Origin: a virus
Direction: 5' to 3' (one strand)
IMG/VR virus record: IMGVR_UViG_3300037104_000191
Coordinates: 1-43,923 of that record
Length of the DNA stretch: 43,923 nucleotides
The position numbers and the translations under genes are program-made. Shown here piece after piece: positions 1 to 43,923 of the stretch. The notes under the pieces were generated by a model. The model did no database searches. It saw only the letters and a program-made list of their open reading frames with translations, and was not told where the DNA came from. Numbering within the stretch: the first letter of the stretch is position 1; the number at the start of each line of letters is the position of its first letter.

Positions 1-1
1 T

Positions 2-2167
2 AAGTCTTATTTCGTCAGAGCTTCTGATGATTCAATTGAAGTATTGGCAGCAACTGCTACATTTAGCACTCCAACCTCGGTAGTTACTTCGGTATACGAC
101 ACATATACTGTGACCGGACTCGAAAGCGTTTCTATTTTCGATTACGCTCCACATGTTAAGACATTCTCAACAGCAAATGGTATGTACATATTAGTGACAG
201 AAGTTACTAACACTGGAGCATATTCTAGAAATGTTTACTACGGAGCAACTCCGGCTCATTTTGATAAAATTGCATCCTATATTATCCCAGATCCTTATAT
301 CTACACCGTTGACCTAGATTATGTCACAACCGGAACAGTAGATTATATCTGGTTCACCCATACTCATATTGTATCTGGTAGTAGATGGATAAGCGACATA
401 AGTACTGATTACACATACACCCTATTTTACTTAGAAAATAACTGCTCTGTCGTAAAACAGAACGTGTATAATCTAAACAAGAATCAAATAGCAGAAGGCT
501 CAAATCCAGGCGCTAACGACGGTGGAAAGTATGGTAGAAGCGGTAGCTTAGCTAAGGTTGTAGTTGTCGCTGATGCGACTTATGGCTCATATGCTCTAAT
601 ATTCGGTACATTTGGATGTCAGTGGACTAGTTACGATTATACAGTAACAGGTAGCATTGTGCATGGTCTTGGTATTGGAAATGGTTCTAAAGAGAACTAT
701 CAGACTCATACTTCACATGCCAGCTTCTTATTGAAATACGTAAACTTTACTAATTACATAACTGAATATGTTGAAGCCGTTTTCAATAACGATAACAGTG
801 CAAATGCCTTACTATGTGATGGTGATATTGTTGATTTTTCTTGGAACCATGCAACCTCAATAGGTTCAGTTATATTTTCTAAGGCTACTTCGACCTACAA
901 AATAGGTATTGGTCCAATATCTGGGGGTTTGATTGGTCAGACATCATCAGTTGTAGTTTCACCTGCCAGTGTCAATTTTGCTCAGCAAATAGGCTGTATA
1001 TCTACAAACAAGGTGATCGATAAACTCCTAATAGCTAGAGACGGCACAACTGGATACCTATGTGAAGTATCTAATTCAGTAGCCTACGTGGCAAAACCAA
1101 ACTTCTGCACATCTACATCTGGTATGGTTATATCCTCAGGTGGATTCATGTACTACAACCAATTTACAGGTGTCATTAGATACTATGACAATGGAATTGG
1201 CGGTGTCAGTGAAAGTGAATTTGAGATCATAGTTCAGAAGAAATCGTTGAATGGAAATTACAACATCAATGGTGTTGTGGTTGATTACCTGGGAGCTAAT
1301 TTCAGAGAATACGGAAGTTTCTACACCAGCTTCGTTTTGAGTTCAGTTGCTGGTGGCGATTTTAAATTAACCAATAGTGAAACTGCAACTGATAGATTGA
1401 TATACGTTGAAGAATATAATGATGACATCACTACAATAATAGAATCTTCTAATCTTTCATTTGCCACAACGCCAATATCTAAGATACTGGGTAATAGTTT
1501 TGATGCGTCTTCCTCTATTGTAGTTAGCCTATCAAATACATTTAAGTTAGATGGCCTTGTAAAAGAAGTAAAACCTAATGTTAGAATGACCGCTAGTTCT
1601 TTGATTAGTGGGCGTTTAAATTTCCACGTTGAACCAATTTCTTATCTAGTCAAGAATAGACTAGCTGCCATAACAACACTAGAAATGGGTGGATACACTA
1701 TACAAAACATATCTGCTGGATTATACCTAATCACTCCAGAAAACAATCCATATTCAGGATATAGAGTACCTTACGCATCATCGTATACTAATCTAGTTGG
1801 AAGTGCCTCTTCGAATCAGCTACAGTTCTCAAACATATCCAATGGCGTAACTGAGGCTAATGATATGGATGCTTCGCTAGTTCCTTTCTACGTCACGATT
1901 ACGGATAACTTCAGCTATGTACACGACACTCAGGATATAGCACATAGCTCAATAATGTTTAAGATACCACATCAACTAATAGATCCAACTAACGCAGCCT
2001 TCGATCCTTCATGTGCTATAGTAAACGAATTTAGTAATGTAGTTTCTATTAAACTACCATATACCTTCGGGTTTAGGGCTCAAAATTGTGGTGTTAGATA
2101 TTCTAAGGGCAAATCTAATTTGATACTAGGACTTACTGAAGTTGCTGAGATTGGAGGCGGTTGCTAA
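2..2167 (+). CDS. Large virion protein of unknown function, 5' end outside window
   Basis: The reading frame is open from the first complete codon of the window, so this is the C-terminal 721 residues of a longer gene; the TTG at 44 is only the first internal start-like codon. The protein is rich in Tyr, Ser, Thr, Asn and Val with few charged residues, has no transmembrane segment, and looks like an all-beta virion or fibre protein. I do not recognise the family. It lies at the head of a late + strand run leading to the tail tube gene, and its stop overlaps the next start (TAATG at 2165-2169), so the two are probably translationally coupled. I considered tail sheath gp18 because of position and size but saw none of its recognisable sequence. 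Confidence 0.8.
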   Translation, partial: KSYFVRASDDSIEVLAATATFSTPTSVVTSVYDTYTVTGLESVSIFDYAPHVKTFSTANGMYILVTEVTNTGAYSRNVYYGATPAHFDKIASYIIPDPYIYTVDLDYVTTGTVDYIWFTHTHIVSGSRWISDISTDYTYTLFYLENNCSVVKQNVYNLNKNQIAEGSNPGANDGGKYGRSGSLAKVVVVADATYGSYALIFGTFGCQWTSYDYTVTGSIVHGLGIGNGSKENYQTHTSHASFLLKYVNFTNYITEYVEAVFNNDNSANALLCDGDIVDFSWNHATSIGSVIFSKATSTYKIGIGPISGGLIGQTSSVVVSPASVNFAQQIGCISTNKVIDKLLIARDGTTGYLCEVSNSVAYVAKPNFCTSTSGMVISSGGFMYYNQFTGVIRYYDNGIGGVSESEFEIIVQKKSLNGNYNINGVVVDYLGANFREYGSFYTSFVLSSVAGGDFKLTNSETATDRLIYVEEYNDDITTIIESSNLSFATTPISKILGNSFDASSSIVVSLSNTFKLDGLVKEVKPNVRMTASSLISGRLNFHVEPISYLVKNRLAAITTLEMGGYTIQNISAGLYLITPENNPYSGYRVPYASSYTNLVGSASSNQLQFSNISNGVTEANDMDASLVPFYVTITDNFSYVHDTQDIAHSSIMFKIPHQLIDPTNAAFDPSCAIVNEFSNVVSIKLPYTFGFRAQNCGVRYSKGKSNLILGLTEVAEIGGGC

Positions 2168-2862
2168 TGTTGACTACCATTGAAGATCTCGCAGACAAAC
2201 TAGAAACACTAAACGAAAACACCCGAGAGTTATTATATAAGTTGTATCTATGGGATACCGTTGAGGATGTTGAAACTATACCTGTTACACTAAGAGTCCC
2301 AAATGCTCCATTTTTTCAAACTTTTAGAATACCAACTAAAAAGCACGCAGTTGATTACATATCTCAGCAAAACTCAAGTCTTAAGACCTCAAAGGTTACT
2401 AAAAATTGGGGTAAGTACAGTAGTAATTCAGATTTAAAAACTACAATCGATATGATTAAAGGTGTTTCTGCTGATGTTAATTTTGTGTATTATGACGGAC
2501 CTGATGTCTCTGGTGCTACGAAATTTCAATTGTTAGATGCAACAGAGTCTGACGTTTTCGAGTTTATTGTTACAATCTCCACTAGTTTTAACCCTAGTGA
2601 TAATGAACTAGTTAAGTTCTTGGATGCATCTGGAACTGAAATATGTGGACTTAAAAACACTCCTATTTCTAGTGTATATGATACTCCAACACCTATTCAA
2701 AATAGACTACCAATAACATACAAGTTGAGCTTCAGGTATGTACCTGATATTAATCTTGTGAATAATTGGAAACTATTCGATTTTTATGCGATGCCGTCTT
2801 TTAAATACGACGGAGTTAGTTCTTTTAAATATAACAGCCCTTTTGTAGATCCAACTACTTAA
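2167..2862 (+). CDS. Putative virion protein, 231 aa, unknown
   Basis: The start is ATG 2167, which overlaps the preceding stop by one base; GGAGG at 2153-2157 is 9 nt upstream. A TTG at 2161 would be only 3 nt from that site and is less likely. The N-terminal 30 residues form a Leu/Glu/Asn-rich helical stretch (IEDLADKLETLNENTRELL) followed by a beta-rich body. The N-terminus and a mid-protein motif (SSNSDLKTTI) resemble those of the next gene (SSNADLNSTV), suggesting the two are distant paralogues. Context (late cluster, two genes before the tail tube) points to a virion component. Function is not recognised. Confidence 0.75.
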   Translation: MLTTIEDLADKLETLNENTRELLYKLYLWDTVEDVETIPVTLRVPNAPFFQTFRIPTKKHAVDYISQQNSSLKTSKVTKNWGKYSSNSDLKTTIDMIKGVSADVNFVYYDGPDVSGATKFQLLDATESDVFEFIVTISTSFNPSDNELVKFLDASGTEICGLKNTPISSVYDTPTPIQNRLPITYKLSFRYVPDINLVNNWKLFDFYAMPSFKYDGVSSFKYNSPFVDPTT

Positions 2863-2868
2863 TAAATA
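2863..2868 (+). promoter_or_regulatory. Late-type promoter TAAATA, leaderless configuration
   Basis: TAAATA ends 5 nt before ATG 2874 and no Shine-Dalgarno sequence lies between. By analogy with T4 late promoters, where TATAAATA covers about -13 to -6, transcription would start on the A of the ATG. Confidence 0.6.
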
Positions 2869-2873
2869 ATTGA

Positions 2874-5288
2874 ATGTCTATCAAGGATTTTGTACTTGCG
2901 TTAAATGAGTCGATTGAACTTAATGAACGTGTAGTGCTTTCATTAAAAGATATTCTATTATCTGGTTCACCTTTAACAACCATAGAGAACACTCCATCTG
3001 AGTCATCAGAATACTACAATCAAAAAGGAGTATCTTATCTATATGGTAGAGAACCAAAAGCATCTGACATGTTTGATGGCGAAGCTGGAAGTGAAGCTAA
3101 CGATGTTCCATATCCAGTAATTTCTGATTTCGCTCTAGGTGAGACTCCTAATATACTAGAAGATCATTTAGCTGAAAAAATATCAACACTCAGCTCAATT
3201 AACACAACAACTAGATTAGTTTTAGGTACTTTGTCTCAAGTCATAAGTGAATTTGATGATGTAATTGAACGAAATAAGTTAAAAGTTAAATCTAGAGTGT
3301 GGAAAACATTTAAGGTAGGCGAATACTGGCCCGTTGCCGATGGATTTAGTTCAAATGCTGATTTAAATTCAACAGTTAAGTTTGAAACAAATCTTCAATA
3401 TAACACTACTTCAAAGTATGCTTTCATAAAACTATCACCTGATAGAGACGTTAAACATCACTTTTTAACAATAGATGTTGATGTATTATCTGATTATGCA
3501 ATACCAGTAATTTTCATAGTATTAGATTCTTTCTATTCTATTGACGGTGACCAATTTGAATTCAGAGTTGAATATAAGACTTCGAACACATACACTGACC
3601 AGTCTAAATGGCCAGAAATACTATTCTTCGACTCTTCGTATAATTCTAATGCAACCCCTCAACCTTCAATATCTAAGACCTATTCAGATAACGAAGATCA
3701 AATAAACAACACTGTTAGAATTAATGGAGTTGACTATTACTACGTGCAGGCTAATTCTCTGCCTACTGAGACTAGAACAAAATATTCATTACTAGACACC
3801 GATAGGGTTTTCGTTTCAGCTGAAGAGTTAAATGACAAAATTGTTAATCACCAAGGCTTTTTTGACGGGCTAGATCTATCAAATATGAAACAGTCTAAGT
3901 ATCTAGGGTATGGGATTTTATCAAATAACGTCTTAAAAACATATTCAAATAGAGAGCTTAATATAACAGCTGAATTAGCAAACGGTGTAGATAGCGAAGT
4001 TGCCCAGCAGGTGTTTGCTAGAACACAGACAATGTATTACATTAGGTCCACGTTAGCTTTTTCTGGTTTAATAGGATCTTCAGTGTTCTATGGAAGACCT
4101 TGTTCATTCTTCACGCCTATTACAACAGGGGTATACGATAAAGTTGAGAATTATGCCGATTCTATAGAGGGTGTAGATGGGAATGTCACTCAGCAATATA
4201 AGGTCGATAAATTCGAAGGATACTTAACAAAACCAGACAATAATGGATTTGTTGTTGAATATGAGATAGACCAATCGACATTGAATGGTAATATAGTTTC
4301 ACTTAGAATTGGTCAGTTTGAATCAATATTGGGTTTAACTATTCAATACTATGATAGTTACTTAAGAATATCATATTGTAAGTTACCTAGCGACACTGTA
4401 TTAACTATAGCAGTAGGGTCGTATACATCGATTAAATGTTTAGTTGGATTTATTTCAATAAATGGAATACTGTATGCTAACTATGTTGTTAAGTCTGGAT
4501 CCACAATAATACATAATTCAGGTTTAGTTAATGTGTCAAATGGATCTTACCAGAATACACTTCTAGCATATAGACTATTAGGTTCTGGTAGAATTGACCC
4601 TACTATTCTACAGTGTTTAACTGAAGAAGAGGTATATGGTCACTGGAATCCAGTTATTAGTGTTTTTGTTGACGGTACTTCCGCTACAGACAATACATAT
4701 ACCACCCTATCAAATGTTCTATTCAGATATGGATTAGCTAAGGAAGAATTCAGTTCTAGAGTTGTTGAGTTTGTGACAACAACACCATTCACAACGACGC
4801 CATCTGAATATTGGGCGTATGCTAATGCTAGAGGTATTTTTGACCCTATTGTACTAAAGCCTGAACAAATAAGTGGATATATTTGCTCAGTTGATGCTCG
4901 TTCAGTTAATACCTATTCTAGTAATAATAATCAAACTAAGTTATTAAATTCATATAGAGTTGGATTTACGTACACCACATATAAGGGTTCCGTTTTTAGC
5001 GACAAGTACGTTGAATATTCACCATATGTTGAAAATCAAGATGTTACTATCAGCAAAGAAATAGATCCAGGTATAGCTATAAAAAATACTGGGTATCCTG
5101 CAGATACCACTACATTAACAGCACCTTCAACATTTGAAGAACCAGTTAATAAAGTTGTTTCTTTGGGTGGGGAAAGCTCAATAGAATATGTACCATCTGT
5201 TCACAACATATCTAAAACACCTCAATTTGATAACGTAGACGGTCATTTTGGTTGGAAGATTAGCACGTATTACCAGAGTATAGGATAA
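2874..5288 (+). CDS. Large virion protein, 804 aa, unknown
   Basis: ATG 2874 sits 5 nt after a TAAATA late promoter with no ribosome-binding site, so a leaderless start is likely. The protein begins with a short helical segment (IKDFVLALNESIELNERVV) resembling the N-terminus of the preceding gene, then a long Ser/Thr/Tyr/Asn-rich, probably beta-structured body without membrane segments. The shared SSN-[AS]-DL motif supports paralogy with the 231-aa neighbour. The position just upstream of the tail tube gene suggests a baseplate, tail or fibre-associated protein, but I cannot assign a T4 homologue. Confidence 0.8.
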   Translation: MSIKDFVLALNESIELNERVVLSLKDILLSGSPLTTIENTPSESSEYYNQKGVSYLYGREPKASDMFDGEAGSEANDVPYPVISDFALGETPNILEDHLAEKISTLSSINTTTRLVLGTLSQVISEFDDVIERNKLKVKSRVWKTFKVGEYWPVADGFSSNADLNSTVKFETNLQYNTTSKYAFIKLSPDRDVKHHFLTIDVDVLSDYAIPVIFIVLDSFYSIDGDQFEFRVEYKTSNTYTDQSKWPEILFFDSSYNSNATPQPSISKTYSDNEDQINNTVRINGVDYYYVQANSLPTETRTKYSLLDTDRVFVSAEELNDKIVNHQGFFDGLDLSNMKQSKYLGYGILSNNVLKTYSNRELNITAELANGVDSEVAQQVFARTQTMYYIRSTLAFSGLIGSSVFYGRPCSFFTPITTGVYDKVENYADSIEGVDGNVTQQYKVDKFEGYLTKPDNNGFVVEYEIDQSTLNGNIVSLRIGQFESILGLTIQYYDSYLRISYCKLPSDTVLTIAVGSYTSIKCLVGFISINGILYANYVVKSGSTIIHNSGLVNVSNGSYQNTLLAYRLLGSGRIDPTILQCLTEEEVYGHWNPVISVFVDGTSATDNTYTTLSNVLFRYGLAKEEFSSRVVEFVTTTPFTTTPSEYWAYANARGIFDPIVLKPEQISGYICSVDARSVNTYSSNNNQTKLLNSYRVGFTYTTYKGSVFSDKYVEYSPYVENQDVTISKEIDPGIAIKNTGYPADTTTLTAPSTFEEPVNKVVSLGGESSIEYVPSVHNISKTPQFDNVDGHFGWKISTYYQSIG

Positions 5289-5294
5289 TAAATA
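5289..5294 (+). promoter_or_regulatory. Late-type promoter TAAATA upstream of tail tube gene
   Basis: TAAATA directly follows the previous stop and ends 6 nt before ATG 5301. The intervening GGAAAG is too close to the ATG for a normal ribosome-binding site, so the transcript is predicted to be leaderless or nearly so. Confidence 0.55.
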
Positions 5295-5300
5295 GGAAAG

Positions 5301-5921
5301 ATGGATAAACTTAAGACACCAAGAGGTCCGTACCAAGAAGCAGTCTTGAATAGATTAATTCAAGGTTGTTCTAAAATGGTATTCGGTCCATTACCTGTAT
5401 ATCTCAGTAGTGCAGATACATTGAATAATCAATCACTTGAATATAATATTTCATCCTTTCTATGGGCTGGTGCTACAGCTGGATTTTCTAAAAGTAAATT
5501 CATGGGTTTTGAGATTCAAGTTCCTAATTCGCAAGTAAATGAAAATCAAGAATTTACCGTAGAATTCATAGTTGATGAATTCCTCAATAATTATGCTTTA
5601 TTCCGTGAATGGGTTGATGTTTATAGAAGCACCGAGAATAGATTAGACAGTAATAATCCATCTCCAGGTGCTGATTTAATATGGGACGCTCAAAGAGCTT
5701 GGTGTGATTTTGTTGATGTTTGGGTTGTTAATAATATGAATTGGCCAACCGCTATTATTAGATATGAGGAAGTATTTTGTACTGGTATTGGACCTATTAC
5801 TATGAATTTCAATAGCGGTGAAGAACTTAAATCAACTGCAACCTTCATTTATAATAGGGCTAGAATAATACGCAATCCCTCTGATATTGAAGATGTAGTG
5901 CAAAAAACAATGCTAACTTAA
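5301..5921 (+). CDS. 19: Tail tube protein, gp19-like
   Basis: This 206-aa protein resembles T4 gp19, which forms the inner tube of the contractile tail. A central stretch (QEFTVEFIVDEFLNNYALF, then EWVDVYR) corresponds to the T4 segment with WTVTVMNDE and FVDWQS, and the C-terminus (IGPITMNFNSGEELKSTATF) matches the GELQLDWDSNNEIQTFEVT block. T4 gp19 is 163 aa, so this version has about 40 extra residues, mostly N-terminal. It is preceded by a TAAATA late promoter. The assignment is from remembered sequence pattern plus synteny with gp20-gp23 downstream. Confidence 0.65.
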   Translation: MDKLKTPRGPYQEAVLNRLIQGCSKMVFGPLPVYLSSADTLNNQSLEYNISSFLWAGATAGFSKSKFMGFEIQVPNSQVNENQEFTVEFIVDEFLNNYALFREWVDVYRSTENRLDSNNPSPGADLIWDAQRAWCDFVDVWVVNNMNWPTAIIRYEEVFCTGIGPITMNFNSGEELKSTATFIYNRARIIRNPSDIEDVVQKTMLT

Positions 5922-5951
5922 ACAAAATTGTAAGTTGTGTAAAAAGATCGC

Positions 5952-5957
5952 TAAATA
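5952..5957 (+). promoter_or_regulatory. Late-type promoter TAAATA with Shine-Dalgarno leader
   Basis: CTAAATA is followed by a short leader with AAGGAG at 5964-5969, 9 nt before ATG 5979. This is one of the late promoters that gives a conventional leader and drives a gene with capsid-like codon use. Confidence 0.6.
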
Positions 5958-5978
5958 AAGAACAAGGAGTAATCGAAT

Positions 5979-7547
5979 ATGAATTTCACGGATAGATTAA
6001 AGGGGGAACAGGATATTATCGCACTATGCGAGTCATTCTCCGTAGACCATAATGCTTCCCTTCGCAAGACAAACGAATCAATTGAGGTCGAAGGTAAGGG
6101 TAAGGATGCTGGAGACGATGTGTTCAATCCAGATGATCTATTCAATACCGTCGATCTACCTGAAGACGAGCCTATCGAAAATGGGCCTTCTTTCTCGGCA
6201 GATGACATTACCCTAAGCCATGAGCAAAAGGAAGAAATCAAGAAGGCTTTGACTTCAGTACTAGACGAAATCCAGGACAAGGATTCTATTTCTGAACCAG
6301 CTCTTGAAATGATTGTAAACGAAGTTGCAAATCAGACTTCATATCTAAGTGAAGCTGATGAGGCTAATCTCGAAGGTCCTGTTGAAAAGCAGAAGTTTCG
6401 AGTTGGTTTAGTCGAAGCAATTAAGAAGTTCATTAGTGAACTATTGGGTGTAACTGTCGAGAATGACGGTGAAGTCCCTACTGATGTGGATAGTGTTGGT
6501 GGCGAAGCTGGAGTAGGTGCCGGAGAAGGCGCTGAGAACGCTGGAGAGTCGGGAGAAGCTGGCGAAGCCGGTGAGGGTAAGGGCGAAGAGGCTGGTGAAG
6601 GCCAGGAGCCTGTAGACGAAGAGAAGAAGGAAGGCGAAGTCGCTTCCTTGCAGGAAGGTGCAGACGGTAGCGAGGCCACCGGAGACGGTAGCACAGCAAC
6701 TGCAACCGAACCTGAGTCCGCTGTACAGGAAGGTGTATGCACCGAATGTGGCGAAGAGAGTGTTGTTGAAGTTGATCCTCTAGATGCAATTCGCGTTGTT
6801 GATGACAACGATCCAGGCGTAGCCGCAATTGGCGAACCTGCAGTTGGCGATGCCGCACCTGTTATTGCAGGCGAAGAAGGTGGAATCGAAGGTATTCCAG
6901 GAGCTGAAGGTGCAGAAGGCGGTGAAGGTGTTTCTGATGACACTCCTCTAACTGTCGGTGTATTGAAGCAGCTAGTCGGTCAGCTATTAACCGAAAGCGT
7001 TGAAGGTGAGAAGTCCTTTGCTGAGCTATGGAAGAATCTTGCAGGTAATGCAGTGTCTCTAGCAAAGCCAGGGAATACCAAGGGCCAGGAAAAGACTGCA
7101 GACCCTAAGGGAAATCCACCAGACGGTACAAAGTACGAAACTCCTAAGGCTGAAGCCGGTAATGCAGTAACTCTAGCAAAGCCAGGAAATGCTAAGGGTC
7201 AGGAAAAGACTGCATCTCCTACCGCTAAGGCTCCAGAAGGAACTAAGTACGAAACCCCTAAGTTGGAAAGCGGTAACGATAATTCTTTACCTAAGCCAGC
7301 AAATACTAAGGGTCAGGAAAAGACTGCAGATCCTAAGGGAAATCCACCTAAGGGAACTACATACACTACAGCAACTCCTCCAAAGGAAACCGCTGGCGGT
7401 CACGTCAAGCAGGTTACTACCCCTAAGGAAGAAGCAGCTAAGATCGCAGCAGCTGTATTGCATGAAGGCAAGTCTAAGAGCGCAATCTCCTTCTTGAAGG
7501 AAGCTGCAGAAGCCGTCAAGAATGCAAAGAAATCCATGAATTCATAA
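5979..7547 (+). CDS. Highly acidic, repeat-containing protein, probably abundant in the virion or prohead
   Basis: This 522-aa protein has an acidic N-terminal third, a long Gly/Glu/Ala low-complexity middle (residues about 170-320, with a CTEC motif near 250), and three tandem 38-aa repeats with the core KGQEKTADPKGNPP (residues about 356-469), ending in an Ala/Lys-rich helical tail. Codon choice (AAG, GAC, TTC, GGT) is like that of the major capsid gene and unlike its AT-rich neighbours, which suggests very high expression. It forms its own transcription unit: late promoter 5952, good ribosome-binding site, strong terminator at 7575. Motifs of the type L/I-x-E (for example LLTE and VLHE) would fit gp21-type processing, so an internal head or scaffold-like protein is possible. 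I do not recognise a family; function is inferred only from composition and context. Confidence 0.8.
   Translation: MNFTDRLKGEQDIIALCESFSVDHNASLRKTNESIEVEGKGKDAGDDVFNPDDLFNTVDLPEDEPIENGPSFSADDITLSHEQKEEIKKALTSVLDEIQDKDSISEPALEMIVNEVANQTSYLSEADEANLEGPVEKQKFRVGLVEAIKKFISELLGVTVENDGEVPTDVDSVGGEAGVGAGEGAENAGESGEAGEAGEGKGEEAGEGQEPVDEEKKEGEVASLQEGADGSEATGDGSTATATEPESAVQEGVCTECGEESVVEVDPLDAIRVVDDNDPGVAAIGEPAVGDAAPVIAGEEGGIEGIPGAEGAEGGEGVSDDTPLTVGVLKQLVGQLLTESVEGEKSFAELWKNLAGNAVSLAKPGNTKGQEKTADPKGNPPDGTKYETPKAEAGNAVTLAKPGNAKGQEKTASPTAKAPEGTKYETPKLESGNDNSLPKPANTKGQEKTADPKGNPPKGTTYTTATPPKETAGGHVKQVTTPKEEAAKIAAAVLHEGKSKSAISFLKEAAEAVKNAKKSMNS
7044..7385 (+). repeat. Three tandem 114-bp coding repeats
   Basis: Copies begin at 7044, 7158 and 7272 with an exact 114-bp (38-codon) period. 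Each encodes a version of GNAVSLAKPGNTKGQEKT followed by a Pro/Gly-rich linker. The third copy is the most diverged. The period is maintained in frame. Confidence 0.85.
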
Positions 7548-7574
7548 TATCGATTGTTGAGAAACTCCTTAAAG

Positions 7575-7599
7575 ACCCCGCTTAATAGCGGGGTTTTTT
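7575..7599 (+). terminator. Rho-independent terminator after acidic protein gene
   Basis: A perfect 8-bp stem ACCCCGCT/AGCGGGGT with a TAAT loop is followed by six T residues. It closes the single-gene unit of the acidic protein, five bases before the next late promoter. Confidence 0.9.
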
Positions 7600-7603
7600 A
7601 TTT

Positions 7604-7611
7604 TATAAATA
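7604..7611 (+). promoter_or_regulatory. Late promoter with exact T4 consensus TATAAATA, leaderless
   Basis: This is the full T4 late consensus, immediately after a terminator and ending 5 nt before ATG 7617. There is no room for a ribosome-binding site, so the mRNA should start at the ATG. Confidence 0.75.
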
Positions 7612-7616
7612 TCACC

Positions 7617-8168
7617 ATGACTAATTCACTATACCCTACTTTCCATGAAAAGAATTTAAGCGAATTTAATCGTCTTCTCCAGGAAGCTGATGAGTTTGAT
7701 GAGACTCAGGCCAACGATGATACTATTAAGGAAGATCCTAATAAGAAAAAGGATCCAGCTCAAATGCAAGAGGATGATGTATTCTCTAAAGTTAAACAGG
7801 AGAATGAGCAGGATACTGACACAAATGCGTATGCTTTCCTAGCTAGGCAGGAAGATGGTTCATTAGGTGCAATTAACAATTTAACAAATCAGAAGGACCC
7901 TGCTATTAAGGGTTTATGTATGGTGATTAGCGGAGACATTTTACAGAATTCAGATAACGCTGTTGGATATATCACTGCACTATTCAATAATGTAGGTGTA
8001 AATGATATACAGGCTGAAGATTTCGAAAAGATTAAGGGTTCAATCTGGAAGAAACTCGAAGAACTAACTCCATTAGAACCTACCATTGCATATAGCACTT
8101 TCCAGAAATTCATCATTAACTTGGTTAATGGTGTAAGGGAAAATAGAGATCTAAATGGAGCTGCTTAA
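7617..8168 (+). CDS. Hypothetical protein, 183 aa, late gene
   Basis: The start is ATG 7617, 5 nt after an exact TATAAATA; an upstream TTG at 7554 in the same frame would lie before the terminator hairpin and is rejected. The N-terminal 80 residues are acidic and Gln/Asp/Lys-rich, probably disordered; residues 85-180 look alpha-helical (for example ITALFNNVGVNDIQAEDFEK). I do not recognise a family. It overlaps the next start by 14 bases. Location between the tail tube and portal genes suggests a virion or assembly role. Confidence 0.75.
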   Translation: MTNSLYPTFHEKNLSEFNRLLQEADEFDETQANDDTIKEDPNKKKDPAQMQEDDVFSKVKQENEQDTDTNAYAFLARQEDGSLGAINNLTNQKDPAIKGLCMVISGDILQNSDNAVGYITALFNNVGVNDIQAEDFEKIKGSIWKKLEELTPLEPTIAYSTFQKFIINLVNGVRENRDLNGAA

Positions 8169-8649
8169 TCAACGAGGTAATATTGTAGATAATGCAGCGA
8201 GTATAATAGATGCTTACTTAAACTACCCTGAAATAGACGATCAACTACTATCAATAACAAATTTTCCATGTACACCAAATCAAACTCAAAAGAAAATATT
8301 CGAAGCAATATCTCAAATACAATCATCGGATAATTCCGATTTAATTGATATTTTAAACTATAAACCGAAAATATATGGAGCGTTATCTAGGAAGATAGCT
8401 AAACTATCTCCAGAGTTTATGCCGTTTGCTGAGTGTATTGTTGCTTTTATAGATCAGTGGTGTGTTAATGGTGGAGCTAAAGATGGTCGATCATACGGGT
8501 ATGAAATATGTTCAACCACTCGATCATGGTATGTACAACAAAATATAATAACAGGTACAGACTATAAAGAAAACGGATTAAGCTGGAGTCTATACGGAAA
8601 CGCGCTGTCCGTCAATGTGTATTTTCTAGAAGAAGACCATAAACTTTGA
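8155..8649 (+). CDS. Hypothetical virion protein, upstream part of a probable +1 frameshifted gene
   Basis: ATG 8155 lies inside the end of the previous gene. The 164-aa frame ends at TGA 8647-8649 in the context AAA CTT TGA A. The +1 frame is open from 8630 and continues without interruption into the ORF that ends at 9844, and its first residues (EDNSAKKFIEDAQKWFTLHA) read as ordinary protein although no standard start codon precedes them until GTG 8720. The two ORFs are therefore likely one gene of about 562 aa, joined either by programmed +1 frameshifting as in prfB or split by a one-base sequencing error in the TTT run. Function is not recognised. Confidence 0.75.
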   Translation: MELLNQRGNIVDNAASIIDAYLNYPEIDDQLLSITNFPCTPNQTQKKIFEAISQIQSSDNSDLIDILNYKPKIYGALSRKIAKLSPEFMPFAECIVAFIDQWCVNGGAKDGRSYGYEICSTTRSWYVQQNIITGTDYKENGLSWSLYGNALSVNVYFLEEDHKL

Positions 8650-8650
8650 A
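8641..8650 (+). promoter_or_regulatory. Candidate +1 frameshift site AAA CTT TGA A
   Basis: CTT TGA is the same slip site used by bacterial prfB (RF2): Leu-tRNA moves from CUU to UUU and the ribosome continues in +1 with GAA. Unlike prfB there is no AGGGGG-like stimulator 3 nt upstream, only purine-rich AGAAGAAG about 8 nt before CTT. A single extra T in the read is an equally simple explanation. Confidence 0.5.
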
Positions 8651-8719
8651 GATAACTCGGCAAAGAAATTCATTGAAGATGCTCAAAAATGGTTTACTTT
8701 ACATGCCACAAGAACGGGT

Positions 8720-9844
8720 GTGAATGTTAAAATTTATGGTGCTTACCCAGATACTAACACTGCAATACGTAAAGGAAAATTTGCACTAGAAGATGAATAC
8801 TTGACATCAAGCGATACTGTGTTTTGGGCTGGGTTGTTCTCTACATATTCAAATTTCACATCGTGGGAGTATCATCCAGGGTTAATGCCCAATGAAGTTT
8901 GGAAAATAAGGCAATCATATCTAAACACTTGCTTTGTGTCTGATGGTAATCAAAATATTTTAGATAGAATAGAGGCTTGTGAAAACATTACCTATTCCGA
9001 AGCTAAAGCTAGACAATTTAGTGATCCATTATCATCAGTCGTCAGCTATCTAGGTGGAAATTTAAACGTAGAGTTAATAAAATACTTAAGTACATCACTA
9101 GAGATAATGGAAGAAGATTTCCTTTCTCTCTATAACTTAAAGGTTAATATAAACACATCAAGTCAGTATACTGTCGATTCTCTATTTAAATGGGCCAAAG
9201 CTAATCCATATTCCTTATTGCAGACATTAACACTATACAGATTAAAGGCGGATGTTGAATCCTCTGTATTGTTTTATCTAATATCAAATGAAATAGATAA
9301 TGAAATACTATATAATGACAATGGAGATCCTTATCTAGTCCAATCCTCAGCTTTCAAAATAACTAGTGACGACCAAGGTGAATTCTATCTAAACTGCACC
9401 GATATGTTTAATGATAGTCTCACGTTCCCATTCACTAAAATATATGTGTTACCTTGCGACGATATGCCAGACTCTTCAGATTTCGACTTGATTGACCTAA
9501 ACGGCATGACTGAAGACGAAGCGGGTAATCCTTTGGATAATGCGCAGTTAACCACCGCCGAAATATCAAAAACAGCTTCAGCTTTATCCACTCCAACAGG
9601 TGGAATTAATGAATTCGGACCATTGACTGCAATTGTGGTAGATCCTAGAAAACTATTATACAATGCAGATACTTTAGCTGATTCAATATATCGAACCAAA
9701 AACTATAATGAAATGATTACACCTCCAGATCAACCTAACACTTCTAGCTCAAAAGCCATATTAGATGTCACGGTTATCGGTAAAAGATTGGTGGCTGATC
9801 TAACTTCTAAAGTAAATGAAATGATTCAGCCAGATAAAGTCTAA
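8720..9844 (+). CDS. Hypothetical virion protein, downstream part of a probable +1 frameshifted gene
   Basis: The conservative start is GTG 8720 (374 aa), but it has no convincing ribosome-binding site, and coding-like sequence in the same frame extends back to 8630 across the stop of the upstream ORF. I therefore think translation enters by +1 shift at 8644-8650, giving 398 residues after the junction. The protein is mixed alpha/beta with a C-terminal region containing GPLTAIVVDPRKLLYNADTL. No family is recognised. It is in the late cluster between tail tube and portal genes, and the next gene starts 9 nt later behind its own TAAATA promoter. Confidence 0.75.
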   Translation: MNVKIYGAYPDTNTAIRKGKFALEDEYLTSSDTVFWAGLFSTYSNFTSWEYHPGLMPNEVWKIRQSYLNTCFVSDGNQNILDRIEACENITYSEAKARQFSDPLSSVVSYLGGNLNVELIKYLSTSLEIMEEDFLSLYNLKVNINTSSQYTVDSLFKWAKANPYSLLQTLTLYRLKADVESSVLFYLISNEIDNEILYNDNGDPYLVQSSAFKITSDDQGEFYLNCTDMFNDSLTFPFTKIYVLPCDDMPDSSDFDLIDLNGMTEDEAGNPLDNAQLTTAEISKTASALSTPTGGINEFGPLTAIVVDPRKLLYNADTLADSIYRTKNYNEMITPPDQPNTSSSKAILDVTVIGKRLVADLTSKVNEMIQPDKV

Positions 9845-9847
9845 ATA
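9842..9847 (+). promoter_or_regulatory. Late-type promoter TAAATA, leaderless
   Basis: CTAAATA overlaps the preceding stop codon and ends 5 nt before ATG 9853; TTTAA between them is not a ribosome-binding site. Confidence 0.6.
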
Positions 9848-9852
9848 TTTAA

Positions 9853-10980
9853 ATGAAGATATGGTTCAATGGTCTAATTTTTGAAAATGAAGACCCTAAT
9901 TCTGAGATTTACGATGACGCAACAGACGCTCCATCTGAAGATGGTGCTAATGTAGATCAGATAGTAACTAAGAAGGTTGACCCTGAAATTGCAGTTAAGC
10001 GTGTTAATTTAAGTGACAGGTTGTATGCAAACATCATAGACTTCATCAGATATAATATTGGTGAAGTTGATCAGTTGAACACTATAAGAGAAAACCAGAA
10101 ACGAATTCACGATCTATTTGAAGAATTAGCGCATGAAGTATCAAGTGAATATAATGCACACAAAGGTAGAGAAAAAGAAAAGGTTAATGTTAGAGAAGAT
10201 TCAACCTTGAGAAAAATAAACTCAATGTATAGATTCTTTGCCTACTACGTAATAAAATATGATAGACAAGTTGTTGACTGGATGGAAGGTCTAATTAGAG
10301 TTGGCTTGTTTAATGACAAGTCTCAAATAAAGACAATCGACAAGTCATATAGTAATATCGATTTGAGTTTAATATTCAAATTAGAACCTTACGAATTGGT
10401 TCCTCAGAGTTTTTACATCCTACATAAGGATACTATATTCAATAAGACTTTAGATGATTTCTTCAAGGATTCGGGTGATCTAGTTGAGCGATTGGCTAGA
10501 GGTCCAGGTCTATTCAATGATCTATCATCTATGATGGTCGCTTTTAGATCCGGCATTACAGCTGAATACTACGTGAAAGACGAACAGGGCAATAAAGTAA
10601 AGAAGAGAATAGCCGTACCTGTAGGGAATACAACTGAAACCCAGCAAATCATAGAGGCTATGTTAGCTATTGAAGCTGCAGTTAATAGCGTAATTAATGT
10701 TGATGTCATTCGAGAAAAGTATGTAAATGACTACAAGTTGAGTTTGCAAAAGTTGAATTTAACTCAAGAGCAAATTGCGGGTCAATTAAAGATACTAAGA
10801 GATGAAATCAAGGGTGGTAAAATAAACACTGTAGAAGATTTCAATAAAATACAGAATCAATATAAGAAAATAGCTTCAAGCGATAAAGAAAAAGAAGAAT
10901 TAGGTAATAGAACTTCTAGAATGGCCACTGCCTATAAGTATAAAGTAGAGTCAGTTCTAAATAATCAAAGAGGATTTTAA
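9853..10980 (+). CDS. Hypothetical late protein, 375 aa
   Basis: The start is ATG 9853, 5 nt after a CTAAATA late promoter. The first 45 residues are acidic; the rest is mainly helical and charged, with probable coiled-coil near the C-terminus (residues about 290-350, containing KLNLTQEQIAGQLKILRDEI). No enzymatic motif is seen. The following gene starts 2 bp after the stop. Position immediately upstream of the portal region suggests a head, neck or assembly protein, but no T4 homologue is recognised. Confidence 0.75.
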   Translation: MKIWFNGLIFENEDPNSEIYDDATDAPSEDGANVDQIVTKKVDPEIAVKRVNLSDRLYANIIDFIRYNIGEVDQLNTIRENQKRIHDLFEELAHEVSSEYNAHKGREKEKVNVREDSTLRKINSMYRFFAYYVIKYDRQVVDWMEGLIRVGLFNDKSQIKTIDKSYSNIDLSLIFKLEPYELVPQSFYILHKDTIFNKTLDDFFKDSGDLVERLARGPGLFNDLSSMMVAFRSGITAEYYVKDEQGNKVKKRIAVPVGNTTETQQIIEAMLAIEAAVNSVINVDVIREKYVNDYKLSLQKLNLTQEQIAGQLKILRDEIKGGKINTVEDFNKIQNQYKKIASSDKEKEELGNRTSRMATAYKYKVESVLNNQRGF

Positions 10981-10981
10981 C

Positions 10982-11773
10982 ATGTCAGAAGCGATGAATA
11001 GTGTTGTGCCTGTAGCTGGAGACGATTCGGATCTAGTTGTTGGTGGTAGTACAGATACTCCAAAATTGATGCGTGAATTGATTAATGTCAATAGAGAATA
11101 TATGTATGATATTTCAAATGGATATATTCTAGCTGTAGATGCTATGATAAACTATCTCAATAGTATAGAAATCGATAAGACTGTCTATAATAAAGTGATG
11201 CTTGTTTTAACATCGCTAGTATTGAATGACGAAGATATTGAACATTTGAAAGATGCTAAGTTGACAGATGAAACTGGAGTTGCAATTCCAACACTATCAG
11301 AAATCCAATTCATCAATGACATTCCTCTTGAATTTGACATCATCCAGGCTGTCTACCTCTACATCCTGCGCATTGCCAGAGAAGCTGGATTCTACTCCCA
11401 GAATGGAGTCTTCGGTAATCTTGACGTTTCAGGTGTGATGTTTAATAATGCCAGAAACTTGAGCGAAGTGTATAAGTCCTATGTCGTCGGAATCAACGGT
11501 GAGATTGAAGACACGCCATCGAAGAAACTAGCTCAGCAAATTAGTGATTTGTGTCGAGCAAATAACATTGTCAGACAGAGACTATTAAAGCTCGCCAACG
11601 GTGGGAAGCAGCCATCTAAGAAGCAAGAATTATTGATTCGTAGGACCTACAAGTTTGACGTAGCAAAAGGCACTCTTGAGAAAAGAAATAAACCCATCAG
11701 TCCAGTAGTATTCGCTTTACTAGCAAATAAGAGCGATGCGGTATATTCCGATCTTAAAAAAGCGCTAAAATAA
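10982..11773 (+). CDS. Hypothetical late protein upstream of portal, 263 aa
   Basis: ATG 10982 follows the previous stop by 1 bp, with AGAGG about 9 nt upstream. The protein is mostly helical and ends in a basic Lys/Arg-rich segment (residues about 210-263). I do not recognise it. A short stretch near 11338-11415 is conspicuously richer in G/C-ending codons than the rest of the gene. It is probably co-transcribed with the gene upstream. Confidence 0.75.
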   Translation: MSEAMNSVVPVAGDDSDLVVGGSTDTPKLMRELINVNREYMYDISNGYILAVDAMINYLNSIEIDKTVYNKVMLVLTSLVLNDEDIEHLKDAKLTDETGVAIPTLSEIQFINDIPLEFDIIQAVYLYILRIAREAGFYSQNGVFGNLDVSGVMFNNARNLSEVYKSYVVGINGEIEDTPSKKLAQQISDLCRANNIVRQRLLKLANGGKQPSKKQELLIRRTYKFDVAKGTLEKRNKPISPVVFALLANKSDAVYSDLKKALK

Positions 11774-11795
11774 TAGAGTAAAGGAATAATACCTA

Positions 11796-13667
11796 ATGGC
11801 AATAAGAAGGCCGACCTATAGCGGAACTGGATCAAATAGGGTGACTGAACTCACTCATAATCCATTTTTCTCTAATTTCACCGATTTCAGGCAGATCCAA
11901 AACGAGCGTAAGGTTAGGGCTCGTAAGGATCAGATAGGTCAGTCTGAAGATTCCATTAATGATATTTTAGGAACGGCTTCGGTTGTTCTCTATAATTTCG
12001 GAAATAAAGATCCTCTTGATCGTAGAAAAGATCTAGCTGATAAGCTAACCAATCAATGGGCTGATCAGCTAAAAATCAGATATTCTAATTACATCAGACT
12101 GGCAAAACGTCCAGAAGTTAGATATGTGTTGGAAACAGTATGTAATGAATCAATTGTAACTAATGAATCAGAACAAATTGTAAGTCTTAAAATAAACGAT
12201 AACTTCCCTAGTATTTCTATTGGACAAGCTGCAAAAATTCAATTGCAGCAAGACTTCAACAATATGCTCCAGATGGTTATGAACTTTGACGTTTATGCCT
12301 GGAAGTGGTTTAAGAAGTTCTTAATCGAAGGTGCAATTTTCTTTGAGGTTGGATACTCAGAGGAAATGAATAAGATTACTGGTGTTAGAGTTCTCCCTTC
12401 ATACAACATGATTGTTGTCGTGGAAGATGGAATTGTAGTTGGCTATAGGCAGATCATCGATAAAACCGCGTATGACACCAATCGCCAAAGCATGACATAT
12501 TACACTATGGGGGGAGATCTATCTAAGGATTGGATCGACTATCACCCGAACCAGATACTATGGTGGGATTATGATGAGCGAGGATTCGGCGGCATTAATG
12601 ATAGACTATCATTCATTGAAAATGCTCGTAAAGTAGCCAATCAGTTAAAGAATATTGAAGACGCTATTGTCAGATATAGAATTCTAAGAGGCCATGAAAA
12701 GAGAGCCTTCTATATCCCAACCGGAAACATGCCTCCTATCAAGGCTGAAGAACATCTAAGAAGACAGTCAGAGAATCTAAACCGTAGACTATACTACAAC
12801 AGTGAAGACGGTAATATTGTCGGGTTAGAGAAGATAACCGCAATGATGGAAGACTATTACTTTGCGCTTCCTGAAGGTCAACAGTCGGCTAAGATCGAAA
12901 CGATTCCAGCTGGAGCTAACCTAGGTGAAATCACCGACTTAAACTACTTCAAGTCTCTATTGTATCAGGCTCTATTGTTCCCCGCTTCTCGTAGCGTAAC
13001 TATGCCGGGACAACAGCAAGGTCAAGCTGTTGTAGGTAAGCCAGGGGAAATAACCAGAGACGAGATTGTTCTAACTAGATTCATTGAGAGAATACAAAAG
13101 TCATTCTCTCAGCAAGTAGTAATTCCATTGTTTATCATGTATTTGGAAACGATGGATAAGTATGATTCAGACCTTAAAGATGAAAAGTTTTTCACCTGTA
13201 AGTTCACACAATCTAATCTATTCAAACTATATAAAGAGGCTGAAGTAACAAATACAAGATTTGATATTTTGGATAAGGCTGCAAAATATATTGACGATGG
13301 CACCGAAGGACCTAATTCCATATTTGCTAAAGAATTCGTATTGAAGAAGTACTTTAATCTAAGTGATGAAGAGTTTGCTGAAAATGCTAATATGATTCAA
13401 TTAGAAAGATTAGCTGCGGCTAGAAAGATAACTCAGCAAAAAGCAGTTAATAAGGAAAATAAAGAACTAGGGAACCCAGGTGACATCACTGGAGGGGGCG
13501 GTGGAGGCCAATTCGGTGGATTCGATGGTGCAGCTAATGGAATGGGTGGCTCTCCAGATGAAGCTCTTCCAGGCGACTTAGAAGGCACTCCGGAATTACC
13601 TAGCGACGAAACATTGAATAGTGGATCCGAAGGTGAAGCTCCAGCTAGCGCCGATCAGATTGGATAA
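11796..13667 (+). CDS. 20: Portal vertex protein, gp20-like
   Basis: This 623-aa protein matches the T4 gp20 portal family, which forms the dodecameric ring for DNA packaging and head-tail joining. Recognisable blocks include PEVRYVLETVCNESIV, VLPSYNMIVVVEDGIV, LSFIENARKVANQLKNIEDA, RYRILRGHEKRAFYIPTGNM and LNYFKSLLYQALLFPASRSV. T4 gp20 is 524 aa; the extra length is largely a C-terminal Gly/Glu/Ser/Pro-rich tail starting at about residue 560 with a run of six glycines. The start is ATG 11796 with AAAGGA upstream. It heads the conserved order portal, small ORF, protease, scaffold, capsid. Confidence 0.93.
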   Translation: MAIRRPTYSGTGSNRVTELTHNPFFSNFTDFRQIQNERKVRARKDQIGQSEDSINDILGTASVVLYNFGNKDPLDRRKDLADKLTNQWADQLKIRYSNYIRLAKRPEVRYVLETVCNESIVTNESEQIVSLKINDNFPSISIGQAAKIQLQQDFNNMLQMVMNFDVYAWKWFKKFLIEGAIFFEVGYSEEMNKITGVRVLPSYNMIVVVEDGIVVGYRQIIDKTAYDTNRQSMTYYTMGGDLSKDWIDYHPNQILWWDYDERGFGGINDRLSFIENARKVANQLKNIEDAIVRYRILRGHEKRAFYIPTGNMPPIKAEEHLRRQSENLNRRLYYNSEDGNIVGLEKITAMMEDYYFALPEGQQSAKIETIPAGANLGEITDLNYFKSLLYQALLFPASRSVTMPGQQQGQAVVGKPGEITRDEIVLTRFIERIQKSFSQQVVIPLFIMYLETMDKYDSDLKDEKFFTCKFTQSNLFKLYKEAEVTNTRFDILDKAAKYIDDGTEGPNSIFAKEFVLKKYFNLSDEEFAENANMIQLERLAAARKITQQKAVNKENKELGNPGDITGGGGGGQFGGFDGAANGMGGSPDEALPGDLEGTPELPSDETLNSGSEGEAPASADQIG

Positions 13668-13694
13668 TTTAATTGTTCTTTTTCAACAGGAAAC

Positions 13695-13700
13695 TAAATA
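13695..13700 (+). promoter_or_regulatory. Late-type promoter TAAATA, leaderless
   Basis: CTAAATA ends 6 nt before ATG 13707 of a 54-aa ORF; no ribosome-binding site lies between. It can also supply transcripts for the protease and scaffold genes. Confidence 0.6.
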
Positions 13701-13706
13701 ATTGAC

Positions 13707-13871
13707 ATGGATGTTTCAGATAATTCAATATTAAAGAATAAAATTGTAGAGGCTCTACTTAATAGAGATTCAATTACATTCCATAAGTGTCTGCAGGAAT
13801 CTATTATGCATACTGAACAAAAGCTAGTTGAAACCTATTCCAATCAGATAAAGGAATCTCTCAATGGGTAA
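13707..13871 (+). CDS. Small protein between portal and protease, gp67/gp68 position
   Basis: A 54-codon ORF starts at ATG 13707, six bases after TAAATA, and ends at TAA 13869-13871, overlapping the start of the protease gene. The product begins MDVSDNSILKNKIVEALL and is predicted helical with mixed charge. In T4 the prohead core genes 67 and 68 occupy the same place between genes 20 and 21. The similarity is positional only; the sequence is too short for me to recognise homology. Confidence 0.6.
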   Translation: MDVSDNSILKNKIVEALLNRDSITFHKCLQESIMHTEQKLVETYSNQIKESLNG

Positions 13872-14613
13872 ATTAATACTAGAAGGTTATAATCTAAATG
13901 GAAAGAAGTCCATTGCAGATTATCAATCCGAAAATAAACTAAAGCCTGTATTTGAAAATATAATGGGTGGGAATGAGAAGAGACTTAAGCTAGAAGGAAC
14001 TGCCATTCTATGTGAAGTTGAAGGTATTAATGGAAGAATATATTCAACGAATCATATGGATACTCAGGCGAAGAAGTTCACTAAGAACTATATCGAAACT
14101 TTCAACTCATTAGGTGAATTGAATCATCCTGCAGTTACTTCTGAAGGGGAACATATTCTTCTTCCTGTCACTGAAATTAATCTAGAGAAAGCATGTCACC
14201 TTATCGAGAAGCTGTATATGCTTGGCGATGAGATGAAGATCAAATCCAGAGTTATCACTGATTTGCCTTGTGGTGCTATTATTGCATCCCTCGTTAAGAA
14301 TGGTATCCCTGTTGGTAATTCTTTAAGAGGTCTTGGTTCTGTTTATAAGATTAATGGTAGATTATTTGTCGCAGACGACTATGAATTGATCACTATTGAT
14401 ATTGTTGGTCGCCCTTCATATGGTCGCCCAGCAATGCTACACGCTATCACCGAGTCAATAAACTCACATGAAATACCTCTACTAACTGAAGCAGTTGAGA
14501 GAGCTGTCATGGAGTTTAAGCGTGAAGTTGATTATAATACAAGAATAAACAACATCACTCATCAGACTGAGTATTACTCCATCTCAAAACTTCTAGAGGC
14601 GATAAAGGGATAA
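13864..14613 (+). CDS. 21: Prohead core protease, gp21-like
   Basis: This 249-aa protein belongs to the T4 gp21 prohead protease family, a serine protease that cleaves scaffold and capsid proteins after L/I-x-E motifs during head maturation. Visible family blocks are EGINGRIYSTNHM, GELNHP (candidate catalytic His), GNSLRGLGSV (candidate catalytic Ser) and DIVGRPSYGRPAML. ATG 13864 overlaps the stop of the 54-aa ORF, with AAGGA about 8 nt upstream. Length is close to T4 gp21 (212 aa). It is followed after 1 bp by the scaffold gene, as in T4. Confidence 0.92.
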   Translation: MGKLILEGYNLNGKKSIADYQSENKLKPVFENIMGGNEKRLKLEGTAILCEVEGINGRIYSTNHMDTQAKKFTKNYIETFNSLGELNHPAVTSEGEHILLPVTEINLEKACHLIEKLYMLGDEMKIKSRVITDLPCGAIIASLVKNGIPVGNSLRGLGSVYKINGRLFVADDYELITIDIVGRPSYGRPAMLHAITESINSHEIPLLTEAVERAVMEFKREVDYNTRINNITHQTEYYSISKLLEAIKG

Positions 14614-14614
14614 T

Positions 14615-15334
14615 ATGACTACGGAAAATAAAAAAGAAAATTTAGAAGCACAGTATAGAGATAAGTTTGAAGACTTAAAAGAAACCGTAAACACTCAATT
14701 ACAATCATTTCTTTCAGAAGCTATATTAGAACGAACATATGAATCCCCTGAACTAAAGGCTCAGGTTGGAGTGTATAAGCCTATTGTGGAGGCTATGGTC
14801 AGAGCACTTAAAGACAGCGGAGTACTTAATGCTGTAAGTGAACAAACTGAAATAGATCCTGAAATTGTTGGTGTGATAACAGAGCAGACAGAAGTAATCA
14901 ATAATCAATCTAGGAAAATCAAGGAGTTAAAGATGAGAGTGAAGCTACATGAAATGATTTCGGAGAATCTAGCCGGACTCAATAAGGATATTATTAGAGA
15001 AGCCGTTACGAAGTTTCAGGGTGAAGACAATGTAAGCGATGAAGATCTATTGAAGGAATTAACTAAATTCATTAATGGTCGAAAGCCAAATCAGAAAACA
15101 GTTCAATTCGAATCTATTGACGCTGACATTGATGAGGTTTCTGTAATTCTAGAAGGTAAAGCCGCAACAAAGGCTTCAAGTACTTTTAGACCTAAGAAGA
15201 ATATCAGTATTCCTGGAATTAAGCCTCGTGTTGTAACTGAAGCAGTCGGATTGACTATTCCAGACGAAGACGATAATCTAGAATCAGATCCAGCCAAAGA
15301 ATTCCTTAGAGACTTTGGACATATGGGTTCTTAA
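14615..15334 (+). CDS. 22: Prohead scaffolding core protein, gp22-like
   Basis: This 239-aa protein is acidic and helical, with heptad-like Leu/Ile spacing in residues about 90-150 (ITEQTEVINNQSRKIKELKM), as expected for the gp22 scaffold that fills the prohead and is degraded by gp21. Assignment rests on composition and on the conserved position between protease and capsid. Candidate L/I-x-E cleavage sites such as ILE and LLE are present. ATG 14615 has AAAGGGA upstream. A strong terminator follows. Confidence 0.8.
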   Translation: MTTENKKENLEAQYRDKFEDLKETVNTQLQSFLSEAILERTYESPELKAQVGVYKPIVEAMVRALKDSGVLNAVSEQTEIDPEIVGVITEQTEVINNQSRKIKELKMRVKLHEMISENLAGLNKDIIREAVTKFQGEDNVSDEDLLKELTKFINGRKPNQKTVQFESIDADIDEVSVILEGKAATKASSTFRPKKNISIPGIKPRVVTEAVGLTIPDEDDNLESDPAKEFLRDFGHMGS

Positions 15335-15356
15335 TAGTAATAGACATTGATTAACG

Positions 15357-15385
15357 AAAGGCCACCTCAATAGGTGGCCTTTTCT
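15357..15385 (+). terminator. Rho-independent terminator between scaffold and capsid genes
   Basis: The 11-bp perfect stem AAAGGCCACCT/AGGTGGCCTTT with a CAAT loop is followed by a short T-rich tail. It separates scaffold transcription from the capsid unit, which has its own late promoter. Confidence 0.9.
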
Positions 15386-15434
15386 ATTCTTGTACATTTT
15401 TTAATGATTTTTTAAGAAAAACGATTGACCTCTT

Positions 15435-15440
15435 TAAATA
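15435..15440 (+). promoter_or_regulatory. Late-type promoter TAAATA of the major capsid gene
   Basis: TTTAAATA is followed by a leader of about 44 nt. With a 5-nt discriminator the transcript would begin at 15446, the first base of a stable hairpin. The ribosome-binding site TAGGAGAG is at 15473-15480. Confidence 0.65.
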
Positions 15441-15445
15441 TAAGC

Positions 15446-15465
15446 AAGGAATAAGAAAATTCCTT
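15446..15465 (+). promoter_or_regulatory. 5'-terminal hairpin in the major capsid mRNA leader
   Basis: AAGGAAT (15446-15452) and ATTCCTT (15459-15465) form a perfect 7-bp stem with loop AAGAAA. It begins exactly at the predicted transcription start, so it could protect the 5' end of this abundant mRNA. The stabilising role is inference. Confidence 0.55.
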
Positions 15466-15489
15466 CAACAAATAGGAGAGATATAAACA

Positions 15490-16824
15490 ATGTCAACTAC
15501 TCTATACTCTAAGCATGGATCCCTAATGAAGAAGTGGGCTCCGGTTATTGAGTCCACCCAGGTCGGACGCAAGATCGAAAGCACTGCTCAGGCTGCAGTC
15601 ATGTCTGTCTGTCTAGAAAACCAGTACAAGCTAAACAAGGGTTACTTACCTGAATCTCAGAACGTAAGCTCTGATATGGCAACCTTCCAGCAGTACGCAA
15701 TGCCTATCGTTCGAAGAATGCTCCCTGAGCTTCTTGCTATGAACGTCACCCAGGTTCAGCCTATGACTGGTCCTACTGGATTGGCATATGCAATGCGTTT
15801 CGCATACGATGACGGCAATCCTCTCTATGACGCAAACGGTAACTTCATCGGTAACGAAATGGGTTACAACACCATTAACCCAGCATTCACTGGTCGTGGA
15901 ACTTCTGCAGCTCCTTCTGCATTCACCACCCCACAGGGCGAATTGCTTTCCAACTATTCTGAAGTCGCTGGCCAGTCCACCCTTCAGAACCTCGGAACTG
16001 CAAATGCACCTGACGGAACTCAGATTGCTCGCGGTAAGTTGGTTGTTGAGTCCAAGGCTGTTAAGGCAGGAACCAGAGCAATCAAGACTGCTTACACCAT
16101 CGAACTACAGCAGGACTTGGCTGCAGTACACGGTCAGGACATCGAAACCTTGATGATGGAAGGTTTGCAGTACGAACTTCAGCAAGAGCTAGACAGAGAA
16201 TTGCTAATCAGAATACGTTCTGCAGCAATCAACACTGCTCTAGGTGGCGCAGCTCCTTTCACCATCGACGTGACCCCAAGTGCAACCGGAAACGGAAGCA
16301 ACATCCTTGCAGGTGACGGTCGCTGGTCCCAGGAAAAGTTTGCTAACGTCGTTAACGCTATCATCGCAGCAGCTAACTACCTACGTCGTACCACCAGACT
16401 CGGTCCTGGTAACTTTGCAATCGTCTCTCAGGACGTTGCAACTGCACTCCAGTCCCTAAACACTGGTATCTTCACTGCAAACACTGCAGACGTTGACGGT
16501 ACTGTCATGGGTGTTAAGATCGGTACTCTCCACGGTTCCAAGATCGACATCTACGTCGATACCTTCGCAGCTAACAGCTACGCGGTCGTTGGTTACAAGG
16601 GAATGAAGCCTGGACACGCTGGTATCGTTTACTTGCCATATATTCCGCTCATGGTCCAGAAGACTGTCGGATCTGAAGATGCTTCCCCAAGAATCATCCT
16701 AAAGACCAGATATGCAATTCTAGACAACTTGTTCGGATCTGGCTTGTTCTACCGTGAAATTCGTTTCACCGGATTGAACAGCTACTTCGGCAACGTGTTC
16801 TCGAACATAACCACTCAGTACTAA
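15490..16824 (+). CDS. 23: Major capsid protein, gp23-like
   Basis: This 444-aa protein matches T4 gp23, the HK97-fold capsid subunit. Family blocks seen include LMKKWAPVIE near the N-terminus, the VQPMTGPTGLAYAMRF motif near residue 85, and GGDFNPxxR-equivalent C-terminal regions such as IYLPYIPLMVQKTV-type sequence near residue 385. LPE at residues 53-55 is a plausible gp21 cleavage site. T4 gp23 is 521 aa, so this is a compact form. Codons are strongly biased to G/C-ending forms (AAC, ATC, TTC, AAG), the strongest bias in the window with the acidic protein. It has its own late promoter, leader hairpin, strong ribosome-binding site and terminator. Confidence 0.95.
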   Translation: MSTTLYSKHGSLMKKWAPVIESTQVGRKIESTAQAAVMSVCLENQYKLNKGYLPESQNVSSDMATFQQYAMPIVRRMLPELLAMNVTQVQPMTGPTGLAYAMRFAYDDGNPLYDANGNFIGNEMGYNTINPAFTGRGTSAAPSAFTTPQGELLSNYSEVAGQSTLQNLGTANAPDGTQIARGKLVVESKAVKAGTRAIKTAYTIELQQDLAAVHGQDIETLMMEGLQYELQQELDRELLIRIRSAAINTALGGAAPFTIDVTPSATGNGSNILAGDGRWSQEKFANVVNAIIAAANYLRRTTRLGPGNFAIVSQDVATALQSLNTGIFTANTADVDGTVMGVKIGTLHGSKIDIYVDTFAANSYAVVGYKGMKPGHAGIVYLPYIPLMVQKTVGSEDASPRIILKTRYAILDNLFGSGLFYREIRFTGLNSYFGNVFSNITTQY

Positions 16825-16874
16825 GGTACTTAGTTGGGCTCCGGCTCTTAATTGAGGTGGAGTTAGAAAAAGAG

Positions 16875-16902
16875 GGTCAGCAGAAATGCTGGCCTTTTTT
16901 TT
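16875..16902 (+). terminator. Rho-independent terminator after major capsid gene
   Basis: GGTCAGCA/TGCTGGCC (one G-T pair) closed by a GAAA tetraloop and followed by eight T residues. Confidence 0.9.
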
Positions 16903-16903
16903 G

Positions 16904-16932
16904 TTTACAAAAGTAGAGAGTCTTCGTATCTT
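16904..16932 (+). promoter_or_regulatory. Host-type promoter TTTACA-17-TATCTT
   Basis: A -35-like TTTACA (16904-16909) and -10-like TATCTT (16927-16932) with 17-bp spacing lie just after the capsid terminator and before a gene with its own GGGAGG ribosome-binding site. Confidence 0.45.
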
Positions 16933-16954
16933 AATGATAACAGGGAGGTTCAAA

Positions 16955-17320
16955 ATGCTGAATATCCACGAAGGTCAAAGTGTTGAATCTAGTACGGTCA
17001 TGAAAACTGGACGAATTAATACAAGTCTAGTTGAAGAAGATCAAATTGAATCTTTCTATATCGGATTCCTTGACCGATTGAATGAAGAATACGATAACAT
17101 TAAGTATAATAGAATTGAAAGAATCTCAACAATTAGAGAACTCTTCTATCTACTCGGATATAGAATCTCCGATAAGGAAATTGGATTTAGTGGGGGTGTA
17201 CGAAAAAATCTCCCATCGCTGAGAGATTTTCGTGATAGTATCTTCACCTATATTTCAAGGTTTGATATTGTTACCTTTTTCGAGCGAAATACTCAAGAGA
17301 CTCTGCAAATGCTTCCATGA
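16955..17320 (+). CDS. Hypothetical protein, 121 aa, convergent with next gene
   Basis: The start is ATG 16955, with GGGAGG at 16943-16948. An in-frame extension back to 16886 would run through the capsid terminator and promoter and is rejected. The protein is charged and mostly helical (NEEYDNIKYNRIERISTIRE) with no recognised family. Its last 50 bp overlap the 3' end of the minus-strand gene ending at 17271, and a likely minus-strand terminator lies within its coding sequence. Confidence 0.65.
   Translation: MLNIHEGQSVESSTVMKTGRINTSLVEEDQIESFYIGFLDRLNEEYDNIKYNRIERISTIRELFYLLGYRISDKEIGFSGGVRKNLPSLRDFRDSIFTYISRFDIVTFFERNTQETLQMLP
17205..17230 (-). terminator. Possible minus-strand terminator inside a convergent gene
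   Basis: Read on the minus strand, AAAATCTC and GAGATTTT form an 8-bp stem with a 10-nt loop, followed by further T residues. It lies about 40 bp beyond the stop of the minus-strand gene at 17271. The stem is A/T-rich, so efficiency is uncertain. Confidence 0.4.
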
Positions 17321-18077
17321 AGGCTCTCTGAGATTCATACTTGTAGCTAGTCTGGTAATTATGCGTCACGTCTCCTGGAGTGACACCGTTTCCGAAAATA
17401 GCCCCGCTAGTTCTTAGATTAGAAATATCACTTTCACTCTGAACTAGATTGTCTACAATCTTATCCATAATGTCGATAATGCTATTAGGTCCTAGTAGAT
17501 GGGCCTTATAAGGTTTGATGGTAGCCTGGAAAGGGAAATCATTGTAATAGAACTTTTCAATAGCCTGCTGAAGATGGTTAATTTCTTTCTTGAAATCTTC
17601 AATCGGCTTATTATCGTTCTTCTCTACAATCTGCTTAATGATCAAACTAATAAAGACGACCAGTCTATTACCCTGGGCATTCTTAGCTCCAGCCAAAGCC
17701 TTCTTTAGGATACCATCTTGACTTGGATCGGATAGAAACTTACTAGAAGTGACTATCTTAGCGATATTCGACTTAGCTTCTGGATCTGTTTCATTATGGT
17801 ACTGAGCTGTCAATTGCTTCAGTATGTTTTTGATTTTATCTTCAAATACTATTAGTGCGTTAAAGGCGTCCTTGTCTACTGCACCCTTACGACTTAATTC
17901 ACTAATAGTCTTATCTGCAATTCTATTCAGAGCTGATCCAACTTCCTGGGTTCCTTCTAGGAAAGTTCTACGGGATATGCATTCTAATAGATGACTAGCG
18001 TACCCAATCTTCACTTTAGGCATTCTAGATTCTAGAATTGCTTTAGGAATCATGTCGCCAATATGATATGTCTTCAT
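17271..18077 (-). CDS. Hypothetical late protein, 268 aa
   Basis: This minus-strand gene starts at ATG 18077 with a conventional leader: a TAAATA late promoter on the minus strand (18100-18095) and AGAGGTGA before the ATG. The protein is mostly helical, lysine-rich, without membrane segments or recognisable catalytic motif. The late promoter indicates a structural or assembly role. It is divergent from the neck-protein gene, whose own late promoter lies 12 bp away on the other strand. Confidence 0.75.
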   Translation of the reverse strand: MKTYHIGDMIPKAILESRMPKVKIGYASHLLECISRRTFLEGTQEVGSALNRIADKTISELSRKGAVDKDAFNALIVFEDKIKNILKQLTAQYHNETDPEAKSNIAKIVTSSKFLSDPSQDGILKKALAGAKNAQGNRLVVFISLIIKQIVEKNDNKPIEDFKKEINHLQQAIEKFYYNDFPFQATIKPYKAHLLGPNSIIDIMDKIVDNLVQSESDISNLRTSGAIFGNGVTPGDVTHNYQTSYKYESQRAFMEAFAESLEYFARKR

Positions 18078-18094
18078 TCAATCACCTCTGAGTT

Positions 18095-18100
18095 TATTTA
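18095..18100 (-). promoter_or_regulatory. Minus-strand late-type promoter TAAATA with Shine-Dalgarno leader
   Basis: CTAAATA on the minus strand is followed by a predicted 12-nt leader carrying AGAGGTGA before ATG 18077. It stands back to back with the plus-strand late promoter at 18112. Confidence 0.6.
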
Positions 18101-18111
18101 GGTCAAAGTAC

Positions 18112-18117
18112 TAAATA
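18112..18117 (+). promoter_or_regulatory. Late-type promoter TAAATA, leaderless, for neck protein
   Basis: CTAAATA ends 5 nt before ATG 18123 with TCTGC between and no ribosome-binding site. Confidence 0.65.
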
Positions 18118-18122
18118 TCTGC

Positions 18123-18878
18123 ATGTTCATAACCAGAGATCAAGTAAAAGAATTGATATTATTGGAACTAGGTGCGCCGATGGTTGACATTAACTTGAAG
18201 TTGCTACCAGATGCTATTAGTCCAATGAACCATATGGATAAAGCTATCAATGAAACTTTGGAATTCTATTTCAGATATAACACCGACGAATCTGTTTATC
18301 AGACTTGGATTATGGTTCCAGCCGTTCCAAATCAATCAATATATAAGGTACCTCAGAATATAGAGAGTGTCGTTGAAGTATGGCCTTCCACTGGAGGCGT
18401 GTTACAGTCTCCATTCATGATGGTAGACACAAGTTCAATGGAAACACTAATAACATTGAATGCAAATTTCAATGAATGGGATATTGTATCATATACTGCA
18501 TCTAGATTGTTCATTGCTGATGTACAGAAGGCCGTTGGTGAACAGTTCTACCCTAAACTAATAGTAAATGCAAAAGGTGAAAAAGAATTGCACATTTTCC
18601 CACCACCAAGGGACACTGGATTCCCTAGAACTATTGTGGGTCGAGCTTATCGAAGAGCCGAACTAGGTAGCGTATATGGACATCCATTCTTCGTGAAAAT
18701 TGCAGCTGGTCTATTAATGATGATCTGGGGTCGATCTCTTGGTAAGTTCTCTAGGACGATGCCTGGAGGTGGAACTGTAAATGCAACCGACATTAAGAAT
18801 GACGGTAAGGAAATGTTCGAAGAATGGTTTACTATGCTGAAGAATGAGTCGGCTCCACCACTAGGTGCAGCCTACTAA
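18123..18878 (+). CDS. 13: Neck protein, gp13-like
   Basis: This 251-aa protein resembles the gp13 neck (head completion) family of T4-like phages. The N-terminal pattern VKELILLELGAP, then a short beta strand, then INETLEFYFRYNTDES corresponds to T4 gp13 VILRRLGAP followed by IQRALELYGEYHFDG. The C-terminus (FEEWFTMLKNESAPPLGAAY) corresponds to the EELYLLDPPFGILVG end. T4 gp13 is 309 aa. In T4, gp13 and gp14 close the packaged head for tail attachment. The start is leaderless behind CTAAATA. The identification is by remembered pattern, so moderate. Confidence 0.6.
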   Translation: MFITRDQVKELILLELGAPMVDINLKLLPDAISPMNHMDKAINETLEFYFRYNTDESVYQTWIMVPAVPNQSIYKVPQNIESVVEVWPSTGGVLQSPFMMVDTSSMETLITLNANFNEWDIVSYTASRLFIADVQKAVGEQFYPKLIVNAKGEKELHIFPPPRDTGFPRTIVGRAYRRAELGSVYGHPFFVKIAAGLLMMIWGRSLGKFSRTMPGGGTVNATDIKNDGKEMFEEWFTMLKNESAPPLGAAY

Positions 18879-19237
18879 TTCAAGACATTGAATTCCAGAA
18901 TATCGACGTAAAAAAAGTTTTCATCGATCTTAGAAAAGATAGTATATTTCCCTGAATTGCTTGCCATTTTTGGGTTTTTATGTTTACCGACGGTTAGATC
19001 AATAAGAAACTTTTCGAATTCTTCGGTAGAATTGACTTCAGCTTCGAAAGTATTTTTACGAGGCGAACCTTCTTCAACTATAGAAAATCCATTACCAGTA
19101 ACAAGAGTTTGAGTACTGTATAGAACCTTGAATTTCTTTACAGCTGCGGGCTTAGAAGACTTTAGTTCATTGGACGCTATCAGCCGATCTCTTACACTAT
19201 TAGCACTTTTACCTGTATAACCAGAAAGCTCTATCAT
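18875..19237 (-). CDS. Hypothetical protein, 120 aa, downstream of the sigma factor
   Basis: ATG 19237 directly follows the stop of the sigma-70-like gene, with GGAG 6 nt upstream, so it is the last gene of a three-gene minus-strand operon. The N-terminal 40 residues are basic (GKSANSVRDRLIASNELKSS), the rest mixed alpha/beta. Stop codons of this gene and the convergent neck gene overlap. Being next to a sigma gene, a transcription accessory role is possible, but no family is recognised. Confidence 0.65.
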   Translation of the reverse strand: MIELSGYTGKSANSVRDRLIASNELKSSKPAAVKKFKVLYSTQTLVTGNGFSIVEEGSPRKNTFEAEVNSTEEFEKFLIDLTVGKHKNPKMASNSGKYTIFSKIDENFFYVDILEFNVLN

Positions 19238-20470
19238 TTAAAACTCCAAATTAGAATGTGATTCCCATCCAGATGCGATAGAGTAAGCATCCAATAATGT
19301 CTTATTTCTTCCTAGAGCTTTCTTTAGATTAGTTAGTGCCTTTTTACGAATACGGTCGTATTCATTTGGCTGTATATTCAGATCGTTGATAATTTCTTCT
19401 TTACTCTTAACTTCACTAACATCATTCAAGCCGAAATGGTATTTGAGGTAGTATTGTTCCGCTATGTTTTCAACAGAGTCAACATAATCCTTAATAACTG
19501 AACGAAGCTGTTTGATCGTGTATGTATCAGACTCATCCAATATGCAAGTATCTATTAAATTATCCTCAAACGATACGTTAACCTGAGAATTACCCTTAGA
19601 ATCTTCGCTTGTTTCTCTCGGGTTGATGTCTATTTGGTAATACGCAAACGAAACATCAAGGTTAGATAGTCTAGAAACCTTCTTCTTCATGCGACTTATG
19701 ACTTCTTCTTCTGCAGGCTCTCTGTCAAATTCAGCCTTAAATTCCTTACGGATCTTCTCGACTTCTTTTAGCTGTTCTCTGACATTAACGGGAATCCTAA
19801 TGAGTGAATCCTTATCCGCAATAGCCCTATTGATCGAAGCCTTTATCCACTGTGAAGCGTATGTGCTGAACTTAATACCCAGGTTACAATTGAAGAGTTC
19901 AATTGCACGCCTCAACCCAATAGCACCTTCAGAAAATAAATCCTTAACCGTCAAATCTACAGTGTTTCTATATGAAGTTAGAATTCTCAATATTATTTTG
20001 AGGTTTGACAAATAAATCTTGTTAATGTGGTACTGTAGATCGTGGGTCAGTATTCTATTTACTGGATTATTGTTTCCCGCTTCTTCGTATGCAGTGTGGA
20101 CGCTACGATAGATGTCGTATGATATGTTAAATCCATCTAGCGTCGAGATCACTTCACCTCTAGACATGGTGTCCATGTTGGCGATCAAGGTGGTTGCATA
20201 TTTTAGATTATCGTCATATTCGTTAGCCGATGAAAACGAGTCTATCATGAATACTTCATGACCGTTATTGGAACTAACCATGTCTTTAACAAGAGTAATG
20301 AACTTGCTATACGACTCTTCAGTCTTTAGGCAGTTCTTGAAAAGTCTATTCTTAGTCGCGTTTATGTTCGAGAATATTAGAAATTCGTACTCTTTAGTCA
20401 AGATTGGGTTTTTAGCTACGGTTCCCTCCAATGAACTTTTTAGCTCATTGAATTCTACTTGAAAACTCAT
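19238..20470 (-). CDS. Full-length sigma-70-type RNA polymerase sigma factor
   Basis: This 410-aa protein carries clear sigma-70 regions 2 to 4: region 2 at residues about 152-222 (DLFSEGAIGLRRAIELF, KFSTYASQWIKASINRAIA), region 3 beginning IRIPVNVREQLKEVEKIRKE, and region 4 at about 318-388 (YYLKYHFGLND, then the helix-turn-helix KSKEEIINDLNIQPNEYDRI). An N-terminal ILTKEYEFLIFS segment may be region 1.2. This is far larger than T4 gp55 and keeps a region 4, which gp55 lacks, so it should recognise both -35 and -10 elements without a gp33-like partner. It has CGGAG 5 nt before ATG 20470 and is the second gene of a minus-strand operon driven by a host-type promoter at 21091-21118. Confidence 0.9.
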   Translation of the reverse strand: MSFQVEFNELKSSLEGTVAKNPILTKEYEFLIFSNINATKNRLFKNCLKTEESYSKFITLVKDMVSSNNGHEVFMIDSFSSANEYDDNLKYATTLIANMDTMSRGEVISTLDGFNISYDIYRSVHTAYEEAGNNNPVNRILTHDLQYHINKIYLSNLKIILRILTSYRNTVDLTVKDLFSEGAIGLRRAIELFNCNLGIKFSTYASQWIKASINRAIADKDSLIRIPVNVREQLKEVEKIRKEFKAEFDREPAEEEVISRMKKKVSRLSNLDVSFAYYQIDINPRETSEDSKGNSQVNVSFEDNLIDTCILDESDTYTIKQLRSVIKDYVDSVENIAEQYYLKYHFGLNDVSEVKSKEEIINDLNIQPNEYDRIRKKALTNLKKALGRNKTLLDAYSIASGWESHSNLEF

Positions 20471-20493
20471 CTAAACTCCGTTTCAGGGGGTTA

Positions 20494-21084
20494 TCAAAAC
20501 ACCGTCGGAAATATAGCCTCCATCAACTTCGTGAGGCCACCGAAGCGTAGACTCCCTGACTTATTATTAAGATAATTTAAGTTCTGGGCATCTGTCAACC
20601 CCATTATAAAAGCGGTGTCTATATACAAGGACACTATCTCAGAAATTCTCTCTTCAAAACTCAATTCTTCGCTATTAAAGGCTATCGGGTTGTCGAATCT
20701 TTCAGAAACGATCTGAAGAAATAGTGTAGTTGAATCTATTATACCTTGTTGCGTTTGTCCGTTATTCATGTTTATACTATCAACATCAACTATATCAACT
20801 TCTATATTATTACTGAGGCAATACTCTCTAAATGTATTAACGAAATATTCACAACCCCTAAGATATATATCTATTTGTTTATCAAATAGCTTACCGTATA
20901 TTTCATTTGATATTTTACTTTTATCTTCATCTGAAACAAATTCACTACATAAATTAACAATGAATTCTGATAGTTCGGCCTTTTCTTTTGAGAAATCAGC
21001 CCCTACTTGAGTCACTGCCATGGCTATTTTATTTGATGAGTCTACATACTGCTCATCGCTGATGGGTTCTTCATTAATGTCCAT
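20494..21084 (-). CDS. Hypothetical protein, 196 aa, first gene of the sigma operon
   Basis: ATG 21084 lies 6 nt after a minus-strand extended -10 (TGT-TACAAT), with no ribosome-binding site, so the start is probably leaderless. The protein is acidic and helical with no recognised motif (for example FEERISEIVSLYIDTAFIMG). It is followed after 23 bp by the sigma-70-type gene and is probably expressed with it before late transcription. Confidence 0.7.
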   Translation of the reverse strand: MDINEEPISDEQYVDSSNKIAMAVTQVGADFSKEKAELSEFIVNLCSEFVSDEDKSKISNEIYGKLFDKQIDIYLRGCEYFVNTFREYCLSNNIEVDIVDVDSINMNNGQTQQGIIDSTTLFLQIVSERFDNPIAFNSEELSFEERISEIVSLYIDTAFIMGLTDAQNLNYLNNKSGSLRFGGLTKLMEAIFPTVF

Positions 21085-21090
21085 AATAGA

Positions 21091-21118
21091 ATTGTAACAA
21101 TGAAAAGTGTGCGTTCAA
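21091..21118 (-). promoter_or_regulatory. Minus-strand host-type promoter TTGAAC-16-TACAAT with extended -10, leaderless
   Basis: On the minus strand, TTGAAC (21118-21113), a 16-bp spacer and TGT-TACAAT end 6 nt before ATG 21084. Start at the normal distance from a -10 hexamer would fall on the A of the ATG. It overlaps a plus-strand late promoter. Confidence 0.65.
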
Positions 21119-21124
21119 TAAATA
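21119..21124 (+). promoter_or_regulatory. Late-type promoter ATAAATA pointing to a GTG start
   Basis: AATAAATA lies 5 nt before GTG 21130, the same geometry as the other leaderless late promoters, and decides the start of the next gene. Confidence 0.5.
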
Positions 21125-21129
21125 TCGAT

Positions 21130-21741
21130 GTGCGCGATCTATTTGATGTAGTCATTATTAAGCATACTGGTCTAAGTGGAAGAGCCACTGAAGTGAACAG
21201 TATATCCTACAAGACTGTTGATTCAGCTACTTATTTGGATAGTATAGATTCACTTAACTATCCAATTAGATCCCCATATGGTACTAAACCTAAGAATGTA
21301 TCATATGAAAGTTGGGTTAAATTCAAATTAAGGATATATAGAAAATACAAGAAATGCTTAAACGGTACGTCATTACAATTACCTTGTTTCGAAGAAGATT
21401 GTACTGATTCACAGGTATATACTAAGGTTACTGATCTGAAACTATGGATAAAATTTCAATGTTTCAGTGGATATGATGTAAAATACGGATTTTCTACAAA
21501 TTATGTACCTCCTGTTAGAAGTGATAGTATCGTGGCAATCCACAACATAAAAGAAATACAAACACCTACATTTAACAATGAGTATTCAATAACAATACCA
21601 ATAGGTGATGGTGGTGAGATGTTGCTAGGTGAAATTGAAGACTATGAAAGCGACTTCTTTGTAAGTCAATTAACAGCTTTCAAGGGATGCCAATTTCAAA
21701 ATAGCATTATGAAGGTTGGAGTACACTACAACTTAGCTTAA
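21130..21741 (+). CDS. Hypothetical late protein, 203 aa
   Basis: The longest frame opens at ATG 21100, only 15 bp from the divergent minus-strand start and without a ribosome-binding site. GTG 21130 in the same frame lies exactly 5 nt after AATAAATA, matching the leaderless late pattern, so I prefer it; ATG 21100 would add MKSVRSINID. The protein is beta-rich with Tyr, Ser and Thr (GFSTNYVPPVRSDSIV) and a DGG near the C-terminus, as in virion proteins, but is not recognised. Its 3' end overlaps the convergent gene by 9 bp. Confidence 0.65.
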   Translation: MRDLFDVVIIKHTGLSGRATEVNSISYKTVDSATYLDSIDSLNYPIRSPYGTKPKNVSYESWVKFKLRIYRKYKKCLNGTSLQLPCFEEDCTDSQVYTKVTDLKLWIKFQCFSGYDVKYGFSTNYVPPVRSDSIVAIHNIKEIQTPTFNNEYSITIPIGDGGEMLLGEIEDYESDFFVSQLTAFKGCQFQNSIMKVGVHYNLA

Positions 21742-22986
21742 GTTGTCTTGCGTTCTTGCTGCAGATAGGTCAGTCTTAATCATCGACACATTACCTTGTA
21801 CCGTAATACTAGGTTCTGTGGATAGTAAAGATTTTCCAGTTGTCTGATTTATTTCCATTCCATTATTCAATAAAGACAAAACACCTTTTGATACTGTAGC
21901 CCTATTAATTCCAGACTGGAAAGCGCCAATGGCTTTCTCTTTGACCGAACCGCCTCCGATTCTATCAAGTTCATCATAAACTACCTTATTAGCCGCTACA
22001 AGGCCGTTTATAATTCCCATTAGGTATTCGTTAGTTGATGACTGCATGACACTAAAAAGGCCATCTGAGCCTCCAAGAACATCAATTAATGAATCTCGTA
22101 TAGCAGTTGCTAATGCAGTTCCTTTTCTTCTAACGTGTGTGGGCAAACCTTTAAGCGATTTTGCACCTACAGACTCCTCTAAGTCTCCGTATCCATTATC
22201 CTTTAGATGCTTATATATTTTATCTAATACGGTCTGACTGAAACAATCAGATACATTACTTGAACTACCAACATTTAATATCCCAAAATCGAATGGAAAT
22301 GAAGGTATTACACTAGTATTGAAAGTAACTGTAATTGTTTTGTTCAATAATGTACAAGTTTTAACATTTAAATATGCATTCTGATTAACTATTGACGTTA
22401 TTAATTGAAGAACTAGATTAATATCTACCTTTACCTCTGACAAATCAATATCTAACGCTAAACCCTTCTGGTATGGATCACCATACGGTAAAACCCATGC
22501 GAAACCCTTCGAAGCTAATGCTGCTTGTAGTGAATTGTAGTTGAATTGAAAAAGGTAATAGTCTCCAAATTTCCCATTCAACGCCGGATGAGTCTTAGTT
22601 AGCGTAGATGTAGCTGTTGGATTTGCAGTTGGAGTCGAACTTCCACTAAAGAAGCTAGAACCAGAATTAGTGTCTTGTGATTGCGATGCTGCTTCTAATC
22701 GCTTCACTGATATTGAATCGAAATCGAAAATAGGATTTAGTTCTTTAAGTTTGTTTAGTCCAATTAATGCTTGATCTTCAGGTCTAACATAAGCCTTGGC
22801 TAGTTTTGACCCATATGGTAGATAAACACTAATTGTATCCCAGAATGTATATATTTGTTCAGTTACATAAACACCTACAGGTATACTTAAAGAATTTTGT
22901 AGAGGGTAGTATATTAATTTTGTAGCATATTCTTTCTGAATAGTCTGCACAGTCTGATCAGAATCTAATGGTTTTACGAATGACAT
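21733..22986 (-). CDS. Hypothetical late virion protein, 417 aa
   Basis: ATG 22986 lies 5 nt after a minus-strand TAAATA (leaderless late promoter). The N-terminal 100 residues (PVGVYVTEQIYTFWDTISV) are followed by a Ser/Thr/Gln-rich linker at about 102-132 with several SGS and TPTAN elements, then a beta-rich domain and an Ala/Gly-rich C-terminus. No enzymatic motif is present. Late expression and composition suggest a structural protein; I cannot assign a T4 homologue. Confidence 0.75.
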   Translation of the reverse strand: MSFVKPLDSDQTVQTIQKEYATKLIYYPLQNSLSIPVGVYVTEQIYTFWDTISVYLPYGSKLAKAYVRPEDQALIGLNKLKELNPIFDFDSISVKRLEAASQSQDTNSGSSFFSGSSTPTANPTATSTLTKTHPALNGKFGDYYLFQFNYNSLQAALASKGFAWVLPYGDPYQKGLALDIDLSEVKVDINLVLQLITSIVNQNAYLNVKTCTLLNKTITVTFNTSVIPSFPFDFGILNVGSSSNVSDCFSQTVLDKIYKHLKDNGYGDLEESVGAKSLKGLPTHVRRKGTALATAIRDSLIDVLGGSDGLFSVMQSSTNEYLMGIINGLVAANKVVYDELDRIGGGSVKEKAIGAFQSGINRATVSKGVLSLLNNGMEINQTTGKSLLSTEPSITVQGNVSMIKTDLSAARTQDNLS

Positions 22987-22991
22987 GCTAG

Positions 22992-22997
22992 TATTTA
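22992..22997 (-). promoter_or_regulatory. Minus-strand late-type promoter TAAATA, leaderless
   Basis: TTAAATA on the minus strand, then CTAGC, then ATG 22986. No ribosome-binding site. It sits in the 25-bp gap after uvsW. Confidence 0.65.
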
Positions 22998-23011
22998 ACC
23001 TTTTACGCTAA

Positions 23012-24688
23012 TTATTCTTCTTCGACTTCTACTTCTTCTTTAGTATAAGTCAAATCTACACCTTCTAATTCTATACCATTGAATGAGAATGTCTTATCTA
23101 TTATGTGTATTTCCTGTGGATATTCTTCTTCATAGTAGAATTCTTCACGTTCATAGAAATGTCTAGAAAGGTTTGATCGGTATTCAACATCGTGTTTTAC
23201 CCTATTAGAGTAATACGTTTCTTCAATACAGTGGTGTAGATCGAAAATTCTTGCTGTGTTTTTAGTGGAATGTAATCTCAGACTACGTCCAATAGACTGT
23301 AAAATTAGAGTATATGATTTACAAGAAGACCCAAATATGACATTATGAAGGTTCTTCATATTCAATCCGGTTCCGAAAGTTCTATAGGTGGCTACTATAA
23401 TTATTCCAGATCTACCTTCCAGATCCTTTAATATATTTTCGCGCTCTTCCAGGCTGACTTTTCCATGTGCCATTCTAATTTCGAAATCAGGATGTAGAGT
23501 CTTTAGCATTTCTGCCATTTCGTCAACTTCTTTATTTGTGACGAATTTCATTAAGATAAGAGTATTTTCATCTTTTGTTATGATTCCATCTCTTATCATT
23601 GAATGAACAGCGTACTGCGAAGACTTAGTCAATCTAGACAGTTCATATTCTGAGTTTAATGGTATTTTTTTCTTCTTACACAGTTCTATCGTATATTTGT
23701 CATATGGTATTTGTACTTCAATTATACTAGCCTTAGATAGTTCACCCCTATCTATTAATTCTTTAGATGAAATGATTTGTCTAATGTCTCCGAAGTTACC
23801 TATGATTACTTTTTGGTTTAATAAATTTCTAGGTATAGTTCCAGTAAGTCCGTATCTATATTCAGCATTTGAACATGCACTAATGACCTTATTAATTACG
23901 GCATAATCATTCTTAGCCGTATGTAATTCATCTACAATGAGACATTCAAAACGCTTAAAGTATTCTTCAAACGCTTTCTTATCTAATAGAGTACCCATTG
24001 ACTGCCAAGTGCTGATCAATATAGGTTTTCTTATAGCTTCTTTCTTCTCTTTGACAGAAAAATCAGAATGGTACATTCCAACGTATTTGTCTACATCAGT
24101 CCATCCATAGTCGTCTCTAAAATTTCGGAATAACTGATTTACTAAGTTGATATTAGGTACTAGAATTAGAAAATTCATGTCAGATTTTATGATCCGCATG
24201 AAGAATCTAAGTATCATGTATATAGCTAAGCTCTTACCAGCTCCAGTAGCAGCTCTAAATGAGGATCTTTTATAAGCTAGAGATAACTCTAAAATTTTCT
24301 GCTGGTAATCTCTTGGAGTCAATCCAGATACATTACTAATAGCTCTACAGAATGATTGAATTAGTTCAGAATAATCAATGGTTGAAGTGAATGAAGTTAT
24401 TATTTCTGGATCTAATTCTACATTCCATCCAAATTGTCTAAGACTTTTAACAGCCTCTCTAACTAGACCCAATGGAATTAAACTAGGTAGTATTTTATAG
24501 AGCCTTATCTTTCCATCATACTTGGTGAATCGTCTTTTTTTAAACCTAGGGTCAAACATAAACCCTTCAGGTCTTAATGCAAATAGATTATCTAGAGTTA
24601 CATATGGACTTTGCTTGTATGGATCTTCTTCACTTGGACTCCAAATAACCTTTGCATATGAATTGTTTATTTTCTTAAAAATTACCAT
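23012..24688 (-). CDS. uvsW: UvsW-like superfamily 2 DNA/RNA helicase
   Basis: This 558-aa protein has the SF2 helicase motif set: Q-region LTPRDYQQKI, Walker A ATGAGKS (residues 147-153), motif II VDELHTA (about 252-258), motif III LTGTI (about 278-282), and C-terminal VATYRTFGTGLN and QSIGRSLRLH motifs. Length and N-terminal domain agree with T4 UvsW (587 aa in revised annotation), which unwinds branched structures and helps switch replication from origin to recombination mode. It follows uvsY with overlapping stop and start, the same neighbourhood as in T4, so the pair is likely one transcript. Confidence 0.9.
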   Translation of the reverse strand: MVIFKKINNSYAKVIWSPSEEDPYKQSPYVTLDNLFALRPEGFMFDPRFKKRRFTKYDGKIRLYKILPSLIPLGLVREAVKSLRQFGWNVELDPEIITSFTSTIDYSELIQSFCRAISNVSGLTPRDYQQKILELSLAYKRSSFRAATGAGKSLAIYMILRFFMRIIKSDMNFLILVPNINLVNQLFRNFRDDYGWTDVDKYVGMYHSDFSVKEKKEAIRKPILISTWQSMGTLLDKKAFEEYFKRFECLIVDELHTAKNDYAVINKVISACSNAEYRYGLTGTIPRNLLNQKVIIGNFGDIRQIISSKELIDRGELSKASIIEVQIPYDKYTIELCKKKKIPLNSEYELSRLTKSSQYAVHSMIRDGIITKDENTLILMKFVTNKEVDEMAEMLKTLHPDFEIRMAHGKVSLEERENILKDLEGRSGIIIVATYRTFGTGLNMKNLHNVIFGSSCKSYTLILQSIGRSLRLHSTKNTARIFDLHHCIEETYYSNRVKHDVEYRSNLSRHFYEREEFYYEEEYPQEIHIIDKTFSFNGIELEGVDLTYTKEEVEVEEE

Positions 24689-25266
24689 TGTAGCGTGTGC
24701 TTAATTCTCAATATATTTATTGCGTTACCTATTCTATATGACATAGAATCTATTCTAGCCATGGCTTTTTCAATTACTGAGAGAATAGCTTTTACATTAG
24801 CTATTTTCTCTTCCAATTCAATGTGTTCCACATTTATCACAATGAGGTTTCTTATTTCCTTGTCATTTATCAATAATCCATTATGTACATCTGGATTTCT
24901 CTTATATTCTTGTGTAATGGTAGATTCTAAAACTTCCAATTTCTTTTGGTTTAATGATAATGCTTTATTATATGTGTTGTATCTACGTAGCCACTTAGCT
25001 TCAGTTACATTTAATGAAGCATTGAAATTATATAGTAGATCTAAATCTTCAGGTACTGCAGTATCTTCTTCAAATTCAACCATTAAGTTAGTTACAGTTT
25101 CAGTCTGATGCATCTCAAACGTAGCTATGGACGATGTAGAGAATTTAGAGTTCACTGAGTCTGCAATCCCTAAACGAATCTCGTTGTATGAGGCTGGAGC
25201 TTTAAGTTCAGTCTCACTTCTTTCTGATTTTACAGGTCTAACTCTAGTTTTTTTCTGATCATCCAT
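24682..25266 (-). CDS. uvsY: UvsY-like recombination mediator
   Basis: Residues from about 95 onward match the T4 UvsY pattern: EAKWLRRYNTYNKALSLNQK corresponds to YSKWLNKHSSIKKEMLRIEA, followed by a TQEYKRN/DYYSG-like segment, a charged helix, and a C-terminal AMARIDSMSYRIGNAINIL corresponding to ALDAIKSRGFAIKHIQDM. T4 UvsY is 137 aa; this 194-aa version has an N-terminal extension of about 60 residues beginning with a basic stretch. UvsY loads UvsX onto gp32-coated ssDNA, and both partners are encoded in the window. The start is leaderless behind TGC-TAAAAT. Assignment also rests on adjacency to uvsW. Confidence 0.7.
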   Translation of the reverse strand: MDDQKKTRVRPVKSERSETELKAPASYNEIRLGIADSVNSKFSTSSIATFEMHQTETVTNLMVEFEEDTAVPEDLDLLYNFNASLNVTEAKWLRRYNTYNKALSLNQKKLEVLESTITQEYKRNPDVHNGLLINDKEIRNLIVINVEHIELEEKIANVKAILSVIEKAMARIDSMSYRIGNAINILRIKHTLQW

Positions 25267-25272
25267 ATCTAT

Positions 25273-25281
25273 ATTTTAGCA
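25273..25281 (-). promoter_or_regulatory. Minus-strand extended -10 promoter TGC-TAAAAT, leaderless, for uvsY-uvsW
   Basis: On the minus strand TGCTAAAAT ends 6 nt before ATG 25266 with ATAGAT between, so the transcript should begin at the ATG. No convincing -35 was seen. Confidence 0.6.
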
Positions 25282-25343
25282 TTCTTTTTAGATTCATATT
25301 AGAGTTGAGTTCTCTTATGCAACTCCTGCACTGGAGAAAGTAT

Positions 25344-25445
25344 AGTCTTTTTGATTTTTGTTTTAGCTTCATTTTAAAAGACTGTTTTTAGTCTCTTATA
25401 GTCTTTTTGAGCCTGTAATAGACTATTTTTAGACTGTTATAGTCT
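25344..25445. repeat. Cluster of seven AGTCT/AGACT pentamers
   Basis: AGTCT occurs at 25344, 25390, 25400 and 25441 and its complement AGACT at 25379, 25420 and 25431, several with attached T-runs. Two pairs form inverted repeats: 25379-25394 (6-nt spacer) and 25431-25445 (5-nt spacer). Such density is far above chance for a 5-mer. Confidence 0.75.
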
Positions 25446-25534
25446 CTCGCAGGCGCACCCCCTCCCATTCCCCCTAACCCCATTCCCAACATTTTGAGTT
25501 TTGTTGGAAGGTTAGAAGTACTTGTCCCCGCATA

Positions 25535-25558
25535 CGTTAACTTTAAACTCAGTTAACG
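25535..25558. repeat. Inverted repeat CGTTAAC/GTTAACG
   Basis: Perfect 7-bp arms separated by 10 bp, in the non-coding region. It could be an operator or hairpin. Confidence 0.6.
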
Positions 25559-25791
25559 CACCCGTTCCCCTCCGAAGACTCACTAGATGGGTTTTACCCT
25601 TGGGCCTGTCTCTTCCCTTACATCCAGCGCACTAGCATTCCCACCGAAAAAATCAATAGACTTTTTCACTGCAATGGTCTTCGTAATGTCGCATGGCCTG
25701 CCTCATCGGCTATGGTTTCCCCTGCTCCATGCAACCCAGGCTTTCACCTAGTGGGTATGTTAGCACATTTCATCTACATACTGTCTGGGAG

Positions 25792-25800
25792 TGCTACAAT
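25792..25800 (+). promoter_or_regulatory. Extended -10 promoter TGC-TACAAT
   Basis: TGCTACAAT precedes a short leader with AAAGGAG at 25807-25813 and ATG 25819. The same motif occurs before the DNA polymerase gene. No good -35 was found. Confidence 0.6.
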
Positions 25801-25818
25801 TACAGTAAAGGAGTACAC

Positions 25819-28167
25819 ATGGTAGACGTAGAAGAGCAGGTTGTTGAACTCGCTAAGGACGGAAAAACAGTAAATCACATCTCCGAAATTACGGGTTTAA
25901 CTAGAACTCAAATAGCTAATGTTCTAATTGAATATATTGGAACTGCAGATAATACTGAAAAATGTGAAACCACTAAGCATTCTAGTTTTTCCATTATGGA
26001 AGAGAATACTAGTGATAAGAATTCAAGAGAAATCACATTTAAGTATGTTGGTCATCAAAAGAGCTTGGAAGAATTGCTCGCTGAATTGAAAATCGATACT
26101 GAAGTATGGGAAGTTGCAAATGTAACCTATAACGAGTGGGATGGAATGAGGCCCAATGATCAGGGTCTAATTAAGCTCCATCAAATCAAGGTTTCATTCA
26201 GAAGAATCAAACTAGTCACGAACTATGAAATTCCCACTCCAATAAACATTACTTTGAAGTCTTCGAAGAGATTCGATAAGGCTCATAGTCGTGACAATGG
26301 AATTAAGACTGCAGTTATTCTACCTGATATGCAGGTAGGGTTTAAGCGCAACTTGATAACTGGTGAATTGACTTCTCTTCATGACAGACGAGCACTAGAC
26401 GTAGCTCTTCAAATTGCTAGATATGTACGACCAGATCGTATTGTTCTACTTGGAGACAACCTAGACCTTCCTCAAGAATCTAAGTATCCTACTGGACCTG
26501 AATTCTATTTCACTACTCAGGCTGCAGCTGTTGAATTGTCTTGGTGGTTGGCTCAGTTGAGAGATATTGATCCTGATATTGAGATTGACTATATTGCAGG
26601 AAATCATGATTGTTTTTCTGAAGACACTCAAATATTAACAGAAAAAGGATGGCTTGATTATTTCGAAGTTGATAAAGAAACTAAAATTGCAACATTCAAT
26701 AAAGAAACTAAAAGTATAGAATTTCAAAATTATATTGAAGCTCAGACATATTCATATAAAGGTGAAATGTATAATATACAGAACAATGCATGTGATTTAT
26801 TGATAACACCAAACCATAGAGTTTATTGGGCTGATAGAAATTCAAAGAATGAATTTGAAATGAGTGAAATTTCAGATGTTAATTTGGTTAATACTAGAAA
26901 GGTTCAGTATTGTTCTGGCATTAATAGTAAATCTGATTTGATTGATATTTCTGATGATATGATTAAGTTAATTGCTTGGATTATAACAGATGGATCAACT
27001 TCAATAAAAGATAAAACTATTAAATTATATCAGAGAACTGAAAAAATACATTTAATCAGAGATATTTTAGATCGGCTTGGAATAACATACACCTTCAACA
27101 CTAGAATAAGAGATATTAAATCAATATGTGGAGTTGAATTAAAAAATCCAAGTAAAGAACAATGTATTATCACAATAAACAAGAAAAATTCAGAAATTAT
27201 ATATAAGTATATAGACGATAAGTATACTATACCTGAATGGGTATATGATTTGTCAGAAAGACAAGTTGATATTTTTATTAATTCAATGGTTGATGGTGAC
27301 GGTAGTAGAAAAAAAGATAGTAAATCTGGATTGATGTTATACGGAGTTAAAACTATATTAGATCAAGTTCAGCATTTATTGACATTAAATGGATATAGGA
27401 CAAGCATATATACCTATAGAAACTCACAATATAAATTGAATATTACAAAAAATAATACAATTAGTTTAGATAGGATAGTTAACCATGTTAATAAAGTAGA
27501 CTATATTGGTATTATATGGGATTTTACAGTACCTAATGATACGCTAGTTGTTCGTAGGAATGGTAAAGTTTCTATTACTGGTAACTGTAGAGCCGAAAAG
27601 GTTCTCATGCAGAATGCGATCTCAGCATATGGTCTGCGTTCAACTGATGATCTCAATGGACCTCCATTGCTATCTGTTCAGAAGTTGCTAGGTTTGGATA
27701 AGCTAGGTATTACCTATCATCCTGATTACCCGCATGGTAAGGTTGTATTGAATGACAACCTAGTCTGTATTCACGGTGAAATTGCAAGAAGTGAATCAGG
27801 TGCTACTGTTTCAGCTGTAGTCAAGGATACTAGAGTCTCTGTAATCCAAGGTCACATTCATCGCTATGAAGTGGCCACAAAGACGCTATGGGGTGCCAAC
27901 GACAAGGCTTACATGTACACCGCAGCTTCGTTCGGTTGCCTATGTAAGATCGACCCAGGCGCAGTCCCAGGGGTGAAGGCATACCAGAACTGGCAGCAGG
28001 GTATGGGTATTGTCTACTATGAGGATTCAGGTCTTCAGCAGTTTAGGCAGGAATTCATTCCTATCATCGACGGTAGAGCAATTCTCCAAAGTGAAATATT
28101 TGAAGCATCTGATGAGTCTGACATCATCGAAGCTATCGAATACGAAACTAACTTCAAGGTGAGCTAA
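25819..28167 (+). CDS. Calcineurin-like metallophosphoesterase interrupted by an intein
   Basis: ATG 25819 follows AAAGGAG by 5 nt and gives a 782-aa precursor. Residues 1-40 look like a helix-turn-helix (KTVNHISEITGLTRTQIANV). The phosphoesterase motifs follow: LPDMQVGF (motif I, with Gln where His is usual), LLGDNLDLP, AGNHD, then after the intein VCIHGE and VIQGHIHR. The GNHD motif is split after its Asp by a 325-aa intein (residues 265-589). Splicing would join GNHD to CRAEKVL and give a 457-aa enzyme. Related phosphoesterases are, from memory, common in actinobacteriophages. Substrate is unknown; a nuclease or nucleotide phosphoesterase role is possible. It is separate from the gp47 nuclease encoded downstream. 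Confidence 0.88.
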   Translation: MVDVEEQVVELAKDGKTVNHISEITGLTRTQIANVLIEYIGTADNTEKCETTKHSSFSIMEENTSDKNSREITFKYVGHQKSLEELLAELKIDTEVWEVANVTYNEWDGMRPNDQGLIKLHQIKVSFRRIKLVTNYEIPTPINITLKSSKRFDKAHSRDNGIKTAVILPDMQVGFKRNLITGELTSLHDRRALDVALQIARYVRPDRIVLLGDNLDLPQESKYPTGPEFYFTTQAAAVELSWWLAQLRDIDPDIEIDYIAGNHDCFSEDTQILTEKGWLDYFEVDKETKIATFNKETKSIEFQNYIEAQTYSYKGEMYNIQNNACDLLITPNHRVYWADRNSKNEFEMSEISDVNLVNTRKVQYCSGINSKSDLIDISDDMIKLIAWIITDGSTSIKDKTIKLYQRTEKIHLIRDILDRLGITYTFNTRIRDIKSICGVELKNPSKEQCIITINKKNSEIIYKYIDDKYTIPEWVYDLSERQVDIFINSMVDGDGSRKKDSKSGLMLYGVKTILDQVQHLLTLNGYRTSIYTYRNSQYKLNITKNNTISLDRIVNHVNKVDYIGIIWDFTVPNDTLVVRRNGKVSITGNCRAEKVLMQNAISAYGLRSTDDLNGPPLLSVQKLLGLDKLGITYHPDYPHGKVVLNDNLVCIHGEIARSESGATVSAVVKDTRVSVIQGHIHRYEVATKTLWGANDKAYMYTAASFGCLCKIDPGAVPGVKAYQNWQQGMGIVYYEDSGLQQFRQEFIPIIDGRAILQSEIFEASDESDIIEAIEYETNFKVS
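26611..27585 (+). mobile_element. Intein with LAGLIDADG-type homing endonuclease
   Basis: The insertion begins with Cys in CFSEDTQILTEKGW (block A), has block B LLITPNHRVYW, two dodecapeptide-type motifs (LIAWIITDGS near intein residue 120 and INSMVDGDGS near 223) and a C-terminal IIWDFTVPNDTLVV block F, ending SITGN before Cys+1. The penultimate His typical of inteins is Gly, which is tolerated in some known inteins but may slow Asn cyclisation. It is 325 aa, a normal full-size intein. It is visibly more A/T-rich than the flanking exteins, consistent with lateral arrival by homing. Confidence 0.93.
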
Positions 28168-28168
28168 T

Positions 28169-28519
28169 ATGTATTTCTTGGATGGAGAAGAGTACGGCGA
28201 ATCTATTTCAAGGGCTAGACCTGAAGATCAAGTAATTCCAGGATGGAGAGATACTTATGTTCCTCCATCGGAATTACTTGATCGATATGGTGGGCGCATG
28301 ACACTAACAACATTTAAAGTTTTCGATGTTATTAGTGAATTTGTTTTTGATCTACTAACATCTCAGTTACCATATGTCATAAAACAAAGACTAATTCCAT
28401 ATCTAGGTGATAGAGAATTAGCAGTTTCTATGGGGTTTCGTGAATTTGGAACTGAAAAATCCATTCTCATTAGCTACATAGACGATGAAGGTGATCGACG
28501 TGAGATTAGACTTGGATAA
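28169..28519 (+). CDS. Hypothetical protein, 116 aa
   Basis: ATG 28169 is 1 bp after the stop of the phosphoesterase gene with AAGGTGAG upstream, so it is co-translated. The N-terminus is acidic and Pro/Tyr-rich (PGWRDTYVPPSELLDRYGG), followed by helices and a short beta C-terminus. No recognised family. Confidence 0.7.
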   Translation: MYFLDGEEYGESISRARPEDQVIPGWRDTYVPPSELLDRYGGRMTLTTFKVFDVISEFVFDLLTSQLPYVIKQRLIPYLGDRELAVSMGFREFGTEKSILISYIDDEGDRREIRLG

Positions 28520-28808
28520 TTTCCCATCAGAAAATGTGGACGGAAAGGCATTCAAGGAATGCTTTTTTCGTTTTAAGGAAGAACTATATTCAGTCAGCAA
28601 CGATATGCGTAAAAATGAGTTGGCGCTTAGAATTGCGGCTGAATATTATAAGGAAGGTTACACTAAGCGAGTCATAGACTTAGCTGAGTATATGTATTAT
28701 CGCACAACTGAAAACTATCAATCTGCTACCATACAAGAGAAGAAGGTCGAGCCTAGTAAGCCAACTAAACCTCGCCCACCAAATCCATTTACCAAGTACA
28801 GGATATAA
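28485..28808 (+). CDS. Hypothetical protein, about 102-107 aa, upstream of gp46
   Basis: The frame overlaps the previous gene. ATG 28485 is the longest start, but GTG 28500 has AAGGTGA 5 nt upstream and is the better candidate. The product is helical (NELALRIAAEYYKEGYTKRVIDLAEYM-type sequence) with a basic Pro-rich C-terminal tail (PSKPTKPRPPNPFTKYRI) resembling a peptide used for protein or clamp binding. Its stop overlaps the gp46 start (TAATG), so it is coupled to gp46. No family recognised. Confidence 0.65.
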   Translation: MKVIDVRLDLDNFPSENVDGKAFKECFFRFKEELYSVSNDMRKNELALRIAAEYYKEGYTKRVIDLAEYMYYRTTENYQSATIQEKKVEPSKPTKPRPPNPFTKYRI

Positions 28809-30658
28809 TGTCACATACAGTAGTTTTTAAGACACTAAGAGGTGCAAACTTCTTTAGATTCGGAAATGAAGAATTCGTTTTTAATTTCTACGACGGTGTT
28901 ATTGGATTGATGGGCGAGAATGGATTAGGCAAATCAGCTATCCTTGATGCAATATGCATATGCCTCTTTAATGAGACTTATAGAAAATCGACACAAGACG
29001 ATTGGACTAACAATATTAACGGAAGTGGACTCTATCTTAGTCTCGCATTAGAAACTCATGGCGCTTCCATAGATAAGTATTTGATCACTAGAAAACCAAC
29101 TTCTAGAAAATCCGCAGAAAAGCTGATGATCTACAAGAATGACGTTCTATTGACTAATCTACCAAGCTACCAGGAATTCATAGAGAATACAATACTTGGA
29201 TTTGGTTTGAATATCTTCAAGAACGCAGTCGCTGTATCTGGCGGCACTCCTTTCATTTCCATGAGCCCTGAAGAGAAGCGTAAGTTCTCTGATAATTTGT
29301 TTTCAATAAAGCAAGTACGCGAGTATAAGAAGAAGGCTAATGAATTATTAAGTGAACTTCAAGTATCTAAGAGAATTATCGATCAAGAAATTCTAGCGGC
29401 TACTAACAAGATAACAGAATATCGTAATGTTGTTAATATGGCCACATCTAACACTGACTCACAAATAGAAGCAGTGCAAATTGAATTAGAAGAAACTCGT
29501 AAGGGTATTGAAAATGCATATAATGTAATATCTTCAGCTAATGAAGAAATCGAATTGATAAATGAGAAAATTCTATCTGCTACTGGTGAAGTTGAGGCGT
29601 TGGAAGCTAAACTGGTAGAGTTAAATGCGACTGCAGTATACACTGAGATCGGTACTGTTACTGCAAAGTTGGAAGTATGTAAGAGAGACTATAAAAATGA
29701 ATTAGCCGAGATGAATAGGATTGCACCTAATGTAATATGTAAGTCTTGCGGAAACTTCTACACAGAAGAACAAGCAAGCGAACATCGAGCTAAGCATGAA
29801 ATCGAAGCGGCTAAGATAGCTGAGCTAGGTAAGTTATTAAGAAATGAACTATCTACATTACAAGAATCACTACCAACAATTGAGAATATCAAGCAAGCAA
29901 TAACTAAAATAAAGTTTACAGAAATCTCAGGATTTAATAATAAGATACATCAGTTGAAATCGACTATTTCATCTAACTCTAGCTATATTAACTCGCTTAC
30001 TATCGTTCAGGGTAGACACCTCTCAAGAATTGAGACTCTGAAGGTTCAAGAGGATCAGAGTTCAGTTAAGGTATTCGCCGAACAATCCATAATTGAAGCC
30101 ACAGCTTTAATAGATAAAAAGAATATCGAAACAGCTACAATACAACGTAAAATAAAAGCGTTGAATTACATCATCAATATGTGTTCTGATACTGGAATTA
30201 AGCATTTGCTATTAAAAGAGTTCATGCCTATATTGAATAAGCTAATAGCGTTCTATTTGTCTAAGTTTGATCTACCTGTAACTGTTGAGTTTGATGAATA
30301 CTTCAATCACAACCTATCTGCACCTAAAGGTTTAGGTCAGAAACACTACCTAATGTCTAAAGGTCAGAAGACCAGGATAAATCTAGCGATATTATTCGCA
30401 GTTGTTGATTTGATTAAGAAAATGGGTAATGTTAAGTGCAATCTACTAATGCTTGATGAATTTGCAGATGAAGGACTAGACCCTAAAGGGTTTAGTGCCG
30501 CTGTAGAGGCAATTAGGAAGGTCGCAGATAGGGATAACAAGAGTATTGTATTGATAACGCACAAGCAAGAAGACGTTTTGTTTGATAATTTGAATGCGTT
30601 ATACGAAGTAGAACTAAAAAATTCCTTTAGTATACTGAAAGAAGTGCCTTCGTTTTAA
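28808..30658 (+). CDS. 46: Recombination endonuclease subunit gp46, SbcC/Rad50-like ATPase
   Basis: The 616-aa protein has Walker A GENGLGKS at residues 36-43, long coiled-coil arms flanking a zinc-hook CKSCG (residues 311-315), the ABC signature SKGQKTR near 516, and Walker B LLMLDEFADEGLD near 545-557. With gp47 it forms the phage Rad50-Mre11 complex, which resects DNA ends for recombination-dependent replication and degrades host DNA. T4 gp46 is 560 aa. It overlaps the preceding stop (TAATG). Unlike T4, gp46 and gp47 are separated by four genes. Confidence 0.94.
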   Translation: MSHTVVFKTLRGANFFRFGNEEFVFNFYDGVIGLMGENGLGKSAILDAICICLFNETYRKSTQDDWTNNINGSGLYLSLALETHGASIDKYLITRKPTSRKSAEKLMIYKNDVLLTNLPSYQEFIENTILGFGLNIFKNAVAVSGGTPFISMSPEEKRKFSDNLFSIKQVREYKKKANELLSELQVSKRIIDQEILAATNKITEYRNVVNMATSNTDSQIEAVQIELEETRKGIENAYNVISSANEEIELINEKILSATGEVEALEAKLVELNATAVYTEIGTVTAKLEVCKRDYKNELAEMNRIAPNVICKSCGNFYTEEQASEHRAKHEIEAAKIAELGKLLRNELSTLQESLPTIENIKQAITKIKFTEISGFNNKIHQLKSTISSNSSYINSLTIVQGRHLSRIETLKVQEDQSSVKVFAEQSIIEATALIDKKNIETATIQRKIKALNYIINMCSDTGIKHLLLKEFMPILNKLIAFYLSKFDLPVTVEFDEYFNHNLSAPKGLGQKHYLMSKGQKTRINLAILFAVVDLIKKMGNVKCNLLMLDEFADEGLDPKGFSAAVEAIRKVADRDNKSIVLITHKQEDVLFDNLNALYEVELKNSFSILKEVPSF

Positions 30659-30661
30659 TAA

Positions 30662-30667
30662 TAAATA
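30662..30667 (+). promoter_or_regulatory. Late-type promoter ATAAATA with very short leader
   Basis: AATAAATA is followed after 5 nt by GGAGG (30673-30677), so the predicted transcript begins with the ribosome-binding site itself, 10 nt before ATG 30683. Confidence 0.55.
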
Positions 30668-30682
30668 TTCACGGAGGTTCTA

Positions 30683-31669
30683 ATGAGGGATGAACAAAGT
30701 TTTATATCCGATCTATTCAACCTATCATCTTTTGAATGGAACCGAGCATTAGCTGAAGAATTTAATTTTGAATTAGGTGCATTAGTTACTGCAATAAATG
30801 AATATAACTATAGCAATCCTAGTGAAAAGACAATACACTCTTCTGGTAGAGTTAGTAAAGAAGACCTTATTAACAATAAGGAAATAGCTTCTTTTAAGAA
30901 ATTCAATGAAGGTGCCGAAGTTAATTTGGTCAGCGACCCTGTTCAAATTTATTCGTTAATAGTCACGCTACGAAGAGACGTAGCTAATGTTGGAGCCGAC
31001 TATGGTAAGGCTTTTAGAGGATTTCTATTCTTTGGAGTTGAATTTAGTTCATTTGACTTGGCTGGTGTTATATTAGACGGCTGTGTTTTTAGTAATTGCA
31101 CATTTAACGAATGTTTCTTCCCATCTGCATTAGTGGTTTCATCTAAATTCATCGAATGCCAGTTTGATAAGTGCGATTTTGCTAATAGTAACTGGAGTAA
31201 GACTGGCCTGTTTGGTATTAATTTAATTGGATGTAATCTAGAAGATTCTAATTTTCATGATTGTGTTCAACATATAGTATCGTACAACCAATGTGAATTA
31301 GACGGATCAACTATATTGAGCGGTAGTCTACATAGAGTTGACATTAATGGATGCTCTATGAAAAAGAGCAACATATTGAACGTCATCTTTAGTGCAGTTA
31401 CTTGGCTCAATAGTAACTTTAGAAACGGTCAGTTGATGAACTGTCGTTTAATTGGTTGCGGGTTCGATATGATACACACGGACCAAGCAATACAATATGC
31501 TAATTCGTATGTTGGTTGTAACATATCATCAGACCTTGAATTATTCTTCAGTGAAGAAAGAGATTTAGGCGAGTATGATGAAGACAATGAAGAAAATGAA
31601 AAAGAAGATGGACTTTCTGATAAATCATTTGATGAGATAATGGGTAAAGATGATGACGATGATGACTGA
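30683..31669 (+). CDS. Pentapeptide-repeat protein with polyacidic tail
   Basis: Residues about 112-260 contain pentapeptide repeats with central Leu/Phe (for example FSSFDLAGVILDGCVFSNC and INLIGCNLEDSNFHDC), which in this fold build a right-handed quadrilateral beta-helix that often mimics DNA. Unusually many Cys occupy repeat positions. The C-terminal 40 residues are strongly acidic and end in six Asp. The N-terminal 110 residues are not recognised. Known relatives such as Qnr and MfpA bind DNA gyrase; whether this protein does is unknown. It has a late promoter and GGAGG, and overlaps the next gene by 20 bp. Confidence 0.82.
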   Translation: MRDEQSFISDLFNLSSFEWNRALAEEFNFELGALVTAINEYNYSNPSEKTIHSSGRVSKEDLINNKEIASFKKFNEGAEVNLVSDPVQIYSLIVTLRRDVANVGADYGKAFRGFLFFGVEFSSFDLAGVILDGCVFSNCTFNECFFPSALVVSSKFIECQFDKCDFANSNWSKTGLFGINLIGCNLEDSNFHDCVQHIVSYNQCELDGSTILSGSLHRVDINGCSMKKSNILNVIFSAVTWLNSNFRNGQLMNCRLIGCGFDMIHTDQAIQYANSYVGCNISSDLELFFSEERDLGEYDEDNEENEKEDGLSDKSFDEIMGKDDDDDD

Positions 31670-32156
31670 AGTAGACTTGTATAATGAAATATATAGTAAG
31701 GAAAATCCAGTAGACGTTTTCAATGATATTAATTCCCCATATTACGACTACTACTGTAAATTACTAGAAACAAATACATACTACGATAATATATTTAAGG
31801 TTGATTCAAATAAACTAAGTAACTGGAGCATGTCTATAGATCAACAGATAGGTAATCTGATGATAGTATATTATGCCAGTTACTTTGAATTGTTTGCGCA
31901 GGATGGACTAATAAGTACTTTTTATAGATACTTCCCTAAGTATTGCGAATGTGTATTACTAGACGAAGCTGGTTGTTTGTTTAAGGATCTTAACGGGGAT
32001 ACATTCTTACACTACGCTAGTTATTCGTTCGATACTAGAGATGCGGCCTCCGAATTATATCGACTAGTACACTCAGATAATAATAAAGTACTACACCCAA
32101 TGTACATGAAGAATCTACATAATGTTACGCCTAATGATATACTGTTGTTAGAATAA
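31650..32156 (+). CDS. Small ankyrin-like repeat protein
   Basis: Four in-frame ATGs lie at 31650, 31653, 31659 and 31662 within the polyacidic end of the previous gene; none has a good ribosome-binding site, so the exact start is open and translation is likely coupled. The C-terminal half has ankyrin-like signatures: DLNGDTFLHYASYSFDTRDA with a following SELYRLV helix, then HNVTPNDILLLE. Only one and a half repeats are visible. The N-terminal half (YYDYYCKLLETNTYYDN) is Tyr/Asp-rich. Ankyrin repeats usually mediate protein contacts; no partner is known. Confidence 0.65.
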   Translation: MMTMMTEVDLYNEIYSKENPVDVFNDINSPYYDYYCKLLETNTYYDNIFKVDSNKLSNWSMSIDQQIGNLMIVYYASYFELFAQDGLISTFYRYFPKYCECVLLDEAGCLFKDLNGDTFLHYASYSFDTRDAASELYRLVHSDNNKVLHPMYMKNLHNVTPNDILLLE

Positions 32157-32171
32157 TATAAGAGGTGAGAT

Positions 32172-33098
32172 ATGTCTGTAGACGAACAAGATGAATTTAA
32201 GGTTGTTACTGGTTTTGAAGATGACCTCTTATTTGAAGAGAATTTGAGGAAAAAGGTTGAAGCTAAGAACAAGCAAAAGAAAGAAAAGAAAGAAGCTGTT
32301 GAAAGATACTATCTTGACCCGGATGAACTAGAGGTTAATTTAAGAGAGCATGTGATAATGCGCTCAATAAACCCTAATCATGTAATGAGTCGCAAACTAG
32401 GTCGAAATATTATGACACTGGTAGCTGAATATGCAGAGGGTGGGCAATTCCGTTCATATTATAATGGATGGAAAGAAGATATGAAGTCCAGGGCACATGA
32501 ACACATATGTAGATATGCTCATGGATATAGAATCAATTACGTGAAGACCTTAGAATTCTTTCTTCGTTGGATTTTCCGTAAGAAGACATATGCTTTACAA
32601 TCATGGTTGACTGATAGAGGTATTTCATATCAGAAATTCTACTTGAGTCTTTTGGAAGTCAAGATTAAGACTCCAAATGGTAAAGAAAAATCGAAGATGG
32701 GTCGCAAGATTTTCGAATCTGATATGCATAAGCTGAATAACCCACTAATACTAAAAGATCTATTAGATGACGCACATAAGGACAATCCACCACAAGGCAT
32801 AGTTTTTACAGAGGATGCATTCAAGGAAGAGATCTTTGGAAAGTGGACTGAGACATTGAGATTGGATTTTGATGAGCAGATAAGAAGAAATCCGTTCAAC
32901 TATCTAACCAAGTACGCATACAACGCTTTCATTGCCGTCATTAAGGAAGAAAAAGCTGTAAGCGACAATAGTCAAAGTTTTGAAGAAAAGATGAAATATA
33001 ACCCTGATTCATTCGATGAAGAAAATCATGGATCTGAAGACAGATACACTCAATTAGATGAAAATAGAATTGATTGGGATGTTAAAATATTTGAATAA
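32172..33098 (+). CDS. 55: Late-transcription sigma factor, gp55-like, with an internal insertion
   Basis: Two blocks match T4 gp55 (185 aa): residues about 75-120 (NIMTLVAEYAEGGQFRSYYN, GWKEDMKSRAHEHICRYAHGY) correspond to [21 protein letters not shown] and KQEMIADGIEASIKGLHNF, and residues about 240-262 (NPFNYLTKYAYNAFIAVIKE) correspond to [20 protein letters not shown]. Between them is an insertion of about 115 residues not present in T4. The acidic C-terminus ends IDWDVKIFE, where T4 gp55 has its clamp-binding peptide. gp55 directs RNA polymerase to TATAAATA late promoters, which are abundant here. It sits in the gp46-gp47 neighbourhood as in T4. AGAGGTGAG precedes ATG 32172. Confidence 0.78.
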   Translation: MSVDEQDEFKVVTGFEDDLLFEENLRKKVEAKNKQKKEKKEAVERYYLDPDELEVNLREHVIMRSINPNHVMSRKLGRNIMTLVAEYAEGGQFRSYYNGWKEDMKSRAHEHICRYAHGYRINYVKTLEFFLRWIFRKKTYALQSWLTDRGISYQKFYLSLLEVKIKTPNGKEKSKMGRKIFESDMHKLNNPLILKDLLDDAHKDNPPQGIVFTEDAFKEEIFGKWTETLRLDFDEQIRRNPFNYLTKYAYNAFIAVIKEEKAVSDNSQSFEEKMKYNPDSFDEENHGSEDRYTQLDENRIDWDVKIFE

Positions 33099-33751
33099 TG
33101 TTATTCGTAACTAAAAAAGATTACTACTATAGTGAATTAACATCTTCACCTAAAGTATATATTGACTTAGATGGAACACTTTGTGATTTCTTCAGATATT
33201 TTGCTCAAGTAAACTATTTCGATATGCGCGAAAAAGGTATTTCAATATCTGAAATATCACCTGACTATTATAGGCGCAAATCAAAAATAAGAAAATATAT
33301 ACACAAGCGAATAGCTAATCAGAAAATTGATTATTGGGCTCGCGCCCCAAAGACTAAATGTTTTGATATACTATGGAAGGGTTTACGCCAGTTAAAACCA
33401 TATGTGATAACAGGTCTTATTGAAGGTGACACTGCGATGGAGATGGGTAAACTAAAATGGTGTAGAAAAAAGAGTCACCTTGGATTCTTAAATCACGACC
33501 TACATCGGTTATTAGCGAATATCAATAGGGTTGAATATGCAAACAACCGAGGATGTCCTAATATACTGATCGATGATGACGCTGAGAACTGTAGACAGTG
33601 GGAAGAAGCGGGAGGGATCTCATATTTCTACGTTGACAATCCATTTGTTGTGGATCGAATAGTATCTGAAGTTAGAAACGATATTGTAAGACACGGAAAC
33701 ATTGATTTCATGCTCACTTGGAATAAGTCATTGGGTAAGTACGTCTTCTAG
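33098..33751 (+). CDS. HAD-superfamily phosphatase, 5'(3')-deoxyribonucleotidase-like
   Basis: This 217-aa protein has HAD motif I YIDLDGTLCDF (nucleophile Asp22, Asp24), motif II YVITG (Thr) and motif IV PNILIDDDAENCRQWEEAGG, the arrangement of 5'(3')-deoxyribonucleotidases. It would dephosphorylate nucleoside monophosphates or a related metabolite. ATG 33098 overlaps the gp55 stop (TAATG). The substrate cannot be read from sequence; a nearby glycosyltransferase raises the idea of modified-nucleotide metabolism, but that is inference. Confidence 0.78.
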   Translation: MLFVTKKDYYYSELTSSPKVYIDLDGTLCDFFRYFAQVNYFDMREKGISISEISPDYYRRKSKIRKYIHKRIANQKIDYWARAPKTKCFDILWKGLRQLKPYVITGLIEGDTAMEMGKLKWCRKKSHLGFLNHDLHRLLANINRVEYANNRGCPNILIDDDAENCRQWEEAGGISYFYVDNPFVVDRIVSEVRNDIVRHGNIDFMLTWNKSLGKYVF

Positions 33752-33754
33752 ACG

Positions 33755-33760
33755 CTATCA
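33755..33760 (+). promoter_or_regulatory. Candidate -10 TATCAT, leaderless, for gp47
   Basis: TATCAT ends 7 nt before ATG 33768, just after the HAD stop codon. There is no ribosome-binding site and no full TGN extension, so this is the weakest of the host-type leaderless candidates. Confidence 0.4.
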
Positions 33761-33767
33761 TACAAGC

Positions 33768-34865
33768 ATGACCACATTAGCCGTTGTAGGTGACCTTCAC
33801 CTCGGAATAGCACCAAATAATTCACTAAAGTTCGAAGTACTCTTAGAGTCTCAAATTAGTTTTTTCCGGGAATGCTTAATTCCAGAACTTCGTGCTCGCG
33901 GAATAAAGACTGTTATATTTACGGGTGATCTATATGATCAACGCAGAAGAGTTGATAGTAAAATAACTCAATTCGTAGAAGGCTTGTTTGAAAAAGAATT
34001 AGCTGAATTCGAATGTATCGTCTTACAAGGTAACCACGACACGTACTACAAGGACGACCTTGCAGTAACTTCACTTTCTAATATATGGTCTAAGTCAAAC
34101 GTACAGGCAATAACAAAGATCACACCTAAGACTATATTAGGTAAGAGGTTTTTATTTGTGCCCTGGCTAACAACGGCATTAGAACAGAGCTTCATTGAAA
34201 ATGTAAGTAAGGTTTCTGGTAAATTCGATTACCTAGTTGGCCACTTCGAAACTTTAGGATTTCAATACGAAGCTGGCAACATAAGCACAATTGGATTGGA
34301 TCCTGAATTATTCTATACTAATTTCAAGAATACATTATCTGGACACTTTCATACTCAATCGTATAAAGAAGTGAACGGAAATAGTATACATTATGTTGGA
34401 ACCCCATTTCAGCTAACATTTGGAGATATTGGGGAAACTAAGGGATTCATTGTTTTGGATATTGAAACAAATAAAAGAGAATTCATCGAGAACACAGTAT
34501 CTAGTAAGTTTGTTAGGTTCTCAGGACGGGCTGAATTATCTAAGTATGAAACATTTAAGAGATGCTTCGTTGAATTAGAATATCCTGAAGGTACCAGCGA
34601 TGAAGAATTGTTCATTATAGAAAAGGAAGTATTGGCTAAGGAGCCTATTTCATATAAAGCATATCTAAAGGTCGCTAAAAATATAGAAGATGTGATTTCA
34701 GATAAGACACCTGAAGAGGTCAAGGTTTTCGAAGACATGTCGGTGGCAATTAATAGCGAAAATATGGAATCAATGACGAAAGTATTTTTGGAAGCGCAGC
34801 CATATGAAGACCCTGAGATGGTTTTGGAGTTGATTGTAGATATTAGAGCCAAGATAACTGGATAG
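33768..34865 (+). CDS. 47: Recombination endonuclease subunit gp47, SbcD/Mre11-like nuclease
   Basis: The start is ATG 33768, since the mature family N-terminus (MTTLAVVGDLHLG) begins there; an upstream in-frame ATG at 33702 lies inside the HAD gene. Metallophosphoesterase motifs are VGDLHLG (residues 7-13), TGDLYD (52-57), GNHD (88-91) and SGHFHTQ (about 192). The 365-aa length agrees with T4 gp47 (339 aa). It partners gp46 in end resection. There is no Shine-Dalgarno sequence; a TATCAT -10 lies 7 nt upstream, suggesting a leaderless transcript. Confidence 0.93.
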   Translation: MTTLAVVGDLHLGIAPNNSLKFEVLLESQISFFRECLIPELRARGIKTVIFTGDLYDQRRRVDSKITQFVEGLFEKELAEFECIVLQGNHDTYYKDDLAVTSLSNIWSKSNVQAITKITPKTILGKRFLFVPWLTTALEQSFIENVSKVSGKFDYLVGHFETLGFQYEAGNISTIGLDPELFYTNFKNTLSGHFHTQSYKEVNGNSIHYVGTPFQLTFGDIGETKGFIVLDIETNKREFIENTVSSKFVRFSGRAELSKYETFKRCFVELEYPEGTSDEELFIIEKEVLAKEPISYKAYLKVAKNIEDVISDKTPEEVKVFEDMSVAINSENMESMTKVFLEAQPYEDPEMVLELIVDIRAKITG

Positions 34866-34874
34866 TGTTATCAT
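34866..34874 (+). promoter_or_regulatory. Extended -10 promoter TGT-TATCAT, leaderless
   Basis: TGTTATCAT ends 6 nt before ATG 34881 (ATCAGT between), without a ribosome-binding site. The first T of the motif overlaps the region just after the gp47 stop. Confidence 0.6.
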
Positions 34875-34880
34875 ATCAGT

Positions 34881-36344
34881 ATGCCTAAGAATCGCAAATC
34901 TACTTTTGTCAGCAGCGCAAGATCAACAGCTTCTAAGTCGAGCCAGAAAATTGCTCAACTAAAGAAGGAACTTAAGGATCTTGAGAAGACATTGACTCCT
35001 GAGATGATCGAGAAGGTCAGTGCCCAGGTTATAGCTGCACAGAGTAATCAGTTGTATAAGGGTATCGGAGAAACTGCCGATAATTACCTATCTAAGGCTG
35101 TGATTGTTAATCCAGTCTCACCTGAAGATACCCTGCAGGCTAATGTCTCGGTACCAAGCGCAGCTGCAATTGGACCAGTTTCACTCGTAGAAAAGCCATA
35201 CATCTATGGATACACTTCAGACTATTCAGGTTCTGCTCAGTTCAGATTGATTTTCCCATTCAACTCTATTAATTCTCATTTTGGCCACACTGGAAAGATT
35301 CAGTGTATGGTTCAAAATCAGATTATCACCCAAGAAGATATTCTTCCTTTCGTTAGGGCTTTCTGGTTTAAGAACCCATACGAAAGCAATAGAGCCTATG
35401 AGATTTTTGTGTACAAGAAGTATCAAGAGAAGTATCAGTATAAGCTGATCGCCGAACTTGATGACTATGTGTTCGAATATCCTGAATGGCATCCTCTATT
35501 CGGCAAGTTCACCATCGATAATGCCCGTACACTCATTGATAACCTACGTAAGGTCGATGAGGTTATCGTAGCTTCTGAGAATCTAAAGAAGTTGCTAATT
35601 GATCTAGGTGTTAACACTCCTATTAACGTACTACCTAATATGCTACCAAAGGCATATTATGGAACAGACGTTAACATGCGTTATCGTTTGAAGGATCTAG
35701 TTAAGCCTACGATTCTATACAATGGAACCAACTACCACTACGGTAGAACTAATGGAGACTTTGACGGTCCTATTAAGGATTTCATTGTAAACAACCTCGA
35801 TAATTACAACTTCATATTCATGGGTGTTGGTCGTAGAGCCGATGGTTCTCTAACCCTCCCTGATTACCTACAGCAGCCTGCTAAGGAGGGTCGGATCAAG
35901 ATCATGCCCCACTACGCAGCAACTGAATATCCATACGCACTGCGTCAGCTAAGGCCCGATTTTGTGATTGCTCCCCTGGCTGAATGTAAGTTCAATGAGG
36001 CTAAGTCTGATCTTAGATATTTGGAATCTGCAGCAGCCGGTGCGATATTCATCGGTCAGGTGTTCTCAAATGGAAACAGTCCATATCAGTTCTGCCGAAA
36101 TACCTTTGAGACGACGGAAGATATTGAGAGTACCATCACTAGGAATTTGAATAAGGATCAATTCAATGAAAATTTGAAGATCCAATATGATGACCTAGGA
36201 ACTAGATGGCTAGATGACGTTAACAATTTGCTGAACATCGTTAAGATTTTCGGAGACGGAATTCACGGCGTACAGGTAACACCTGAACATGAACAGTACA
36301 ATCAGTTTAAGTCTAGACTCGATAGTGATGGATTCTTTCGATAA
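34881..36344 (+). CDS. GT-B fold glycosyltransferase (family 1/4-like)
   Basis: The 487-aa protein has an N-terminal Ser/Lys-rich segment and coiled coil (residues about 20-45), a Rossmann-like first domain (VIVASENLKKLLIDLG, NVLPNMLPKAYYG) and a second donor-binding domain with ILYNGTNYHYG, FIFMGVGRR and the typical EAKSDLRYLESAAAGAIFIG motif (Glu and Gly positions of GT4-type enzymes). The acceptor is unknown; DNA bases, virion proteins or host surface glycans are all possible. Codon use is closer to the capsid gene than to neighbours, suggesting high expression. The start is predicted leaderless. The stop overlaps the next start (TAATG). Confidence 0.8.
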   Translation: MPKNRKSTFVSSARSTASKSSQKIAQLKKELKDLEKTLTPEMIEKVSAQVIAAQSNQLYKGIGETADNYLSKAVIVNPVSPEDTLQANVSVPSAAAIGPVSLVEKPYIYGYTSDYSGSAQFRLIFPFNSINSHFGHTGKIQCMVQNQIITQEDILPFVRAFWFKNPYESNRAYEIFVYKKYQEKYQYKLIAELDDYVFEYPEWHPLFGKFTIDNARTLIDNLRKVDEVIVASENLKKLLIDLGVNTPINVLPNMLPKAYYGTDVNMRYRLKDLVKPTILYNGTNYHYGRTNGDFDGPIKDFIVNNLDNYNFIFMGVGRRADGSLTLPDYLQQPAKEGRIKIMPHYAATEYPYALRQLRPDFVIAPLAECKFNEAKSDLRYLESAAAGAIFIGQVFSNGNSPYQFCRNTFETTEDIESTITRNLNKDQFNENLKIQYDDLGTRWLDDVNNLLNIVKIFGDGIHGVQVTPEHEQYNQFKSRLDSDGFFR

Positions 36345-36688
36345 TGAAAAAACTAGATAGTGAAAAATTCGATAAGGCTGCACAGGCTACAGTATCTGAT
36401 GAGCTTGCAGCTCTTGAAAAACGGATACTATCTGAATTAGCGGGGATGATAACTGAAGCACACACCAAACTCACAGAGTCTGGTGTGTTTGCTAAGTTCA
36501 CTCAGCATTTGAATGGTAGAAAACCTTCAGATAATGATGTTTTGTATTTTAAGAGGCTTATTGAAAAAGTTGTATACAAGAATGACGTGTCTTTCAGTAA
36601 ATATTTCGACGTTATTGTTGAGCGAGACACCGTAAATCGCGCTACAATAGGCTTCGAGTTCAAAGTCAAGCCCAACCTCTTCCGATAG
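36344..36688 (+). CDS. Hypothetical protein, 114 aa
   Basis: ATG 36344 overlaps the glycosyltransferase stop, so translation is coupled. The N-terminal 60 residues are helical and charged (SDELAALEKRILSELAGMIT); the C-terminus is beta-rich. No family is recognised. The polymerase promoter starts 2 bp after its stop. Confidence 0.65.
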   Translation: MKKLDSEKFDKAAQATVSDELAALEKRILSELAGMITEAHTKLTESGVFAKFTQHLNGRKPSDNDVLYFKRLIEKVVYKNDVSFSKYFDVIVERDTVNRATIGFEFKVKPNLFR

Positions 36689-36690
36689 TC

Positions 36691-36699
36691 TGCTACAAT
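36691..36699 (+). promoter_or_regulatory. Extended -10 promoter TGC-TACAAT of the DNA polymerase gene
   Basis: Same TGCTACAAT as upstream of the phosphoesterase gene. No good -35 hexamer is visible. Transcription should start near 36706. Confidence 0.65.
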
Positions 36700-36727
36700 A
36701 TAGGTGAGGAAATAGCCCTCACATTGT
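36695..36727 (+). promoter_or_regulatory. Interrupted dyad at polymerase promoter and ribosome-binding site, candidate operator
   Basis: ACAAT (36695-36699) and GTGAGG (36704-36709) are mirrored by CCTCAC (36717-36722) and ATTGT (36723-36727), with a 4-nt bulge on the left. The left arm includes part of the -10 and the right arm abuts TAGGAG at 36727-36732. T4 gp43 represses its own translation through a hairpin at this place in its mRNA; a similar RNA operator, or a DNA operator, is plausible. If transcription starts at 36706 part of the left arm is lost from the RNA. Confidence 0.5.
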
Positions 36728-36738
36728 AGGAGATGCCG

Positions 36739-39579
36739 ATGTCGATGTTCAAGAATCTTTGGCTTGATCGCACGAAGAATCAAATGCACTTATGGTCTAC
36801 GGACGGTGCATATAAAATAATTGATTTCAAGTGTAAGTCATACGAACTTTCACCTGGATTTAACGATGCAACTATGTGGACTGTTGAAGGGATTCCAGTC
36901 CGACCTGTATATGACACTAGTATGGATGAGCGTAATAAGATCAGCGCAAACATAAGAAACGCTGAGTCTGATATTCAACCAGAAATTAGATTCCTGGCAG
37001 AATATTACAAGGACGTTGATAACCTTAAGTTTAACTTCTCGGATTTCAATGTTTGTTACTTCGACATCGAAGTTGAAGTGGATAAAGGGTTTCCTCATCC
37101 TGCACAGGCCGCTCGAAGGGTTAATCTAATAACTGCATATGGCAGTAAAAGCAATAAATTCATAACTTTCGGACTAGAGAAAGAATTTATTGAGCACATA
37201 TACATTTCCGATGAAGATATTAAGAATGGCGTCTTTCCTGACGGGCATGAAAACTATAAGGAAATGTGCGCTGAAGGATATTTCGTAGATAAAGTTAGAT
37301 ATTACGTTAAGCGAGCTAAGAAGATTACTTTCGATAGTAATTCAGCTAAGGAATTGGGTTACGAAAATAACCATGAATACATCACATGCATAAATGAAGT
37401 AGATTTGCTACAAAGATTCTTCAAGTATTTTGAAGAAGAACACTTCGACGTAATAACTGGCTGGAATTGCCAGACCTTCGATATTCCATATCTAGTTAAG
37501 AGGTGTGAAAACTTAGGTATAATGGACCATAGAAAATTCTCTCCGGTTAAGAGAGTATACTTGGTCGAAAAGAGAAACGATTATAATCAAATAGAACTAG
37601 TTCCTGTAATTGCAGGACTCTCAGTTGTTGATATGTTGCCCGCTTACAAGAAATCAAATCTGAAGCAGCAGGTCAACTATAAATTAGGAACTATCGCTGG
37701 TATTGAAATAGGTGCGGCTAAAATAGACCTTGGTGTAGACGGACTTAAGCTATACAAAAAGGGTCAAAACGGATGGGTCAAGTTTGCATACTATAACGTC
37801 ATTGACGTAGAGTTGCTTGTCCAGCTTGAATTCAAAAAGCATTACCTAGAGTCAGTCGTTAGCGTTTGCGCTGACGCTCGAATCCCACTAGAATACTTCT
37901 TCATATCTAAGAGAGTCATTCTAGGGTTCATGATGAACTACATGCACAACAAGGGATTGGTAATACCACACCCAGGTGAACAGCAGCACGTACCCTATGA
38001 AGGCGCATACATCGCAGCTAATCCCGGTGCTTACCGATGGGTTGTTTCTTACGACTTTAAGGCAATGTATCCTTCGATCATTGCATCTGCAAACATTTCA
38101 CCCGAGACTAAGTTCAAGGGTCCAATGCCACCTGAAGGAAGTTATTCCAGGTCGGTAATTAAGGATGTTTGGTATAACAATGATAGACTAGGGATTATTC
38201 CTGAAATCGTTAGTATGGTTGTGGATGACCGAGATAGATATAAGAAGCTACAAAAGGTACACTCTAATCCATCAGACCGTGAAAATTATGACCCTGAATT
38301 GTCTGGATTCTATAAGAGAAAACAGGAAGCCTATAAGATCTACGCAAACTCAATCTACGGTTTGCTAGGTAATAGACACTTCCAATTCTATGACGTTGAT
38401 AACGCAGCTTCTGTAACTGGAATAGGTAGATACTTAATTCAGTACTGTATTGACTACATCATCAAATGGTTCGACGTTGGATTACCAATCAGCGAGAAAT
38501 TCAAAGCTGAATTTGGTGATTATGCTAACGTGCAGATTAAGGGTTTACTTGATGAACAGTACATCAATTCACAGGACGATAAAGATTCACTAGGTAAGTA
38601 CAAGAGACTCGTTCTTGCACATACTGACTCGTTCTTTTTGGACTTCTCAGACATTTATTCTCCTTTCATAGGTAAGAAGAGAACAGAAGAAGAATATAAG
38701 GCTTTGATGGATAGATATTCTAATCCAGAGTCTGAAGACAAGGATGAATCTGTATATTCTATTCTTAAGAGTAGATGGGAAGAAGGCAACTGGCAAGAGA
38801 TGTCGTTGACTGAATTCTCATTGCGGTTTGAACATTGTGTGTTTGGCGAAATTAGAACTAAAATCCTAGCCAGATGGGCTAAGGAGAATAACTACAGAGA
38901 GAATAAGCTCTGGTTGAAGCTAGAAAAATGCTGTAACCATCTTATTGAGTTGACAAGAGCGCACTACATCTGCTATCTTCAGTATGATGAAGGTGACGAT
39001 CTATTCAGCTCTTCTTTCGATAAGAGGTTCAAGCCTGTTGGCGTTGAGATCGTTAAGTCAGACACTCCACCCTGGAGTAAGACTCATATTAAGAAGCTGC
39101 TTGAAATGGTATTCAACGACGTACCAAAAGACGAAATCATTAAGAAAATTGGAGAGTATAGAAAAGACTTCAAGGATCCTGCCAATATTGCTCTAATATC
39201 GAAGCCTATATCGGTTAACACATTGGAGCCAGCTAAAAACAATGTGATGCCTGCGCCTAGAAAAGGGGCAAACTCATTTAACGCAGTGATCGACAGTAGT
39301 GATGAATTCTCAGGATATGAACCTATCACTGAAGGAACTAAAGCAAAGTGGATATACGTAAAGACTCCGAATAAATTCGAAACTGAAGTCATAACATACA
39401 ATACAGAATCGTGGCCTCCATTCTTAAATAACGCATTTCAGATTGACCACGAAACACAATTTGAGAAGGTTTTCAAGAAACCACTATCTAAAATCTTCGA
39501 CACGATGGGTTGGGGTAACATCTTCGAAGGAAACATGGATCTCCTCGCAAAATACATGAGAAAGGCACCAACAACATGA
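36739..39579 (+). CDS. 43: Family B DNA polymerase, gp43-like
   Basis: Of three in-frame ATGs (36733, 36739, 36745), 36739 is best spaced (6 nt) from GGAG 36729-36732, giving 946 aa versus 898 in T4. Proofreading exonuclease motifs are FDIEVE (Asp109, Glu111), GWNCQTFDIPY and YYNVIDVE. Polymerase motif A is YDFKAMYPSII (Asp439), motif B KIYANSIYG (Asn537), and motif C LAHTDSFFLDF (His628, Asp630). In most family B enzymes motif C is DTDS; the first Asp is His here while the catalytic second Asp is kept. It replicates the phage genome with gp41, gp32 and the clamp. The promoter and a dyad lie just upstream. Confidence 0.96.
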   Translation: MSMFKNLWLDRTKNQMHLWSTDGAYKIIDFKCKSYELSPGFNDATMWTVEGIPVRPVYDTSMDERNKISANIRNAESDIQPEIRFLAEYYKDVDNLKFNFSDFNVCYFDIEVEVDKGFPHPAQAARRVNLITAYGSKSNKFITFGLEKEFIEHIYISDEDIKNGVFPDGHENYKEMCAEGYFVDKVRYYVKRAKKITFDSNSAKELGYENNHEYITCINEVDLLQRFFKYFEEEHFDVITGWNCQTFDIPYLVKRCENLGIMDHRKFSPVKRVYLVEKRNDYNQIELVPVIAGLSVVDMLPAYKKSNLKQQVNYKLGTIAGIEIGAAKIDLGVDGLKLYKKGQNGWVKFAYYNVIDVELLVQLEFKKHYLESVVSVCADARIPLEYFFISKRVILGFMMNYMHNKGLVIPHPGEQQHVPYEGAYIAANPGAYRWVVSYDFKAMYPSIIASANISPETKFKGPMPPEGSYSRSVIKDVWYNNDRLGIIPEIVSMVVDDRDRYKKLQKVHSNPSDRENYDPELSGFYKRKQEAYKIYANSIYGLLGNRHFQFYDVDNAASVTGIGRYLIQYCIDYIIKWFDVGLPISEKFKAEFGDYANVQIKGLLDEQYINSQDDKDSLGKYKRLVLAHTDSFFLDFSDIYSPFIGKKRTEEEYKALMDRYSNPESEDKDESVYSILKSRWEEGNWQEMSLTEFSLRFEHCVFGEIRTKILARWAKENNYRENKLWLKLEKCCNHLIELTRAHYICYLQYDEGDDLFSSSFDKRFKPVGVEIVKSDTPPWSKTHIKKLLEMVFNDVPKDEIIKKIGEYRKDFKDPANIALISKPISVNTLEPAKNNVMPAPRKGANSFNAVIDSSDEFSGYEPITEGTKAKWIYVKTPNKFETEVITYNTESWPPFLNNAFQIDHETQFEKVFKKPLSKIFDTMGWGNIFEGNMDLLAKYMRKAPTT

Positions 39580-40094
39580 GTGATTTTAAAATATTAGATC
39601 AAATTGTTCATCCAAAATATGATGAACTTTTGACTATCATAAGCATTAAAGACGAAAAAGTCACGGTGTCCGATGGAGAACATTCTCCGTTCATCGTTAA
39701 CATCGAGAATATACTAAAGACTGGTTCTATTAGGAAGAAGAGTAAGTACGATCTTCTTAAGATGTATGTCGTTCTAGATAATTCAGCCCCTAAGGGTCTT
39801 GCTTCAAATGGAGCTAGTCACGTTTCTTACTTTGCAGGTGAGTCGTTCACTGAATTGTCACTGCAGAAGATTTGGCGTGAAAAGTCCATGCGAAATGTGA
39901 CATGCACTGGATCTAGTGCGGATATTCAAACAGCTATTTTATTGGCAAAAACCAATAACATAGAATATATTACATTCGAAGAGCCTGATTGGACTGAAGC
40001 GCGGGGTAGACCTTTGGCTGTTGCATTTGCAGCTAGATATTCATTCCCTGAGCTGTTCAATACGTTTCCACTTTTCCTTCGAGACGTTCGATAG
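39576..40094 (+). CDS. Protein with PTH2-like domain
   Basis: The 172-aa protein overlaps the polymerase stop by 4 bp. Residues 1-55 resemble a small SH3/KOW-like beta domain. From about residue 60, LLKMYVVLDNSAPKGLASNG, then ASHVSYFAG, ITFEEPDWTEARGRPLAVAF and a final short strand follow the layout of the PTH2 peptidyl-tRNA hydrolase fold (VVRxDLxMxxGKxAAQxxHA and a C-terminal ARGRTQIxPGTPT-like loop). The catalytic His/Lys residues are only partly matched, so enzymatic activity is uncertain. It may act in translation or be a degenerate binding protein. A terminator follows. Confidence 0.55.
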   Translation: MSDFKILDQIVHPKYDELLTIISIKDEKVTVSDGEHSPFIVNIENILKTGSIRKKSKYDLLKMYVVLDNSAPKGLASNGASHVSYFAGESFTELSLQKIWREKSMRNVTCTGSSADIQTAILLAKTNNIEYITFEEPDWTEARGRPLAVAFAARYSFPELFNTFPLFLRDVR

Positions 40095-40120
40095 AAAAGT
40101 AGATTAGTGCTGTAAATTAT

Positions 40121-40145
40121 AAGCCTCCGAAAGGGGGCTTTTTTG
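40121..40145 (+). terminator. Rho-independent terminator before uvsX
   Basis: AAGCCTCC/GGGGGCTT (one G-T pair) with a GAAA tetraloop is followed by a T-run. The uvsX promoter begins three bases later. Confidence 0.85.
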
Positions 40146-40147
40146 TT

Positions 40148-40156
40148 TGCTATAAT
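40148..40156 (+). promoter_or_regulatory. Extended -10 promoter TGC-TATAAT of uvsX
   Basis: Perfect TGCTATAAT directly after the terminator. The region where a -35 would lie is the terminator stem, so the extended -10 must suffice. AAAGGAG at 40164-40170 serves ATG 40176. Confidence 0.75.
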
Positions 40157-40175
40157 ACTCGGTAAAGGAGTTTAT

Positions 40176-41426
40176 ATGGCAAAGGGTAAAGCAGCAGGTA
40201 AGGCATCTGAAGAGACAGTAAGCGCACCAAAGACCAAATTCTCTATTAGGTCGATGATTAACGCAGCAAAGAACGAATATATCTACCCAAAGGGTGATAT
40301 TCGAGCAAAGACTGATTTCATTGACACTGGATCATATCCACTTAATGCAATTTTCTCTGGTTCTGTTAAGAAGGGTTTACCCGATAATAGAACTGTTATG
40401 TTTGCAGGTGAACCAGCAACAGGTAAGACATTCTTTACATTGCGAATTTGTAAGAGTGCATCTAACGCTGGATACTTCGTTGTCTATTTTGACACAGAAG
40501 GTGAAAAGGATGAAGAAATATTCACTAATTTTGGATTCAAGGGTCGAGGCGAAGACTACGAATTCCTAAAGGTTAAAACTATTGAAGATTTGCGTACTCA
40601 GATGTACGGAATGATCGAAAAGTATAAGGAGTATTTCCGAGCCCTAGTTCCAGGTAGTGACGACTACAATAATAGAACAAAGCTATTGTTTGTTGTCGAT
40701 TCTATTAGCTTCTTGACTTCAGAATCCGAAGCAACTAATCTTGCTAAGGGTGAACCTAAGCAGAATCTACAGTTGAACAAGCAATTGAAGGCATTTTTCA
40801 GGGACGTAACCATCGATCTGAACATCTGCAAGTGCCCTTTGATCATTGTCAACCACGTATATGACCTAATGGAGAAGACAGCCAACACGGCTACCATTGA
40901 CGCCGGTAAGAAGGTTTCAGGAGGAAGTGGCGGAGCCTACGGTGCAAGTGCTATCATACTACTAAAGACCAAAGAGTCTAGGACGGCCACCAACATTTAC
41001 TCGGAGAAGGATGCGGGGAATGTTAAGAAGGAGATAGTAACTGGTAATTTCTTCACATGTAAAGCAATCAAGTCCAGATATATCCGCAAGGGATCTGAAG
41101 TCGATATTTACGTTGACTTCAAGACCGGAATTGCTAAGAATTTCGGACTGCAGCGCTTCTGTGAAGGAACCCTAGTTGAGCCAGTTAGCCATGGATCGAA
41201 GGGTAAGTATTACAAGCTCATCTGTAAGCCCAAGAATGAAAACGGGGAATATCCAGAAGTTAAGAGTTACCTAGCTGAAATCCCAAACCTAATAGATGAA
41301 ATTGATGAGATTGTAAAGAAAACTTTCCAATTCGGAAATGAAACAGACGAAAACGGAGAATTAATCGGAATTTCAGTTGATGGCGAGCCTTCAGAACCAA
41401 ATGAGGAGGACTTCGCTATCGACTGA
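40176..41426 (+). CDS. uvsX: RecA-like recombinase UvsX
   Basis: The start is ATG 40176, 5 nt after AAAGGAG; the frame extends to 40143 but that lies in the terminator tail. The 416-aa protein has Walker A GEPATGKT (residues 78-85), a VVYFDTEGEKDE motif with the catalytic Glu region, Walker B LLFVVDSISFL and the DNA-binding loop around KKVSGGSGGAYGASAIILL. T4 UvsX is 391 aa. It performs strand exchange with UvsY and gp32, both encoded in the window, and drives recombination-dependent replication. Confidence 0.95.
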   Translation: MAKGKAAGKASEETVSAPKTKFSIRSMINAAKNEYIYPKGDIRAKTDFIDTGSYPLNAIFSGSVKKGLPDNRTVMFAGEPATGKTFFTLRICKSASNAGYFVVYFDTEGEKDEEIFTNFGFKGRGEDYEFLKVKTIEDLRTQMYGMIEKYKEYFRALVPGSDDYNNRTKLLFVVDSISFLTSESEATNLAKGEPKQNLQLNKQLKAFFRDVTIDLNICKCPLIIVNHVYDLMEKTANTATIDAGKKVSGGSGGAYGASAIILLKTKESRTATNIYSEKDAGNVKKEIVTGNFFTCKAIKSRYIRKGSEVDIYVDFKTGIAKNFGLQRFCEGTLVEPVSHGSKGKYYKLICKPKNENGEYPEVKSYLAEIPNLIDEIDEIVKKTFQFGNETDENGELIGISVDGEPSEPNEEDFAID

Positions 41427-41445
41427 CATCCTTAAAAGGAGATAG

Positions 41446-42831
41446 ATGTTAGACGTAGCGAGTCAAACGGTAGACGTAGACGATCCATTCAAAGATCTAA
41501 CCCCTCTGGATTTCGAGGATATTGTCATCAAGACATTATTCTTGAAACCAGAGCTTGGTAGTAAGATCTTTCCGAAGATTTCTCGTTCAACAATGGTGAA
41601 CGAAGAAAATGGCAAGATCATTGAAGCTGTTAAAAGTTTCTTTGCTCTGCAAGGTAGATACCCAGGGCCTAAAGAATTCTACGATCTCTACTTAACAGAT
41701 GAAAATGTTAAGAAGAAGTTCAAGGAAATAGGAAATGTATCTATTCGTCAATACGACGATGGGTATTTGAAAGATAAGCTCCAAGAATTTGTTAGGATGC
41801 GATTGACATTCAGCAGATTAATGGAAGCAAGTGCGAAGATCAAAAGCACTGGTGACGTTACAGCCATTAACGCAAAAATTCTAGAAGGATTTGCTGAAGC
41901 TGTTTCTTTCGCCATTGAATCCAAGACTGGAATTTCTGCAAAGAAGGACATGGGTTCCTTCGTAGATTATTTGAATGCGCCTAATTCATTCATTCCTACA
42001 TTCTCTCCAACTTTAAATCACTATATTGGAGGCGGCTATGCATCTAAAGCATTGACAGTCTGGTATGGTGAATCTAATATGGGTAAGACGACATACTTGT
42101 GTAATGACGCTGCCTATATATTCTCTCAGGGTTTTGATGTTTTGTATGTGACTCTGGAAATGGATCGACAGGAAATCATGAAGAAGGTTGTAGCAAATCT
42201 TCTTGAGATTCCAGTACATGCATTGAAGAATTACGACGTTAAGTTCTTCGAAGATAAAATCCGAGAAATTAGTTCATCTGACTTGAGAATCTTAGAATGG
42301 CCTTCATTCGAAGTTAATTCTCTAGATATTCAGAATGCAATTAAGGATCTACAAATTAAAGAGGGCTTTAAACCCCATATTATATTCTTGGATTACATCA
42401 ACTGCATGTCTTCAAATAGAGCTGCAACTGGCGGCGGAAAGAAGCATGAAGACCTTGGATATATTACCAAGGAAATTGAGAACCTAGCTAAGCAGCTCGA
42501 CGTACCTATAGTTACCTGTTCCCAATTCAATAGGAATGGTTACGGAAACAATAAGGCAGGTCCGAAGGATGTTGGAGAATCCATCGACATCTACAAGTAT
42601 TCAGCTAACGGTATTGCTATTTTGCGAGATCCCACGATGATCGCGAACGGCCTGTACGAGCTGAACATCATCAAGAACCGCTACGGACCTCGCGACATTG
42701 CTTTCCTGGCTAAGGGTTTTGCTGATATAATGAAGTTCAGAGACGCTACAGATAACGAGATGCAGAGCTTAAGAACTAATGAAGACTCGGCAAGCGAAAT
42801 TTTAAGCGAAGCGAGGAACTTCCCTAAATGA
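41446..42831 (+). CDS. 41: Replicative DNA helicase, gp41-like (DnaB family)
   Basis: The 461-aa protein has the DnaB/gp41 layout: helical N-terminal domain, then a RecA-like ATPase with Walker A YGESNMGKTTY (residues 207-217), VLYVTLEMDRQEIMKK (motif 1a), Walker B HIIFLDYINCM, and VTCSQFNRNGY (motif 3). Length agrees with T4 gp41 (475 aa). It unwinds the fork ahead of gp43. AAAGGAGA is 5-6 nt before ATG 41446, and it follows uvsX by 19 bp, so they are co-transcribed. A short stretch near 42620-42700 uses noticeably more G/C-rich codons. Confidence 0.95.
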   Translation: MLDVASQTVDVDDPFKDLTPLDFEDIVIKTLFLKPELGSKIFPKISRSTMVNEENGKIIEAVKSFFALQGRYPGPKEFYDLYLTDENVKKKFKEIGNVSIRQYDDGYLKDKLQEFVRMRLTFSRLMEASAKIKSTGDVTAINAKILEGFAEAVSFAIESKTGISAKKDMGSFVDYLNAPNSFIPTFSPTLNHYIGGGYASKALTVWYGESNMGKTTYLCNDAAYIFSQGFDVLYVTLEMDRQEIMKKVVANLLEIPVHALKNYDVKFFEDKIREISSSDLRILEWPSFEVNSLDIQNAIKDLQIKEGFKPHIIFLDYINCMSSNRAATGGGKKHEDLGYITKEIENLAKQLDVPIVTCSQFNRNGYGNNKAGPKDVGESIDIYKYSANGIAILRDPTMIANGLYELNIIKNRYGPRDIAFLAKGFADIMKFRDATDNEMQSLRTNEDSASEILSEARNFPK

Positions 42832-43124
42832 TTTTGAGTAACTGGATTGATGTTATCAATGAGCGTTTCTTAGCCTACGGAATGAGCCTTTCTTCGGACG
42901 AGTCCATTTTGAACTCCAAGAAGATAGCTTTTAATCAGGTTCTTCGAGATCTAAAGCAGAAATATCCACATAAGAAACTATGGCATCTGATTCTCGCTAT
43001 GCGAGATCATTATGAAATAGAGTTCTTGATAGATTTGCTGGATGATGAGAATCGACTTGATATTAGAAGTGAAGTGGCTCAGGATAATGGGCTAATTCTC
43101 GCAAAGAAAAGAAAGAGGCACTAA
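42828..43124 (+). CDS. Small protein between gp41 and gp32, possible gp33-like coactivator
   Basis: ATG 42828 overlaps the gp41 stop (ATGA). The 98-aa helical protein has a segment (EIEFLIDLLDDENRLDIRSE, then VAQDNGLI) that can be aligned by eye with the end of T4 gp33 (IIEKIQSEAIDENLL). In T4 the order is 33-59-32, so the place fits gp33 or the gp59 loader. The C-terminus here is basic (KKRKRH) and lacks the clamp-binding tail of T4 gp33. The match is weak; the call is tentative. Confidence 0.6.
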   Translation: MILSNWIDVINERFLAYGMSLSSDESILNSKKIAFNQVLRDLKQKYPHKKLWHLILAMRDHYEIEFLIDLLDDENRLDIRSEVAQDNGLILAKKRKRH

Positions 43125-43125
43125 A

Positions 43126-43923
43126 GTGGACGCATTTTCCGATTTTGACGCACAATTTGAACAGACACTCGCACTCGTAAACGGGCCGACTGAGGATCAG
43201 AGAGATCCGAACCAGTTCCGTCCTTCCGTAGGTGATAAGAGGTCAGAATATCTCGCAACTCTGCGATTTATCCCACCCGCACAAGGGCCAATGTTCGTAA
43301 AGAAGGTTGTCCACTTTATCAAGGTTGGTAATCGTACAGTTCGACTAATCTGTCCTAAGACTCACGACGATAAGGCACAGTGTGACGTATGCTCGGACAA
43401 CATTCAGTCCCATCGTTCCAAGATTCCTGCTCTTGTTGAAAGAGCACGGGCTCATGGAAATAAGACTCGCTGGGTTGCAAACGTCCTAGTATTAGAGGAT
43501 AGTGCATTCGCAGACAATGCAGGCCGTGTGATGTGGTGGGAATTCCCGAACCAGATCATGGAATACATTGAGAAGTTGAATAATCCTCCCAATCCGCGCA
43601 TACCATCTATCAACGCATTCCATCATATCAAGGGTGCAGACTTTTTCCTCTGCATGAAGCAAGTTGATGGATTTACGAAGTACGACGGATCTCAGTTCTT
43701 GACCGCTGGAGGGACAACCCCTATTGGCGACGAGGCTTACATCAGTCAGGTTCGTTCCTTGTGTCACGATATTCAAAGCCAAATCATCATTCCTTCGCAA
43801 GAAGAGATTGCTGATATTATGGCTAAGGCAGGTACAGTTCCCAATGCAGGTGTTCAAAAGACATATGCAAATGTGAACGCAGGTTTTTCTGGCGGTAATG
43901 GGCCTTCGGCTCCTTCCGTTGGT
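43126..43923 (+). CDS. 32: Single-stranded DNA-binding protein gp32, 3' end outside window
   Basis: GTG 43126 starts 1 bp after the previous stop, with AGAGG about 8 nt upstream. The frame is open to the window end (266 residues so far). His63, Cys76, Cys86 and Cys89 (in VVHFIKVG, LICPKTH and QCDVC) have the same spacing as the zinc ligands His64, Cys77, Cys87 and Cys90 of T4 gp32, followed by an OB-fold with WVANVLVLEDSAF and MWWEFPNQIMEYIEKL. The last residues are Gly/Asn/Ser-rich, the start of the acidic C-terminal region. Codon bias indicates high expression. It coats ssDNA for gp43, gp41 and UvsX/UvsY. Confidence 0.94.
   Translation, partial: MDAFSDFDAQFEQTLALVNGPTEDQRDPNQFRPSVGDKRSEYLATLRFIPPAQGPMFVKKVVHFIKVGNRTVRLICPKTHDDKAQCDVCSDNIQSHRSKIPALVERARAHGNKTRWVANVLVLEDSAFADNAGRVMWWEFPNQIMEYIEKLNNPPNPRIPSINAFHHIKGADFFLCMKQVDGFTKYDGSQFLTAGGTTPIGDEAYISQVRSLCHDIQSQIIIPSQEEIADIMAKAGTVPNAGVQKTYANVNAGFSGGNGPSAPSVG

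Follow-up and report, generated by a model that had tools for sequence, protein, structure and literature searches.

Insertion of an intein at the GNHD motif of a phage phosphoesterase

A phosphoesterase gene in a 43,923-nucleotide stretch of viral DNA (IMG/VR record IMGVR_UViG_3300037104_000191, here called the window) carries 325 additional codons directly behind the codons of its catalytic GNHD motif. We asked what this segment is, how it came to lie there, and what it means for the enzyme. As set out below, it is very probably a mobile class 1 intein with a LAGLIDADG homing endonuclease domain, placed after the GNHD codons of a metallophosphoesterase gene of a T4-like phage, that would both splice and home.

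The open reading frame lies on the plus strand, with its ATG at 25819 and a stop codon ending at 28167 (coding region 25819-28164); a GGAG ribosome site precedes this ATG, and an alternative ATG is found upstream at 25693. Within it, the intein occupies positions 26611-27585 (plus strand, 975 nt), in frame between GNHD and CRAEK. Translation of the frame placed both ends exactly where the initial annotation had put them: the GNHD codons end at 26610, Cys1 is encoded by 26611-26613, Gly324-Asn325 end at 27585, and the Cys at position +1 corresponds to 27586-27588. Translation and profiles identify an N-extein of 264 aa (25819-26610, plus strand) with an HTH-like N-terminus, motif I DMQ, motif II GDNLD and, at its end, motif III GNHD. 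The C-extein of 193 aa (27586-28164, plus strand) starts with the +1 nucleophile Cys and has the metal-ligand motifs IHGE and GHIH. Removal of the intein joins ...YIAGNHD to CRAEKV... in a protein of 457 aa.

A single-protein scan of IMG/VR identified an uninterrupted phosphoesterase, 81% identical, on a 79.9-kb contig of a sister phage (L003, genome L003/G001). When the window was compared with this contig by blastn, the aligned blocks 23009-26610 and 27589-28148 abutted except for the +1 codon, and the sister protein reads GNHD-LRAEK at the junction. The remaining window is collinear with the sister contig at 67-77% nucleotide identity, and a search of that contig for an intein of the window type found none. 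Hence, the segment is an extra piece in one phage that is absent from its relative, and because the collinear sister phage lacks exactly 26611-27585 it is an insertion. Collinearity also breaks at window positions 16933-18109, a region with a 268-aa minus-strand reading frame (17271-18077) without a PHROG match. A profile search found no second intein in the window. All 80 homologues of the host protein were uninterrupted. The initial annotation had held that homologues without continuity across GNHD-CRAEK would speak against an intein; the sister protein and the 80 relatives are all continuous across the GNHD junction. With a natural empty site in a sister phage, homing and splicing are both directly testable.

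Anatomy and relatives of the intein

The segment begins with CFSEDTQILTEKGW and ends with RRNGKVSITGN, followed by Cys. Conservation of its residues was counted in an alignment (A3) of 31 inteins, and all elements named here lie on the plus strand. Splicing block A, CFSEDTQILTEKGW (26611-26652), contains Cys1, the presumed first nucleophile, which is present in all 31 aligned relatives. In block B (26788-26832), with the sequence TPNH (Thr66, His69), His69 is found in 30 of the 31 and Thr or Ser at position 66 in every one. Block G, RNGKVSITGN (27556-27585), closes with the penultimate Gly324 and the terminal Asn325, both conserved in 31/31. The residues expected of a class 1 intein (Cys1, TxxH of block B, terminal Asn325 and Cys at +1) are thus complete; a penultimate His, usual in this class and not strictly required, is replaced by Gly324. 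Block F, IGIIWDFTVPNDTLVVR (27505-27555), has Asp304 in place of the Cys present in 28/31 family members, and this counts against our explanation. The first LAGLIDADG motif, LIAWIITDG (residues 120-128; 26968-26994), carries the acidic Asp127 (Asp or Glu in 31/31), and the second, FINSMVDGDG (residues 222-231; 27274-27303), carries Asp230 (Asp in 31/31) and is covered by the Pfam LAGLIDADG_3 match, so that both motifs and both catalytic acids of a LAGLIDADG endonuclease are in place. Profiles, the alignment, a structural model and the empty site of the sister phage all contribute to this class 1 layout with an endonuclease domain, and together with the uninterrupted homologues they bear out the earlier description of a complete intein with two LAGLIDADG-type motifs adjoining GNHD.

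The search with intein profiles that the initial annotation had proposed succeeded for the endonuclease, with LAGLIDADG_3 scoring 28.9 bits against a cut-off of 22.5. It fell short for the splicing domain, with Pfam Intein_splicing at 27.7 bits (E 2.7e-6; cut-off 35.8) and the NCBI intein model TIGR01445 at 18.9 bits (cut-off 24.5). A scan of IMG/VR with the single intein sequence found no relative, and the relatives described here came from alignment-based scans. In phage genomes, tblastn matched the intein in 402 records and several host genes, with a best E value of 5e-29. At least 80% of the intein was matched at one place in 383 phage records; since, in addition, the sister phage lacks exactly this segment, the intein is not a chance match. 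AlphaFold2, run on the 31-intein alignment, predicted the structure with a pLDDT of 94.2 and a pTM of 0.91. In Foldseek searches the top PDB matches of this model were TliVMA, PhoVMA, PI-PfuI and PI-SceI (E 6.5e-16 to 1e-11), and the folds of I-DmoI and I-SceI were matched as well, so that the predicted model has the Hint fold of inteins at a best E value of 6.5e-16.

Splicing and mobility

By homology, the precursor would splice by itself. Cys1 would form a thioester, Cys+1 would receive the N-extein, Asn325 would cyclise beside Gly324, and the joined 457-aa phosphoesterase would regain its metal site. The free intein would then cut empty GNHD-coding alleles in co-infecting phages, and repair would copy the intein into them.

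The base composition bears on this second half of the scheme. The intein has a GC content of 26.5% (16.9% at third codon positions), compared with 38.0% and 45.4% in the two extein halves and 37.6% in the window, which agrees with the earlier remark that it is more A/T-rich than its host gene. No other 975-bp stretch of the window is as poor in GC, and among those that do not overlap the intein the minimum is 31.0%. Such a low GC content is consistent with arrival from elsewhere. Alternatively, the intein may splice while its endonuclease is dead, and be kept by vertical descent. No close copies turned up elsewhere, the nearest relatives reaching 39% identity, and an insertion that is rare or old would be expected to look like this. 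We nevertheless consider this unlikely, as both catalytic acids and the entire LAGLIDADG domain are kept, the domain is predicted at high confidence, and horizontal arrival is suggested by a GC content far under that of the host gene and by the lack of the intein in the sister phage.

Mobile or not, the intein places 325 residues between the Asn and His ligands in GNHD and the His ligands that follow in IHGE and GHIH, and since it does so it is reasonable to infer that the precursor enzyme would be inactive until spliced. The initial annotation had recognized correctly that the penultimate residue is Gly and not His, and had proposed that this makes splicing slow or conditional. The proposal is not supported. 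Among 137 relatives with intact ends, 131 have Gly at this position (56 from viruses and 75 from cellular genomes) and none has His; the count comes from two scans whose search patterns left the penultimate residue open. Another sample gave Gly in 79/79 and is not our main figure, as one of its search patterns contained GN. In the RDF phosphoesterase gp51 of mycobacteriophage Bethlehem, the intein with its native Gly is completely spliced already at time zero, and the mutant G316H arrives at about 50% splicing only after more than 5 h (PMC5050341). Gly before the last Asn is therefore normal in this intein family and no sign of slow splicing, which corrects a common inference.

These data also weigh on the view that the intein is a post-translational switch, in which slow or condition-dependent splicing (responding to redox state, temperature or metal) would free the phosphoesterase only when wanted. 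The position of the intein in the catalytic centre, between metal-ligand motifs, fits such a role, and a regulatory role has been suggested for inteins that lie in active sites (PMC5050341). Cys1, Cys61 and Cys+1, among others, could allow redox trapping, and the RDF intein carrying G316H gave a disulfide-bonded precursor (PMC5050341). However, the native RDF intein shows that a penultimate Gly goes with full splicing, and homing to conserved DNA alone accounts for an insertion in the active site, which makes a switch quite improbable. The scores below the cut-offs of the curated intein models would also suit a decayed domain that no longer splices, with the phosphoesterase lost in this phage, but the frame is open throughout, no splicing residue has been lost, and the exteins, also intact, share 81% identity with the sister protein, so this view is hardly credible. 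We therefore retain the self-splicing, mobile intein as our explanation.

The host protein and its phage

The joined exteins matched two PHROG families of metallo-phosphoesterases, phrog_20266 (E 4.8e-48) and phrog_221 (E 5.2e-32). The metal-ligand residues D170, GD212-213/D216, GNH261-263, H327 and GHxH353-356 are invariant in 17 relatives and follow the calcineurin-like pattern (DxH, GDx2D, GNH[DE], H, GHxH), whereas motif I reads DxQ instead of DxH. Pfam Metallophos matched 14 of the 17 relatives; the window protein itself gave a weak match, to Metallophos_2 (E 0.004). The uninterrupted sister protein was modelled with middling confidence (pLDDT 76.7), its best hits in a fold search of the PDB were unrelated proteins (E 5e-3), and a profile search of PDB sequences gave no credible match. 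For this reason, we base the enzyme assignment on motifs and family profiles.

The neighbouring genes are T4-like and encode a UvsY-like mediator, SbcC-like and SbcD-like subunits, a helicase, portal, head protease and major head protein, as well as a late sigma factor, DNA polymerase and UvsX-like and DnaB-like proteins. The T4-like core gene set, including the gp46/gp47-like genes, spans window positions 11796-42831, and the phage is AT-rich. The SbcD/gp47-like protein (33702-34865) is a second metallophosphoesterase with a GNHD motif of its own (GNHDTYY) and has no intein. Among named records, phages of Clavibacter and Microbacterium have the proteins closest to the phosphoesterase of the window.

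We also considered whether the host protein is a recombination directionality factor, as are the mycobacteriophage proteins discussed below. Profile searches of the window gave no match to the Recombinase family, and neither the window nor the sister contig, both of them fragments that may be incomplete, matched Phage_integrase or Resolvase. Because no integrase is detectable in these fragments, we rejected this function; such a role is unlikely here. In cluster A mycobacteriophages, Bxb1 Gp47 serves as a directionality factor and lacks phosphoesterase activity, while A10ZJ24 Gp48 is active as a phosphodiesterase and disrupts the DNA of the host (PMC12287305). The protein of the window is probably a phage phosphoesterase or phosphodiesterase, and since its cluster A relatives differ in role in this way, by analogy a part in DNA metabolism or host takeover is plausible.

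The residue following the insertion site

Position +1, which follows GNH[DE], is usually occupied by Glu, Lys or Leu in the 80 uninterrupted relatives, less often by Thr, Ala, Ile or Arg, and in none of them (0/80) by Cys or Ser. Cys stands here in the occupied allele of the window and Ser in those of Corvo and L103, and Leu is found in the close empty alleles of both lineages (L003 for the window; STLscum and Michley for the mycobacteriophages). As Cys or Ser is seen in these occupied alleles and in none of the sampled empty ones, the close ones having Leu, the +1 nucleophile goes along with the intein, whether through co-conversion or through selection, and would remain in the mature enzyme. 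The +1 Cys would then be a trace left by the intein on the mature enzyme.

Related inteins at other motifs and in other proteins

Related inteins are inserted at further metallophosphoesterase motifs: before GHxH (L106, L125), at the equivalent SHVH (L107, L192), inside GH|TH (L199, L200, L204), after GHIH (L202) and at GDY| (L244). Family profiles back the metallophosphoesterase assignment of the host proteins in L103, L105, L106, L125, L192, L197, L199, L202 and L244; the scan, which left out L200, gave no family match for L107 and L204. On the larger tree, inteins hosted by phosphoesterases required 7 label changes, compared with 16.5 after shuffling, and none of 500 shuffles was as low. 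A single clade of all phosphoesterase inteins was found in no bootstrap tree (p-AU 0.08), and the tree has a weak backbone with Corvo on a long branch. These inteins are loosely clustered and not a proven clade. It is possible, though doubtful, that an intein lineage specialised on metallophosphoesterases has moved among GD, GNH, GNHD and the sites before, inside (GH|xH) and after GHxH in unrelated phosphoesterase families of phages, the intein of the window being one of them. If so, target choice would follow the chemistry of the protein family or related DNA motifs and not one fixed site. That related inteins are spread over several catalytic motifs adds a little, in a form open to checking, to what is known of how inteins reach new sites.

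The scans also returned relatives in other proteins. An intein missing from the annotation (...GDAH|CYSGDT...VCGN|CNNAKAY) lies in a polymerase-like protein of the Escherichia phage EPFV3 (PV435126.1; L018:488-3886), which is annotated as hypothetical. In each of L109 and L143, one reading frame has two full-length profile matches and thus a pair of inteins of this family. Most of the cellular relatives, from GTDB genomes (L249-L328), occupy one site, PTRVGFQ|C...TGN|TPFTN, in a protein that we take to be an anaerobic ribonucleotide reductase; they do so in many candidate-phylum bacteria and archaea.

Comparison with known inteins

Inteins beside this motif were published in 2016 for mycobacteriophage RDF phosphoesterases (PMC5050341), which reduces the novelty that the initial annotation had implied; Kelley et al. 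are cited for same-site inteins, and a 2025 announcement reports more (PMC12613952). The inteins of cluster A1 mycobacteriophages (Bethlehem gp51, Corvo gp52, Switzer gp53) are class 1 and share the insertion point GNHD|, read directly from the Corvo and Switzer sequences (GNHD|CSWTN...TGN|SRARDY, a position identical to ours) and taken from PMC5050341 for Bethlehem. They are similar in size (317 aa compared with 325 aa in the window) and likewise have two LAGLIDADG motifs, a penultimate Gly, and Leu at +1 in the empty alleles. The endonuclease of the Bethlehem gp51 intein is toxic and hence active (PMC5050341). In contrast, they are only about 28% identical to the window intein, although the closest characterised intein is among them, which counts against our explanation. 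They have Ser and not Cys at +1, and their host protein, a cluster A phosphoesterase of the Bxb1 gp47/RDF type, is no more than a distant relative of the phrog_20266 protein of the window.

The closest relatives of the window intein are those of the IMG/VR contigs L103 and L104 (39% and 37% identical), which occupy the same site (NHD|C..TGN|S) but lie in a phrog_221 phosphoesterase, of another family and another phage, and have Ser at +1 where the window has Cys. The window intein groups with these two at 98/94 in the larger tree, followed by L105, and at 97/94 in the first tree; a smaller tree places a long-branch row within the group, at weak support. A single clade of the same-site inteins (window, L103/L104, Corvo and L114) was absent from the best tree and was not rejected (p-AU 0.35). 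The inteins of the Rheinheimera phage barba phosphatase and of L105 lie beside the same metallophosphoesterase motif and have a penultimate Gly, but are inserted one residue earlier (GNH|C) and therefore at a different point. PI-SceI, PI-PfuI and TliVMA share the Hint and LAGLIDADG architecture and fold, and differ in being larger, in their host genes and in sequence (8-13% identity).

Overall, the insertion site is already known from the mycobacteriophage RDF phosphoesterases, and the intein of the window, genuine and well preserved, is mostly ordinary. New are the occupation of GNHD in a second phosphoesterase family, whose phage is T4-like and has no detectable integrase; the +1 Cys at a position where 80 uninterrupted relatives have neither Cys nor Ser; and related inteins at several metal-ligand motifs. 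An experimentally known site, the GNHD of the RDF phosphoesterase, is thereby extended to a second family in a T4-like phage.
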